A stretch of DNA of 64,000 bases from contig NZ_CP133148.1 of the NCBI RefSeq assembly GCF_036488675.1, positions 1,302,001 to 1,366,000 on the forward strand, written 5' to 3'. Below, piece after piece: positions 1-64,000 of this stretch (positions are counted from its first letter, which is position 1; each line of letters starts with the position of its first letter). Under the pieces are notes generated by a model. That model did no database searches and was not told the DNA's origin. It saw nothing but the letters and a program-made list of their open reading frames with translations. The position numbers and the translations under genes were made by a program. This stretch comes from Sinorhizobium chiapasense (GTDB taxonomy: Bacteria; Pseudomonadota; Alphaproteobacteria; Rhizobiales; Rhizobiaceae).

Positions 1-139
1 AAACATTAGATACAGCCTGCAACACTTTTCGCTTCGCCGCAGTTTCGACGGTAACCGTCTTCATGATTAATGATTAGGCGCCCGTTTGGTTGCCAAAAAA
101 TAAATATAGCACGTGGTTGCACCAAGAAAACGCAGATGC

Positions 140-592
140 TTAATTTTTGCTGTAAACCGTTGCCGGATCGAAATGCCGGTGGTTGTCCGTGATCGTCACC
201 GTGGCTTTGCCCTCTTCGACGCCGACGGTGCGGTAGAAGCAAGAGCGGCGGCCCGTGTGGCATGTGGCGTCATGGCCGGCCACCGACACCTTCAGCCAAA
301 TGGCGTCCTGATCGCAATCGGTTCGTATTTCCTGAACGGTCTGCAGGTTGCCCGAACTCTCGCCCTTCTTCCACAGACCCTTGCGCGAACGGCTGTAGTA
401 GTGCGCAACGCCGGTTTCAATGGTCAGGGCCAGTGCCTCGGCGTTCATATGGGCGACCATCAGCAACTCGCCGTCGTGCGCATCGGTGACGACAGCGGTA
501 ACGAGTCCTTTCTCGTCGAAGCGCGGGGTAAAGGCCGGCCCGGCCTCCAGCACGGCCTTGTCTTCCGAGGGGGCGTCGAAGGTGAGCGCCAT
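140..592 (-). CDS. hisI: Phosphoribosyl-AMP cyclohydrolase (HisI)
   Basis: Opens the purine ring of phosphoribosyl-AMP in the third step of histidine biosynthesis, in the cytosol. The 150-residue protein is the monofunctional form; there is no fused HisE pyrophosphohydrolase domain. Visible family motifs are AHMNAEAL near residue 48, [15 protein letters not shown] around residues 67-81, the metal-binding acidic cluster DCDQDA near 92 and the zinc-ligand cysteines in CHTGRRSC near 111-118. It follows folE on the same strand with 23 bases between them. Its ribosome-binding site AAGGAG lies about 8 bases before the ATG, inside a hairpin that includes the folE stop codon, so the two are probably translationally coupled (inference). 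Confidence 0.95.
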
Positions 593-618
593 AATTTAAG
601 CTCCTTGGCTGGAGCTTA
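593..618 (-). promoter_or_regulatory. Hairpin sequestering the hisI ribosome-binding site at the folE stop
   Basis: On the minus strand the sequence TAAGCTCC (618 to 611) pairs perfectly with GGAGCTTA (604 to 597) around a 6-base loop. The TAA is the folE stop codon and GGAG is the Shine-Dalgarno of hisI. A ribosome finishing folE would melt the helix and expose the hisI start. The helix is seen directly; the coupling role is inferred. Confidence 0.5.
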
Positions 619-1233
619 CTTGAAGCCCCGCAGCATGGTCATGAAACGAGCCTGTTCGGCCGGATCGGTTTGGAAGCTACCGGTAAATGTCGTCGTCAGC
701 GTTGTCGAGCCCTGCTTCTGAACGCCGCGCATCGCCATGCACATATGCTCCGCCTCGATCATGACCGCAACGCCGCGCGGCGCGAGCGTTTCGTCGATCG
801 CCTTGGCGATCTGTGCCGTCATCGTCTCCTGCGTCTGCAGCCGGCGGGCATAGATGTCGACGACACGGGCGATCTTGGAAAGACCGAGCACACGACCGTT
901 CGGCATATAGGCGACATGCGCCTTGCCGATGATTGGCACCATGTGATGCTCGCAGTGGGAGAAGAACGGAATGTCCTTCACCAGCACCATATCGTCATAG
1001 CCAGCGACTTCCTCGAAGGTCCTTCCGAGGACATCTTCTGCCGCGAGCTCGTAGCCGCCGAACAGTTCCTTGTACGCTTTGACGACACGTGCCGGCGTAT
1101 CTTTGAGACCCTCGCGTTCCGGATCGTCGCCAGCCCAGCGCAGCAGCACGCGAACAGCTTCCTCGGCCTCCTTCTGGGTCGGCCGGCCGCTGGCATCATC
1201 GAGCAAAGGAAAATTCTTCACTATGGCGTCCAT
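616..1233 (-). CDS. folE: GTP cyclohydrolase I (FolE, type IA)
   Basis: Converts GTP to dihydroneopterin triphosphate, the first step of tetrahydrofolate synthesis. Zinc ligands are visible in [12 protein letters not shown] and later in HMCMAMRGV; the core [20 protein letters not shown] and the C-terminal STTLTTTF stretch are also typical. The ATG at 1233 gives 205 residues and has an AAAGGGG ribosome-binding site just upstream; a start 18 bases earlier is possible but less well placed. It is the upstream gene of a two-gene unit with hisI. The zinc ligands make this the FolE1 type and not the zinc-independent FolE2. Confidence 0.95.
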
Positions 1234-1573
1234 AATGGCCCCTTTAAGCAATACGGGATTGCTGACGTTTTATCTTTCGGACAACTCGCCACTGGCCATT
1301 CGCCTAACCCTGCAGGCTTGGGTTCCGTTGGCGGGCTCCGGGGCTTTCGGGTCCTGGCTTAGCAGTGCACTGGACCGTCCGGCACGGTTTCCCAAACAAC
1401 AGGCGACTAGATGGTCCCTTGCGGAACTGTCGCCCCAACACGACATAGCATATAGTATGGTGCCACATGGATGAAAGAGGCCGGATGTGCAGTGCGGTGC
1501 TTTTTTCCTGTGTACCGGAGAAAATCATGCGCCAATTACCCAAAACCGCGAAAAATGAGCCGGATCGCGTCAA
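1234..1573. other. Divergent intergenic region between folE and the NifU-like gene
   Basis: About 340 bases separate the two divergent genes. No RNA gene, repeat or clear consensus promoter was recognised. The only structured item is a 16-codon frame with a strong ribosome-binding site at 1527-1577, listed separately. Longer frames crossing this region on the minus strand run antisense into the NifU-like gene and look spurious. Confidence 0.6.
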
Positions 1574-1577
1574 ATGA
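1527..1577 (+). CDS. Putative 16-residue leader peptide coupled to the NifU-like gene
   Basis: An ATG at 1527 follows a GGAG ribosome-binding site at the ideal spacing of 6 bases and opens a 16-codon frame, MRQLPKTAKNEPDRVK. It ends at a TGA that overlaps the start codons (ATGATGG, 1574-1580) of the NifU-like gene. The downstream gene has only a weak ribosome-binding site of its own, so reading this leader could deliver ribosomes to it. No homology is recognised. It may simply be chance; the good ribosome-binding site and the overlap are the only support. Confidence 0.35.
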   Translation: MRQLPKTAKNEPDRVK

Positions 1578-2020
1578 TGGATGACATCTACAACAACAGA
1601 ATTCTCGAATTCGCTGGCAACATCCCCCGCATCGGAATGTTGGCGGAAGCCGACGCCGAAGCGGCGGCACATTCGAAGTTGTGCGGCTCGAAAGTAAGGA
1701 TCTGGCTGAAGATGGAGGGCGACGTCGTGACCGACTTTGCCCACGACGTAAAGGCGTGCGCCCTTGGACAGGCTTCGTCCTCGATCATGGCGCGCCATGT
1801 CGTCGGCGCGAACGCCGGTGAAATCCGAAGAGCCCGAGAGGACATGCTGGCCATGCTCAAGGCGGACGGCGAGGGCCCGTCGGGCCGCTTCGAGGACATG
1901 CGTTTCCTGAGGCCCGTCCGGGACTACAAGGCGCGCCATGCCTCGACCATGCTCACTTTCGATGCCGTGGTCGACGCCATAGGCCAGATAGAAGCAAGGC
2001 GGCTTGCCGCCGCGGTCTGA
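1574..2020 (+). CDS. NifU/IscU-like iron-sulfur cluster scaffold protein, two-cysteine type
   Basis: A 148-residue member of the IscU/SufU N-terminal fold, which normally assembles Fe-S clusters on three cysteines. Cysteines are visible in SKLCGSK (near residue 37) and KACALGQ (near 62). The region where the third cluster cysteine normally sits reads KARHASTML, with serine instead. This looks like an alphaproteobacterial subfamily feature and not a sequencing fault, because the flanking residues are intact. It may bind a cluster differently or act as a carrier (inference). The start could be either of two adjacent ATGs. The yidD gene follows after 3 bases, suggesting co-transcription. Confidence 0.8.
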   Translation: MMDDIYNNRILEFAGNIPRIGMLAEADAEAAAHSKLCGSKVRIWLKMEGDVVTDFAHDVKACALGQASSSIMARHVVGANAGEIRRAREDMLAMLKADGEGPSGRFEDMRFLRPVRDYKARHASTMLTFDAVVDAIGQIEARRLAAAV

Positions 2021-2023
2021 GCA

Positions 2024-2374
2024 ATGTGCGCTGAGCCTCACCACGATCATGCCGTCCGCCCGGCGGTTCGCACCAGGGGGCGGAACTGGTCCGGCCCGTT
2101 TCGCAAGACGCCGGGTCGGCTACTCGGCATGGCCCTCATTCGCGCCTATCAGCTGACGCTGTCGAGTTTCATCGGCAACGCGTGCCGGCATTTGCCGACC
2201 TGCTCGGAATACGGATTCGAGGCGATTGCCCGCCATGGCCTCTGGGCCGGCGGCTGGATGACACTCTTTCGCGTGGCGCGATGCGGCCCTGGGGGAACCC
2301 ATGGATTTGATCCGGTGCCGGAAGAGCTGACATCAAGCCAGAACTGGTATGCGCCATGGCGCTACTGGCAGTAG
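2024..2374 (+). CDS. yidD: Membrane protein insertion efficiency factor YidD
   Basis: Small amphipathic, membrane-associated factor that helps YidC insert inner-membrane proteins. The family signature is clear: LIRAYQLTLSSFIGNACRH, then PTCSEYGFEAIARHG, then a RCGPGGTHGFDPVPE tail. The first ATG, 3 bases after the NifU-like stop, gives 116 residues with an unusual 35-residue N-terminal extension. An internal ATG at 2129 would give the more usual length of about 81, so the start is uncertain. It is not next to rpmH-rnpA-yidC, where many bacteria keep it. Confidence 0.88.
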   Translation: MCAEPHHDHAVRPAVRTRGRNWSGPFRKTPGRLLGMALIRAYQLTLSSFIGNACRHLPTCSEYGFEAIARHGLWAGGWMTLFRVARCGPGGTHGFDPVPEELTSSQNWYAPWRYWQ

Positions 2375-2393
2375 ACGAGGAGGCCCGGCTACC

Positions 2394-2813
2394 ATGACGA
2401 TACCGATGGAATACTGGCAGGCTTCTGCGGATTTCGACCGGTTTATTCTGGACGTGCGCGATATCGCCGGCCTTCAGACCACCAATGAGGCCTATACAAT
2501 GGTGGAGGCGGTGCTGCAGACTTTCCGCCGGCGCCTCGATGTTCCCGAGGCGCTGCTTTTCGCAAACGTGTTGCCGCCGGTGCTTCGGGCGATCTTTGTC
2601 GCCGACTGGGATCTGGAGGAGCCGCAGATGCCCTTCGCCGGTCGCTTTGCGATGACGCGCGAGGTGCAATCGCTCCGCCCCGATCACAACCTTTCTCCGG
2701 ATACCGCAATCGCTGACGTTGCGGCGGCGTTGCGTCGGAACGTTGACGAAACGACGCTGGATCGCGTGCTGGCGCGGCTGCCTGCGGGTGCGACCGATTT
2801 CTGGCGGGCGTGA
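2394..2813 (+). CDS. DUF2267 domain protein
   Basis: A 139-residue soluble protein with the pattern of the DUF2267 family: a predicted helical repeat in which a first half (YTMVEAVLQTFRRRLDVPEA) is echoed by a second (IADVAAALRRNVDETTLDRV). The function of the family is unknown. The ATG at 2394 was chosen over one 45 bases earlier because the sequence before it, AGGAGGCCC, provides a ribosome-binding site and because the earlier start overlaps yidD. It lies in a tight plus-strand run with the NifU-like gene, yidD and the DUF1697 gene. Confidence 0.75.
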   Translation: MTIPMEYWQASADFDRFILDVRDIAGLQTTNEAYTMVEAVLQTFRRRLDVPEALLFANVLPPVLRAIFVADWDLEEPQMPFAGRFAMTREVQSLRPDHNLSPDTAIADVAAALRRNVDETTLDRVLARLPAGATDFWRA

Positions 2814-2820
2814 CCGGACG

Positions 2821-3357
2821 ATGAGCTATGTGGCGTTGCTGCACAGCATTATCCTTGGCGACAAACGGCGTGTCGTCATGACTGACCTGCGGGCCATGGC
2901 GGAGCGTCTCGGCTATCTCGCGCCACGCACCCTTGTCGCCACAGGCAACATCGTATTTGACGCGCCCGACAAACCCATTGCCGACATCGAGGCCGAGCTG
3001 GATTCGGCGTTTGCCGTGACGTTCGGTCGCCACGTCGACATTATCGCGCGGCGCGGGGAGGATTGGCGGGGGCTTGTCGCCAGCAACCCGTTTTCCGCCG
3101 AAAGCGAGGCAGATCCGACCCGTGTCCATGTTCGGGTGATGCGCTCACCACTTCACCCGGACGTGCTCGAAATGTTCCGCGCCCATTGTTCGAGGGGTGA
3201 GCGTATGGAAATCGTCCGCGGCGACCTCTGGGTGGATTTCGGCGGAAAAGCAAGCGAGTCGAAGCTGCCTGGCATCTTGACCACCAAGCGGTTAGGCGTC
3301 GGTACATTCCGCAACTGGAACACGGTGCGGGGACTGCGCGACATGCTGTCCGGTTGA
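2821..3357 (+). CDS. DUF1697 domain protein
   Basis: A 178-residue protein of the DUF1697 family, recognised from YVALLHSIILGDKRRVVMTD, the LATGNIVFD strand and the C-terminal WNTVRGLRDML. Family members are widespread, soluble and of unknown function. The ATG at 2821, 7 bases after the DUF2267 stop, matches the normal N-terminus; longer versions would overlap the preceding gene. The usual family N-terminus reads roughly LLRGINVGG; here it is LHSIILGDK, so this copy is somewhat divergent at the first loop. Confidence 0.75.
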   Translation: MSYVALLHSIILGDKRRVVMTDLRAMAERLGYLAPRTLVATGNIVFDAPDKPIADIEAELDSAFAVTFGRHVDIIARRGEDWRGLVASNPFSAESEADPTRVHVRVMRSPLHPDVLEMFRAHCSRGERMEIVRGDLWVDFGGKASESKLPGILTTKRLGVGTFRNWNTVRGLRDMLSG

Positions 3358-3487
3358 ACGGGCTCTCCTTTACTCGACCGTCAAAAACATTTATCAGGCG
3401 CGCGTCAATAATCGGCGGCTGCAGTCATGCAGAAGCCCGGCAACCATACCACCCGCATTCGTTGGCGGGACTGGATAGGAGATCATA

Positions 3488-5470
3488 ATGTCGCATACCG
3501 TTTCCCTTACATTTCCTGATGGCTCCGTTCGCGAATTCGCTGCCGGTACGACCGGTCGCGATGTGGCCGAGTCGATTTCCAAGTCGCTCGTCAAGAAGGC
3601 TGTCGCGATCGCGCTCGATGGCGAGCTGCGCGACCTTTCGGACGCCGTGACCGATGGTCGGATCGAGATCGTCACGCGCGAAGACAAGCGCTCGCTCGAG
3701 CTTATTCGTCACGACGCCGCCCACGTGATGGCCGAGGCAGTGCAGGAACTGTGGCCGGGAACGCAGGTGACCATCGGCCCTGTCATCGATAACGGCTTCT
3801 ATTACGACTTCGCCAAGAACGAGCCCTTCACGCCCGACGATCTGCCCGTCATCGAGAAGAAGATGAAGGAGATCATCGCGCGCAACAAACCCTTCACCAA
3901 GGAGATCTGGTCGCGCGAGAGAGCGAAGGAGGTCTTTGCCGCCAAGGGCGAGGACTACAAGGTCGAACTCGTCGATGCCATTCCCGAAGGCCAGGACCTC
4001 AAGATCTACTACCAGGGCGACTGGTTCGACCTTTGCCGTGGGCCGCACATGGCTTCAACGGGCCAGATCGGCACGGCTTTCAAGCTGATGAAGGTGGCCG
4101 GCGCCTACTGGCGCGGCGACAGCAACAATCCGATGCTGACGCGCATCTACGGCACCGCATGGCACACGCAGGAAGAGCTGGACCAATATCTGCACGTGCT
4201 TGCCGAAGCCGAAAAGCGCGACCACCGGCGCCTTGGCCGAGAAATGGACCTTTTCCATTTCCAGGAAGAGGGGCCTGGCGTCGTCTTCTGGCACGGCAAG
4301 GGCTGGCGTGTGTTCCAGACGCTGGTCGCCTATATGCGGCGCCGACTTGCCAACACCTATCAGGAAGTCAACGCACCGCAGGTACTGGACAAATCGCTAT
4401 GGGAGACCTCGGGTCACTGGGGCTGGTACCGTGACAACATGTTCAAGGTGACCGTTGCCGGCGACGAGACGGATGATGATCGCGTCTTTGCACTGAAACC
4501 AATGAACTGCCCAGGTCACATCCAGATCTTCAAGCACGGCCTGAAGTCCTACCGCGAATTGCCGGTCCGGCTCGCCGAGTTCGGCAACGTCCACCGTTAC
4601 GAGCCGTCGGGCGCGCTTCACGGTCTCATGCGCGTGCGCGGCTTCACGCAGGACGACGCGCATGTCTTCTGCACCGACGAGCAGATGGCGGCCGAATGCC
4701 TGCGTATCAACGACCTGATCCTGTCGGTCTACGAGGACTTTGGTTTCAAGGAAGTCGTGGTCAAGCTGTCGACGCGGCCGGAAAAGCGCGTCGGCTCCGA
4801 TGCCCTCTGGGATCGTGCCGAGGCAGTGATGACGGACGTGCTGAAGACGATCGAGGCGCAGTCCGAAGGCCGAATCAAGACCGGCATCCTGCCGGGCGAG
4901 GGGGCGTTCTACGGCCCGAAATTCGAATACACGCTGAAGGACGCCATCGGCCGTGAATGGCAATGCGGCACGACTCAGGTCGACTTCAACCTGCCGGAGC
5001 GGTTCGGTGCCTTCTACATCGACAAGGATTCGGAAAAGCGCCAGCCGGTGATGATCCACCGGGCAATTTGCGGGTCGATGGAACGTTTCCTAGGCATCCT
5101 GATCGAAAACTTCGCCGGTCACATGCCGCTCTGGATCTCACCGTTGCAGGTCGTGGTCGCGACGATCACGTCCGAAGCCGACGACTACGGCCGCGAGGTT
5201 GCAGCGCTTCTGCGTGAGGCGGGACTTACCGTGGAAACGGACTTCCGCAACGAGAAGATCAACTACAAGGTCCGTGAGCATTCGGTGACGAAGGTGCCCG
5301 TGATCGTCGTCTGCGGCAAGCGCGAAGCGGAAGAGCGTTCGGTCAACATCCGTCGCCTCGGCTCGCAGGCGCAGACGGCGATGTCACTCGACGAAGCGAT
5401 CGCTTCGCTCTCGGCGGAGGCGATGGCGCCGGATCTCAAGCGCAAGGCGGAAAAGAAAGCCCGGGGCTAG
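3488..5470 (+). CDS. thrS: Threonyl-tRNA synthetase
   Basis: Charges tRNA-Thr with threonine in the cytosol. At 660 residues it has full length: an N-terminal TGS domain (about 1-64), the editing domain with [16 protein letters not shown], a class II catalytic core with the zinc cysteine in MNCPGHI and [20 protein letters not shown], and a C-terminal anticodon-binding domain after [10 protein letters not shown]. The ATG is preceded by TAGGAG. The stop codon sits inside a perfect 18-bp inverted repeat, and a RIME-like element follows. No T-box or tRNA-mimic leader was recognised upstream. Confidence 0.97.
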
Positions 5471-5478
5471 CGCCCCGG
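5461..5478 (+). terminator. Inverted repeat over the thrS stop codon
   Basis: CCGGGGCTAGCGCCCCGG is a perfect palindrome with 7-bp G+C arms around TAGC, and it contains the thrS TAG stop. There is no T-run, so it could be an mRNA 3-prime stabilising stem and not a classical terminator. The RIME-like palindromes begin 3 bases later. Confidence 0.4.
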
Positions 5479-5480
5479 AC

Positions 5481-5587
5481 TTACTGCATGTTTCCTTAAA
5501 TCGGAGTCGATCTAAGGACAAAAACGTGCAGCAATTCAAAGTGCTACAGCGACCTTTGTACGCCCGAAAAGGCGCACGGCGCGGTAG
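5481..5587 (-). repeat. RIME1-like palindromic intergenic element, copy A
   Basis: A 107-base element between thrS and the acyltransferase, in the opposite orientation to copies B (36107-36213) and C (43802-43908). Read on the minus strand it holds two palindromes: an outer CTACCGCG-type arm pair around an inner GTGCGCC/GGGCGTAC stem, then a CTGCACG/CATGCAG pair around a CCTTAGATCGA/TCCGATTTAAGG stem. Length and architecture fit the rhizobial RIME1 family from memory. Confidence 0.85.
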
Positions 5588-5657
5588 CTCTGTCAGAAAA
5601 CTGTAATGTTCCGGGACTATTCCGATAAAGGGCGCCGCCCAGGACGGGCGGGCAAGT

Positions 5658-6512
5658 GTGAAGCGGTTTTCCGTGCAATTCAAAGAATTGTCCTATGCGA
5701 ATGAGAATGATCCGCGCCTGAAGCGTTGGTTCATTCGTTCCGTCGAGGGCCTGTCCGGCCGCAACCGCTACGCCAGGCTCTATGCGCGCTGGCGCGCCGA
5801 AATCGTCGGCAAGAGCGATCGCGTCTTCGGCGACATGCTGCAATTGATCGACGTGCGCATGCGCGTTCAGGGTGAATGGCCGCCCCGCCAATTGCCCGAT
5901 ACGCCGCTCGTCATCGTCGCCAATCATCCCTTCGGCATCGGCGATGGCATTGCCGTTCTTTCTCTGGCCGAACAACTCGGCCGTCCGTTCCGGGTGTTGA
6001 TTCACAACGAACTCCTCAAGGTGCCGGAGATCGCACCCTATTCACTCCCCGTATCGTTCGAGGAGACGAAGGAGGCGTTGGCGCTCAACATGGCGACGCG
6101 GCACGAGGCGGTGCGGCTGTTGAAGGAGGGGGTAACGATCGTCGTTTTCCCCGCCGGCGGCGTTGCGACGGCGAGGAGGGGATTCGGCAAAGCCGAGGAT
6201 CTGCCGTGGAAGATGTTCCCGGCGAGGCTGATCCAGGCTGCCCGGGCAAGCGTCATTCCGATCTACTTCGAGGGGCAGAACGGGCGGCTCTTTCATCTCG
6301 CCAGCAAGGTATCGCTGACACTCAGGCTTTCATTGCTGATCCGCGAATTCCGGCGGCTGTCGGGCACGACGATCGCCGCTCGCATCGGCTGCGTCCTCCC
6401 TTGGGACGAATTGTGTGCACATGGCGATCGCAAGGACCTGCTTGCCCGGATCTACGATGCGGTGTTCTCGATGGCGCCGCCGCGCCGCCGTCTTCTCAAG
6501 CGCGCCGGGTGA
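5658..6512 (+). CDS. PlsC-like lysophospholipid acyltransferase family protein
   Basis: A 284-residue acyltransferase of the glycerolipid/ornithine-lipid type, probably at the inner face of the inner membrane. The catalytic His-Asp motif appears as VANHPFGIGDG (near residue 90; spacing H-x5-D, as in a PlsC subfamily), and the substrate-binding motif III as VVFPAGGVAT (near 162). There is no obvious signal peptide. The substrate cannot be told: phospholipid, ornithine lipid or another acyl acceptor are all possible. It stands alone downstream of the RIME-like element and converges on the secreted unknown at 6553. The first ATG was used; other starts are possible. Confidence 0.8.
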   Translation: MKRFSVQFKELSYANENDPRLKRWFIRSVEGLSGRNRYARLYARWRAEIVGKSDRVFGDMLQLIDVRMRVQGEWPPRQLPDTPLVIVANHPFGIGDGIAVLSLAEQLGRPFRVLIHNELLKVPEIAPYSLPVSFEETKEALALNMATRHEAVRLLKEGVTIVVFPAGGVATARRGFGKAEDLPWKMFPARLIQAARASVIPIYFEGQNGRLFHLASKVSLTLRLSLLIREFRRLSGTTIAARIGCVLPWDELCAHGDRKDLLARIYDAVFSMAPPRRRLLKRAG

Positions 6513-6552
6513 CGTAGCGTCAGTAGATTGCCGTTGGGAACGGTCGTTCGCG

Positions 6553-7554
6553 TCAATCTTGCGCTTCCGCGTCGGCGGCCGTATTGGCCGCGTCATTCCC
6601 GTTTAGCAGCACTTCCACGTCGGTGTTGACGCCGGCCTTCACGGCGAAATCGCGCTGATAGATCTTGTCCTTGTTGCGCGCCACGGCGGTGTAGCCCCCT
6701 TCGGCGAGAACGAGCGTCGGAAATGCGCCGACGCTTTCGCTGACGACGTCGCCTGAGGAGGTGAGGATCGACCAGGCCGTATCGGCGATCGCTTCGCCGC
6801 CCGCCTCCGAGACGAGCTTCAATGTCAGTTTCGCCGCGCGGTGCTGGATCGTCGCTTCGGTCAATTTGCCGCCTTCCACCTGAATGTCGGCGCGGATCAC
6901 GGCATTGACCGAGCCGTAATCGGAGACGACGTGATAGGTTCCGGCATTGAGCCGGATGACGGTGTTGGGCTTGACGTCGGCGATGATCAGAGCGCGCTCC
7001 CCGTCTTCCTTCACGTCGGAGGAAAAGATAGAGAAACTGAGTTCGTTCGGCGGGATGCGGACGTCGCTGCCGGAGACGGCATTAAGCTTCACGCCGCCGG
7101 CGTCGAGCACCAGCACCTGCTTGTCGAGGTTGCCTTGTTCGGGAACGCGGATCTTGCGGGTGGCGCCCGCCCGGCCAAAGGCGACGTTGACGAAATATTC
7201 GCCCGGCACAAGCGTGAAGGCTGTCGAACCACCCTCGGACGTCGCAAGCAACGGCAGCTTTCCGTCGCTGCCGGGAATCGGGCTGAAGACCCGCCACGTC
7301 AGGCCCGATTCGACCGGCTCACCTTTCGCGGTCAACAAGGCCTCAAGCTTCACGTCCTTGACTTCACCGCCCTGAGTCGGGTCGGAAATCAGCGGGTTGA
7401 AACTTGTGAGCTTCGGCATTTTGCGAGTGCCGGTGATCGACGGGAAGCTCTTGAAGGCGTCGGTCGGATCTTCCGCAAGCGCATGTCCGACACCGGCACT
7501 GACGAGCATGATCGCCAAAACGGTACTCGGAAAAATACGATGACGGACGCGCAT
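6553..7554 (-). CDS. Secreted protein of unknown function
   Basis: A 333-residue protein that opens with a Sec signal peptide: basic MRVRHRIF, a hydrophobic core, and a cleavage region GHALAED near residue 21. The mature part is beta-rich with repeated units of similar shape, for example FTLVPGEYFVNVAFG, IRLNAGTYHVVSDYG and LVLAEGGYTAVARN. These resemble carboxypeptidase-regulatory or bacterial Ig-like repeats, but no family was identified with confidence. The ATG at 7554 places the signal peptide at the N-terminus and has AGGAAG upstream. It diverges from the nitroreductase gene and is probably periplasmic. Confidence 0.75.
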   Translation of the reverse strand: MRVRHRIFPSTVLAIMLVSAGVGHALAEDPTDAFKSFPSITGTRKMPKLTSFNPLISDPTQGGEVKDVKLEALLTAKGEPVESGLTWRVFSPIPGSDGKLPLLATSEGGSTAFTLVPGEYFVNVAFGRAGATRKIRVPEQGNLDKQVLVLDAGGVKLNAVSGSDVRIPPNELSFSIFSSDVKEDGERALIIADVKPNTVIRLNAGTYHVVSDYGSVNAVIRADIQVEGGKLTEATIQHRAAKLTLKLVSEAGGEAIADTAWSILTSSGDVVSESVGAFPTLVLAEGGYTAVARNKDKIYQRDFAVKAGVNTDVEVLLNGNDAANTAADAEAQD

Positions 7555-7654
7555 GAGACCTGTTGACTTCCTGACTGGGTGACTCCACTTGAGACGCCGG
7601 TATGGCATTTTCGTGGCTGTCGGTCCGGCGGCAAATTAGTGGAATTCAGGCAAT

Positions 7655-8239
7655 ATGAAAACCGAAATAAAACTTGTCGATTACCTCGCCTCCCGCAGGT
7701 CCATCCCCGCTTTCCAGATGGGCCTCCCGGGCCCAAGCAAAGCGGAAGTCGAAGAGATGCTGAAGCTCGCTTCGCGCGTGCCGGACCACGGCAAGCTCAC
7801 CCCATGGCGCTTTATCGTCTACCGCGGTGAGGAAAGGGCACGCATCAGCGCCGAACTGAAGAAGATGGCGCTCGCCGCCAGGCCGGATCTGCCAGAGGAT
7901 CTGATCAAGGTGGAAGAGACGCGGCTCACGCGCGCTCCGGTCGTTGTCGCCGTGGTCAGCAAGGCCGCGCCGCACTTCAAGATCCCCGAATGGGAGCAGG
8001 TGATGTCGGCGGGCGCTGTCTGCCTCAACCTGCTGATGGCTGCGAATGCGCTCGGTTATTCTTCCAACTGGCTCACCGAGTGGTTCGCCTTCGACGAAAG
8101 GGCCTATCCGCTGCTGGGTGTCGAGCCGGGCGAAAGGGTCGCCGGGTTCATTCATATCGGCACGGCCACGGTGCCGCCGACTGAACGCCCACGGCCCGAA
8201 CTCGCCGACATCGTCACCTGGGTCGGAGACGAAACCTGA
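7655..8239 (+). CDS. Nitroreductase family protein (YdjA-like)
   Basis: A 194-residue FMN-dependent oxidoreductase that uses NAD(P)H to reduce nitro compounds or quinones. Typical motifs are the N-terminal phosphate-binding ASRRSIPAF, then [14 protein letters not shown], and the later [24 protein letters not shown] equivalent that forms the dimer and flavin site. Its stop overlaps the start of the flavin reductase gene (TGATG), so the two are translationally coupled and may work as a pair. The physiological substrate is unknown. Confidence 0.88.
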
Positions 8240-8841
8240 TGTTCTACGACACGGCCGCGAATCGGCATGGCCTGCCGCACGATCCCTTCAAGGCCATCGT
8301 GTCGCCGCGGCCAATCGGCTGGATCGGCACACGGGCTGCGGACGGCTCGCAAAACCTCGCGCCCTATTCTTTCTTCAACGCAATCAGCGATCGCCCGAAG
8401 CTCGTGATGTTTTCATCGAGCACTTACAAGGATTCCGTGCGCAACATCGAGGAAACCGGCGACTTCACGGCAAGCTTTGCCAGCCGCAACCTGAGTGCGG
8501 CCGTCAATCTGACTTCGGTTGCCGCACCGCGCGGCGAAAGCGAGTTCGAAATCGCGGGTCTGACGCCCGTCGAGGGCACCCTTGTCAAGGCGCCGTTCGT
8601 CGGTGAGGCCTTCGCGGCACTCGAATGCCGAATGACGGAAATATTGCGGCCCAAGGGCCTCGATGGCGTGACCTCCGACAGCTACGTCGTTTTCGGTGAA
8701 GTCGTGGGCATTCATATCCGCGACGAGGCGATCCGCGACGGCCGGTTTGACGCAGCGACCGTCCGGCCGCTTGCTCGGCTCGGCTACATGGATTACTGCG
8801 ACGGCGGCGACGTCTTCGAAATGGTGCGGCCCAGGCGCTGA
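8239..8841 (+). CDS. Flavin reductase family protein
   Basis: A 200-residue FMN-binding split-barrel protein of the flavin-reductase-like family. It shows SPRPIGWIGTRAADGSQN, PYSFFNAISDRPKLVMFSS and KDSVRNIEETGDF, the conserved flavin-contact elements. Such proteins supply reduced flavin or act as small oxidoreductases. The ATG overlaps the nitroreductase stop, so the two genes form a bicistronic unit. It converges with the CitE-like gene. Confidence 0.88.
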   Translation: MFYDTAANRHGLPHDPFKAIVSPRPIGWIGTRAADGSQNLAPYSFFNAISDRPKLVMFSSSTYKDSVRNIEETGDFTASFASRNLSAAVNLTSVAAPRGESEFEIAGLTPVEGTLVKAPFVGEAFAALECRMTEILRPKGLDGVTSDSYVVFGEVVGIHIRDEAIRDGRFDAATVRPLARLGYMDYCDGGDVFEMVRPRR

Positions 8842-8873
8842 AACCATATTGCTGTCGGCCTGCAGTGCCGGTT

Positions 8874-9611
8874 CTATCGATGGGCGGCGGGGCAGGGCGA
8901 CAGCTGTGTCGATGCGCCGAGCAAGGTAACCTGCCGCGGCGACCGCGCTATGACGGCCGCAAAGCCGTTCCTTAGACTCATCGCGCAAAGCCGTCTGACG
9001 GCAGCCTCGTCGGTCGCGTGCTCCGGCAGCATGTCATAGGCTGCAATGCCGGCCTCCCGTGCCCTAAGCACGGCCGCCACGCGGCCGGCGACAATAACGG
9101 ATACCGTGTCCCCTTCGTCGGACGGCTCGCTGCATCCGGCGGACTCGGCAAGCAATGACGCACTGAAGATGAGCGCCTTGAGGCGCGATGACGTTCCCGT
9201 CAGCGCGTGAGGCGACAACACGCTTTGCGGTGTCGTTGCATATTCCGGCAATATCGCCACGCTCCCGGCCGCGATACCGGCGATCGCTTCGGCGACGTTC
9301 AGAAGCACATCCAGCTTCTGGACATCGGCTGGCCCGCGACATCCGGCAAGGACGATGCCGTCGATCGTCGACGCAAGGATCCTGTCGAGTTCCGTTTCGG
9401 TGACGTTCTCGACCGGTCCGATCCGGACGAAACGGCGCGGCGAGGCCGTACGGGTGGCGGTCGTGTCTGAAGCCATATCCCGCATGGCGTCGCCGCCGGT
9501 CGCGTCGAACACGATGGCCTGAACTGCATCGAGGATATCCGCCTCCGGGAGCGATGCCGACGCTGGCAGGTAGAGGAGCGGCTTCATGGTTTGCTGGCGG
9601 TTAACAGACAT
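8874..9611 (-). CDS. Degenerate HpcH/HpaI aldolase or citrate-lyase-beta (CitE)-like protein
   Basis: A 245-residue protein whose outline follows the CitE/HpcH fold: an N-terminal PLLYLPASASL where CitE has a FVPG motif, FVRIGPVENVTETELDRIL where CitE has RVNP, then DGIVLAGCRGPADVQKL and a lipid-like VAILPEYATTPQSVL. The acidic residues of the usual LDLEDAV motif are not evident (VFDATGG instead), so it may not be a standard lyase. A second ATG at 9587 would shorten it by 8 residues. It diverges from the DUF2336 gene. The family call is moderate and the function unknown. Confidence 0.6.
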   Translation of the reverse strand: MSVNRQQTMKPLLYLPASASLPEADILDAVQAIVFDATGGDAMRDMASDTTATRTASPRRFVRIGPVENVTETELDRILASTIDGIVLAGCRGPADVQKLDVLLNVAEAIAGIAAGSVAILPEYATTPQSVLSPHALTGTSSRLKALIFSASLLAESAGCSEPSDEGDTVSVIVAGRVAAVLRAREAGIAAYDMLPEHATDEAAVRRLCAMSLRNGFAAVIARSPRQVTLLGASTQLSPCPAAHR

Positions 9612-9683
9612 GGTGAACCAATCTTAAACCTTTGACCGCTAGGCTTCGAACATTGGGGCTGTTCGGTGTCTAGTGGGGCATAG

Positions 9684-10823
9684 GTGATCATACAAGCATT
9701 TCTTCGCTGGGCGGAAACGGCGAGAACGAACGATCGCGCCCGCGCCGCAAGCGCGCTCGGCCGAGCCTATATCGAAGCAGAGACAAACGGGATCGACCGG
9801 CGCGCCGCCGAAATGGCGATGACCTTTCTGCTCGACGATCCTTCGCCGAACGTGCGGCGCTCCTTGGTCGAGGCGCTTGCCGATTGCTCCGCGGTGCCGC
9901 GTGCCATTATCTTGGCGCTCGCGGAAGACCAACCCGAGATCGCCTATGTCGCCATTTCCCGTTCGCCGGTGTTGACCGATGAAGACCTCGTTGATTTGGC
10001 AGCGCGAGGAACGGCCGAGACGCGCGCCTTGATCGCAGCCCGCAGTGTCGTGTCCCGCTCCGTCGCGGCGGCTATCGCCGAAATCGGCGGCGAGGAAGAG
10101 GTGTTGATCCTGCTTGAGAACGAAGGCGCGATGCTGTCGCGCTGGTCATTGAAGAGGATCGCCAACCGTCTTGGACATGCGGCGGCCGTGCGTGATCGAT
10201 TGCTGGCACGCGCCGACCTGCCGGGCGAGGCCCGCCATGAGCTTGTCGAAAAGGTCGGCGCGGCGCTCGCGCTTTGCGGACTCGTGCAAGCCGCAATCGG
10301 GGAAGGGCGAGTGCAGCGCGTCGCCCGAGAGGCCTGCGACACGGCTGCCCTCGTCATCATCGAGGCGGCCTCGCAAAAGGAGTTGCCTGAACTTGCCGCC
10401 CATCTGCGCGAGGCAGGTCGCTTGACGCCCGCTTTCCTCCTGCACGCGCTCTGCAGCGGCAGAACAGAATTCTTCTCCGCCGCTATCGTCGATCTTTCAG
10501 GTGTCGCGGAAAAACGCGTGCGTGCGATCCTTTCTGGTGGTCGCGTCCATCCGATCCGCGCTCTTTTCGAATGTGCCGGGTTGGGTCGGGACGTGAGCGA
10601 AGCCTTCGCGGAGGCCGTGCTTCTCTGGCGAAAGGACTTGGGCGCAGACCCGTATGGCGCTCAGCAATCAGTGGCCGCTGCCCTCCTTGCGCACATTCGC
10701 CGCCAGCCGAGGCCTTCGGCAGCCTTGAGTGCGATAGCCGAACTCGTGGAACGCCTCGCCTTTGCCGAGCAGCGGCAAACGGCTCGCAACTATGCGCTCC
10801 TGGCTGCCCGCCACGCTGCTTGA
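9684..10823 (+). CDS. DUF2336 domain protein
   Basis: A 379-residue all-helical protein with the alphaproteobacterial DUF2336 pattern: DDPSPNVRRSLVEALADC, LALAEDQPEIAYVAISRSPVLTDEDL and SVVSRSVAAAIAEIGGEEEV, which form HEAT-like repeats. No membrane segment is seen. Family function is not established; a protein-interaction scaffold is a reasonable guess from the fold alone. The gene starts with GTG and lies 72 bases from the divergent CitE-like gene. Confidence 0.8.
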   Translation: MIIQAFLRWAETARTNDRARAASALGRAYIEAETNGIDRRAAEMAMTFLLDDPSPNVRRSLVEALADCSAVPRAIILALAEDQPEIAYVAISRSPVLTDEDLVDLAARGTAETRALIAARSVVSRSVAAAIAEIGGEEEVLILLENEGAMLSRWSLKRIANRLGHAAAVRDRLLARADLPGEARHELVEKVGAALALCGLVQAAIGEGRVQRVAREACDTAALVIIEAASQKELPELAAHLREAGRLTPAFLLHALCSGRTEFFSAAIVDLSGVAEKRVRAILSGGRVHPIRALFECAGLGRDVSEAFAEAVLLWRKDLGADPYGAQQSVAAALLAHIRRQPRPSAALSAIAELVERLAFAEQRQTARNYALLAARHAA

Positions 10824-10854
10824 CCAGTTCGACTGCGGATTGAGGCTGAAAGTG

Positions 10855-11292
10855 TCAGTCGCCGAAACGGCGCGCGACCCAGGAATAACCATCCTCGATG
10901 TAGTGGACGGGCGCGCTGACGATCGCCCTTAGCCTCTCCCGATCCGGAACTGCGCCGCTGAGCAATGCCAAGGCGCGCTTCGGCATGCCCGGTTTCGCTC
11001 CGGTCGGCTGCGGTTGCGCTGGTGCTTGCGGCGGCAACGCGGCCGTCTGCTGCGGGGCGGCGGCAATGTCCGGTTGAGGGACGGTGGATGCCATCATATC
11101 CGGTCCCGAGGTCTCGCAGACGGCAACGACGACCGGATAGTTGTTGTTGGAAAACTTGGGAAGCTCCTGCTGGGATTCCGTGTCGCAATGGGCGATCGAC
11201 TGCCAGCTGCCGTTGACGGTCGAGATATAGTGGCACTGGCTGACATTGTCGTCGCATCCGAGGATGGTCATGACGATGAGTGCGGCTTTCAT
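10855..11292 (-). CDS. Small cysteine-containing protein of unknown function
   Basis: A 145-residue protein starting MKAALIVMTILGCDDN with a GGAGAG ribosome-binding site directly upstream. The conserved-looking N-terminal half has four cysteines, in GCDD, SQCHY, AHCDT and VCETS, followed by an Ala/Pro/Gln-rich linker (about residues 65-95) and a basic C-terminal segment ending VARRFGD. The first residues are only weakly hydrophobic, so export is uncertain. I do not recognise a named domain, though similar short proteins occur in rhizobia as I recall them. Confidence 0.65.
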   Translation of the reverse strand: MKAALIVMTILGCDDNVSQCHYISTVNGSWQSIAHCDTESQQELPKFSNNNYPVVVAVCETSGPDMMASTVPQPDIAAAPQQTAALPPQAPAQPQPTGAKPGMPKRALALLSGAVPDRERLRAIVSAPVHYIEDGYSWVARRFGD

Positions 11293-11539
11293 GGTCTCTC
11301 CGGTGTTTGAGCGGCTGCGACTGCACAGTCTGGCCACCGTTATGACTGACCGATTCTCTCCGGAGTAGGGCAAAGTTATTGCGGTGCCAAAAAAAAATGT
11401 TTCCGCTTGTTATCCGTTTTGAGATCTCCAATCCGCAATCTTGCGTCATTTGTCGTATTGGACAGTTCGAAATCAGGAGCTATCCATTGCGGCGCGATCC
11501 AAGTGTCGCGCCGCAAGACTTCTGTTGAGGATATGAAAA

Positions 11540-12010
11540 TTGACCGCTGTCACCATTGCCGAGGAAAACCCCCGCCAGCCGGCCGTCGTCCGTCTGCTTG
11601 AACTGTCCGATGCTTACGCGGCATCGCTTTATCCTGCCGAAAGCAATCACCTGGTCGATCTCTCCACGCTGGAAAAGCCGACAGTTTCCTTTTTCGTCGC
11701 GAGGCGGCATGGTGAAATCGTCGGTTGCTGCGCGCTCGTGGAAGCGGGCGACGGCACGGCTGAAATCAAGCGGATGTTCGTCGATCCCGAAGCGAGGGGC
11801 CTCAAGGTCGGCAAGCATCTCCTTGCGGCCCTTGAAGCCAAGGCCGAGGCGATCGGAGTTGGCGCAATCCGGCTGGAGACGGGCATCTACCAGCCGGAAG
11901 CAATAGGCCTCTACAAGGCGTTCGGCTACGTGGAACGCCCGCCGTTCGGCAGCTATTTGCCCGATCCCCTGAGCCTGTTCATGGAAAAGCCGGTGCGGCG
12001 GGCAGCCTGA
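11540..12010 (+). CDS. GNAT family N-acetyltransferase
   Basis: A 156-residue GNAT-fold acetyltransferase that transfers an acetyl group from acetyl-CoA to an amine. Motif A, the acetyl-CoA pyrophosphate loop, reads KRMFVDPEARGLKVGKHLL (about residues 76-94), followed by IRLETGIYQPEAIGLYKAFGY, the motif B helix. The start is TTG at 11540, 10 bases after GAGGA; no in-frame ATG fits as well. It converges with parE. The substrate cannot be predicted from sequence. Confidence 0.85.
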   Translation: MTAVTIAEENPRQPAVVRLLELSDAYAASLYPAESNHLVDLSTLEKPTVSFFVARRHGEIVGCCALVEAGDGTAEIKRMFVDPEARGLKVGKHLLAALEAKAEAIGVGAIRLETGIYQPEAIGLYKAFGYVERPPFGSYLPDPLSLFMEKPVRRAA

Positions 12011-12055
12011 ACGCGAAGACAATCCTTACCGATCGCCCTCCGCCCCCAACCTCCT

Positions 12056-12096
12056 GACGGAAAACGGTTCCACGCTTTTCCTGGAATTGCTCTAGA
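12056..12096. repeat. Short intergenic palindromic motif before the parE stop
   Basis: The stretch around ACGGTTCCACGC and TTTTCCTGGAATTGCTC has TTCCA/TGGAA arms and resembles a short motif I recall recurring in rhizobial intergenic regions. It lies between the convergent GNAT and parE genes and could serve as a weak bidirectional terminator. The family assignment is from memory only. Confidence 0.3.
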
Positions 12097-14155
12097 TGTC
12101 CAGATTGTCGGCAAATACGGCACGTTCCTGGATGAAGCGGAAGCGGGCGTCGGCCTTGGTTCCCATCAGATTGTCGACGGCCTCGCGCGTGCCCTCGAAA
12201 TCGACGTCGTCGATCTCGACCTTGAGCAGCGTCCGGTTTGCAGGGTCCATGGTGGTTTCCTTGAGCTGCGCGGGCAACATCTCGCCAAGACCCTTGAACC
12301 GGCCGACTTCAACCTTGCCGCGGCCGTTGAACTCGGTGCGCATCAGTTCCTCGCGATGCGCATCGTCGCGCGCATAGAACGTTTTCGAGCCTTGGCTGAG
12401 GCGATAGAGCGGCGGAACCGCGAGGTAGAGGTGACCGCCGCGGATGAGCTCCGGCATCTCCTGATAGAAGAAGGTGATGAGCAGTGACGCGATGTGTGCG
12501 CCGTCGACATCGGCGTCGGTCATGATGATGACGCGCTCGTAGCGCAGATCCTCATCCCGATATTTCGATCGGGAGCCGCAGCCAAGCGCCTGGATCAGAT
12601 CGGCGATCTGCTGGTTGGCGCTGAGCTTTTCGCGCCCGGCGCTGGCGACGTTCAAGATCTTGCCGCGCAGCGGCAGGATGGCCTGGTTTGCGCGATTGCG
12701 CGCTTGCTTCGCCGAGCCGCCTGCCGAGTCGCCTTCCACGATGAAGAGCTCGGCGCCTTCCGCCGTGTTCTGCGAGCAGTCAGCGAGCTTGCCCGGCAGA
12801 CGCAGCTTGCGCACCGCCGTCTTGCGGTTGACTTCCTTTTCCTTGCGCCGGCGAACGCGCTCCTCCGCGCGCTCGATCACCCAGTCAAGAAGCTTCGCCG
12901 CTTCCGCAGGATTGTCGGCGAGGTAGTGGTCGAAGGGATCGCGCAGGGCGGTTTCGACGATGCGCTGCGCCTCGACGGTCGCCAGCTTGTCCTTGGTCTG
13001 GCCGACGAATTCCGGCTCACGGATGAACACCGAGAGCATGCCGGCCGCCGAGATCATCACGTCGTCCGTTGTGACGATCGCCGCCCGCTTGTTCTGGGTC
13101 AGCTCGGCGTAGTTCTTGAGCCCCTTGGTAAGCGCAATGCGGAAGCCCGCCTCATGCGTTCCGCCTTCCGGGGTCGGGATCGTGTTGCAGTAGGAGTGGA
13201 TCTGCTGGTCGCCGCCATACCAGGTGACGGCCCATTCAAGTGAACCGTGGCCGCCGGATTTTTCCGATTTGCCGGCAAAGATTTCACGCGTGACGGTGAA
13301 TTCCTTGCCGAGCGTCGCGGCGAGATAGTCCTTCAGACCGCCCGGGAAATGGAAGACCGCCTTGTCCGGGATCTCCGAACCTTCCGGCAACAGCGATGGA
13401 TCGCAGGACCAACGGATTTCAACGCCGCCGAAGAGATAGGCCTTGGAGCGGGCCATTCGGAAGAGCCGCGCCGGCTCGAAATGCGCGTGCGGCCCGAAAA
13501 TCTGCGGATCCGGATGGAAACGCACTTTCGTACCGCGACGATTGTGAACGTCGCCAAGGTCCTCGAGGCCGCCCTGCGGGATCCCGCGCGAAAAGCGCTG
13601 ACGGTAGAGCTTTCGGTTGCGCGCGACCTCGACCTCGAGAGAGTCCGACAACGCGTTGACGACCGAGACACCGACGCCATGCAGACCGCCGGAGGTTTCG
13701 TAGGCCTTGCCGTCGAACTTGCCGCCGGCATGCAGCACCGTCATGACCACTTCGAGCGTCGACTTGTTGGGGAACTTCGGATGGTTTTCGACCGGGATGC
13801 CGCGGCCATTGTCGGTAACGGTCAGGAAGCCTTCGGCATCGAGGCTGACCTCGATGAAATTCGCATGTCCCGCGACCGCCTCGTCCATCGAGTTGTCGAT
13901 GACTTCGGCGAAGAGATGATGCAGCGCCTTCTCATCCGTGCCGCCGATATACATGCCGGGACGGCGCCGCACAGGTTCCAGGCCCTCGAGCACCTCGATC
14001 GCCGAGGCGTCATAGTCGCTGCCATCGCTGCTCCTCGGTGCAGGGCGCGGTCCTTCGCCGCCGGCAGGTGGTGCAGGCTTGCGCGAAGGCGCATTGGCTT
14101 CCGCCGGCTTCGGCTTCGGGGGCATTGCGGAAAAGAGGTCGCTGCTGTCGTCCAT
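12092..14155 (-). CDS. parE: DNA topoisomerase IV subunit B
   Basis: ATPase subunit of the enzyme that unlinks daughter chromosomes. In order: a Pro-rich leader (1-45), the GHKL ATPase domain with [35 protein letters not shown] and [15 protein letters not shown], the transducer domain, and the TOPRIM domain with [18 protein letters not shown] and DADVDGAHI. The gap lacking a GyrB-specific insert and the overall 687 residues favour ParE over GyrB. The ATG at 14155 was chosen because the short extension before it is low-complexity; a start at 14206 would add 17 residues. Confidence 0.93.
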
Positions 14156-14408
14156 GGGGTCGTTCGGATCGTTCCTGTCGTCTGGCGTCGCGAAGGCACA
14201 TAGCAAGAGCCGGACGCTGCCGCCATCTTTGTGTCGCGCGAATCACCCGAATTTTGCCAGAGTATTGCGCCAGGCGCGAACAAAAGGCGAATTCCGGTAT
14301 CTTGGGCAGGCAGAATACCGTAAGAGCGTCGGCAATCTGCTTCAGTGTTGCTTTGCGGAAATGGCAATGGCAAGGCACCTGCCTAATGAGGGAGCCCGTC
14401 GGCTGTTT

Positions 14409-15296
14409 ATGTCCACAACTGTTTTTTCCGCCCGGCGCTTGATGCCCGCACTTATGCTCCCGAGCCTTCTTCTTGTCGGCTTCGCTGCCGAGGCGGCGGC
14501 CCTGAAGCCATACAAGGACGAACTGTTCGCCTATGGCAATGTGCTCGAAGAGGCCGATGGCGGCGATTTCCGTGTCATCGACTACAAGGAACTGCGCGAT
14601 ATCAACGGCCGCGACCAGATCCCGGAACGGCGCGTCAAGCGCGCCTACGTCTCCCTTGGCATCAAGAGCGCACAGGTCAATGAGACGCTCGACCTTGGGG
14701 GGCTCTCGCTCGATGTCATGCGCGTCGGCCCCGATCGCGGCGCCGCATTCACGGTGATCTTCATCCACGGCCGCGGTGGCGACCGGCGTCTCGGTGCCAA
14801 CGATTTTTCCTTCGGCGGTAACTTCAATCGCCTCAAGAATCTCGCCGCCGCCAATGGCGGCACCTATTATGCGCCCAGCGTGCGGTCCTTCGATGCCGCA
14901 GGCGTGGCCGATGTCTCGGCGCTGATCCGCTTCGCGGCCGAGCGTTCCGGCGGCGGGCCGGTCGTGCTCTCCTGCGCATCGATGGGGAGCTTCATCTGCT
15001 GGGGCGTCGCGCGCGACCAGACAGCGGTGTCGGCTCTCGGTGGCATGATGATCATGGGGGGCGCCTCCGATCCGAGCTTTGCAGAGAGTGCCGCCTATAA
15101 GGCGCGGTTGCCGATGTTTTTCAGCCACGGCAGCCGCGACAGCGTTTATCGTGCCGAGGATCAGGTTGCGCTCTATCGCTCGCTCAAGTCGAAGGATTAT
15201 CCGACACGCTTCGTGCTGTTCGAGACGGGTTCGCATGGCACGCCGGTACGCATGACCGACTGGCGCGATGCACTGAACTGGATCGCGAGCCGATAG
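14409..15296 (+). CDS. Exported alpha/beta hydrolase
   Basis: A 295-residue protein with an N-terminal signal peptide (MSTTVFSARRLMPALMLPSL, with a cleavage region near AAEAAA at residues 26-31). The hydrolase core shows the oxyanion strand FIHGRGGDR, a nucleophile elbow SCASMGSF in place of the textbook G-x-S-x-G, an acidic residue in HGSRDSVY and the catalytic His in GSHGTPVRM. It probably acts in the periplasm on an ester or amide. It starts 253 bases from the divergent parE gene, and the DprE1-like oxidase follows after 22 bases, so they may form an operon. Confidence 0.75.
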   Translation: MSTTVFSARRLMPALMLPSLLLVGFAAEAAALKPYKDELFAYGNVLEEADGGDFRVIDYKELRDINGRDQIPERRVKRAYVSLGIKSAQVNETLDLGGLSLDVMRVGPDRGAAFTVIFIHGRGGDRRLGANDFSFGGNFNRLKNLAAANGGTYYAPSVRSFDAAGVADVSALIRFAAERSGGGPVVLSCASMGSFICWGVARDQTAVSALGGMMIMGGASDPSFAESAAYKARLPMFFSHGSRDSVYRAEDQVALYRSLKSKDYPTRFVLFETGSHGTPVRMTDWRDALNWIASR

Positions 15297-15318
15297 GAAA
15301 TTCTGAAGTGGACCCGCG

Positions 15319-16641
15319 ATGAAGATGGATGAGTTTGGGCGTTCCGATCCGACAGAGCGTCGGCCGCAGCGGACCGTGTCGCCGGACGATTACGAGGATC
15401 GGATCGGCTCGATCGAACCGATGGCATACCTGCCTTTGGGCAGTGGTCTAAGTTTCGGCGACAGCCGCCGCAACGATCGCGGCACTCTCATTGACGGTTC
15501 GAGACACAACCGCATTCTGGCCTTCGATCCGGGAACGGGGCGGATTTCGTGCGAGGGTGGCGTCACACTCCACGACATCCTTCTGCGAGCGATCCCGCAC
15601 CGCTTCTTTCTGCCGGTGACTCCGGGCACGGCTTTCGCGACAATCGGCGGTGCCGTCGCCAATGACGTCCACGGCAAGAACCACCATGCTCGCGGCACCT
15701 TCGGCAATCATGTCCAGCGCATTACGCTGCTGCGTTCGACCGGCGAACGGCTGGTTTGCTCAGCCGAGGAGAACGCCGACCTCTTTGCCGCGACGATCGG
15801 GGGCATCGGGCTGACGGGCCTGATACTTACGGTCGATCTTCGGCTGATGAAGGTGCCGTCGCCGCATATCCAGCAGCATGTGATCCGCTTCGACAACCTC
15901 GACGACTATTTCGCACGCGTCGAGCGCGTCGACGAAGAGCATGAATATTCAATGGCCTGGATCGACCAGCTCGCGACCGGGCGTCGTATGGGAAGGGGCC
16001 TTTTTCTTGCCGGTGATCACGCAGATGGATCCTGCGAGTTTCCCGATATTCCCAAGAGATTGCCGCTTTCCGTACCGTTCTCCCTGCCGTTCAATCCCCT
16101 GAACACGGTGACCATGAGGGCAGTGAACGAATACCGCTTTCGTCGGGAAAGGCGCGCTGAGACCATTTCGACGATGACATGGAACTCCTACTTCCATCCG
16201 CTGGATGAGATCGGTTCCTGGCATCGGCTCTATGGCCCAGGCGGGCCGCGCCAGCATCAGAGTGTCTATCCTTCGGAGAATGCGCCGGAAACCACCGCGC
16301 GGCTACTGGAGACAGCGCGCCGCGCCGGGCATGCATCGTTTCTGACGGTGCTGAGACGCTTTGGAGACATCGCCTCGTGCGGCCCTCTTTCATTTGCGCG
16401 ACCCGGTTTTGCCTTGACGTTGGATTTAGCCAATCGAGGTGAAGCAACGGCTACCCTCTTGGATGCTCTTGACCGCATCGTCGTGGACGCTGGAGGCGCG
16501 GTAAATCCCTGCTTTGACACGCGGATGAGCCCGGAAGTCTTCGAAGCTTCGTTTCCCCACTGGGAAAAGCTCGAGGCGTTGCGCGACCCCGCCATGGCGT
16601 CGGACTTCTGGCGGCGCACTGCGCTGAGCTTGAAGAGATGA
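15319..16641 (+). CDS. FAD-binding oxidoreductase, DprE1/decaprenylphosphoryl-ribose oxidase-like
   Basis: A 440-residue flavoprotein of the PCMH (vanillyl-alcohol-oxidase) fold. FAD-binding motifs are LPLGSGLSFGDSRR (near residue 36), FLPVTPGTAFATIGGAVAND and VHGKNHHARGTFGNHV, which closely matches the DprE1 signature around its active site, and IGGIGLTGLILTV. DprE1 oxidises decaprenylphosphoryl-ribose during arabinan synthesis in actinobacteria; in rhizobia the equivalent substrate is unknown, and no DprE2-type reductase gene is adjacent. It may form an operon with the exported hydrolase and it ends 9 bases from the convergent yceI-like gene. Confidence 0.8.
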   Translation: MKMDEFGRSDPTERRPQRTVSPDDYEDRIGSIEPMAYLPLGSGLSFGDSRRNDRGTLIDGSRHNRILAFDPGTGRISCEGGVTLHDILLRAIPHRFFLPVTPGTAFATIGGAVANDVHGKNHHARGTFGNHVQRITLLRSTGERLVCSAEENADLFAATIGGIGLTGLILTVDLRLMKVPSPHIQQHVIRFDNLDDYFARVERVDEEHEYSMAWIDQLATGRRMGRGLFLAGDHADGSCEFPDIPKRLPLSVPFSLPFNPLNTVTMRAVNEYRFRRERRAETISTMTWNSYFHPLDEIGSWHRLYGPGGPRQHQSVYPSENAPETTARLLETARRAGHASFLTVLRRFGDIASCGPLSFARPGFALTLDLANRGEATATLLDALDRIVVDAGGAVNPCFDTRMSPEVFEASFPHWEKLEALRDPAMASDFWRRTALSLKR

Positions 16642-16650
16642 GGGCAGGGA

Positions 16651-17250
16651 TCAACGCCTCTGCCCTCTTATGTTCATGTCGAACTTGACCACGTTGGAGT
16701 AGATCGGTGTTCCGACGTCCATGCCGTAGGGTGCGCGGCGGATGCTGCCGCGGATGGTAAAAGCGATCGAGCGCTTGTTCCAGTCGGTGAGCGTCACCTC
16801 AAAGCGCTCCTTGCGGGCCTTGCCGCGAGCCGTCAGCGTACCCACCACGGTTGCCGAATCGGCTCCGGTCTGTGTGACGCTGGTGGATCGGAAGGTCACC
16901 GTCTGATAGTTGGCCGTGTCGAAGACGGCGCTTGAGCGCAGGAAGTCCTCGACCCGTCGCTCACTGGACTTTACGCTCTCCGGATAGAGGGTGAACTCGA
17001 CCGAAGACCGTTCGATGTTGCTGCCATCTATCCGGAAGCCGCCGGAGAACTTTGCGAACTTGCCGGCAATGCCGCCGCCGCCTCCGGCCTGCGCGACGCT
17101 GAACTGGACGGTCGAAGAGCTGGCGATGCGGTAGTTGCCGGCCGCGTCGGCAAGCGCCGGAGCGGCCGCTGCAGCCGCCGGCGTCGTTGCCATGGCGAGA
17201 AGCGCGAACGACCATATCGCATTAAAAAAAGGCCTGCGTGGAGTCATCAT
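16651..17250 (-). CDS. YceI family periplasmic protein
   Basis: A 199-residue exported lipocalin-like protein of the YceI family, whose members bind isoprenoid-type lipids. A signal peptide is visible (basic MMTPRRPFF, hydrophobic core, Ala-rich cleavage region near residue 30). The mature chain shows YRIASSSTVQFSVAQAG, AKFSGGFRIDGSNIERSSVEF and VTFRSTSV followed by a second half with GTLTARGKARKERFEVTL. It starts 3 bases after the cytochrome b561 stop, and this pairing of YceI with a b561-type cytochrome is common, implying a shared role with quinones or another isoprenoid. Confidence 0.9.
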   Translation of the reverse strand: MMTPRRPFFNAIWSFALLAMATTPAAAAAAPALADAAGNYRIASSSTVQFSVAQAGGGGGIAGKFAKFSGGFRIDGSNIERSSVEFTLYPESVKSSERRVEDFLRSSAVFDTANYQTVTFRSTSVTQTGADSATVVGTLTARGKARKERFEVTLTDWNKRSIAFTIRGSIRRAPYGMDVGTPIYSNVVKFDMNIRGQRR

Positions 17251-17253
17251 GGA

Positions 17254-17874
17254 TCATTTCCTCTCGACGATGGTGTCGTCGTTCTCTTGAGTGTTGAATG
17301 TCTTGGCATCGCTTGGGCGGGGGCTAGGGCGAAGCATGCGGACGAGGACTTCGTCTCGCCGCAGGAAATGATGGTAGAACGCCGCCGCCGCGTGCCCCGC
17401 GACCAGCCCAAGCGTAAGATAGGCGAGCAGCGCGTGGGCGAAGGTCCAGAAAGCCTCCGAAGCTTCCGATTGCCGGAGCGGCAGATGCGGAATGACGATC
17501 AAATTGAAATAGAAGCTTGGGATATTCAGCGTCGAAGTCGACACGACGGCCCAGCCGCCCAGCGCCACGATCAGCGCGAGAACAATCAGCGCCCTATGCA
17601 TGATCTGGGCCGCCGTATGCTCCAGCGGGCCGAGGCCCGGAGGGGGAGCCGGACTGCGTTCGATGGACCACCACACGGCCCGAAGGACCGCCAGTCCCAG
17701 CACGGTGAAGCCGAAGGATTTGTGCCACTGATAGAGGGAGAACTGCAAAGCCGGATCGATCTCGGTGCGTCGCATGACGAAGCCGAGAAGGATGAGGCCG
17801 AGGATCAGCACCGCAATCGTCCAGTGGAGGACGATCGTCACCGCGCCATATCCTCTCTCGCTGTTGCGCAACAT
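17254..17874 (-). CDS. Cytochrome b561 family protein
   Basis: A 206-residue di-heme b-type cytochrome of the inner membrane with four predicted membrane helices. Heme-ligand histidines fit LHWTIAVLILGLIL (helix 1), WHKSFGFTVLGLAVL (helix 2) and HALLAYLTLGLVAGHAAAAFYHH (helix 4, two His). Such proteins pass electrons between quinol and acceptors. The ATG at 17874 has a GGAGA ribosome-binding site and gives the normal N-terminus YGAVTIVLHW; an upstream start would add 13 residues. The yceI-like gene follows directly. Confidence 0.88.
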   Translation of the reverse strand: MLRNSERGYGAVTIVLHWTIAVLILGLILLGFVMRRTEIDPALQFSLYQWHKSFGFTVLGLAVLRAVWWSIERSPAPPPGLGPLEHTAAQIMHRALIVLALIVALGGWAVVSTSTLNIPSFYFNLIVIPHLPLRQSEASEAFWTFAHALLAYLTLGLVAGHAAAAFYHHFLRRDEVLVRMLRPSPRPSDAKTFNTQENDDTIVERK

Positions 17875-18097
17875 AGCGCTCTCCGGGTGAAGAAGCCAAT
17901 TCCTCCTCGCCACCGTACAGTCACCCTTATGAGACGCCCAAAGCTTGGCTTTTATTCGCTCCGTGGTTCAATTCGCGTTGAACGAACTGGCACAACGGCG
18001 GCGCGAAGGCCGGAATAATCCGGTCCGGGTGCTTTTTTTTGCCCGGGCGATTTGCTAGGCCGCTTGCCGGAGAAGAGACCCGACACGGAGGAATTTC

Positions 18098-18868
18098 ATG
18101 ACGCCCGATATCCGCCCGCTCGTTGCCGGAAACTGGAAGATGAACGGAACACGCGCCTCGCTCGGCCAGATCAAGGCGATGGCGGAGGGCGTCAAGGGCA
18201 GTCTGTCCGAGAAGGTGGAAACGCTGATCTGCCCGCCGGCAACGCTGCTCTACGTCGCAACCGCACTTTGCGACGACAGTCCTCTGATGATCGGCGCCCA
18301 GGATTGCCATCAGAAACAATCCGGTGCCCACACGGGAGATATTTCCGCCGAGATGATCGCCGATTGCTTCGGCACTCATGTCATCGTCGGCCATTCCGAA
18401 CGCCGCACAGATCATGCCGAGAGCGACGCACTGGTGCGCGCCAAGACCGAAGCCGCTCATGCGGCCGGCCTTCTCGCCATCGTTTGCGTCGGCGAAACCG
18501 GCGAGGAGCGCAAGGACGGCAAGACACTCGACGTCCTGAAGCGCCAGCTCGCCGAAAGCGTGCCGGATGGCGCGACTGCGGAGAGCACCGTCATCGCCTA
18601 CGAGCCCGTCTGGGCGATTGGCACAGGCCTGACGCCGACGGCGTCCGATGTCGAGGAAGCTCATGCCTTCATGCGCAGCGAACTGGTCTCGCGCTTCGGC
18701 GCCGCCGGCGCCAAGATGCGGATCCTCTATGGCGGTTCGGTCAAGCCCGGCAACGCCAAGGAGTTGATGGGAGTTGCCAATGTGGACGGTGCCCTGATCG
18801 GCGGTGCGAGCTTGAAAGCGGAAGACTTTCTCGCCATCTACAGCGCATATGAAGAATTGACCGCCTGA
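18098..18868 (+). CDS. tpiA: Triosephosphate isomerase
   Basis: Interconverts dihydroxyacetone phosphate and glyceraldehyde 3-phosphate in glycolysis and gluconeogenesis. All catalytic motifs of the 256-residue TIM barrel are present: VAGNWKMNG with the active-site Lys, VIVGHSERR with the electrophilic His, [11 protein letters not shown] with the catalytic Glu, and [11 protein letters not shown] at the phosphate site. ACGGAGGA precedes the ATG. The secG gene follows after 133 bases. Confidence 0.97.
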
Positions 18869-19001
18869 TTGCTCTCCCGCGCCGGCAGGGGCTTGGAATA
18901 GCGAACGGCTTGGTATAAACAGGCGCCAAATTTGCGCCCGGCCTTGCCGTGTTTCGCGCCGGGTTTGATTCGTGTGCCCAAGAGGGCAGGACTGGAAGCT
19001 G

Positions 19002-21244
<2,243 letters not shown>

Positions 21245-21273
21245 CGCGTCACTGGTCAGGCTCTCGTTCTTTG

Positions 21274-21306
21274 CGGCCGGTCCTCGAGGACCGGCCGTTT
21301 CCGTTT
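21274..21306 (+). terminator. Rho-independent terminator after pyrG
   Basis: A 10-bp perfect G+C stem, CGGCCGGTCC / GGACCGGCCG, with a TCGA loop is followed by TTTCCGTTTT, 29 bases after the pyrG stop. Confidence 0.85.
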
Positions 21307-21399
21307 TCGGTATGGCCCGGCGCCTACCGAACGGCCGCGCTTGCAATCAGCTGGCAAAAGTTGCAAACAGCGACGGAACCGGCCATCAGGGAACACGCC

Positions 21400-22290
21400 A
21401 TGAGCTTATCCAAGCGCACCACCCGCCCGCTCGATCATCTCGTGCTGCCGGTGGTCGAGCTTGCGCAAGCGAGGCGGCGTTTGAGCGATCTCGGCTTTGT
21501 GGTCGCCGACGATGCACGCCATCCCTTCGGCACCGAGAATGCGTGCGTGTTCTTCGCCGACAACACCTATCTGGAGCCGCTTGCCATCGCGTCACGCGAG
21601 GAGTGTGAGGAGGCGGCGCTCGCGGGCAATGCCTTTGTCGCGCGCGACCAGGCGTTCCGCTTCCGTCAGGGCCCCGAAGGCCTGTCGGCGATCGTTGTTG
21701 GAACATCTGATGCCGCGTCCGATCATATGCGGTTTCGCGCAAGCGGCATCTCCGGCGGCGACATGCTGGAGTTCTCGCGGCCGATGCGGCTGCCGGACGG
21801 CCGGGAAGGCCTTGGCTCCTTCCGGCTGGCTTTTGCCGCCGATCTCCGCTCCCCGGATTTCTTCCTCTTCAGTTGTCAGCGCATTCGTGCCCTGCCGGTC
21901 GACCAGACCGCGCTTCAACGTCATGAAAACGGCGTCCTTGGCATTGCCGAAGTCGTGCTGTCGGAACCCAATCCCACCGATTTCCAGTATCTGCTGCAGG
22001 AGGGCGTCGATGACCGTGAGGTTTCGGCTCACTCCTTCGGCATGGATATTCAAACCGGCAATGCCAAGCTTACGGTGCTGAACGTTGCCGGAATGGAGGC
22101 CTTTTTCGGCCGTTCGGTTAATGGCGCCGAACGCGGCCTGCGCGGGCGCGCCGTCGTGTTCCGTGTCGCCGATATCGAGGCGACGCGCGCGCTCTTCGCC
22201 AGGAACGATATCGAGTTTGCAGAAATGGGCGGGCGCCTCATTGTCCCGGAAGCGCCGGGGCAAGGGGTGATTTTCGCATTTGGAGTGTGA
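21400..22290 (+). CDS. VOC (glyoxalase-like) family protein
   Basis: A 296-residue protein with an N-terminal glyoxalase-like metal-binding fold beginning [16 protein letters not shown] and continuing [21 protein letters not shown], plus a second module ending [17 protein letters not shown]. The likely metal His is in DHLVLPV. The family includes dioxygenases, lyases and resistance proteins, so the reaction is unknown. The ATG at 21400 was chosen from the start of similarity. Its stop overlaps the kdsA start (GTGTGATG), so kdsA is probably co-transcribed and translationally coupled. Confidence 0.75.
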
Positions 22291-23132
22291 TGATGGAAAC
22301 CAATGCCAGGGTTGTCGTCGGCGAGGGTGCCGGCCAGGTGGTCTTTTCGCAGAAGGAGCGGCTGGCGCTGATTGCCGGTCCCTGCCAGATGGAGAGCCGC
22401 GACCATGCCTTCATGATAGCGGGAAAGCTCGTCGAGCTCTGCAAGTCGCTCGGTCTCGGTCTCGTGTACAAGTCTTCTTTCGACAAGGCGAACCGCACCT
22501 CGCTCTCCGGCAAGCGCGGCATCGGACTCGAAAGCGCAATGGAGATTTTTGCCGACCTCAAGAAGGAGTTTGGCTTTCCGGTATTGACCGACATTCACAC
22601 CGAAGAGCAATGCGCGATCGTCGCTGAGACGGTCGATATCCTGCAGATCCCGGCCTTTCTGTCGCGGCAGACCGACCTGCTCGTCGCGGCAGCCAATACC
22701 GGCCGCACGATCAACGTCAAGAAGGGCCAGTTCCTCGCGCCCTGGGATATGAAGAACGTGCTTGCCAAATTCACGATGAGCGGCAATCCGAATGTCCTTT
22801 TGTGCGAGCGCGGAGCTTCGTTCGGCTACAACACGCTGGTCTCCGACATGCGCTCGCTGCCGATCATGGCGGCACTGGGCGCGCCGGTGATCTTTGACGC
22901 CACCCATTCGGTGCAGCAGCCGGGCGGGCAGGGCGGATCGTCCGGTGGCCAGCGCGAGTTCGTCGAGACCCTGGCGCGCGCGGCGGTCGCTGTCGGCGTG
23001 GCCGGTGTCTTCATCGAGACCCACGAAGACCCTGACAACGCGCCTTCGGATGGCCCCAATATGGTGCACTTGAAGGATATGCCGCGGCTTCTCGAGAAGC
23101 TGCTTGCCTTCGATCGGATCGCCAAGGCCTGA
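22290..23132 (+). CDS. kdsA: 3-deoxy-D-manno-octulosonate 8-phosphate synthase
   Basis: Condenses phosphoenolpyruvate with arabinose 5-phosphate to make Kdo-8-P for lipopolysaccharide. The 280-residue TIM barrel has [56 protein letters not shown] and [20 protein letters not shown], all close to the family consensus. A Cys is present in RGASFGY's neighbourhood (LLCERG) but whether the enzyme uses a metal cannot be judged here. The start is one of two adjacent ATGs overlapping the VOC gene stop. Confidence 0.95.
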
Positions 23133-23220
23133 GTGGGCCTTCGTGAAATTTTTATGAACCGCAAGGGCGCTTTGGCATTTGCATTCCGCGCGCCGTTGTA
23201 ATTTCGGGGCCATGAATTAA

Positions 23221-24537
<1,317 letters not shown>

Positions 24538-24577
24538 TAGCGTCCGGCAGCAGAATCCGGGCATTCAGTCCGCTGAT

Positions 24578-24680
24578 TGCCCCTCATCCCGCTGCCGCGA
24601 CCTTCTCCCCGTCTAGACGGGGAGAAGGGACTCGTGGCGCTGCCTCAGTCCCCTCGGGGAGAGGGTTAGGGCGAGGGCGG
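24578..24680. repeat. Rhizobiales-type intergenic palindromic repeat after eno
   Basis: The stretch has a perfect 28-bp palindrome at 24601-24628 (left arm CCTTCTCCCCGTCT), flanked by CCCCTCATCCC on the left and GAGGGTTAGGGCGAGGG on the right, which form outer arms. This CCTTCTCCCCG...CGGGGAGAAGG pattern recurs in intergenic regions of Rhizobium, Agrobacterium and Sinorhizobium as I recall. Only one copy is present here, so the repeat status rests on memory. Confidence 0.65.
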
Positions 24681-24708
24681 AGTCACATCCGTTTCCGCTT
24701 GTCTTTAT

Positions 24709-24743
24709 CCCGTCTGCCTCATGGCAGGCGGGTTTCCTTTTCC
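24709..24743 (+). terminator. Rho-independent terminator downstream of eno
   Basis: A 10-bp stem CCCGTCTGCC / GGCAGGCGGG (one G-U pair) with a TCAT loop is followed by TTTCCTTTTCC. It lies after the palindromic repeat and before the FtsB-like gene. Confidence 0.75.
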
Positions 24744-24818
24744 TTGCCATTCATGGTCAACGGTCGGTTAATCAATCGACGTTAGTCTTCCCTCGTATTG
24801 CGTATCAGGGCATGGACC

Positions 24819-25139
24819 ATGTGGACACGGCATCACAAGAAACGGAGATTGGGGCGGCTGGTTGTGCCGGTCATGGCGGTCGCCTTTCTTTCCTATTTCG
24901 GCTATCATTCGATCCATGGAGGCTACGGCCTGAGGGCGACGGAGGAGTTCGACCGCCAGATTGCCGTGCGGCAAGCCCGATTGGATGAGCTCACTCATCA
25001 GCGAAAAATCCTGGAAAAGGAGGTCCAGCTGATGAGCGACGGTTCGCTGGAACGAGACATGCTGGATGAGAAGGCTCGCCTCGCGCTCAACATGTCGCGG
25101 AGCGACGAGATCGTTATTTTTCATCGCGAACAAAATTAA
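24819..25139 (+). CDS. Septum formation initiator family protein (FtsB/DivIC-like)
   Basis: A 106-residue bitopic membrane protein. A basic N-terminus (TRHHKKRRLGRLVVPV) precedes one membrane helix (about residues 15-33). A coiled coil follows (about 40-72, ATEEFDRQIAVRQARLDELT), and then the conserved C-terminal segment LERDMLDEKARLALNM. This is the FtsB/DivIC architecture, whose members link late cell-division proteins. Its position between eno and pdhA matches the ftsB-like gene of many alphaproteobacteria. The ATG at 24819 follows AGGG; an earlier TTG is possible. Confidence 0.85.
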   Translation: MWTRHHKKRRLGRLVVPVMAVAFLSYFGYHSIHGGYGLRATEEFDRQIAVRQARLDELTHQRKILEKEVQLMSDGSLERDMLDEKARLALNMSRSDEIVIFHREQN

Positions 25140-25154
25140 CCTAAATTCGGTTAA
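25136..25154. promoter_or_regulatory. AT-rich inverted repeat upstream of pdhA
   Basis: TTAACC and GGTTAA are separated by 7 bases (TAAATTC), starting at the stop codon of the FtsB-like gene, about 120 bases before pdhA and inside an unusually AT-rich stretch (25130-25190). It could be an operator for the pdh promoter or a weak terminator. The role is not established. Confidence 0.35.
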
Positions 25155-25273
25155 TTTAAAATTCAGAATGAAAATCAAATAGTTACACAGAATGATAGCC
25201 ATGCAAATATGGCATTGCTGTGTTGCTCTTCTTTCCCTATGGTACGGCAAAGGCTAACCATTGGGAGGAATGA

Positions 25274-26320
25274 ATGGCTCCGCGAAAAACCGCGTCCGTC
25301 TCCAGCCGCAAGACCGCTGCCAAGTCCGCAAAAAGGGACTTCGCCGGCGGCACGATCGCCGAATTCTCCAAGGAAGATGATCTCAAAGCCTACCGCGAAA
25401 TGCTGTTGATCCGGCGTTTCGAGGAAAAGGCCGGCCAGCTTTACGGCATGGGCTTCATCGGCGGCTTCTGTCACCTCTATATCGGCCAGGAAGCCGTCGT
25501 GGTCGGCATGCAACTGGCGCTCAAGGAAGGTGATCAGGTCATCACCGGTTACCGTGATCACGGCCACATGCTCGCCTGCGGGATGAGCGCACGCGGCGTG
25601 ATGGCGGAACTGACCGGCCGTCGCGGCGGCCTTTCCAAGGGGAAAGGCGGCTCGATGCACATGTTCTCCAAGGAAAAGCATTTTTATGGTGGCCACGGCA
25701 TCGTCGGCGCGCAGGTGTCGCTCGGCACGGGCCTTGCCTTCGCAAACAAGTACCGCGGCAACGACAATGTCAGTCTCGCCTATTTCGGCGACGGTGCTGC
25801 CAACCAGGGCCAGGTCTACGAGAGCTTCAACATGGCTGCTCTCTGGAAGTTGCCGGTGATCTACATCGTCGAAAACAACCGTTACGCCATGGGAACGTCC
25901 GTGTCCCGTGCATCGGCGCAGACCGATTTCTCGCAGCGCGGCGCCTCCTTCGGGATTCCCGGTTATCAGGTGGACGGCATGGATGTTCGCGCCGTCAAGG
26001 CGGCAGCCGACGAAGCGGTTCAACATTGCCGTTCCGGCAAAGGTCCGATCATCCTCGAGATGCTGACCTATCGCTATCGCGGCCACTCGATGTCCGACCC
26101 GGCGAAGTACCGGTCGAAGGACGAAGTGCAGAAGATGCGCTCCGAGCATGACCCGATCGAGCAGGTAAAGGCCCGGCTTACGGAAAAGGGCTGGGCGACC
26201 GAGGACGAACTGAAGCAGATCGACAAGGATGTTCGCGACATCGTTGCGGACAGTGCCGATTTCGCCCAGTCTGATCCGGAGCCGGATGCGTCCGAGCTCT
26301 ACACCGACATCCTGCTTTGA
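25274..26320 (+). CDS. pdhA: Pyruvate dehydrogenase E1 component, alpha subunit
   Basis: Thiamine-diphosphate-dependent decarboxylation of pyruvate, as an alpha2-beta2 E1 with PdhB. At 348 residues it has a basic N-terminal tail ([17 protein letters not shown], likely E2-binding), [29 protein letters not shown], the ThDP-binding motif [14 protein letters not shown] to [14 protein letters not shown], and the conserved loop [22 protein letters not shown] precedes the ATG. It leads the pdhA-pdhB-pdhC operon, with gaps of 17 and 15 bases. Induction of these genes in symbiosis has been reported for S. meliloti as I recall. Confidence 0.97.
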
Positions 26321-26337
26321 TCCGGGGAGGCACAAAC

Positions 26338-27711
<1,374 letters not shown>

Positions 27712-27726
27712 TGGGAGGGCGCTTCG

Positions 27727-29064
27727 ATGCCAATCAACATCACGATGCCTGCCCTCTCTCCGACTATGGAAGAAGGCAATCTGGCCAAGTGGCTGGTCAA
27801 GGAAGGCGACAAGGTCAAGTCCGGCGATGTCATTGCCGAGATCGAAACCGACAAGGCGACCATGGAAGTGGAAGCCGTCGATGAAGGCACGGTTGCCAAG
27901 ATCGTCGTGCCGGCTGGCACGGATGGCGTCAAGGTCAACGCCCTGATCGCCGTTCTGGCCGCCGATGGCGAGGACGTGGCGACGGCCGCGAAGGGCAATG
28001 GCGCGGCCGCGCCGGCACCCGCAGCAAAAGCCGAAGAACCAGCTCCGGCAGCACCAGCAGCTGCGCCGGCACCGGCCGCGGCACAGCCGGCAGTATCGCC
28101 CGCCCCCGCCCCCGCCGCAGCCGATGGCAAGCGGGTCTTCTCTTCGCCGCTGGCGCGCCGCCTTGCCAAGGAAGCGGGCATCGACCTCTCGGCAATCGCC
28201 GGGTCCGGCCCGTATGGCCGCGTCGTCAAGAAGGACGTCGAGGCCGCCGTCGTCGGCGGCGGCGCCAAACCGGCCGCAGCGCCCGCGGAAGCGGCTGCAC
28301 CCGCTCCGGCGGCGCTCGCCAAGGGCATGTCCGAGGATGCCGTGCTCAAGCTCTTCGAGCCGGGTTCCTACGAACTCGTCCCGCATGACGGCATGCGCAA
28401 GACCATTGCCAAGCGCCTGCAGGAATCGAAGCAGACAATCCCGCATTTCTATGTTTCGATCGATTGCGAGCTCGACGCCCTACTTGCGCTTCGCGCACAG
28501 CTGAATGCCGCTGCTCCGGAGAAGGATGGCAAGTCCGTCTACAAGCTCTCGGTCAACGACATGGTGATCAAGGCGCTGGCGCTGGCGCTGCGCGACGTTC
28601 CGGACGCCAACGTCTCCTGGACCGACTCGAACATGGTCAAGCACAAGCACGCCGATGTCGGAGTTGCGGTCTCGATCCCCGGCGGTTTGATCACGCCGAT
28701 CATCCGCCAGGCAGAGTTGAAGAGCCTTTCGGCCATCTCCAACGAGATGAAGGACTTCGGCAAGCGCGCCAAGGAGCGCAAGCTGAAGCCGGAAGAATAC
28801 CAGGGCGGCACAACGGCCGTCTCCAACATGGGCATGATGGGCGTCAAGAACTTCGCCGCCGTCGTCAACCCGCCGCATGCGACCATCCTCGCGGTCGGTG
28901 CCGGCGAGGAGCGCGTCGTCGTCAAGAACAAGGAAATGGTCGTCGCCAACATGATGACCGTGACGCTCTCCACCGACCATCGCTGCGTCGATGGCGCGCT
29001 CGGCGCCGAGCTGCTCGCCGCCTTCAAGCGCTACATCGAAAACCCGATGGGCATGCTGGTCTGA
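27727..29064 (+). CDS. pdhC: Dihydrolipoamide acetyltransferase, E2 of pyruvate dehydrogenase
   Basis: Core of the PDH complex, moving acetyl groups to CoA. Residues 1-80 form one lipoyl domain ([17 protein letters not shown]), followed by an Ala/Pro-rich linker. About 135-175 is the peripheral-subunit-binding domain ([19 protein letters not shown] and [14 protein letters not shown]). A second Ala/Pro linker leads into the catalytic domain from about 220, with the active-site [19 protein letters not shown] near the end. At 445 residues it has one lipoyl domain, fewer than E. coli, consistent with the extra one on PdhB. Confidence 0.97.
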
Positions 29065-29120
29065 TGCGATCCGGACCGGCTATCCAAGCCGGTCCATTCC
29101 CCTAAATGCGGGCACAAGCG

Positions 29121-29762
29121 ATGAAGACAGTCCTTTGCTATGGTGACAGTCTGACCTGGGGCTATGACGCGAGCGGCCTCGGCCGGCACGCGTTGCAGGA
29201 TCGCTGGCCGAGCGTGCTGCAAAAGGCGCTTGGTTCGGACGTGCACGTGATCGCGGAAGGGCTGAACGGCCGCACGACAGCCTATGACGATCATCTCGCG
29301 GATTGCGACCGCAACGGGGCCCGCGTCCTGCCGACCGTGCTCCACAGCCACGCGCCCATCGATCTCATGATCTTTTTACTTGGCACCAACGACATGAAGC
29401 CGATGATCCACGGCACGGCCTTCGGTGCTGTCAAAGGGATCGCGCGCCTCGTCAATCTCGTCCGGCGGCACGACTGGCCGGTGGAGGCCGAGGAGGGGCC
29501 GGACATCCTCATCGTCTCGCCGCCGCCGCTTTGCGAAACCGCGAACAGCGCCTTCGCAGCAATGTATGCGGGCGCTATCGAGCAGTCGGCGATGCTGGCG
29601 CCGCTTTACCGCGATCTCGCCGACGAGCTCGATTGCGGCTTTTTCGATGCCGGCTCCGTGGCACAGACCACGCCGCTCGATGGCGTGCATCTCGACGCCG
29701 ACAACACCCGCGCGATCGGCCGGGGATTGGAACCGGTCGTGCGGATGATGCTCGGGCTCTGA
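29121..29762 (+). CDS. SGNH-type esterase/acyltransferase (arylesterase-like)
   Basis: A 213-residue SGNH hydrolase close in pattern to the Mycobacterium smegmatis acyltransferase MsAcT and its rhizobial relatives. Block I is CYGDSLTWGYDASG with the nucleophile Ser, block II EGLNGRTTAYDD, block III LGTNDMKP, and block V DGVHLDADNTRAIG with the catalytic Asp-His. No signal peptide is seen, so it is probably cytosolic. The start at 29121 gives the typical KTVLCYGDS N-terminus; an in-frame ATG at 29106 adds 5 residues. A GNAT gene follows after 2 bases. Confidence 0.88.
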   Translation: MKTVLCYGDSLTWGYDASGLGRHALQDRWPSVLQKALGSDVHVIAEGLNGRTTAYDDHLADCDRNGARVLPTVLHSHAPIDLMIFLLGTNDMKPMIHGTAFGAVKGIARLVNLVRRHDWPVEAEEGPDILIVSPPPLCETANSAFAAMYAGAIEQSAMLAPLYRDLADELDCGFFDAGSVAQTTPLDGVHLDADNTRAIGRGLEPVVRMMLGL

Positions 29763-29764
29763 CC

Positions 29765-30346
29765 ATGACGGCTGGCGTGACCCTCAGGCCGGCAAGGCGA
29801 AGCGAGGCAGCGGAGCTCGCCGTCCTGATTGACATCGCCTCGCACGGATTTGCCGCGTGGCTCTGGTATGGCGGTGTTTTGCGCGGCGTTGCCGAGACGG
29901 CGTTCGAACACGGACGCAACAAGCTTCGCGAAGATGTGGGGCGGGGCACATGGTGCGACGCGATCGTTGCCGAAGTTGAGGACGAAATCGCGGGTGTAGC
30001 CGTCTCCTACGCAATCGACCCGTCCGTCCACGAAATCGAGGCGAAACATCAGGTGCTCGTCCCGCTGCTTGCTCTGCAGAAGCAGGTTGTCGGCCATTGG
30101 TTCATCGATAGCCTCGGGGTCTACAAGCATCGCCGCGGCCGGGGAATCGGCCGCGCATTGCTGGAACATGAGATTGCCCGCGCCGGATCGGCGCCGGTGA
30201 GCCTGATCACCGAAAGCCACAATGAAAGGGCTCAGGCGCTTTACAGGATCAACGGCTTCGAGGAGGTGGTGCGCATTGAAGCCGTGCCGCTTTTCGAAGA
30301 CAGCAGGAAACACGACTGGGTGCTTTTCACCCGAAAGGTCGCTTGA
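29765..30346 (+). CDS. GNAT family N-acetyltransferase
   Basis: A 193-residue acetyltransferase. It opens GVTLRPARRSEAAELAVLID, and motif A is FIDSLGVYKHRRGRGIGRAL (about residues 117-136), followed by TESHNERAQALYRINGFEEV, the motif B/C segment. The target is unknown. It is packed between the esterase gene (2-base gap) and lpdA (18 bases), so it is probably transcribed with the pyruvate dehydrogenase region. Confidence 0.85.
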   Translation: MTAGVTLRPARRSEAAELAVLIDIASHGFAAWLWYGGVLRGVAETAFEHGRNKLREDVGRGTWCDAIVAEVEDEIAGVAVSYAIDPSVHEIEAKHQVLVPLLALQKQVVGHWFIDSLGVYKHRRGRGIGRALLEHEIARAGSAPVSLITESHNERAQALYRINGFEEVVRIEAVPLFEDSRKHDWVLFTRKVA

Positions 30347-30364
30347 GACAAAGGCAGGAAACAT

Positions 30365-31810
30365 ATGGCTGAGAATTACGACGTCATCGTTATCGGTTCG
30401 GGTCCGGGGGGCTATGTCACTGCCATCCGTTCGGCGCAGCTTGGCTTGAAGACGGCGATCGTCGAGCGCGAGCACCTCGGCGGCATTTGCCTGAATTGGG
30501 GTTGCATCCCGACCAAGGCACTCTTGCGCTCGGCCGAAATTCTCGACCATGCCAACCATGCCAAGAACTACGGCCTGACGCTCGAAGGCAAGATGACCGC
30601 CAACGTCAAGGAGGTCGTCGGCCGGTCGCGCGCCGTCTCTGCGCGGTTAACCGGCGGCGTCGCCTTCCTCATGAAGAAGAACAAGGTCGATGTGATCTGG
30701 GGCGAGGCGAAGCTCACCAAACCCGGCGAGATCGTCGTCGGTGCGCCCTCGAAGCCGGCGGTCCAGCCGCAAAATCCGGTTCCGAAAGGCGTCAAGGGCG
30801 AAGGCACCTATACGGCCAAGCACATCATCATTGCGACCGGCGCCCGGCCGCGCGCACTTCCCGGCATCGAGCCGGACGGCAAGCTGATCTGGACCTATTT
30901 CGAGGCGATGAAGCCCGAGGAGATGCCGAAGACTATGCTGGTCATGGGCTCCGGCGCGATCGGCATCGAGTTTGCAAGCTTCTACAAGTCGATGGGCGTT
31001 GACGTCACCGTCGTCGAGCTCTTGTCGCAGGTCATGCCCGTCGAGGATGCGGAGATTTCCGCCTTCGCCCGCAAGCAGCTCGAAAAACGCGGCATGAAGA
31101 TCTTCACCGATGCCAAGGTGACGAAGGTCGAGAAGGGCGCGAACGACGTGACCGCGCATGTCGAAACAAAGGACGGCAAGGTCACGCAGATCAAGGCGGA
31201 TCGCTTGATTTCTGCCGTCGGCGTCCAGGGCAATATCGAAAACTTGGGCCTCGAGGCGCTGGGCGTCGAGACCAGCCGCGGCTGCATCGTCACCGACGGC
31301 TACGGCAAAACCAATGTTGCCGGGATCTATGCGATCGGCGACGTCGCCGGGCCGCCGATGCTGGCACATAAGGCCGAACATGAGGGTGTGATCTGCGTCG
31401 AGAAGATCGCCGGCGTGCCGGGCGTTCATGCGCTCGACAAGAACAAGATCCCGGGCTGCACCTACTGCGACCCGCAGGTTGCCTCCGTGGGCCTCACCGA
31501 GGCGAAGGCCAAGGAACTCGGCCGCGAGATTCGCGTCGGCCGCTTCAGCTTCGGTGCCAACGGCAAGGCGATCGCGCTCGGCGAGGATCAGGGTCTGGTC
31601 AAGACGATCTTCGACAAGAAGACCGGCGAGCTTTTGGGTGCGCACATGGTCGGCGCCGAGGTGACCGAACTCATCCAGGGCTTCGTCGTTGCCATGAACC
31701 TGGAGACGACCGAGGAAGAGCTGATGCACACGATCTTCCCGCATCCGACTCTCTCGGAGATGATGAAGGAAAGCGTGCTCGACGCCTACGGCCGGGTATT
31801 GAACGCCTGA
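30365..31810 (+). CDS. lpdA: Dihydrolipoamide dehydrogenase (E3)
   Basis: FAD enzyme that re-oxidises the dihydrolipoyl groups of PDH and related complexes and passes electrons to NAD. The 481-residue protein has the FAD fold VIVIGSGPGGYVTAIRSAQL, the redox disulfide GGICLNWGCIPTKALL (C-x4-C), the NAD fold LVMGSGAIGIEFASFYKS, and the dimer-interface acid-base pair IFPHPTLSEMMKE. A Lys/Pro-containing insert near residues 124-144 (PSKPAVQPQNPVPKGVKGEG) is longer than in E. coli. It lies in the same direction as pdhABC. Confidence 0.96.
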   Translation: MAENYDVIVIGSGPGGYVTAIRSAQLGLKTAIVEREHLGGICLNWGCIPTKALLRSAEILDHANHAKNYGLTLEGKMTANVKEVVGRSRAVSARLTGGVAFLMKKNKVDVIWGEAKLTKPGEIVVGAPSKPAVQPQNPVPKGVKGEGTYTAKHIIIATGARPRALPGIEPDGKLIWTYFEAMKPEEMPKTMLVMGSGAIGIEFASFYKSMGVDVTVVELLSQVMPVEDAEISAFARKQLEKRGMKIFTDAKVTKVEKGANDVTAHVETKDGKVTQIKADRLISAVGVQGNIENLGLEALGVETSRGCIVTDGYGKTNVAGIYAIGDVAGPPMLAHKAEHEGVICVEKIAGVPGVHALDKNKIPGCTYCDPQVASVGLTEAKAKELGREIRVGRFSFGANGKAIALGEDQGLVKTIFDKKTGELLGAHMVGAEVTELIQGFVVAMNLETTEEELMHTIFPHPTLSEMMKESVLDAYGRVLNA

Positions 31811-31885
31811 TGACGTGCAGTCGCCCGGAACTTGCGGTATACTCACGCACTGATTGTGTGGCATCTTCAGTGCTCGGAGGTTGTC

Positions 31886-32137
31886 ATGAGCGTGAACGGC
31901 GTGGGTATTCTGGCGGCGATCATCATCGGCGGGCTGGCGGGTTGGCTTGCGGAGAGATTTATGAACAGTCAGATGGGACTGTTCGCCAATATTATTCTCG
32001 GCATCATCGGCGCGGTCGTCCTGAACTTCATCCTGGCCGCCTTCGGCATGGCCTATACGGGCTGGCTCGCCTATTTGGTCATCGGCTTCATCGGCGCCTG
32101 CCTGTTGATTGCCGCTGGGCGCGCCGTCCGAAGGTAG
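31886..32137 (+). CDS. GlsB/YeaQ/YmgE family membrane protein
   Basis: An 83-residue inner-membrane protein, nearly all hydrophobic, with three predicted helices and conserved glycines: AAIIIGGLAGWLAERFM, FANIILGIIGAVVLNFIL and IGFIGACLLIAAGRAVRR. The family, sometimes called transglycosylase-associated, is linked to stress responses, but no activity is proven. CGGAGG precedes the ATG. A terminator follows, so it is the end of this transcript. Confidence 0.88.
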   Translation: MSVNGVGILAAIIIGGLAGWLAERFMNSQMGLFANIILGIIGAVVLNFILAAFGMAYTGWLAYLVIGFIGACLLIAAGRAVRR

Positions 32138-32161
32138 CGCCACGCGAGCCATGCGTCTGCT

Positions 32162-32195
32162 GTCAGGCCGCCTTGCAACTGGTGGCCTGACTTTT
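32162..32195 (+). terminator. Rho-independent terminator after the GlsB-like gene
   Basis: An 11-bp stem GTCAGGCCGCC / GGTGGCCTGAC (one G-U pair) with an 8-base loop is followed by TTTTCC, 24 bases after the stop codon and 76 bases before lipA. Confidence 0.78.
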
Positions 32196-32270
32196 CCTGT
32201 CGGGCCGTCTATATAGATCGAAAATGGGCAGTCGGCGCCAAGCCGCGCCCGCCGCGACAAAGGAAAACAC

Positions 32271-33242
32271 ATGGTAACGCTTTTCGATGCTGTTTCGGAT
32301 CGGGCGCAACGCGTCCGTCACCCGGAAAAGGCGCACAAGCCCGACACGGAAGTCCTGCGCAAGCCGGATTGGATCCGCGTTAAGGCGCCGATGTCGAAGG
32401 GATACATGGAAACCCGTTCGATCGTGAAGGGCAACAACCTCGTCACCGTCTGCGAGGAAGCTGGCTGCCCGAACATCGGCGAATGTTGGGATAAGAAACA
32501 CGCGACCTTCATGATCATGGGCGAGATCTGCACGCGCGCCTGTGCTTTCTGCAACGTCTCGACCGGCAAGCCGAATGCGCTCGACATGGAGGAGCCCGCC
32601 AACATCGCCAAGGCGGTCAAGCAGATGGGGCTCAGCCACGTCGTCATCACCTCCGTCGACCGCGACGATCTCGATGACGGTGGCGCCGAACACTTTGAAA
32701 AGGTTATCTTTGCGATCCGCGAGGCCTCTCCGGAAACGACCATCGAGATCCTGACTCCCGACTTTCTGCGCAAACCCGGCGCGCTGGAGCGCGTGGTCGC
32801 CGCCAAGCCAGACGTGTTCAATCACAATCTCGAAACGGTCGCCTCGAACTATCTGACCGTCCGTCCGGGCGCCCGCTATTTCCATTCGATGCGGCTCTTG
32901 CAGCGCGTGAAGGAACTGGATCCGTCCATGTTCACCAAGTCCGGCATCATGGTCGGCCTCGGCGAGGAACGGAACGAGGTGCTGCAATTGATGGACGATT
33001 TGCGCACCGCCGACGTCGACTTCCTGACGATCGGCCAGTACCTGCAGCCGACCCGCAAGCACCACAAGGTCGAGAAATTCGTGACGCCCGAGGAATTCAA
33101 GTCCTACGAGACGGTCGCCTACACGAAGGGCTTCCTGATGGTTTCCTCAAGTCCGCTGACACGCTCGTCGCATCACGCCGGCGATGATTTCGCACGGCTG
33201 AGGGCGGCACGCGAGAAGAAGCTCCTGGCCGAAGCGGAATAA
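32271..33242 (+). CDS. lipA: Lipoyl synthase
   Basis: Radical-SAM enzyme that inserts two sulfurs into the octanoyl chains on lipoyl domains. The 323-residue protein has the auxiliary cluster motif [15 protein letters not shown], the radical-SAM cluster [16 protein letters not shown] (C-x3-C-x2-C), [16 protein letters not shown] and the C-terminal [15 protein letters not shown] with the serine ligand. It lies just downstream of the lipoylated enzymes it serves (PdhB, PdhC). No lipB is in the window. Confidence 0.97.
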
Positions 33243-33268
33243 TTCAGTCTACTGCCGGTGAAAAACAG

Positions 33269-33300
33269 CCGCGGCGTATCTTCGTCGCGGTTCTTCTATT
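33269..33300 (+). terminator. Probable terminator after lipA
   Basis: CCGCGGCG and CGTCGCGG form an 8-bp stem with one G-U pair and a 6-base loop, followed by TTCTTCTATTT, 27 bases after the lipA stop. Confidence 0.55.
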
Positions 33301-33318
33301 TGAGGCGAAAGCGGGCAG

Positions 33319-33876
33319 ATGACGGACACGACGCGAGTTGCATCGATTCTCTCGGACGCAAAACGTGTGTTGGTCATTGGCTGCTCGGGCGGTGGCAAGA
33401 CGACACTTGCCCGCCGGCTGTCGGAACACTGTGACCTCCCTTTTGTTTCGATGGACAGAGAATTCTTTTGGCTGCCGGGATGGACTTCCAGAGCGCGGGA
33501 GGAACAAAGAAACCTCATCGCCGCCAAGGTCGCTGAAGCGCGGTGGGTGATGGACGGGACCAATCCGTCGACCTTCGATCTGCGACTGCCTCGCGCCGAC
33601 GTCGTGCTCTGGGTGAGAATGCCGCGCTTGCTGTGCCTGATAGGTGTGACGCGGCGTTGGCTGAAATGGCGAGGGGCGGCACGGCCGGAAATGGCCGAAG
33701 GATGTCCGGAGCGGGTGAGTTGGGAGTTCGTCCGCTACATCTGGACTTTCGAGCGCAAATCCGTTCCACGGATCGAAGAAGGCCTGCAGGAGCACGGACC
33801 AGGCGTTCCAGTCCTGCAGATAAGAAGCCGGGCACAAATGCGCGCGCTGCTTGAACTTCTCGCGGCGCGCGCTTAA
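33319..33876 (+). CDS. Small P-loop ATPase, adenylate-kinase-like (FlaR-type)
   Basis: A 185-residue protein with a Walker A motif VIGCSGGGKTTLARRL (near residue 16), VSMDREFFWLPGWTSRAREE and WVMDGTNPSTFDLRLPRADVVLWV. This is the pattern of proteins annotated as adenylate kinase or DNA topology modulation protein FlaR. The name FlaR is historical; a small-molecule kinase is more likely from the fold. The substrate is not known. It sits between lipA and ratA with a 9-base gap to the latter. Confidence 0.8.
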   Translation: MTDTTRVASILSDAKRVLVIGCSGGGKTTLARRLSEHCDLPFVSMDREFFWLPGWTSRAREEQRNLIAAKVAEARWVMDGTNPSTFDLRLPRADVVLWVRMPRLLCLIGVTRRWLKWRGAARPEMAEGCPERVSWEFVRYIWTFERKSVPRIEEGLQEHGPGVPVLQIRSRAQMRALLELLAARA

Positions 33877-33885
33877 CTGCAAGTC

Positions 33886-34335
33886 ATGCCGCACTTTGAA
33901 ACCAACCACGTCGTCAAGCATTCGGCCGACCAGATGTTCGATCTCGTCGCCGACGTCGAGCGCTACCCGCAGTTTCTGCCGCTTTGCGAGGCCTTGAGCG
34001 TGCGCTCACGCAAGGAGCGCGATGGCAAGGTATTGCTGCTGGCCGATATGACGGTCGGTTACAAGGCTATCCGCGAGACCTTCACGACTCAGGTTCTGCT
34101 CAACAAGGCCGAGCGGAAGATCGACGTCAATTATATCGACGGACCGTTCAAATATCTCGACAACGAGTGGCGCTTCGAACCGACCAGCGAGAAGCTGTCG
34201 ATCGTGCATTTTTACATCGATTACGAATTCAAGAGCCGGCTTTTGGGCGCCTTGATGGGTTCCATGTTCGACCGGGCGTTCCGCATGTTTTCGGAAGCCT
34301 TCGAAAAGCGCGCCGACGAGGTCTACGCTTGCTGA
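33886..34335 (+). CDS. RatA/Coq10-like SRPBCC (START) family protein
   Basis: A 149-residue lipid-binding-fold protein beginning HFETNHVVKHSADQMFDLVADVERYPQFLPLC, the classical signature (FDLVADVERYPQFLPLCEAL) of the family of mitochondrial Coq10 and E. coli RatA. In alphaproteobacteria the probable role is ubiquinone binding; the toxin label from RatA should not be carried over without test. Its last 13 bases overlap, tail to tail, with the cinA-type gene on the other strand. Confidence 0.88.
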   Translation: MPHFETNHVVKHSADQMFDLVADVERYPQFLPLCEALSVRSRKERDGKVLLLADMTVGYKAIRETFTTQVLLNKAERKIDVNYIDGPFKYLDNEWRFEPTSEKLSIVHFYIDYEFKSRLLGALMGSMFDRAFRMFSEAFEKRADEVYAC

Positions 34336-34823
34336 GAGATGTCTGCGAGGAGCTCGAGTGCGGTTCTGACGGTTGCCAGTCGAACCACGTCGCGGCCGAC
34401 CTCGCCATAGCGCATCTCGCGGTGAAGCGTCGCGCCTTTCCGGCTCGCCGCGGCCAGGTGCACGAGCCCTACCGGTTTCTCCACCGAGCCACCACCGGGG
34501 CCGGCGATCCCCGTCACGGCGACAGCAACATCCGCCCCTGAATGGAAGACTGCGCCGCGTGCCATTTCGATAGCCGTCTCGCGCGAGACGGCGCCGTGGG
34601 CGGCAAGCGTCGCGAGTTCGATCCCGAGCATCTGTATCTTGGCGTCGTTGGAATAAGTGACGAAACCACGGTCGACGACGAGCGACGAGCCGGCAATTTC
34701 CGTCAACGCACCCGCAATCAGACCGCCCGTGCAGGACTCCGCCGTCGCGACCTTCAGGTTGCGTGCGGTAAGATCCGTGACGATCTCCCGCGCTTTCTGT
34801 TCTATATCGGCTGGCCACATCAT
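34323..34823 (-). CDS. CinA C-terminal domain protein, probable nicotinamide-nucleotide amidase (PncC)
   Basis: A 166-residue stand-alone CinA C-terminal domain, with [15 protein letters not shown] containing the catalytic Ser, [17 protein letters not shown], and [20 protein letters not shown]. Such proteins deamidate NMN in the pyridine-nucleotide salvage cycle. The N-terminal ADP-ribose pyrophosphatase domain of full CinA is absent, as in E. coli PncC/YgaD. Its ATG overlaps the ispDF stop (ATGA), so it is the second gene of a coupled pair. Confidence 0.9.
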
Positions 34824-36034
34824 GCGTTGCTCCCAGGTACATAGACGACCGTTGCAGTGGCGATTGCCGCGATACCTTCGTTGCGGCCGACGAAACCGAG
34901 CTTTTCGTTGGTGGTCGCCTTGATCGAGCAGCGGTCGATGGAGATGCCGAGCATTGCTGCCAGGTTCTCTCGCATCTGGTGGCGGTGTGGCCCGACCTTG
35001 GGCGCTTCGGCGATCAGCGATATGTCCGCATTGGTGATTATGCCGCCACGCTTGCGCACGATGCGCGCCGCGTGCTCCAGGAAGATACGCGAAGGCGCAC
35101 CCTTCCATTGCGGATCCGACGGTGGGAAGTGATCGCCGATATCGCCTGCGCCGCAGGTCGCGAGAAGTGCATCGGTCAGCGCATGCAGCGCGACGTCGGC
35201 ATCGGAATGGCCCGAGAGTTTGCGGTCGTGCGGGATGAATACGCCGCAAAGCGTGACGCCGTCGCCTTCGATGAGTTGGTGCACGTCGTAGCCATTGCCG
35301 GTTCGCACGTCGGGAATCGCGCTGCCTTTGAGCCTTTCATCAGCCATCGAAATATCCCTCCGCAGCGTCAGCTTGATATTGTCCACCGCACCCTCGACCA
35401 GGACAACGGGAATGCCCGCCCATTCTGCAATGGACGCATCATCGGTAAAATCCACTTTTGCGCCGGCATTGGCTGCGCGGTGCGCGGAAAGGATCGCTTC
35501 CAGCATGAAGCATTGCGGCGTCTGTGCCGCGTAGAGACCAGCCCGCGCGACAGTCTCCTGCACGACTCCATCTGCGCCGGCGCGCTTCAATGTATCGGCG
35601 ACCGCTATCGCCGGTAGGACCGCATCGGCACCGCCCAGCAGCGCTTGACGGCAGCGATCGAGCAGCGCGTGGTCTGCAAACGGGCGCACCGCGTCGTGGA
35701 TCATGACGTACTTGGCGCCGGCAGCCGCAATCGCCTCCAGGCCCGCAAGGACCGAAAGCTGTCGCGTCGCTCCTCCATGCACCACGATCAAATCAGCCGG
35801 CGCGGGCACGCCCTTCAGAGCAGAGGCAAAGAGTTCCGTGTCGTCCGGATGAATGACGACAACGATCGGTCCCGTTCCGGCCCATGTCGCGAAAGTGTCA
35901 AGCGTATGGGCGATAACGGGGCGCCCGCCGATCGTCCGGTACTGCTTTGGCCCTTCGGCCGATTGGCCGGCGCGCTCGCCGCGGCCGGCCGCGACGATGA
36001 CGACACCACAGGAGAACTGTTCTTCAGGCTGCAT
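34820..36034 (-). CDS. ispDF: Bifunctional IspD/IspF isoprenoid enzyme
   Basis: Two steps of the non-mevalonate isoprenoid pathway in one 404-residue chain. Residues 1-235 are IspD (2-C-methylerythritol 4-phosphate cytidylyltransferase), with [14 protein letters not shown] and [29 protein letters not shown] and a [11 protein letters not shown] tail. Residues about 245-404 are IspF (MEcPP synthase), with the zinc site [42 protein letters not shown] and [20 protein letters not shown]. The fusion is typical of alphaproteobacteria. The ATG at 36034 was preferred to one 21 bases upstream. It diverges from dusB. Confidence 0.95.
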
Positions 36035-36106
36035 CTTATGTATGTGGTCCCGCATTTCGACGCTCTTTCGCTCTGGTCTACCGCGACGGCCCGGCCATTG
36101 CCAGCC

Positions 36107-36213
36107 CTACAGCGCCGTGCGTCTTTTCAGACGCACAAAGGTCGCTGTAGCACTTTGAGTTGCTGCATGTCTTCGTCCTTAAATCGGCTCCGATTTAAGG
36201 TGGCATGCAGTAC
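36107..36213 (+). repeat. RIME1-like palindromic intergenic element, copy B
   Basis: A 107-base element in the divergent region between ispDF and dusB, 90 bases before dusB. The first palindrome pairs CTACAGCG with CGCTGTAG around an inner GTGCGTC/GACGCAC stem. The second pairs CTGCATG with CATGCAG around CCTTAAATCGG/CCGATTTAAGG. It matches copies A and C over the whole length. Confidence 0.88.
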
Positions 36214-36303
36214 CCATTGCCGGCCATGTGGGGAATTTTGTCGGGGGCGTGGAAATCGCTTGGCAAGCCGAATAACAATGTCTAAAAATAGTGCAAGAAG
36301 AAC

Positions 36304-37332
36304 ATGTGCCTGAAAGATATGCATTTGCCACCATCGGCCCTGTCATCGTCGCTCCGGATTGGGAAAGTTGAAATCCGCAACCGGGTGGCGCTCGCGCCGA
36401 TGTCGGGGGTGACCGATTTGCCTTTCCGTATGCTCGCCTGGCGTTTCGGCGCCGGATTTGTGGTGACGGAAATGGTCGCCAGTCGCGAACTGGTCTGTAA
36501 CGCCACCGAATCCTGGGCGCGGCTGAAGAATTCCGGCATCGAGCCGCATATCGTCCAGCTCGCAGGCCGAGAGGCGCACTGGATGGCGGAAGCCGCAAGG
36601 ATCGTCGAGGCGAATGGTGCTGACATTATCGACATCAATATGGGCTGCCCAGCCAAGAAAGTGACCGGTGGCTATTCCGGTTCGGCACTGATGCGGGACC
36701 CCGATCATGCCTTGTCGCTTATCGAGGCGACCGTCGGGGCCGTTTCCGTGCCGGTAACGCTGAAGATGCGGCTCGGATGGGATGAAAATTCAATCAATGC
36801 TCCATTGATCGCGCGAAGGGCTGAAGAGGCGGGTGTGCAGGCCATCACCATCCACGGACGCACCCGGATGCAATTTTACAGTGGCAAAGCGGACTGGGAC
36901 GCGATCCGTGCGGTTCGTGACGTCATCTCGGTCCCTCTGATCGCCAACGGCGACGTCGATACCGTGGCGGATGCCACGGAAATCCTGCGCCGGTCGGGTG
37001 CCGACGCCGTCATGGTGGGGCGGTCATCGCAGGGGCGGCCATGGCACGCCGGTGTTCTTGCTGGCGCTCGTCTTCATCCCGATGCGTTGGAGATCGCGCG
37101 GATTTTCGCCGAGCACTACGACATGATGCTCGAATTCTATGGGCCTCAGATTGGCCTTCGGCACGCTCGCAAGCATGTCGGCTGGTACACCGAGCGTTTC
37201 GCGCCGAACCTCTCGTCCGCGGACAAGGCGGCGATCCTGACGTCCACCGATCCGGCTCTGGTCAGCGATCGGGCCGCTGCCGCGATCGCGAATTGCGACG
37301 TCGCACCGGTCAAGGAGGAGTTGGCGGCATGA
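36304..37332 (+). CDS. dusB: tRNA-dihydrouridine synthase B (NifR3)
   Basis: FMN enzyme that reduces uridines in the D-loop of tRNA. The 342-residue protein has [38 protein letters not shown] with the catalytic Cys, [17 protein letters not shown] and [11 protein letters not shown], a standard Dus TIM barrel with a C-terminal helical domain. In rhizobia this gene is called nifR3 and heads the ntrBC operon; its TGA overlaps the ntrB ATG. The first ATG follows AAGAAG; an in-frame ATG 15 bases later is possible. Confidence 0.95.
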
Positions 37333-38486
37333 CGGACAAGGCAACGGCGATAGAGCCGACGGGCGATGCGAACGACCTTTCCATGGCGGTGCTGAACGCG
37401 ATCCAGAACCCCGTCATCCTGGTCGATGAAAATGGCCTTGTGGCCTTCGCCAATTGGGAGGCCGAGTCCTTCTTCGGCGCCAGCGCCAATCATCTCGCCC
37501 GTCACAATATCAGCGCCTTCATTCCATTCGGCAGTCCGCTTCTGACTTTGATCGATCAGGTTCGCGAGCGGCGGGCACCTGTCAACGAATACCGCGTCGA
37601 TCTGAGTTCGCCGCGTCTCGGCGCCGACAAGCTTGTCGATCTTTATGTCGCGCCGGTTCTTTCCACGCCAGGATCTGTGGTCATCGTCTTCCAGGAACGC
37701 TCGATGGCCGACAAGATCGACCGGCAACTGACCCATCGAGGCGCTGCGCGATCGGTGACCGGTCTCGCCTCGATGTTGGCGCACGAGATCAAGAACCCGC
37801 TTTCCGGCATTCGCGGTGCCGCGCAACTTCTCGAGACGTCGGTCAATGACGAGGACCGGGCCCTGACGCGGCTGATCTGCGACGAGACGGACCGCATCGT
37901 ATCGCTCGTCGACCGTATGGAGGTCTTCTCTGACGAAAGGCCTGTCGATCGCGTACCGCTCAATATTCATTCCGTACTCGATCACGTGAAGGCGATCGCC
38001 AGGGCTGGCTTTGCCCGCGGGATCAAGGTTTCGGAGAACTATGACCCGTCGCTGCCGCCGGTCTACGCCAATCGCGACCAGCTCGTTCAGGTATTCCTCA
38101 ATCTGATCAAGAATGCCGCCGAGGCGATCGGTGATCGGGCGGACGGCGAGATCATGCTGACGACGGCCTATCGCCCCGGCATTCGCCTTTCTGTTGCCGG
38201 CACCCGCGAAAAGATCTCGTTGCCGCTGGAGTTCTGTGTGCACGACAACGGACCCGGCGTTCCCTCGGACCTGCTGCCGCACCTTTTCGACCCCTTCATT
38301 ACAACGAAGACGAATGGCTCGGGCCTCGGTCTGGCACTGGTCGCCAAGATCATTGGCGGCCACGGGGGCATTGTCGAGTGCGACAGCCAGCACAGCCGCA
38401 CTACCTTCCGTGTTCTGATGCCGGCGTCCAAGGGACCCGCGGCGGATGACGACGAAATTCCGATGACAAAAGGAAACATTGCATGA
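37329..38486 (+). CDS. ntrB: Nitrogen regulation sensor histidine kinase NtrB
   Basis: Soluble sensor kinase/phosphatase controlled by PII proteins, setting NtrC phosphorylation according to nitrogen status. The 385-residue chain has an N-terminal PAS-like domain ([19 protein letters not shown], about residues 19-130), the phospho-accepting His in [20 protein letters not shown] near residue 155, and the ATPase boxes [21 protein letters not shown] and [18 protein letters not shown]. No membrane segment is seen. It is coupled on both sides: 4-base overlaps with dusB and with ntrC. Confidence 0.96.
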
Positions 38487-39937
38487 CGGGCGCTACGATT
38501 CTCGTCGCGGATGACGATGCCGCCATTCGCACCGTGCTCAACCAGGCCTTGAGCCGCGCCGGCTATGATGTGCGCATCACCTCCAATGCGGCGACGCTGT
38601 GGCGCTGGATTGCCGCCGGCGACGGCGATCTCGTCGTGACTGACGTCGTGATGCCGGACGAGAACGCCTTCGATCTCCTGCCACGGATCAAGAAGGCGAG
38701 GCCGGATCTGCCCGTGCTCGTGATGAGCGCGCAGAACACGTTCATGACGGCCATCAAGGCGTCCGAAAAGGGAGCCTACGACTACCTGCCGAAGCCCTTC
38801 GACCTAACGGAACTGATCGGCATCATCGGCCGGGCGCTCGCCGAGCCGAAGCGCCGTCCCTCCAGGATCGACGATGATTCGCAGGACGGGATGCCGCTTG
38901 TTGGTCGCTCGGCTGCAATGCAGGAAATCTACCGCGTGCTCGCGCGGCTGATGCAGACGGACCTGACATTGATGATCACCGGAGAATCGGGAACCGGCAA
39001 GGAACTGGTCGCGCGAGCATTGCACGACTACGGCAAGCGCAGGAATGGCCCCTTCGTTGCGATCAACATGGCGGCGATCCCTCGCGACCTTATCGAATCG
39101 GAGCTGTTCGGCCACGAGAAGGGTGCCTTTACCGGCGCCCAGACGCGCTCGACCGGCCGTTTCGAGCAGGCCGAAGGTGGGACGCTCTTCCTCGATGAAA
39201 TCGGCGACATGCCGATGGATGCCCAAACCAGGCTCCTGCGCGTGTTGCAGCAGGGCGAGTATACAACCGTTGGCGGGCGGACGCCGATCCGTTCGGACGT
39301 GCGGATCGTCGCCGCGACGAACAAGGACCTGAAACAGTCGATCAATCAGGGGCTTTTCCGCGAAGACCTCTACTATCGCTTGAACGTCGTGCCGCTGCGC
39401 TTGCCGCCGCTCAGGGACCGGGCGGAAGATATCCCCGATCTTGTCCGCCATTTCGTCCAGCAGGCCGAAAAGGAAGGGCTCGACGTCAAGCGTTTCGACC
39501 AGGAAGCACTGGAACTGATGAAGACGCATCCGTGGCCCGGCAATGTGCGAGAGCTCGAAAATCTCGTGCGGAGACTGACGGCGCTTTATCCCCAGGACGT
39601 GATCACCAAGGAAATCATCGAGAACGAGTTACGCTCCGAGACTCCCGACAGCCCGATCGAGAGGTCGGCGAACCGCTCCGGTTCGATGTCGATCTCGCAG
39701 GCGGTCGAAGAGAACATGAGGCAGTATTTTGCCAGTTTCGGCGATGCCCTGCCGCCATCGGGCCTCTATGATCGGGTACTCGCCGAGATGGAGTATCCGT
39801 TGATCCTCGCAGCCCTGACGGCGACCCGAGGCAATCAGATCAAGGCCGCCGATCTTCTCGGCCTCAACCGAAACACACTGCGCAAGAAGATTCGCGAACT
39901 CGGTGTCTCCGTGTACCGCAGTTCACGCAGTGCTTGA
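38483..39937 (+). CDS. ntrC: Nitrogen regulation response regulator NtrC
   Basis: Sigma-54-dependent activator of nitrogen-assimilation genes. The 484-residue protein has a receiver domain with the phosphorylation Asp in [16 protein letters not shown], a AAA+ domain with Walker [18 protein letters not shown], the sigma-54 contact loop [14 protein letters not shown], Walker [16 protein letters not shown], and a Fis-type helix-turn-helix at the C-terminus ([20 protein letters not shown]). The start overlaps ntrB. A short terminator-like hairpin follows before ntrY. Confidence 0.97.
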
Positions 39938-39942
39938 CTGAG

Positions 39943-39963
39943 ATGCAACACCGTTGCATTTTC
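39943..39963 (+). terminator. Short hairpin and T-run after ntrC
   Basis: ATGCAAC / GTTGCAT forms a 7-bp stem with a 3-base loop, followed by TTTTCG, 6 bases after the ntrC stop. It is AT-rich and weak, but placed where the dusB-ntrBC and ntrYX units would separate. Confidence 0.45.
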
Positions 39964-40102
39964 GCCACAATGCGTTGCTTGAACGTCCAATAGCGTCGAT
40001 TCGTTGTGTTGTCATTGGAGGCGACCCAACCGGTTGAGGCACGCCGATGCTGTTTGGGGTTGGGCGTTACGGTCAGTTTCTTTGACCCGGGAAAGTTCGC
40101 AT

Positions 40103-42418
40103 ATGCCGGTGCCGTCGGGCGCCGGTTTGGGGGAAGCGTTTTACATGGTGGACGGAATGGCCCTGCCATTGGGCACAGAGGACAGGGTCGCAACTGTCCA
40201 GGATCGGCGGGCGTCCTTCGCCCTGCCTGGATTGATGCTCGCCACCGGCGCGCTGATCTGTGCCACCTTGTCGCTGCTCGTTCTCCTCGGCCTCACCCCC
40301 ATTCGGCCGGAACGAAACATCGTCATCGCCTGCGCGGGCATCAACGGCGTCTTCGTCGTGGGCCTGATCTACCTGATCGCACGCGAAATCCTCAGACTGC
40401 TGAGGGCGCGCAGCAAGGGAAGGGCGGCAGCACGGCTGCATGTGCGCATCGTCGCGCTGTTTTCGATCGTCGCGATAACGCCGGCGATTCTGGTGGCAAT
40501 CTTTGCCAGCATTACGCTCGATGTCGGGCTCGATCGCTGGTTCTCGCTGCGCACACAGGCGATTGTTCGCTCGTCGCTGAACGTTGCGCAGGCCTACGTG
40601 CTCGAGAACGCCAGCTACCTGCAAGGCCAGACAGTGTCGATGGCCAACGATCTCGAGCGCAACCGTCAACTCTACAGCCTCGATCGCACGGGCTTCACCG
40701 AATTGATGACGCGCCAGGCGAGGGGGCGCGGCATGCTTGGCGCCTTCCTGGTACGCGCCGACGGCAGCGCCATCCTTCAGGCGAATATCTCGACCGAGAA
40801 ACCGCTGCCGGCTATTCCGGCCGATGCCCTCAAAAGCACCGTTTCCGGCCAGCCGACGCTTATTCCTCCCGGTGTGACAAACCTCGTCGGCGCCGTCATT
40901 CCGCTCGACAATATACCCGGAACGTACCTCTACACGGTCCGCAACGTCGATCCCGAAGTGATGCGTTCGATGCGGCTGATGGAGGAGAACACGGCCGAAT
41001 ACAAGGCGCTGGAAGCGGGCCGCACCTCGCTTCAGATCGCCTTCGGCGTCCTTTATATCGGCTTTGCTCTCATCGTCCTGCTGGCGGCGATCTGGACGGC
41101 GATAGCGGTTGCCGATCGCATCGTGCGGCCGATCCGGCAACTGATCGGCGCCGCGGACAGCGTTGCCTCCGGCAATCTCGATGTGGTCGTTCCTGTGCGT
41201 GCCGTCGACGGCGACGTGGGCAACCTGTCGCGCACCTTCAACAAGATGGTCAGCGAGATCCGTACGCAACAGGAGCAGATCCTCGTGGCGAAGGACGAAG
41301 TGGACCAGCGCCGCCGCTTTATCGAGGCGGTGCTTTCGGGCGTCACCGCGGCCGTCATCGGCGTCGGCAAGGACCGTCGCATCACCATTGCCAATCCCTC
41401 GTCGGAAGAGTTTCTGCGGAAGGCCGCGCCGGGACTGCTGGGCGCTAGCCTCAGCGAGGTTGCGCCGGAGATCGATGCCGTGCTGGTCGAGGCTGAAAGC
41501 CGGTATCGTAACGATTACCGCAAGCAGATCAACATCATGCGCGGCGGAACCGAGCGCACCCTGAACGTCCAGGTGACGAGGGAGGAGGGCGATGAGTCGC
41601 ACGGTTCCTACGTCATCACCATCGACGATATCACCGATCTGGTGATTGCGCAGCGGTCGACCGCATGGGCCGACGTGGCCCGCCGCATCGCGCACGAGAT
41701 CAAGAATCCGTTGACACCGATCCAGCTTTCGGCGGAGCGCTTGAGGCGCCGCTATGGCAAGCAGATCGACCAGCAGGACAGGGCCGTCTTCGACCAGTGC
41801 ACCGATACTATCGTGCGCCAGGTCGAAGATATCGGCCGGATGGTCGACGAATTTTCCGCCTTTGCGCGGATGCCGAAGCCGACGAAAGAAAAATCCGATC
41901 TGCGATCGATCCTCAAGGATGCCGTTTTCCTGCGCGAGATGGGCAACAATCACATCACCTTCGTTCGCGATTTCGGCGACGAGCCGCTCGAAGGCCAATT
42001 CGACGGCCGCATGCTCGGCCAGGCTTTCGGCAACATCGTCAAGAATGCGGTGGAGGCGATCGAGGCTGTCCCTGCCGGAGCGTCGCGGGGGGCGCCGACA
42101 ATCGCCGTCCGTTCCCGTCGCGACGGCGCTTCCGGCCGTTTCGTTGTCGACGTCATCGATAACGGCAAGGGGCTGCCGACCGAGAACCGGCACAGAATTC
42201 TGGAGCCATACATGACGATGCGCGAAAAGGGCACCGGTCTCGGTCTCGCAATCGTCAAGAAAATCATCGAGGACCATGGCGGACAATTGGAACTGCACGA
42301 CGCACCGGTGGATTTCGACGGCGGCGTCGGGGCAATGATCCGCGTGATCCTGCCGCCTGCCGGGGAAACCGGGGGCGAAGGTACTGTAAAGGACAAGGGT
42401 AATACCAATGGCGGCTGA
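40103..42418 (+). CDS. ntrY: Membrane sensor histidine kinase NtrY
   Basis: Partner kinase of NtrX. The 771-residue protein has two N-terminal helices (about residues 40-65 and 73-95), a third near 130-155, a periplasmic sensor region, and a fourth helix (IAFGVLYIGFALIVLLAAIW). After that come HAMP (RIVRPIRQLIGAADSVASG), a PAS domain (FIEAVLSGVTAAVIGVGKDR), the H-box [20 protein letters not shown] and ATPase boxes VKNAVEAIEAV, DVIDNGKGLP and GTGLGLAIVKKIIEDHGG. An ATG at 40145 with a stronger GGGGGAAG ribosome-binding site may be the real start. It overlaps ntrX by 11 bases. Confidence 0.95.
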   Translation: MPVPSGAGLGEAFYMVDGMALPLGTEDRVATVQDRRASFALPGLMLATGALICATLSLLVLLGLTPIRPERNIVIACAGINGVFVVGLIYLIAREILRLLRARSKGRAAARLHVRIVALFSIVAITPAILVAIFASITLDVGLDRWFSLRTQAIVRSSLNVAQAYVLENASYLQGQTVSMANDLERNRQLYSLDRTGFTELMTRQARGRGMLGAFLVRADGSAILQANISTEKPLPAIPADALKSTVSGQPTLIPPGVTNLVGAVIPLDNIPGTYLYTVRNVDPEVMRSMRLMEENTAEYKALEAGRTSLQIAFGVLYIGFALIVLLAAIWTAIAVADRIVRPIRQLIGAADSVASGNLDVVVPVRAVDGDVGNLSRTFNKMVSEIRTQQEQILVAKDEVDQRRRFIEAVLSGVTAAVIGVGKDRRITIANPSSEEFLRKAAPGLLGASLSEVAPEIDAVLVEAESRYRNDYRKQINIMRGGTERTLNVQVTREEGDESHGSYVITIDDITDLVIAQRSTAWADVARRIAHEIKNPLTPIQLSAERLRRRYGKQIDQQDRAVFDQCTDTIVRQVEDIGRMVDEFSAFARMPKPTKEKSDLRSILKDAVFLREMGNNHITFVRDFGDEPLEGQFDGRMLGQAFGNIVKNAVEAIEAVPAGASRGAPTIAVRSRRDGASGRFVVDVIDNGKGLPTENRHRILEPYMTMREKGTGLGLAIVKKIIEDHGGQLELHDAPVDFDGGVGAMIRVILPPAGETGGEGTVKDKGNTNGG

Positions 42419-43772
42419 TATTCTGGTTGTGGACGACGAGGAGGACATCCGGGAGATCGTCTCGGGGATCCTGTCGGACGAAGGTCATGAGACCCGGACG
42501 GCTTTCGATAGCGACAGTGCGCTTGCGGCGATCAACGATCGCGTGCCGCGATTGGTTTTCCTCGACATCTGGATGCAGGGCAGCCGTCTTGACGGACTGG
42601 CGCTGCTCGACGAGATCAAGAGCCGCCATCCCGATCTGCCGGTGGTAATGATTTCCGGTCACGGCAACATCGAGACGGCCGTTTCCGCCATCAAGCGCGG
42701 CGCTTACGATTTTATCGAGAAGCCGTTCAAGGCGGACCGGCTGATTCTCATCGCCGAACGGGCTCTGGAGAATTCCAAGCTGAAGCGCGAAGTCTCGGAA
42801 TTGAAGAAGAAGTCCGGCGACCCGGTGGAACTCATCGGAACGTCCGTCGCCGTGTCGCAGTTGCGCCAGACGATCGAAAAGGTGGCGCCTACGAACAGCC
42901 GGATCATGATCCAGGGGCCTTCGGGTTCCGGCAAGGAACTCGTCGCGCGCATGATCCACCGCAAATCCACGCGTGCCTCCGGCCCGTTCGTCGCGCTCAA
43001 CGCCGCGGCGATCACCCCGGATCGCATGGAGGTCGCGCTTTTCGGCACGGAGGGCACGCCTGGCCAACCGCGCCGCACGGGCGCGCTGGAAGAGGCCCAT
43101 GGCGGCATTCTCTATCTCGACGAAATCGGCGAAATGCCGCGGGAAACGCAAAACAAGATCCTGCGCGTGCTGGTCGACCAGCAGTTCGAGCGCGTCGGCG
43201 GTTCGAAGCGCGTCAAGGTGGATGTGCGCATCATCTCCTCGACCGCCTACAATCTCGAGAATATGATTTCCGAAGGCCTGTTCCGCGAGGACCTGTTCCA
43301 CCGGCTCGCGGTGATTCCGGTGCGTGTCCCGGCGCTTGCGGAACGGCGTGAGGACATTCCCTTCCTTGTGGATATGTTCATGCGCCAGGTGAGCGAGCAG
43401 GCCGGCATCCGCCCGCGCAAGATCGGCGAGGACGCGCTCGCCGTCCTGCAGGCGCATGACTGGCCGGGCAATATCCGCCAGTTGCGCAACAACATCGAAC
43501 GTCTGATGATTCTCGCCCGCAGCGACGGCCCTGACACGCCGATCACTGCCGACATGCTGCCGACCGAGGTTGGCGACACGCTGCCCAAGATTTCCGCACA
43601 GGGCGACCAGCACATCATGACCTTGCCGCTGCGCGAGGCCCGCGAAATGTTCGAGCGCGATTATCTGATCGCCCAGATCAACCGATTCGGCGGAAACATC
43701 TCGCGTACGGCGGAGTTCGTCGGCATGGAACGTTCCGCGCTTCATCGCAAGCTGAAGTCGCTGGGCGTCTGA
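42408..43772 (+). CDS. ntrX: Response regulator NtrX
   Basis: Response regulator of NtrY, linked to nitrogen metabolism, redox or cell-envelope control in alphaproteobacteria. The 454-residue chain has a receiver domain (ADILVVDDEEDIREIVSGIL, Asp in VFLDIWMQGSRLDGLALL), a AAA+ domain with IQGPSGSGKELVARMIHRKS and GGILYLDEIGEMPRE, and a C-terminal HTH (GGNISRTAEFVGMERSALHR). The GAFTGA sigma-54 loop is replaced by FGTEGTPGQPRRTG, so it is not expected to activate sigma-54 promoters in the NtrC manner. Start overlaps ntrY. Confidence 0.96.
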   Translation: MAADILVVDDEEDIREIVSGILSDEGHETRTAFDSDSALAAINDRVPRLVFLDIWMQGSRLDGLALLDEIKSRHPDLPVVMISGHGNIETAVSAIKRGAYDFIEKPFKADRLILIAERALENSKLKREVSELKKKSGDPVELIGTSVAVSQLRQTIEKVAPTNSRIMIQGPSGSGKELVARMIHRKSTRASGPFVALNAAAITPDRMEVALFGTEGTPGQPRRTGALEEAHGGILYLDEIGEMPRETQNKILRVLVDQQFERVGGSKRVKVDVRIISSTAYNLENMISEGLFREDLFHRLAVIPVRVPALAERREDIPFLVDMFMRQVSEQAGIRPRKIGEDALAVLQAHDWPGNIRQLRNNIERLMILARSDGPDTPITADMLPTEVGDTLPKISAQGDQHIMTLPLREAREMFERDYLIAQINRFGGNISRTAEFVGMERSALHRKLKSLGV

Positions 43773-43801
43773 TCCGGAGCGGCTTGCGGCGGTTTTTGCC
43801 G

Positions 43802-43908
43802 CTACAGCGCGGCGCGTCCAATCGGACGTGCAAACGCCGCTGTAGCACTTAGAATCGCTGCATGATTCTGTCCTTAAATCGGTTCCGATTTAAGGAATCA
43901 CGCAGTAG
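43802..43908 (+). repeat. RIME1-like palindromic intergenic element, copy C
   Basis: A 107-base element that fills most of the 167-base gap between ntrX and trkA. Palindrome one pairs CTACAGCG with CGCTGTAG around GCGCGTCC/GGACGTGC. Palindrome two pairs CTGCATGATT with AATCACGCAG around CCTTAAATCGG/CCGATTTAAGG. It has the same orientation as copy B. Confidence 0.88.
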
Positions 43909-43939
43909 CCGCTGCAGCGTGTGGGATGAAGGAACGGCG

Positions 43940-45316
43940 ATGAAAGTGGTCATATGCGGCGCAGGACAGGTCGGCTACGGCATTGCCGAGCGCCTGTCGC
44001 AGGAAAACAACGACGTCTCGGTGATCGATACGTCCGCCGCACTGATCGCCCATATCACCGAAACCTTGGATGTGCGCGGCTATGTCGGCCACGGTGCGCA
44101 TCCGGATGTTTTGGCGAAAGCCGGTGCCGATCAGGCTGACATGATCATCGCCGTGACGCTTTTCGACGAGGTCAATATCGTCGCCTGCGAGGTCGCGCAC
44201 GCGATCTTCAACGTGCCGACAAAGGTTGCTCGGATCCGCGCACAAAACTATCTCGCACCGGAATATTCGGACCTTTTCTCGCGGGAGAATGTCCCGATCG
44301 ACGTGACGATTTCGCCCGAGATCGAGGTTGGGCGTCTTGTTCTTCGGCGCATTTCCTTTCCGGGCGCGACCGACGTGGTCCGCTTCGCCGAAGACCGCAT
44401 TGCGATGGTCGCGATCGAGTGCATGGAAGACTGCCCGGTCGTCGACACGCCGCTACAGCAGCTGAGCGAGCTTTTTCCGGACCTTCTGGCGACCGTTACG
44501 GGCATCTTCCGGAACGGAAAGCTCATCGTCCCCCACTCCTCCGATCAATTGCAGACGGGCGATCTCGCCTATGTCGTCTGCGATCGGGATCATACCCGCC
44601 GCACGCTGGGGCTGTTCGGACATGAGGAGCAGGAGGCGCGACGGATCATCATCATGGGCGGCGGCAATATCGGCTATTTCGTCGCGCGCATGATAGAGGA
44701 GCAGCAGCCCCGCATGCGCGTCAAACTCATTGAGAACGATCGCGACCGAGCGGTGCTTCTGGCCGACAAGCTCAGCAACACGGTCGTCTTGAACGGTTCG
44801 GCGATGGACCAGCGGATCCTGATGCAGGCGGATGTTCAGGAAGCCGATCTCGTGGTCGCCCTCACCAACAATGATCAGATCAACATTCTCGGCAGCATGA
44901 TGGCGAAGCGCCTGGGCGCGAAGTCGACCCTGGTCCTGATCAACGAGCCGGCCTACCAGGGTTTCGCCGGCACGGCCGGTGTCGACGCGTATATCAACCC
45001 CCGGGCAGTGACCATCTCCCGCGTCCTGCAGCATGTCAGGAAGGGCCGCATCCGGTCGGTCTATGCGGTGCAGAACGGCATGGCGGAAGTGATCGAGGCC
45101 GAAGCGCTCGAGACGTCGCCGCTGGTTGGAAAGGCCTTGCGCGAGCTTGAACTGCCGGACGGCATCCGCATCGGTGCGCTCTATCGCGACAGGACTTTCA
45201 TTCGGCCTGACGGCACTACGAGGATAAAGGCGAGGGATCGCGTCGTTCTTTTTGCAGCCGCCGACGCCGTGCGCCACGTCGAACAGCTTTTCCGAGTCAG
45301 TATCCAATATTTCTGA
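43940..45316 (+). CDS. trkA: Trk system potassium uptake regulatory protein TrkA
   Basis: Cytosolic NAD(H)-binding gate subunit of the Trk/Ktr potassium channel. The 458-residue protein is a tandem duplication, each half with an RCK N-domain and C-domain: VVICGAGQVGYGIAERLS at residue 3 and IIIMGGGNIGYFVARMIE near 235. The acidic residue binding the ribose is seen in VSVIDTS. The matching membrane subunit (trkH) is not in the window. The ATG at 43940 begins at the first dinucleotide-binding strand. Confidence 0.95.
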   Translation: MKVVICGAGQVGYGIAERLSQENNDVSVIDTSAALIAHITETLDVRGYVGHGAHPDVLAKAGADQADMIIAVTLFDEVNIVACEVAHAIFNVPTKVARIRAQNYLAPEYSDLFSRENVPIDVTISPEIEVGRLVLRRISFPGATDVVRFAEDRIAMVAIECMEDCPVVDTPLQQLSELFPDLLATVTGIFRNGKLIVPHSSDQLQTGDLAYVVCDRDHTRRTLGLFGHEEQEARRIIIMGGGNIGYFVARMIEEQQPRMRVKLIENDRDRAVLLADKLSNTVVLNGSAMDQRILMQADVQEADLVVALTNNDQINILGSMMAKRLGAKSTLVLINEPAYQGFAGTAGVDAYINPRAVTISRVLQHVRKGRIRSVYAVQNGMAEVIEAEALETSPLVGKALRELELPDGIRIGALYRDRTFIRPDGTTRIKARDRVVLFAAADAVRHVEQLFRVSIQYF

Positions 45317-45328
45317 GGTCTCGCCCCA

Positions 45329-46192
45329 ATGCCGAGAATTGCCTATGTCAATGGCGCTTACGTGCCGCATTCAGAAGCTGCCGTTCACGTCGAGGACCGC
45401 GGCTACCAGTTCGCGGACGGCGTCTACGAAGTTTGCGAGGTCCGGCACGGCTTTATCGTGGACCTCAGCCGGCATTTGAACCGCCTCGACCGATCCTTGA
45501 GGGAACTGCAGATCGGCTGGCCGATGAGCCGCGCGGCGTTGACCCACGTCATTCGCGAGGTGTTGCGCAGGAACCGGGTGCGCAACGGGCTTTTTTACCT
45601 GCAGGTGACCCGCGGCGTGGCGCGCCGCGACCATGCCTTCCCGGCAAAGGACACACCACCGTCGCTTGTCGTTACGGCCAAGCGGACGGATGCCGCCGCA
45701 ATCGCGAAGAAGAATGCCGAAGGGATCGCGGCGATAACGGTGCCGGAAAATCGTTGGGATCGGGTCGACATCAAGTCGGTCGGTCTTCTGCCGAACGTGC
45801 TCGCACGCCAGAAGGCGAGGGAAGTCGGAGCCCAAGAGGCGATTTTCGTCGATGCCGACGGTCTCGTTAAAGAGGGGGCGGCGACGAATGTCTGGATCGT
45901 CGATGGCGACGGCACCCTGCGCACTCGTCCGGCGGAACATGGCATTCTACGGGGCATAACCCGGAGGACGCTGATGGACGTGGCGAAGCCGCTTGGCCTG
46001 AAGATCGAGGAAAAGCCATTCTCGGTGGAGGAGATGCTAACGGCACGCGAAGTGTTCGTTACCGCGGCGACCAGCATCTGCTTTCCCGTCGTCTCCATTG
46101 ACGGAAAGACGATCGGCAATGGTCATCCGGGAAGCATAGCACAGAATATTCGCGAAGCCTTTTTCGACATTGCGGAAAAGACATTGATTTGA
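45329..46192 (+). CDS. dat: D-amino-acid aminotransferase-like class IV PLP enzyme
   Basis: A 287-residue fold-type IV aminotransferase that probably interconverts D-alanine and D-glutamate. It shows AAVHVEDRGYQFADGVYEVC, the PLP Lys in VDIKSVGLLPNVLARQKARE, VKEGAATNVWIVDGDG and ITRRTLMDVAKPLGLKIEE with the VTAATSICFPV cofactor loop. Branched-chain or ADC-lyase activity cannot be excluded from sequence, but the RGY-x-F-x-D-G-V-Y-E motif and position between trkA and hfq match rhizobial D-amino-acid aminotransferases. The gap to trkA is 12 bases. Confidence 0.88.
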   Translation: MPRIAYVNGAYVPHSEAAVHVEDRGYQFADGVYEVCEVRHGFIVDLSRHLNRLDRSLRELQIGWPMSRAALTHVIREVLRRNRVRNGLFYLQVTRGVARRDHAFPAKDTPPSLVVTAKRTDAAAIAKKNAEGIAAITVPENRWDRVDIKSVGLLPNVLARQKAREVGAQEAIFVDADGLVKEGAATNVWIVDGDGTLRTRPAEHGILRGITRRTLMDVAKPLGLKIEEKPFSVEEMLTAREVFVTAATSICFPVVSIDGKTIGNGHPGSIAQNIREAFFDIAEKTLI

Positions 46193-46302
46193 TACCAAAC
46201 TTGGAGAGGCGTCGGGGACGGATACTGTGACGCTTCGAAACGCAGAATTTGACAAAATGCACCGGCGTCAAAAAGGCCGGCAAATAAGAAAGAAGCGGCG
46301 CG

Positions 46303-46545
46303 ATGGCGGAACGTTCTCAAAACTTGCAGGATCTCTTTCTCAATACGGTCCGCAAGCAAAAGATTTCATTGACCATTTTCCTGATTAACGGCGTCAAATT
46401 GACGGGTGTGGTCACATCTTTTGACAATTTCTGTGTATTGCTGCGCCGCGACGGCCACTCTCAGCTCGTCTACAAGCACGCCATCTCGACGATCATGCCG
46501 GGTCAGCCCTTGCAGATGTTCGAGAATGAGGAAGCCGCATCCTGA
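46303..46545 (+). CDS. hfq: RNA chaperone Hfq
   Basis: Hexameric Sm-like RNA-binding protein that pairs small RNAs with mRNAs. The 80-residue chain has the RNA-binding front [20 protein letters not shown], Sm1 ([19 protein letters not shown]) and Sm2 with the uridine-pocket YKHAIST. It is shorter than E. coli Hfq (102) because the acidic tail is only a few residues, as usual for rhizobia. AAGAAGCG precedes the ATG. It forms a unit with hflX, 6 bases downstream. Confidence 0.97.
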
Positions 46546-46551
46546 CGGGAC

Positions 46552-47949
46552 GTGAGGACCATTACCAAGCGTGATTCAAAATCGTCGTCGATCATCCCGG
46601 AGCTGGAACGGCTCCGTGATGACATGCGCGCGGTCGTCGTCGTTCCGGTCCTGAAGAAGACCGGAAAGCCAGCGGCCGAGATTCTGGCTGTGCCAGTGAC
46701 GCGCTCCGACGAAAGCCGTCTGGAAGAGGCCACGGGCCTCGCGCTTGCCATCGATCTCGACGTCGTGCACGGAACGATCGTTCCGGTCGCCCAGCCGAAG
46801 CCCGGCACCTTGCTGGGCAGTGGCAAGATCGAGGAGATCGGCCATATCCTGAACGAAAAGGATGCCGGGCTCGTGATCGTCGATCATCCCCTGACCCCGG
46901 TGCAGCAGCGCAACCTCGAGAAGGAATGGAACGCCAAGGTCATCGACCGGACGGGCCTCATTTTGGAAATCTTCGGGCGGCGCGCCTCCACCAAGGAAGG
47001 CACGCTTCAGGTCGATCGCGCGCATCTCAACTATCAGAAGGGCAGACTGGTCAGAAGCTGGACCCACCTTGAGCGCCAGCGCGGCGGTGCGGGCTTCATG
47101 GGCGGTCCCGGTGAAACGCAGATCGAGGCCGACCGCCGCCTGCTGCAGGAGAAGATTGTTCGGCTGGAGCGCGAATTGGAGCAGGTGCGGCGCACCCGGC
47201 AGCTTCATCGTTCGAAGCGCAAGAAGGTGCCGCACCCGATCGTGGCGTTGGTCGGCTACACGAACGCCGGCAAATCGACGCTCTTCAACCGGATGACCGG
47301 CGCCGGCGTGTTGGCCGAGGACATGCTTTTCGCAACGCTCGATCCGACGCTCAGGCGTCTCAAGCTGCCGCATGGCCGAATGGTCATTCTTTCCGACACG
47401 GTCGGTTTCATCTCTGATTTGCCGACCCACCTTGTCGCGGCCTTCCGGGCGACACTTGAAGAAGTGCTCGAAGCGGACCTGATTCTGCACGTGCGCGACC
47501 TTTCCGATGCGGACAACCAGGCACAGGCGAGCGACGTATTGCGCATCCTTGCTGATCTTGGCATTGACGAGAAGGAAGGCGCTGCGCGCATCGTCGAGGT
47601 CTGGAACAAGATCGATAAGCTCGAGCCGGAGGTGCGCGAGGCGCTCGTGAAGAAGGCGGCAAGCACGCCGAATACGGTCGCCGCTTCTGCGGTGACCGGC
47701 GAGGGCGTCGATCACCTGCTCGCCGAGATCGGCCGCCGTCTTTCGGGTGTCTTGACCGAGTGCACGGTCGTACTCGGCCTCGACCAACTGCAACTGTTGC
47801 CCTGGGTCTATGAGCACTCGATCGTCGACGGCCGAGAGGACCTTGAAGACGGAAGGGTCAGCCTTGACCTGCGCCTGACCGAGGGCGAGGCTGCAGAGCT
47901 TGAACGGCGGCTCGGCAACGGACCGAAACCGGTCGAAGAGGACTGGTAA
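46552..47949 (+). CDS. hflX: Ribosome-associated GTPase HflX
   Basis: GTPase that binds the 50S ribosomal subunit and splits stalled ribosomes in stress. The 465-residue protein has the N-terminal HflX domain (LLGSGKIEEIGHIL; GGPGETQIEADRRLLQ), then G1 VGYTNAGKSTLFNRMTG, G3 DTVGFISDLPTHLV and G4 WNKIDKL. The GTG start at 46552 has only a weak ribosome-binding site, so coupling to hfq is likely. It converges with mazG, 24 bases away. Confidence 0.93.
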   Translation: MRTITKRDSKSSSIIPELERLRDDMRAVVVVPVLKKTGKPAAEILAVPVTRSDESRLEEATGLALAIDLDVVHGTIVPVAQPKPGTLLGSGKIEEIGHILNEKDAGLVIVDHPLTPVQQRNLEKEWNAKVIDRTGLILEIFGRRASTKEGTLQVDRAHLNYQKGRLVRSWTHLERQRGGAGFMGGPGETQIEADRRLLQEKIVRLERELEQVRRTRQLHRSKRKKVPHPIVALVGYTNAGKSTLFNRMTGAGVLAEDMLFATLDPTLRRLKLPHGRMVILSDTVGFISDLPTHLVAAFRATLEEVLEADLILHVRDLSDADNQAQASDVLRILADLGIDEKEGAARIVEVWNKIDKLEPEVREALVKKAASTPNTVAASAVTGEGVDHLLAEIGRRLSGVLTECTVVLGLDQLQLLPWVYEHSIVDGREDLEDGRVSLDLRLTEGEAAELERRLGNGPKPVEEDW

Positions 47950-47973
47950 GGAAGCTGACGCACCGGCATCCCG

Positions 47974-48807
47974 TTACGTCAGCTGGCGCTCGATGGCCTT
48001 TGCTGCCTGCCAGAGTTCCTCCATGCGCTCCAGCGAGGCGGCGTCAAGCGTCTCGCCACCTGCTTCCAGCTCCTGTTCGATATGGCCGAAGCGGCGGCGG
48101 AACTTGGTATTGGTGCCGCGGAGCGCCATTTCCGGATCGGTGCCGACATGGCGGCCGATATTGACGACGGCGAAGAACAGATCGCCGAGCTCGTCGGCGA
48201 CCTTTCGCTGGTCGCCATCCTTGAGCGCCTGCCGCAGTTCGGTGATCTCCTCCTCGATCTTGTCGAGGATCGGCTCGGGCTTCGACCAGTCGAAGCCGAC
48301 TTTTGCCGCGCGTTCCTGCAGCTTGAGCGCTTCGACCAGGGCCGGAAAGCTGCGTTGCACGGAACCGAGGTGGCCGGCATCGGGATCCTGCGGCAGACCT
48401 CGCCGCATCCGCCGCTGCCGCCGGTCCGCCTTTTCCGCTCGCTTGATCTCATCCCACTGCAGCTTGACCGCCTCGGGCGTATCGGCGTCGGAGCGGGCGA
48501 AGACGTGCGGATGGCGACGGATCATCTTGCGGGTCACGGCTTCGACGACATCGCCGAACGAGAACTCGCCGGCTTCTTCCGCCATGCGGGCGTGAAAGAC
48601 CACCTGGAGCAGAAGGTCACCGAGTTCGTCGCAGAGATCGTCCATGTCGTGGCGCTCGATCGCGTCGGCGACCTCGTAGGCTTCTTCGATCGTGTAGGGC
48701 TTTATCGTCTCGAAGGTCTGGACGATGTCCCAAGGGCAGCCCGTGTCCGGCTGGCGGAGCGCCACCATGATGTCGAGCAGGCGTTGAATGTCGCGAGAAG
48801 GTTCCAT
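47974..48807 (-). CDS. mazG: Nucleoside triphosphate pyrophosphohydrolase MazG
   Basis: Removes pyrophosphate from (d)NTPs, including non-canonical ones, for pool cleaning and stringent-response control. The 277-residue protein has two MazG domains. The first shows VALRQPDTGCPWDIVQTFET, EEAYEVADAIE and CDELGDLLLQVVFHARMAEE; the second ILDKIEEEITELRQAL and ADELGDLFFAVVNIGRH, with the E-x2-E and E-x2-D metal motifs. It follows the deaminase gene by 3 bases on the same strand, suggesting a joint nucleotide-cleaning operon. Confidence 0.95.
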   Translation of the reverse strand: MEPSRDIQRLLDIMVALRQPDTGCPWDIVQTFETIKPYTIEEAYEVADAIERHDMDDLCDELGDLLLQVVFHARMAEEAGEFSFGDVVEAVTRKMIRRHPHVFARSDADTPEAVKLQWDEIKRAEKADRRQRRMRRGLPQDPDAGHLGSVQRSFPALVEALKLQERAAKVGFDWSKPEPILDKIEEEITELRQALKDGDQRKVADELGDLFFAVVNIGRHVGTDPEMALRGTNTKFRRRFGHIEQELEAGGETLDAASLERMEELWQAAKAIERQLT

Positions 48808-48810
48808 GGC

Positions 48811-49398
48811 TCAGTTCAGCGGTATGGCGTTCTGGTCCTTGCCGGCCTGATAGTCCTCAGACAGGCGGTGATAGCGCTCGCGGATACGAGCGTCCTGCGC
48901 GGCGAGTCTTTCCTTGGTCTGTGGGTCGGCGTCGCGCGTCAGTGCCGCTATCGACGCCGATTTCCAGAAGGCGTTTTCCTGTGCATAGCCGCCCGGCTCC
49001 AGCCGGAAGACCTCCTTCAGGATCTTCAGGTCGTGAGGGATAGAGAAGCTATCGCGCGAATCCTCGTGGCTGAAGAAATAGTAGAAATTGTCGAACCCCG
49101 CCCAGGTGATCGCGGAGAGACACATCGAGCAGGGCTCATGGGTCGAGAGAAAGATGAGCTCCCGCGTATCGGACTTGTCGGACATCTCGTAAAAGCGCTT
49201 GAGCGTATGGACTTCGCCGTGCCACAGCGGATTTTCCGTCTCGTTGTTGGTTTCGGCAAGCACCAGCGAAAGATCGGACTTGCGCAGGATCGCCGCGCCG
49301 AACACCTTGTTGCCGGCAGCAACACCCTTTTCGGTCAGCGGCAGGATATCGTCTTCGATTACCGTCAAGAGGCGTTCGGCCAATTCCGACTGTTTCAT
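48811..49398 (-). CDS. Cytidine/deoxycytidylate deaminase family protein
   Basis: A 195-residue zinc-dependent nucleoside or nucleobase deaminase. The zinc site reads LWHGEVHTLKRF (H-x-E) and THEPCSMCLSAITWAG (P-C-x2-C). The N-terminal half is typical of the CDA fold; a longer C-terminal tail (about residues 130-195, with IRERYHRLSEDYQ) is not needed for the fold. The substrate (cytidine, guanine, or a modified base) is not determinable. It is the first gene of a pair with mazG, which points to removal of unwanted nucleotides. Confidence 0.85.
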   Translation of the reverse strand: MKQSELAERLLTVIEDDILPLTEKGVAAGNKVFGAAILRKSDLSLVLAETNNETENPLWHGEVHTLKRFYEMSDKSDTRELIFLSTHEPCSMCLSAITWAGFDNFYYFFSHEDSRDSFSIPHDLKILKEVFRLEPGGYAQENAFWKSASIAALTRDADPQTKERLAAQDARIRERYHRLSEDYQAGKDQNAIPLN

Positions 49399-49627
49399 CT
49401 TCTCTGCTCCCCGCGAATATCGCCGGCATTTAACGGAGGTCGGCCCCCCGGCGCAATGGCCGAGCCCGGCCCGCAGCGCCCGTGTGTCGCCGGAGATATT
49501 TACTCAAAATGGCTGACTGTCGAGCAAAACAATACGTGGCCGGAAAAGCATTGAAATTTCTGTTTCTTCAATTGTTGCCGGCTATGGGAGATATTCGCCG
49601 CAGCCTGTAGAAGGAGCCGTTCTCTCA

Positions 49628-51085
<1,458 letters not shown>

Positions 51086-51100
51086 TTGAGGATGACGCGA

Positions 51101-51415
51101 ATGGTGGACAAGGTCTTGACGGCAAACCGACTGGCGGATGGCATATCCGTCTGGCTCGACGCCTCCGGCAATTGGGTGGAGTCGCTACAGGAGGCCTTCG
51201 TCGCGCGCCATGCCGAGGCCGTCGCGGCGCTTGAAGCGACTGGAAGGCGCTCCTTCGACGAGAATAAAGTGGTAGACGTCAACGTTATCGACGTCGAGGA
51301 AGTCGATGGCACGCTTCGCCCGGTGCGCATGCGCGAGCGCATCCGCGCCGAAGGCCCGTCGATCGCCTATGCTCCGGGATATCGTGGGCTTTCCGGCCCG
51401 AAAGTTGCTGCCTGA
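51101..51415 (+). CDS. DUF2849 domain protein, sulfite-reductase-associated
   Basis: A 104-residue protein starting MVDKVLTANRLADGISVWLD, typical of DUF2849, which is usually found between cysG and the sulfite/nitrite reductase gene in alphaproteobacteria. No catalytic motif or cofactor site is seen. A small partner or electron-delivery subunit of the reductase is a reasonable guess from context, not from the sequence itself. The ATG at 51101 was preferred over earlier ATG and TTG codons because GAGG lies 9 bases upstream. Confidence 0.8.
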   Translation: MVDKVLTANRLADGISVWLDASGNWVESLQEAFVARHAEAVAALEATGRRSFDENKVVDVNVIDVEEVDGTLRPVRMRERIRAEGPSIAYAPGYRGLSGPKVAA

Positions 51416-51429
51416 GGACCTGACACCCT

Positions 51430-53103
<1,674 letters not shown>

Positions 53104-53118
53104 GGCAGGGACGAGAAC

Positions 53119-53619
53119 ATGACGAAAATTTGGAAAGAAACCGGCTTTGTGAACGATGATCCCTGGGTCGTCGAGACGGAGGAAGCCAAGGCCGGGTCGA
53201 ACGAAAAGGCGATACTCGGTCTGGACGCCTTCATCGACGTGGTCTCCACCAGCGACGCGCGTGAGCTAGGCGTATTGATCGCGCCCGCCGACGACGTCAC
53301 GCGGTTGGCGCCACACCTCGATCGGATCGCCCTTGTCGCCGTTGCGTTTCCGGCTTTCAATGACGGTCGCGCCTTCAGCCACGCGTCGCTGCTTCGTTCG
53401 CGGCTTGGCTTCGAAGGGGAAGTCCGGGCGGTCGGCGATGTACTGATCGACCAGATCCCGCTGATGCTGCGTTGTGGTATCGGGAGTTTCGCGGTGACGA
53501 ATGCGACGGCGATCAAGCGGCTCTCGGATGGCCGCTTGCCCGGCATCGCCAATCACTATCAGCCGACTGCCAGGCCATCTTCGGACGCCAAATCCTACAG
53601 TTGGCGGCGCGTTTCTTAA
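53119..53619 (+). CDS. DUF934 domain protein
   Basis: A 166-residue protein of the DUF934 family, which almost always neighbours cysI. It shows VNDDPWVVETEEAKAGSNEK, LIAPADDVTRLAPHLDRIAL, VAFPAFNDGRAFSHASLLRS and LGFEGEVRAVGDVLIDQIPLMLRCG. The conserved FPAFNDGR motif suggests a substrate- or partner-binding role, but the function is unknown. It follows cysI by 15 bases and ends the cysG operon; fpr comes 145 bases later. Confidence 0.85.
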   Translation: MTKIWKETGFVNDDPWVVETEEAKAGSNEKAILGLDAFIDVVSTSDARELGVLIAPADDVTRLAPHLDRIALVAVAFPAFNDGRAFSHASLLRSRLGFEGEVRAVGDVLIDQIPLMLRCGIGSFAVTNATAIKRLSDGRLPGIANHYQPTARPSSDAKSYSWRRVS

Positions 53620-53764
53620 AAAAGACGCACCCGCGACAGTGTGAAGCAAGCCGAAATCTTCGAAAGCGACTATATTTGGAAGGGATTTCCTTTCAATCGA
53701 GTGCGGCTTGGAATATCCGCTCATACTTGATAGACAGGGTCACCATTACAGGACTGTAGCCACG

Positions 53765-54577
53765 ATGAATGCTCCGGCAAAAACGGAAGATTTCGCGATC
53801 CAGGCACCGGCAGGTGTCTTTGTCGAGACGGTCACGAGTGTTGCGCACTATACGGACCGGCTCTTCCGTTTCCGTATGACGCGTCCCCAGGAGTTTCGTT
53901 TCCGCTCCGGCGAATTCGCGATGATTGGCCTGATGGTCGGTGACAAGCCCGTCTATCGCGCCTATTCGGTTGCGAGCCCGGCATGGGACGAGGAACTCGA
54001 GTTCTTCTCGATCAAGGTTCCGGACGGTCCGTTGACGTCGCACCTGCAGAAGATCAAGCCGGGCGATCAGGTCCTGATGCGCAAGAAGCCGACCGGCACG
54101 CTCGTGCTCGACGCGCTGGTCCCCGGCCGCAGGCTTTACATGTTCTCGACCGGTACCGGCATTGCCCCCTTTGCGAGCCTCATCCGCGACCCAGAGACAT
54201 ACGAAAAGTTCGAGGAAGTCATTCTTACGCATACCTGCCGTGACGTGGCGGAGCTGAAATACGGCTTCGACCTCATGGACGAGATTCGCAATCATGAGTT
54301 CCTGAACGAGATTGTCGGCGGCAAGCTTCGCCACTATGCGACGGTGACGCGCGAGGACTATCCGTTCAAGGGCCGGATCACCGACCTGATGACCAACGGT
54401 AAGTTCTTTGCGGATCTGGGTCTCCCGCCGCTTGATCCGGCGATCGATCGCGGCATGATCTGCGGCTCCACGGCAATGCTGAAGGACACCAAGGAAATTC
54501 TGGAAGCTGCCGGCTTGACGGAAGGTGCGAACAACAAACCTGCCGAATTTGTCATCGAGCGCGCATTCGTCGGCTGA
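53765..54577 (+). CDS. fpr: Ferredoxin-NADP(+) reductase
   Basis: Transfers electrons between NADPH and ferredoxin/flavodoxin. The 270-residue protein has the FAD motif RAYSVASP, the pyrophosphate-binding FSTGTGIAPFASLIRDPETY in the NADP domain, CGSTAMLKD, and a C-terminal VIERAFVG ending at the flavin. It is the subclass I bacterial type. Its position after the siroheme reductase genes suggests it supplies electrons for sulfite reduction. The ATG at 53765 begins with MNAPAKTEDFAIQAP. A terminator follows. Confidence 0.94.
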   Translation: MNAPAKTEDFAIQAPAGVFVETVTSVAHYTDRLFRFRMTRPQEFRFRSGEFAMIGLMVGDKPVYRAYSVASPAWDEELEFFSIKVPDGPLTSHLQKIKPGDQVLMRKKPTGTLVLDALVPGRRLYMFSTGTGIAPFASLIRDPETYEKFEEVILTHTCRDVAELKYGFDLMDEIRNHEFLNEIVGGKLRHYATVTREDYPFKGRITDLMTNGKFFADLGLPPLDPAIDRGMICGSTAMLKDTKEILEAAGLTEGANNKPAEFVIERAFVG

Positions 54578-54581
54578 CGTC

Positions 54582-54836
54582 GTGGCTGCTGAGATATCGT
54601 ATCAACAAAGAGGCGTGTCTCCGGATGCGCCTCTCTTCGTTTGTGCCCCCGGGGTTCACGTCCGTGGGGCCGCGCGCTGCAAGGGTGATCTGAAACTGTT
54701 GCCAGCGCGCGATGTCGGGGTCCTCATGGATCACCTCAAGAGCGCTGCGGCGCCGCGCAGCCGGGCGGCCGCCAAAATCGGTCTTCGGCCAGCATATGCG
54801 GGGCTGAAGATCGGCGGCCTGTTGTCGAAGGCTTGA
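54582..54836 (+). CDS. Possible small protein after fpr, unclear whether a gene
   Basis: An 84-codon frame from a GTG at 54582 to TGA at 54836. It starts 4 bases after the fpr stop but runs through the fpr terminator hairpin, which argues against it. The C-terminal part is basic and Ala-rich (AAAPRSRAAAKIGLRPAY) and could be a shorter gene from the ATG at 54726 (36 residues). No ribosome-binding site stands out and no homology is recognised. It ends inside an inverted repeat shared with the convergent GntR gene. Confidence 0.22.
   Translation: MAAEISYQQRGVSPDAPLFVCAPGVHVRGAARCKGDLKLLPARDVGVLMDHLKSAAAPRSRAAAKIGLRPAYAGLKIGGLLSKA
54609..54643 (+). terminator. Terminator after fpr
   Basis: AGAGGCG and CGCCTCT form a 7-bp stem (54610-54616 with 54629-54635) around a 12-base loop holding a TCCGGA palindrome, followed by CTTCGTTTG, about 32 bases after the fpr stop. 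Confidence 0.6.
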
Positions 54837-54860
54837 GCCGTAGACGACATCAAGCCTTCG
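54826..54860. terminator. Inverted repeat spanning two convergent stop codons
   Basis: CGAAGGCTTGA (54826-54836) and TCAAGCCTTCG (54850-54860) are perfect 11-bp arms with a 13-base spacer. The left arm ends in the TGA of the small plus-strand frame, and the right arm contains the TGA of the GntR gene on the other strand. It could be a bidirectional terminator, though the T-runs are short. Confidence 0.5.
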
Positions 54861-55473
54861 CCAGATAATCCATCAATCCGCACATAGCATCAGCGGCGCC
54901 GTCGCCGTCCGCCGCCTGAATCGCGCGCATCACCCTGACGTGGCGCTCTACCGATGCCTTCATTTTTTCCGGTGCGGCCGACGCGAACCATATGCGGCGC
55001 GCGTGGGTCTGCAACGGTGCGAGCGCCGCCGTCAAAAATCGGTTCGGACAGGCGTCTTCCATGATCTCGTCGAACATCTTGTCGGCGACGAGGAAACCCT
55101 CCATGTCCCCTTGATCCGAACACGTTGTCATCGCCCACTCGCAGCCGTTGATCGCCTGGCGAATCTCGGGGGACGCGTTCTGTGCCACAAGGGCGGCTGC
55201 CAGCGGCTCCAGCCGTTGGCGCGTCTCCATCACATGGGCACGATCCTCCGGCCGGATCGTCGTGATCTGCAGTCCCACTCGAGCACGAATGTCGATGAGC
55301 CCTTGCCAGGCCAGTTTTTGGATCGCTTCTCGGACGGGGGTGCGGCCATGCTCGGCAAGTTCGATGAGTTGGCGCTCGGTAACGAGTGATCCGGGCTTGA
55401 GCTTCAGCGTGACGATGAGGCGTTCGAGCGCGAGATAGGCGAGGTGGGCCTGGGACTGGACTAGCATATGCAT
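54850..55473 (-). CDS. GntR family transcriptional regulator, FCD type
   Basis: A 207-residue DNA-binding repressor. The N-terminal winged helix-turn-helix reads LKPGSLVTERQLIELAEHGR with the recognition part TPVREAIQKLAWQGLIDI (about residues 45-62). The C-terminal FCD helical domain with RAHVMETRQRLEPLAAALVA and a His-rich metal or effector site (RHVRVMRAIQA) follows. A palindrome TGATATATCA lies 12 bases upstream of its start and again in front of the broken dapA-like gene, so it probably represses itself and that neighbour. The start is at 55473 or two codons later. Confidence 0.9.
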   Translation of the reverse strand: MHMLVQSQAHLAYLALERLIVTLKLKPGSLVTERQLIELAEHGRTPVREAIQKLAWQGLIDIRARVGLQITTIRPEDRAHVMETRQRLEPLAAALVAQNASPEIRQAINGCEWAMTTCSDQGDMEGFLVADKMFDEIMEDACPNRFLTAALAPLQTHARRIWFASAAPEKMKASVERHVRVMRAIQAADGDGAADAMCGLMDYLAKA

Positions 55474-55484
55474 CCCGCAGTTTC

Positions 55485-55494
55485 TGATATATCA
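55485..55494. promoter_or_regulatory. Probable GntR operator, site 1
   Basis: TGATATATCA is a perfect 10-bp palindrome, 12 bases upstream of the GntR gene start. It is repeated, with the same three flanking bases GAG, at 55531-55543. Two identical sites in a divergent promoter region are typical of autoregulated GntR systems. Confidence 0.6.
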
Positions 55495-55530
55495 GAGATT
55501 GGCACAGATTGGAAAGGGTAGCAAGCAAGC

Positions 55531-55540
55531 TGATATATCA
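55531..55540. promoter_or_regulatory. Probable GntR operator, site 2
   Basis: A second TGATATATCA palindrome 46 bases from the first, directly before the ribosome-binding site GAGGAGG of the decayed dapA-like gene. The spacing of a little over four helical turns would suit two bound dimers. Confidence 0.6.
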
Positions 55541-55550
55541 GAGCCGAGGA

Positions 55551-55667
55551 GGCCTCTGGCGCGGAGTATTTCCGGCAGTAATCACCAAATTCACGCCCGA
55601 AGGCAAGTTCGACAGAGCGGAGATGGCGTGCCTTGCGCTGCAGTCCGACGCCCATGGCGAGGGCCGT
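55551..55667 (+). pseudogene. Remnant of a dihydrodipicolinate synthase/N-acetylneuraminate lyase family gene
   Basis: Right after the ribosome-binding site GAGGAGG (55545-55551), one frame reads LWRGVFPAVITKFTPEGKFD and continues RAEMACLALQSDAHGEG, the N-terminal strand and helix of DapA/NAL family proteins. The start codon is missing (the codon before LW is GGC) and similarity stops after about 35 codons, where the aapP terminator begins. The gene is thus both start-less and truncated. Family members are about 300 residues. The adjacent GntR regulator and twin operators suggest it was once a regulated catabolic gene. Confidence 0.65.
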
Positions 55668-55680
55668 GTGGCGACAATGA

Positions 55681-55721
55681 AACGAGAACGGCCCGCCAGG
55701 TGTTGGCGGGCCGTTCTCGTT
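55681..55721 (-). terminator. Terminator after aapP
   Basis: A perfect 18-bp stem: left arm AACGAGAACGGCCCGCCA at 55681-55698, right arm at 55704-55721, with a 5-base loop. It lies 19 bases after the aapP stop; on the minus strand the run after the stem is GTTTCATTG, a weak T-run, but the stem is very stable. Confidence 0.75.
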
Positions 55722-55739
55722 CGACTCATATCGTCGATG

Positions 55740-56516
55740 TCAGTGCAGGATCTGACTCAGGAACAGCTTGGTGCGCTCGTGCTGCGGATGGTCGAAGAAT
55801 TCGGCCGGCGAGTTCTGTTCGACGATCTGGCCCTGGTCCATGAAGATCACGCGGTTGGCGACCTGACGCGCAAAGCCCATTTCATGGGTCACGCAGAGCA
55901 TCGTCATGCCTTCCTCGGCGAGGCCGACCATGGTGTCCAGCACTTCCTTGATCATTTCCGGGTCGAGCGCCGAAGTCGGCTCGTCGAAAAGCATGATCTT
56001 CGGATTCATGCACAGCGAGCGTGCAATCGCCACACGCTGCTGCTGACCGCCCGAAAGCTGGCCAGGATACTTGTGTGCCTGCTCGGGAATCTTGACGCGT
56101 CTGAGGAAATGCATCGCGATTTCCTCGGCCTGTTTCTTCGGCATCTTGCGCACCCAGATCGGTGCAAGCGTGCAGTTTTCGAGGATCGTCAGATGCGGAA
56201 ACAGGTTGAAGTGCTGGAAAACCATGCCGACTTCCCGGCGCACTTCATCGATCTTTTTCAGGTCGTTGGTGAGTTCGATTCCATCGACGACGATCTTGCC
56301 CTTCTGGTGCTCCTCAAGGCGATTGATGCAGCGAATCATCGTCGATTTGCCGGAGCCCGACGGGCCGGCAATGACGATGCGCTCGCCGCGCATCACCTTG
56401 AGATTGATGTCGCGCAACACGTGGAAGTCACCGTACCACTTGTTCATGTTGGTAATTTCAATCGCAACATCCGTGGTGGACACGGTCATTTTCGACGCGG
56501 CGGCAGTGTTTGCCAT
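55740..56516 (-). CDS. aapP: General L-amino acid ABC transporter, ATP-binding protein
   Basis: Drives the Aap transporter, a broad-range amino acid uptake and efflux system studied in Rhizobium leguminosarum. The 258-residue ATPase has Walker [21 protein letters not shown], the Q-loop in [12 protein letters not shown], the signature [16 protein letters not shown], Walker [15 protein letters not shown] and the switch His in [10 protein letters not shown]. It is the last gene of aapJQMP and is followed by an 18-bp-stem terminator. The gap to aapM is 13 bases. Confidence 0.96.
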
Positions 56517-56529
56517 TTGTTTCCCCTTT

Positions 56530-57684
56530 TTATCGTTGGCTCTTGTCGAGCACGCGTTCCATGAAGCCTGAATAGCGCGACATGCCGAAGCAGAAAAGCC
56601 AGAATACGAAGCCTGCGAAGATTAGACCCGTCAGCGGTGTTACAGCGCTCGACCAGTTTGTATCGGCAAAGTTCAGTTTGACGATCCCAAGCAAGTCGAA
56701 CATGCCGATGATCGAGACGAGCGACGTGTCCTTGAACAGGCCGATGAAGGTGTTGACGATGCCGGGAATCACCAGCTTCAGCGCCTGCGGCAGAATGATG
56801 AGGTTCATCTTCTGCCAATAGCTGAGGCCGAGCGAATCGGCACCCTCGAATTGACCCTTCGGAATGGCCTGCAGGCCGCCGCGCACGACTTCCGCCATGT
56901 AGGCGGACGCGAAGAGCGACACACCGATGAGCGCGCGCAGGAACTTGTCGAAGGTGACGCCCTGCGGCAGGAACAGCGGCAGCATCACGCTTGCCATGAA
57001 CAGAACCGTAATCAGCGGAACGCCGCGCACCATTTCGATGAAGGCGGTGCAGAGCATCTTGATCACCGGCATGTTGGATCGCCGCCCGAGCGCGAGCAGA
57101 ATGCCCAACGGCAGTGATACCGCAATCCCGACAAACGAGAGCGCGAGGGTGACCATGAGGCCACCCCACAGCGGTGTCTCGACGTGCGCGAGGCCAAGCC
57201 AGCCGCCGGGCAGCAGGATGGTGGCGATGATCGGCAGGACGACCAGCAGCAGAACAGCGTTCAACCCCTTGTAGGGAACCTTCGGGATCAGCATCGGCAC
57301 TAGGAACAGCACGAAAAGTATGCCGACGAGCGCCGGGCGCCACCGTTCATCGAGCGGATAGCGACCGAAGACGAACTGTCCGAACTTGGCATTGACGAAA
57401 GCCCAGCAGGCACCGCTCCAATCTTCCGGCTGCGAGCCGCCTTGCGCAAGGGTGGCGCAGACACCGCGACCGCCGCCCGTCCAGGCCGCGTCAATGAAGA
57501 GCCACTTAATCGCCGGCGGCACCAGCCATGCCAGGATGAGCAGGCTGATGATCGTCAGGATCGTGTCCTTCGGCGTGGCGAAGAGGTTCTTCCTGAGCCA
57601 AAGCGCAATGCCGGTCTCCAGCGCCGGGGCGGGTGAGGCTTCGACCATCGAAGCGCGAACGAAACTTGCTTCGTGTGTGCTCAT
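56530..57684 (-). CDS. aapM: General L-amino acid ABC transporter, permease AapM
   Basis: Inner-membrane permease subunit, partner of AapQ. The 384-residue chain has an N-terminal helix ([21 protein letters not shown]), a soluble insert with [20 protein letters not shown], further helices, and the binding-protein-dependent transport motif [20 protein letters not shown] (EAA loop) near residue 266. It lies between aapQ (4-base gap) and aapP on the same strand. The order and the long N-terminal region match AapM. Confidence 0.95.
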
Positions 57685-57688
57685 GATC

Positions 57689-58882
57689 TCACCTCTCCAC
57701 CAGCGCCATACGGGCGTTGTACCAGTTCATGAACAGCGACGTCGCAAGGCTCAAGCTGAGATAGACGATGAGCCAGATGCTGACCACTTCGATAGACTGT
57801 CCGGTCTGGTTGAGGATCGTACCGCCGACGGCGACGAGATCCGCATAGCCGACGGCAACCGCCAACGAAGAGTTCTTGGTGAGGTTGAGATACTGACTGG
57901 TCAATGGCGGGATGATGATCCGCATTGCCTGCGGCACGATGACGAGCCGCGTTGTCAGCCTCGGGCGGATGCCAAGTGCATGGGCCGCTTCTGTCTGCCC
58001 CTTTGAAACGCCGCGGATCCCGGCCCGCACGATCTCGGCGATGAAGGCAGCGGTGTAGAAGGACAGAGCGAGGTAAAGGGCCATGAATTCCGGCCCGACG
58101 ACAGAGCCGCCCGTCAGGTTGAATTTGCCCGCAATCGGGACGTCGAACGTGAGCGGTGCGCCGGTGGCGAGGAACGTGACCAGCGGCAGGCCGATGACCA
58201 ACCCGAGCACCGTCCACAACACCGGAAAGCGCTGCCCGGTCGCTGCTTGTCGCTGCCTGGCATACCGCGCGACGAGAAAGCTCGCAGCAACAGCAATAAG
58301 GAACGCGAGGATCGTATATTGAGACCCTTCTCCGAGGATGGGTCTCGGGAAGGCCACGCCGCGATTGCTCACAAAGATATTGAGGGGCAGGGCGAGCGCG
58401 TCCCGCGCCTGCGGCAGGATCGCCAGAACGCCGCTGTACCAGAAGAAGATGACAAGCAGCGGCGGGATGTTGCGGAACACCTCGACATAGGCAAGCGACA
58501 GCTTGGCGATGATCCAGTTGTGCGAAAGGCGTCCGATGCCGACGACGAAGCCGATGATCGTCGCGGTGACGATACCGGTAATCGCCACCAGCAGTGTGTT
58601 GACGAAACCGACAACCAGTGCGCGGCCGTAACTGGAATCGCTCGTGAAGGCGATCAGCGACTGTCCGACATCGAACCCCGACCGGCTGTTCAGGAAGCCG
58701 TAGCCGGATGCGATATTTGCACGCCTCAGGTTCTCGACCGTGTTATCGACGATCCAGTAGACGAGAGCCGCGAGTATGATGATGGTGATCGCCTGGTAGA
58801 ATATTCCGCGCACCTGAGGATCGTTGATGATCGATCCCGAGGATTTGCTTTTGTCAGGCGCATTCGTGACGCCAATGGCCAT
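57689..58882 (-). CDS. aapQ: General L-amino acid ABC transporter, permease AapQ
   Basis: Second permease subunit. The 397-residue protein has an N-terminal helix ([20 protein letters not shown]), several membrane segments, and the EAA loop [20 protein letters not shown] with the following [40 protein letters not shown] segment near the end is typical of His/Glu/Gln/Arg-type permeases. A stable hairpin lies between it and aapJ, probably lowering its expression relative to the binding protein. Confidence 0.95.
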
Positions 58883-58926
58883 GCAATGCCTCTTTCCCCA
58901 ATCCGCCCTTGCCGGGCGTTCTTATT

Positions 58927-58959
58927 CTTAAAACGGAGGAGCGGCTTGCCACTCCTCCG
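58927..58959 (-). terminator. Terminator-like hairpin between aapJ and aapQ
   Basis: On the minus strand CGGAGGAGTGG pairs with CCGCTCCTCCG (58959 to 58934, one G-U pair) around CAAG, followed by TTTTAAG. It is 15 bases after the aapJ stop and about 50 bases before the aapQ start. It could attenuate read-through or protect the 3-prime end of an aapJ mRNA, both known for transporter operons. Confidence 0.7.
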
Positions 58960-58974
58960 AGATCGTGAGAGCGA

Positions 58975-60000
58975 TCAGCGAACCGGCGGAGCGTACTGGA
59001 TGCCGCCCTTGTTCCAGAGCGCGTTCAGGCCGCGCTCGATCTTCAGCGGGCTGCCGGCGCCGATGTTGCGATCGAAGATTTCGCCGTAGTTGCCGACGGC
59101 CTTGATGACGTTGACGGCCCACTCGTTGGTGAGGCCGAGGTCTGTACCGATCTTGCTGTCGGCTTCGACGCCGAGGAAGCGCTGTACGTCAGGGTTGGTC
59201 GACTTCTTCATTTCTTCGACGTTCGCCTGGGTGACGCCGAATTCCTCGGCCTGTAACAGCGCGAAGTGAACCCAGCTCACGATATCGAACCACTGGTCGT
59301 CACCCTGGCGGACGGCCGGGCCAAGCGGCTCCTTGGAGATGATTTCCGGCAGGATCACGTGATCGTCCGGCTTCGAGAGCGTCAGGCGCAGTGCATACAG
59401 ACCGGACTGGTCGGTCGTGTAGACGTCGCAACGGCCCGCGTCATAAGCCGCGTCCACCTCTTCGAGCTTCTCGAAGACCACCGGATTGTACTGCAGGTTG
59501 TTCGACTTGAAGTAGTCGGCGAGGTTCAACTCGGTCGTCGTGCCGGTCTGGACGCAGACGGCGGCGCCGGAGAGTTCGAGCGCGGACTTCACGTTGAGTT
59601 CCTTGCGCACCATGAAGCCCTGGCCGTCGTAATAGTTGACCGGGCGGAAGTTGAAGCCGAGCGCCGTGTCGCGGTTGATCGTCCAGGTCGTGTTGCGCGC
59701 CAGGAGGTCGACTTCGCCGGACTGCAGCGCCGGGAAACGCTCCTTTGCGGAGGTCGGCGTGTACTTCACCTTGCTGCCGTCACCAAAAACGGCCGCCGCG
59801 ATCGCCTTGCAATAATCTACGTCGAAACCAGCCCAGTTACCCGAAGCATCGGGTGCGGCGAAGCCGGCGAGACCCGTGTTCACGCCGCACTGGACGAAGC
59901 CCTTGGCCTTCACGTCATCAAGGGTTGCCGCAGATGCCGCATTTGCGCCAATCCCCATGACAGCAGCGCCAACAAGGGCTGTCAGAATTCTTCTTGCCAT
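58975..60000 (-). CDS. aapJ: General L-amino acid ABC transporter, periplasmic binding protein AapJ
   Basis: Solute-binding protein that captures L-amino acids in the periplasm. The 341-residue chain has a signal peptide (MARRILTALVGAAVMGIGAN, with cleavage near ANAASAA), then the family 3 solute-binding fold: VKAKGFVQCGVNTGLAGFAA, WAGFDVDYCKAIAAAVFGDG, PTSAKERFPALQSGEVDLLA and the distal YFDIVSWVHFALL-like segment (WFDIVSWVHFALLQAE). It is the first and probably most-expressed gene of the operon. Confidence 0.96.
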   Translation of the reverse strand: MARRILTALVGAAVMGIGANAASAATLDDVKAKGFVQCGVNTGLAGFAAPDASGNWAGFDVDYCKAIAAAVFGDGSKVKYTPTSAKERFPALQSGEVDLLARNTTWTINRDTALGFNFRPVNYYDGQGFMVRKELNVKSALELSGAAVCVQTGTTTELNLADYFKSNNLQYNPVVFEKLEEVDAAYDAGRCDVYTTDQSGLYALRLTLSKPDDHVILPEIISKEPLGPAVRQGDDQWFDIVSWVHFALLQAEEFGVTQANVEEMKKSTNPDVQRFLGVEADSKIGTDLGLTNEWAVNVIKAVGNYGEIFDRNIGAGSPLKIERGLNALWNKGGIQYAPPVR

Positions 60001-60337
60001 TTTTTTGAACCTTTTCGGTTGTCGTTTGTTCCCGTCTGCACAGGCGCGCTCCGTAGGCGCGTGCAGCCTCCGCCACCCTCCTGGCGTGAGTGCAATCTAT
60101 CTCATGCTCAAAATCCACAAGGGTCAAGAGATGTTGCCGATTTTCTGATTTTGCATGTGAAAAACCCGAACTTCGCCAGAAGTTTAGGCAGTTTCTTGCC
60201 AGAAAATCGTTTTCTTTGAACAAAAAACGGCCAGTCCGGCATTTTGCAGAGACCTCGCCGTTCACAGGAATTTTCCCTTGACCCGGCGGGTGCCGCGTTC
60301 GATGAGTTAGCGTCGAATTTAAACAGCGGATTTTTCA
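60001..60337. other. Divergent intergenic region between aapJ and metC
   Basis: About 337 bases hold the promoters of aapJ and metC. A weak candidate for aapJ on the minus strand is TTGACC (60127 to 60122) with TGAGAT (60104 to 60099), spaced by 17 bases. For metC, TTGACC occurs at about 60279-60284. No SAM-type riboswitch fold, repeat or operator was recognised. Confidence 0.4.
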
Positions 60338-61528
60338 ATGGCAGACAAGATCAGCGCGCTCAAGGAATCGGGCATCAACACCCGTCTGGCGCACACTGGC
60401 AACAACCCCTCGGACTTCCACGGTTTCGTCAACCCGCCGGTGGTGCACGCTTCCACCGTGCTGTTTCCGAACGCCAGGACCATGGAAAGCCGGGCGCAGA
60501 AATATACTTACGGAACGCGCGGCACGCCGACGACCGATGCGCTTTGCGAGGCGATCAATGAGCTCGAGGGCGCTGCCGGAACGATTCTCGTGCCCTCGGG
60601 CCTGGCGGCGGTCACGGTACCGTTCCTGACCTATCTGTCGGCCGGGGACCACGCGCTCATCGTTGATTCGGTCTATTTCCCGACGCGGCATTTCTGCGAC
60701 ACGATGCTGAAGCGCCTCGGCGTCACCGTCGAATACTACGATCCGATGATCGGTGCCGGCATTGAAAGCCTGATCCGGCCGAACACGCGCCTGGTGCATA
60801 CCGAGGCGCCAGGCTCGAATACGTTCGAAATGCAGGACATCCGCGCGATCGCAGCCGCGGCGCACCGCCACGGATGCGTCGTGACGATGGACAATACCTG
60901 GGCGACGCCGGTTTATTTCCGCCCGCTCGATCATGGCGTCGATGTTTCGATCCATGCGGCCACGAAATATCCGTCTGGCCATTCGGACGTGCTGTTCGGA
61001 ACCGTGTCGGCCAACGTCGCCCATTGGCCGGCGCTGACCGAGGCGATGGTCACGCTCGGCGTTTGCGTATCGCCGGACGACAGCTACCAGATTCTCAGAG
61101 GCCTGCGCACGATGGGGATTCGCCTGGAACGGCATCAGGCGAGTGCGCTGGCGATCGCAGAGTGGCTGGAGAGCCGCGACGAGGTTGCGCGCGTGCTGCA
61201 TCCGGCGCTGCCGAGCTTTCCGGGTTACGACCTCTGGAAGCGCGACTTCGGCGGGGCGAGCGGGATCTTCTCCTTCGTGCTGAAGGCCGACAGCCCCGAA
61301 TTGTTCCGTGCCAAGGCCCATGCCTTCCTGGATGCGCTGTCGCTCTTCGGCCTCGGCTACTCCTGGGGCGGCTTCGAAAGCCTCGCCGTTCACGTCAACC
61401 TGTCCGACCGCAAGGTGGCGAAGGCTCCGTCGGAAGGGCCGGTGATCCGATTGCAGATCGGGCTGGAAGACGTTCCGGATATCCGTCGCGACATCGAAGC
61501 AGGCTTCGCTGCCGCCAACGCTGTCTAA
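60338..61528 (+). CDS. metC: Cystathionine beta-lyase MetC
   Basis: PLP enzyme that splits cystathionine to homocysteine, pyruvate and ammonia in methionine synthesis. At 396 residues it has family length. It shows YGTRGTPTTDALCEAINELE, GAAGTILVPSGLAAV, MDNTWATPVYFRPLDHGVDV, the PLP Lys in SIHAATKYPSGHSDVLFG and YSWGGFESLAVHV. Cystathionine gamma-synthase or other Cys/Met PLP enzymes are alternatives, but these motifs fit beta-lyase best. It is divergent from aapJ, as in other rhizobia. Confidence 0.92.
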   Translation: MADKISALKESGINTRLAHTGNNPSDFHGFVNPPVVHASTVLFPNARTMESRAQKYTYGTRGTPTTDALCEAINELEGAAGTILVPSGLAAVTVPFLTYLSAGDHALIVDSVYFPTRHFCDTMLKRLGVTVEYYDPMIGAGIESLIRPNTRLVHTEAPGSNTFEMQDIRAIAAAAHRHGCVVTMDNTWATPVYFRPLDHGVDVSIHAATKYPSGHSDVLFGTVSANVAHWPALTEAMVTLGVCVSPDDSYQILRGLRTMGIRLERHQASALAIAEWLESRDEVARVLHPALPSFPGYDLWKRDFGGASGIFSFVLKADSPELFRAKAHAFLDALSLFGLGYSWGGFESLAVHVNLSDRKVAKAPSEGPVIRLQIGLEDVPDIRRDIEAGFAAANAV

Positions 61529-61532
61529 CAGT

Positions 61533-62705
61533 TCAGCGTTCCGGGGCACCGTAGCCGTAAAGCCAGTCGAAGTCGGCGGCGAGCGATTCGGGCCCCTTGA
61601 GCGCGAGGACCAGATCACGGCCGAGACGGACCGGCCCCCGGGCGTGATAGGCGAACCGGTTGAAGGCGGCCCGCTTTCGCACGCGATCGATCCGCGACCT
61701 TCGCGCGCGATCAAATCCGGCAAATGCGGAGGGGACATCCTGGCTTTCGGCGAGGCAGCGCGCGAGTTCCCGGGCATCCTCGATCGCCATCGCGGCGCCC
61801 TGGGCGGCAAATGGCGTCATCGCATGGGCTGCGTCGCCGATGAGGATGGTTCTCGTCCCGTCGTGCCATGCACCGTCCCCGACGGTGCACAAGGGCCAGT
61901 AGCTCGCTGCGGTCGCGTTCGTGAGCAGCGCGCGCAGCTTGGGATGCCAGCCGTCGAAGGCTGCTGCAAGCTCACGCCGTCTCTCCTCGGAATCCTTGCC
62001 GATCCACACGCTGTCGCCTGCCTTGCCCTCGACGATCGCCACCAGGTTGAAGGCGCCGACTTCCTTGATCGGATAGGCGACGAGATGCGCATTCGCGCCG
62101 AGAAAGGCGGTGACACGGTCCTCAGACAGAGGCGCGGTCACCTCCGCGCGCGGCACCATCAGGCGCCAGGCGATGTTGCCCGAGAACTGTACGGGGCCGG
62201 CGCCGGCGATGGACGTTCTTGTGCGTGACCAGATCCCATCGGCGCCGACGATTACCGACGGGCGTCGTGCCATCGCGCGATCGATTGCCGCTTCCGGGTC
62301 GCTCTCGATCCGGAATCCGAGGTGAACGCGGCAGCGTGGTTCGGCTGCAACTGCGTCCAATAGGATCTTTTGCAGGCTGGCGCGGTGCAGGACACCATAG
62401 GGAGCCGCCCAGCGGTTGCGGGCGAAGGAGGCGGCCGGCACGCTTGCGAGCGAGCGCAGCGAACGGCCGTCGAGAAGTGCGACCGAATCCGGCTCGCTCC
62501 AGACAGCTTCAAGGGCAGGGAGCAGGCCGAGATCGATCAGAACACGTGACGCGTTCGGCGACAATTGCAGCCCGGCGCCCACCTCTTTCAAGGAGTCGGC
62601 CTGTTCGAATATTTCCGTCTCGAAACCCTGCCGGGCGAGACAGAGAGCCGCCGTCAGGCCGGCGATACCGGCCCCGACAATCGCGACCGGACCAGCGTGT
62701 TGCAT
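61533..62705 (-). CDS. FAD-dependent monooxygenase (salicylate hydroxylase-like)
   Basis: A 390-residue group A flavoprotein monooxygenase that hydroxylates an aromatic or similar ring with NAD(P)H. It shows the FAD fold VAIVGAGIAGLTAALCLARQ, the arginine-containing LQLSPNASRVLIDLG, the DG motif VIVGADGIWSRTR and the GD motif LIGDAAHAMTPFAAQGAAMA. The substrate is unknown. It converges with metC (gap 4 bases), and the zinc-finger gene lies 28 bases upstream on the same strand. Confidence 0.88.
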   Translation of the reverse strand: MQHAGPVAIVGAGIAGLTAALCLARQGFETEIFEQADSLKEVGAGLQLSPNASRVLIDLGLLPALEAVWSEPDSVALLDGRSLRSLASVPAASFARNRWAAPYGVLHRASLQKILLDAVAAEPRCRVHLGFRIESDPEAAIDRAMARRPSVIVGADGIWSRTRTSIAGAGPVQFSGNIAWRLMVPRAEVTAPLSEDRVTAFLGANAHLVAYPIKEVGAFNLVAIVEGKAGDSVWIGKDSEERRRELAAAFDGWHPKLRALLTNATAASYWPLCTVGDGAWHDGTRTILIGDAAHAMTPFAAQGAAMAIEDARELARCLAESQDVPSAFAGFDRARRSRIDRVRKRAAFNRFAYHARGPVRLGRDLVLALKGPESLAADFDWLYGYGAPER

Positions 62706-62733
62706 CGATCTCGTACCGCTAAGCTGCGACGAC

Positions 62734-62979
62734 TTAGGCCGCCTTGCTGGTGAAGAGGCATCCCGGAGGGTTTGTCTCCGTTGCCTTCAGCGAAGGGTTG
62801 TAGCGATAGAGCGTCGAACAATAGGAGCAGACCTTCTCGTTGTCGTCGCCCATGTCGATGAAGATGTGGGGGTGGTCGAAGGGAACGGATGCGCCCGTGC
62901 ACATGAATTCCTTGACGCCGATTTCGATCGCCTGGTGTCCGCCGTCATTCTGAAAATGGGGGATGCTGTGGCCGGCCAT
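62734..62979 (-). CDS. Small zinc-finger protein, NDUFS6-like
   Basis: An 81-residue protein with the zinc pattern of the complex I accessory subunit NDUFS6: FMCTGASVPFDHPHIFIDMG (C-x8-H) then VCSYCSTLYRYN (C-x2-C). Alphaproteobacteria carry this as a complex I assembly or subunit protein, far from the nuo operon. The start at 62979 (MAGHSIPHFQNDGG) follows GGAGCATGAC; an earlier start adds 7 residues. It may be co-transcribed with the monooxygenase. Confidence 0.88.
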   Translation of the reverse strand: MAGHSIPHFQNDGGHQAIEIGVKEFMCTGASVPFDHPHIFIDMGDDNEKVCSYCSTLYRYNPSLKATETNPPGCLFTSKAA

Positions 62980-63161
62980 GTCATGCTCCGCTGAATGCAA
63001 GTCTTTGGATTATAAATTTGGCGGCACCATAGTGAGCTTTGCCGCAAATGTGTAGCGGCAAACATGCCGCGCCTGTGGGTTTTTGAAGGCCCGGGGGTTT
63101 CAAGCGACGGCGTTACAACCTAGTTTGCGCCAAAAACAGAACACCCTTCAGGAAATGAAAC

Positions 63162-63947
63162 ATGGATCTGACCCCGCCGCCATTTACGCGCTTCGTGCAT
63201 GAGGGACTGGAGATCGCCTTTTTCGACGAAGGCGACCCATCGGGAGATCCCATCCTGCTCATTCACGGTTTCGCTTCGAGCGCCAATGTCAACTGGGTGT
63301 ATCCGGGTTGGTTGAAGACGCTGGGCGATGCCGGCTACCGGGTTATCGCGCTGGACAATCGCGGCCATGGAAAGAGCAGCAAGCCTTACGATCCTTCGCT
63401 CTACCATCCGCAACAGATGGCAGGGGACGCTGCGGCACTTCTTGCGCATCTCGGGATCGGCGAAGCGCATGTCATGGGCTATTCGATGGGCGCGCGCATT
63501 TCGGCATTCCTGGCGCTGGCACATCCCGATCGCGTGCGCTCGCTTGTGTTTGGCGGCCTCGGTATAGGCATGGTGACCGGGGTCGGAGACTGGGACCCTA
63601 TCGCCGACGCGCTGCTTGCGCCGTCGCTGGAGAGCGTGACGCATCCGCGCGGACGAATGTTTCGCGCTTTTGCCGATCAGACCAAGAGCGATCGCCAGGC
63701 GCTAGCGGCTTGCATTTCCACCTCGCGCGATCTTCTGTCGCCCGAAGATGTGGCCCGCATCGACGTGCCGGTACTGATCGGTGTCGGTACGAAGGACGAG
63801 ATTGCCGGATCGGCGCAGGAACTTGCAGCGCTTATGCCGAAGGCAAAGGCGCTCGACATTCCTGGGCGCGACCATATGCTGGCGGTCGGCGACCGGGTGT
63901 TCAAGAACGCCGTGCTCGAATTCCTTGGCGAGGTTGGGCGAGCGTAA
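63162..63947 (+). CDS. Alpha/beta hydrolase
   Basis: A 261-residue soluble hydrolase. The oxyanion segment is LLIHGFASSANVNWVYPGW, the nucleophile elbow GYSMGARISAFLALAH (G-x-S-x-G), the acid in LIGVGTKDEIAGS and the His in GRDHMLAVGD. This resembles the haloalkane/proline-iminopeptidase and 3-oxoadipate-lactonase-like group, and the substrate is not predictable. It stands alone, divergent from the zinc-finger gene with about 180 bases between. The window ends shortly after. Confidence 0.88.
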   Translation: MDLTPPPFTRFVHEGLEIAFFDEGDPSGDPILLIHGFASSANVNWVYPGWLKTLGDAGYRVIALDNRGHGKSSKPYDPSLYHPQQMAGDAAALLAHLGIGEAHVMGYSMGARISAFLALAHPDRVRSLVFGGLGIGMVTGVGDWDPIADALLAPSLESVTHPRGRMFRAFADQTKSDRQALAACISTSRDLLSPEDVARIDVPVLIGVGTKDEIAGSAQELAALMPKAKALDIPGRDHMLAVGDRVFKNAVLEFLGEVGRA

Positions 63948-64000
63948 AGCCGTTCCACGACTCGTGGCTGAAATGTGGCGCACCCATTTATGTCGACCGG

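Follow-up and report, generated by a model that had tools for sequence, protein, structure and literature searches.

HypR of Sinorhizobium meliloti is a GntR repressor of the hyp genes, according to the available part of PMC5343134, which cites White et al. 2012. Atu1419 of Agrobacterium fabrum is a VanR-type FCD repressor for which a tetramer and DNA looping are described (PMC7797058, available in part). A further HypR is described from Streptomyces coelicolor (PMC6608401, available in part).

The locus treated here lies in a stretch of 64,000 nucleotides (the window, G000:C1:1302001-1366000) of a 6.87-Mb genome of the Ensifer/Sinorhizobium group. It probably encodes a GntR repressor of the FCD type that governs a hydroxyproline regulon, from which the deaminase gene has been lost while the epimerase target has been kept. 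No description of this regulator or its operator was found among the matches listed in the literature search; subscription papers are mostly outside that coverage and the result is weak evidence of absence.

Layout of the locus

The order is fpr, GntR/FCD regulator, two CTGATATATCAG palindromes, DapA-like frame and aapP. Positions are those of the window unless a contig is given, and the names fpr and aapP are those of an earlier, sequence-only reading of this DNA.

53765..54577, + strand: fpr, ferredoxin-NADP reductase, flanking gene (NF008178 at 141.6 bits, below the cut-off of 390)
54850..55473, - strand: intact GntR-family regulator with FCD domain, 207 aa (PF00392, PF07729, purifying selection)
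55484..55495, no strand: predicted operator 1, palindrome CTGATATATCAG, regulator side (sequence and genus comparison)
55499..55504, + strand: relic -35-like box TTGGCA of the dapA-like gene (alignment; putative promoter role)
55530..55541, no strand: predicted operator 2, palindrome CTGATATATCAG, dapA side (sequence and genus comparison)
55546..55552, + strand: relic ribosome-binding site GAGGAGG (AAGGAGG in intact genes)
55554..55664, + strand: relic 5' end of a dapA/NAL-like (PF00701) gene, without start codon (tblastn, alignment)
55683..55719, no strand: perfect inverted repeat between relic and aapP, probable terminator region (sequence)
55740..56516, - strand: aapP, amino-acid ABC transporter ATPase, flanking gene (PF00005; 321.3 bits against the GlnQ model, below the cut-off of 379)
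G000:C1:113699-114730: epimerase-like gene, 344 aa (PF05544, 416.9 bits)

A repeat similar to the one before aapP is present in relatives. The terminator scan did not pick up the repeat at 55683-55719, and the single run of the promoter and terminator scan found nothing.

A relic of a dapA/NAL-like gene

The sequence-only reading proposed that a gene of the dapA/NAL type has decayed next to a GntR regulator of the FCD type that is still intact, and that operators lie in the interval separating the two; relatives in which the full gene is present bear this out. Behind the GAGGAGG motif the frame 55551-55667 indeed lacks a start codon at the position where eight intact genes carry one. The similarity to DapA/NAL proteins that was claimed for it is significant by way of these genes: the frame is 60.5-64.1% identical to their N-termini (tblastn E 1.5e-12 to 8.7e-14), and the reverse comparison of an intact gene with the relic gives 60% over 40 residues (E 2e-11). 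The matching stretch stops shortly ahead of the inverted repeat preceding aapP. The -35-like box is TTGACA in all eight intact loci and TTGGCA in the window.

The relic matched no Pfam family up to E 1 and gave no useful match to Pfam and NCBIfam profiles, because it is too short, whereas the one intact orthologue scored (from genome G007) reaches 165.8 bits against PF00701 (cut-off 22.1). The relic is therefore a remnant of a member of the DHDPS/DapA-NAL family and not itself a member. Enzymes of this family depend on a catalytic tyrosine and a Schiff-base lysine. The relic ends at about residue 40 and has neither, while the intact orthologue carries YNNP from residue 132 and MKES from residue 159. 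The ten DHDPS matches in the genome include no close full-length copy of the lost gene, the best being 32% identical, and the sole third operator stands at another gene. Judged by these comparisons, the DapA/NAL-like frame at about 55554-55664 is the relic of a decayed gene.

The frame is open across 39 codons behind a good ribosome-binding site, as a short functional ORF or leader would be, but that it is such an element and not a pseudogene is extremely improbable. It lacks the start codon and corresponds to the N-terminus of a full enzyme; moreover, the remnant in genome G029 is shorter and gapped, and little or nothing of the frame is left in ten other aligned relatives without the dapA-like gene.

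Distribution and loss of the dapA-like gene

The regulator is present in 22 of the 33 genomes in the genus set. An intact dapA-like gene of 296-297 codons, with a start codon, divergent to the regulator and accompanied by both operators, is found in eight of these 22 (G002, G005, G006, G007, G008, G010, G016 and G021) and is missing in 14. It is missing in all 11 genomes, counting the window's own, in which the identity of the regulator to that of the window is 84% or more; the remaining regulators of the genus are 75-80% identical. A protein search within the genus found pieces of the gene in the window, G017 and G028 only, and our reading of the DNA alignments adds a shorter relic in G029 and identifies the pieces in G017 and G028 as 3' ones. 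In G006 (L062, 3127-4080) an ORF stands between the intact dapA-like gene and aapP; by eye, it resembles an IS110-type transposase.

A wider view is given by 80 named loci, which are the best 80 of 524 confirmed in a scan of GTDB genomes, so that close relatives are over-represented; some of them come from the same genomes as the genus set and the two sets overlap. Among these best 80, the nearest named relative of the window's regulator is that of Ensifer sp. MPMI2T (95%). A full-length dapA-like gene is present in only ten of the 80, and pieces or a broken copy in three more (L156, L179 and L207). Loci without the gene are widespread and include many other Rhizobiaceae. On a regulator tree of 81 rows, made by a quick method with SH-aLRT support only, presence and absence of the gene call for at least six changes, four of which are forced by well supported branches. 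We infer that these changes are losses, because of the relics and because distant relatives have the same gene order.

The deletion had been thought recent and the locus possibly species- or strain-specific. The first idea does not agree with the absence of the gene throughout the group of 11 genomes, and the second is not borne out by the named loci: 77 of the 80 have fpr in one locus with the regulator, the exceptions being L180, L181 and L222, and at least one exact operator site is present in 77 of 80. From these comparisons the loss looks neither recent nor strain-specific.

Operator sites

The two identical sites 46 bases apart were found as described, as exact TGATATATCA sequences starting at 55485 and 55531, and each forms the core of the 12-base palindrome CTGATATATCAG. 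The window has no further TGATATATCA match with one mismatch allowed. Shuffled versions of the window contained 0.45 matches on average and reached two in 6 of 100, so that the pair is only mildly unusual within the window and its weight comes from other genomes.

Searching the whole 6.87-Mb genome yielded TGATATATCA three times, twice at the regulator locus and once more, as an exact copy at C1:113624-113633, 64 bp upstream of the proline-racemase-family gene listed above. All 43 exact CTGATATATCAG matches in the 33 genus genomes are at two loci, 23 at the regulator locus and 20 at the orthologue of this epimerase-like gene; a reversed control pattern has five matches in the same genomes.

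Conservation differs between the two sites of the regulator locus. Counted by eye in the genus, the 10-base core of operator 1 is intact in 8/8 loci with the dapA-like gene and 13/14 without it, and that of operator 2 in 8/8 and 6/14. Among the named loci both sites are exact in 10/10 loci with the gene; without it, both are exact in 31/70, one in 36/70 and none in 3/70. The spacing is 46 or 47 bases in 40 of the 41 exact pairs and 45 in one. Such a conserved distance is compatible with cooperative binding, though it is no proof of it.

Selection on the regulator

The regulator has an N-terminal GntR domain (PF00392, 41.6 bits, cut-off 27) and a C-terminal FCD domain (PF07729, 79 bits, cut-off 24.3), both above the Pfam cut-offs, which agrees with its earlier description as an intact FCD-type member of the GntR family. 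Its median omega is 0.116 in 28 pairs of the eight genomes with the dapA-like gene, 0.120 in 45 pairs of ten genomes without it (G031 was omitted from this set; it looked the same as G032) and 0.150 in three pairs of a second group without it (G004, G018 and G023). The regulator is under purifying selection.

These values bear on a reading close to the earlier one, in which the regulator is a functionless orphan that is being lost after a recent deletion. That the dapA-like gene is a relic and that the core of the operator on its side is lost or changed in 8 of the 14 genus genomes without the gene would be expected of an orphan. This reading is nevertheless improbable, as the median omega stays at 0.12 without dapA, loci without the gene are widespread, and the third exact operator precedes the same other gene in 20/20 genomes that have an extra exact site.

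One genome counts against the preferred reading of a regulator kept for its remaining target. In the S. saheli-like G018 there is no dapA-like gene, epimerase orthologue or exact TGATATATCA, and the regulator is still constrained (omega 0.13-0.15); the relaxed selection that the absence of both targets might have brought is not seen. The only site at the G018 locus (L064) is an altered one, TGACATATCA.

The epimerase-like gene as a probable second target

In the genus, CTGATATATCAG stands 21-65 bases upstream of the epimerase orthologue; in G027 and G002 an outer base is changed at this place and the 10-base core is the same. The core is invariant in 21 aligned epimerase promoters (G005 is not included), while the stretch from it to the start codon differs among them in length as well as in sequence. 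A CTTGCG...CTATGG-like pair, which resembles -35 and -10 boxes, precedes the core in the majority of the 21, and on this promoter reading the core would cover the transcription start. In the S. fredii USDA 205-like G005 (L104, G005:C1:95800-99800) the epimerase gene is apparently split, by a frameshift or an assembly error.

Regulator and epimerase orthologue occur together in 21 genus genomes; one has the regulator only, one the epimerase only and ten have neither (Fisher p 1.3e-6, a test that ignores kinship). The exception G019, an 85% complete draft with epimerase and site in which no regulator was found, counts against the preferred reading, as does the fact that in none of the 80 named loci was an epimerase gene seen closer to the regulator than about 4 kb. 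The suggestion that the regulator might now control something else holds as far as another target is concerned; the evidence favours an old second target that was kept over a new one.

The solved structures closest to the epimerase-like protein are 4q2h (616 bits) and 4lb0 (573 bits, over nearly the whole protein). The available part of PMC4113996 identifies 4lb0 as the Agrobacterium vitis protein B9JQV3, a 4-hydroxyproline 2-epimerase of the Ser/Cys type, although one passage attaches another accession to this description; the number of the 'orange' 4HypE cluster 9 and the definition by a Ser/Cys pair come from the same source. With PF05544 and with Ser91 and Cys253 in matching motifs, the protein resembles this cluster of the proline racemase superfamily; unlike that of the cluster, its activity is predicted only. 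No hyp gene was seen adjoining the gene in the window's genome. It is likely to encode a hydroxyproline-degrading enzyme.

The NCBIfam equivalog cut-offs for trans-3-hydroxyproline dehydratase and 4-hydroxyproline epimerase are not reached: the former is the best match at 354.5 bits (cut-off 550), which counts against the preferred reading, and the latter gives 243.1 bits (cut-off 376). The best match favours a reading in which the regulon is real and serves another pathway, such as 3-hydroxyproline dehydration or D-proline or 5-oxoproline metabolism, and so does the promiscuity of orange-cluster enzymes for 3HypE reported in the available part of PMC4113996. We regard this reading as unlikely, on evidence from outside the genus.

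Comparison outside the genus

More distant members of the family have a GntR protein (39-45%) and a DapA-like gene (60-72%) flanking one or two TGATATATCA sites. Ten such loci were viewed over a longer stretch, and in nine of them (L300, L302-L306, L323, L326 and L335) the dapA-like gene is followed by DAAO-like and second-type epimerase-like genes, domains and names having been checked against profiles in L306 only. The L306 epimerase scores 607 bits, above the NCBIfam cut-off of 376 for 4-hydroxyproline epimerase. In Pannonibacter, transporter genes are followed by genes annotated, in order, as dapA-like, FAD oxidoreductase and 4-hydroxyproline epimerase. Elsewhere the operator precedes a DAAO-epimerase pair (L295, L296) or an S. 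meliloti-type hypD of 72-74% identity (L312, L321, L322). L301, in which GntR gene, operators and dapA are accompanied by neither oxidase nor epimerase in 10 kb, counts against the preferred reading.

In L292, L293 and L329, and also in L290, L291 and L294, the operator heads a pxpB/pxpC (5-oxoprolinase) cluster that runs into an epimerase gene, with pxpA and a biotin-carrier gene divergent; profiles were run on the genes of L329 and L292 only. These clusters suggest a link between hydroxyproline and 5-oxoproline-type chemistry, and they are a further point for a regulon serving another pathway. Against such a pathway stand the operons of dapA-like, DAAO-like and epimerase-like genes with one epimerase above its cut-off, the DAAO-epimerase pairs and the operator before hypD. 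Operons, oxidase-epimerase pairs, pxp clusters and hypD behind the operator together point to the breakdown of trans-4-hydroxyproline.

The exact 12-mer is present in 44/199 family genomes and the reversed control in 14/199, so that part of the matches at family level is chance. Thirty site loci of the family were fetched. In 17 a regulator, dapA-like or epimerase gene of at least 39% identity is within 1.5 kb, and two more (L245, L257) lead into more distant epimerase clusters. The other 11 have no link to regulator, dapA or epimerase, which counts against the preferred reading; L232, with 24% matches that were not counted, is one of these. Seen from the epimerase side, 29 loci were examined, from 32 other family genomes with a match: an exact site is at most 1.5 kb upstream in ten, 1.7-3.0 kb upstream and apparently heading a gene cluster in six more, and absent in 13, which again counts against the preferred reading. 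On these counts the regulon holds firmly within the genus, and beyond it only in part.

On a Rhizobium sp. N1341 plasmid (L334) a 47% relative of the lost enzyme is divergent to a different GntR gene, in a neighbourhood of sugar-utilisation and not hydroxyproline genes. Members of the wider DapA-like subfamily are thus not confined to hydroxyproline, a further point against the preferred reading.

A proposed mechanism

Building on the relic, the conserved operators, the likely targets, their co-occurrence with the regulator, purifying selection and the operons of relatives, we infer as follows how the regulator binds and represses, what its effector is, where the promoter boxes lie and what the enzymes do. 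The locus would be left over from a regulator gene and an enzyme gene that stood divergent to each other. The repressor, a GntR protein of the FCD type acting as a dimer or perhaps a tetramer, would bind the TGATATATCA palindromes at three places: by its own promoter, near the point where transcription of the divergent deaminase gene (dapA-like) starts, and directly behind the -10-like box of the separate 4-hydroxyproline 2-epimerase-like gene. By analogy with Atu1419 its targets would be its own gene, the epimerase gene and, in the past, the deaminase gene, and a metabolite of the hydroxyproline pathway would lift repression. The epimerase, and a D-amino-acid oxidase encoded elsewhere, would feed the deaminase, which would form alpha-ketoglutarate semialdehyde.

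In the lineage of the window the deaminase gene would have been lost and have been eroding since. The loss could be tolerated because of a non-orthologous S. meliloti-type hypD in the genome, and the survival of the regulator is probably due to the control that it would still exert over its own gene and that of the epimerase.

A broader version can be offered tentatively, and we hold it with less than even confidence. It supposes a hydroxyproline regulon throughout the Rhizobiaceae whose regulator is no orthologue of HypR and whose operators were handed between non-orthologous deaminase genes and the epimerase gene. The twin sites found in 31 of 70 loci without the dapA-like gene might then have been kept because they serve cooperative or looped autoregulation.

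A regulator that looks like an orphan is in this way assigned to a likely pathway, with likely operators and targets, across a large group of bacteria that live in association with plants. The locus also offers a natural series of decay stages in which one arm of a regulon is lost and the other kept. Hydroxyproline is common in plant cell-wall proteins, and the regulon would therefore bear on life around roots. The preferred reading also predicts that two non-orthologous hydroxyproline regulators exist side by side in some rhizobia.

Relation to known systems

The S. coelicolor HypR, which represses hydroxyproline genes, is likewise of the FCD type and has several operators, but it has another motif, CTNTGC(A/C)ATGTCAC, and another gene set; it is set beside the present regulator by description, from the available part of PMC6608401.

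The S. meliloti HypR regulon resembles the proposed one in having a GntR regulator and targets of the epimerase, oxidase and deaminase types, and in that autoregulation is common in its family (PMC5343134, available in part). It differs in that the window's regulator is similar to HypR over 54 residues of the DNA-binding domain only (43%), HypD and the lost enzyme type share only 27% identity, and the S. meliloti hyp region (L338, 25 kb) contains no TGATATATCA with up to one mismatch. The window's genome carries S. meliloti-type hypR (83%) and hypD (91%) on C1 (L011). The window's regulator was considered as an orthologue of HypR and rejected, the similarity not being full-length and the 83% relative being found elsewhere in the genome.

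A second hydroxyproline-type cluster (L149, G000:C5:1503000-1522500) has its own GntR regulator, a 61% epimerase paralogue, oxidase-like and DapA-like genes and probable transporter genes. It was rejected as a member of the regulon, as its 19.5 kb contain no TGATATATCA with up to one mismatch.

Atu1419 differs in its motif (ATGTATACAT), its spacing of 190 bp and its pathway, and tetramer and DNA loop, shown there, are hypothetical for the window's regulator. It is likewise of the FCD type and has a 10-base palindrome in three identical copies, of which two lie in its own promoter region and the third at another target. As far as the available part of PMC7797058 goes, Atu1419 is the nearest described architecture found.
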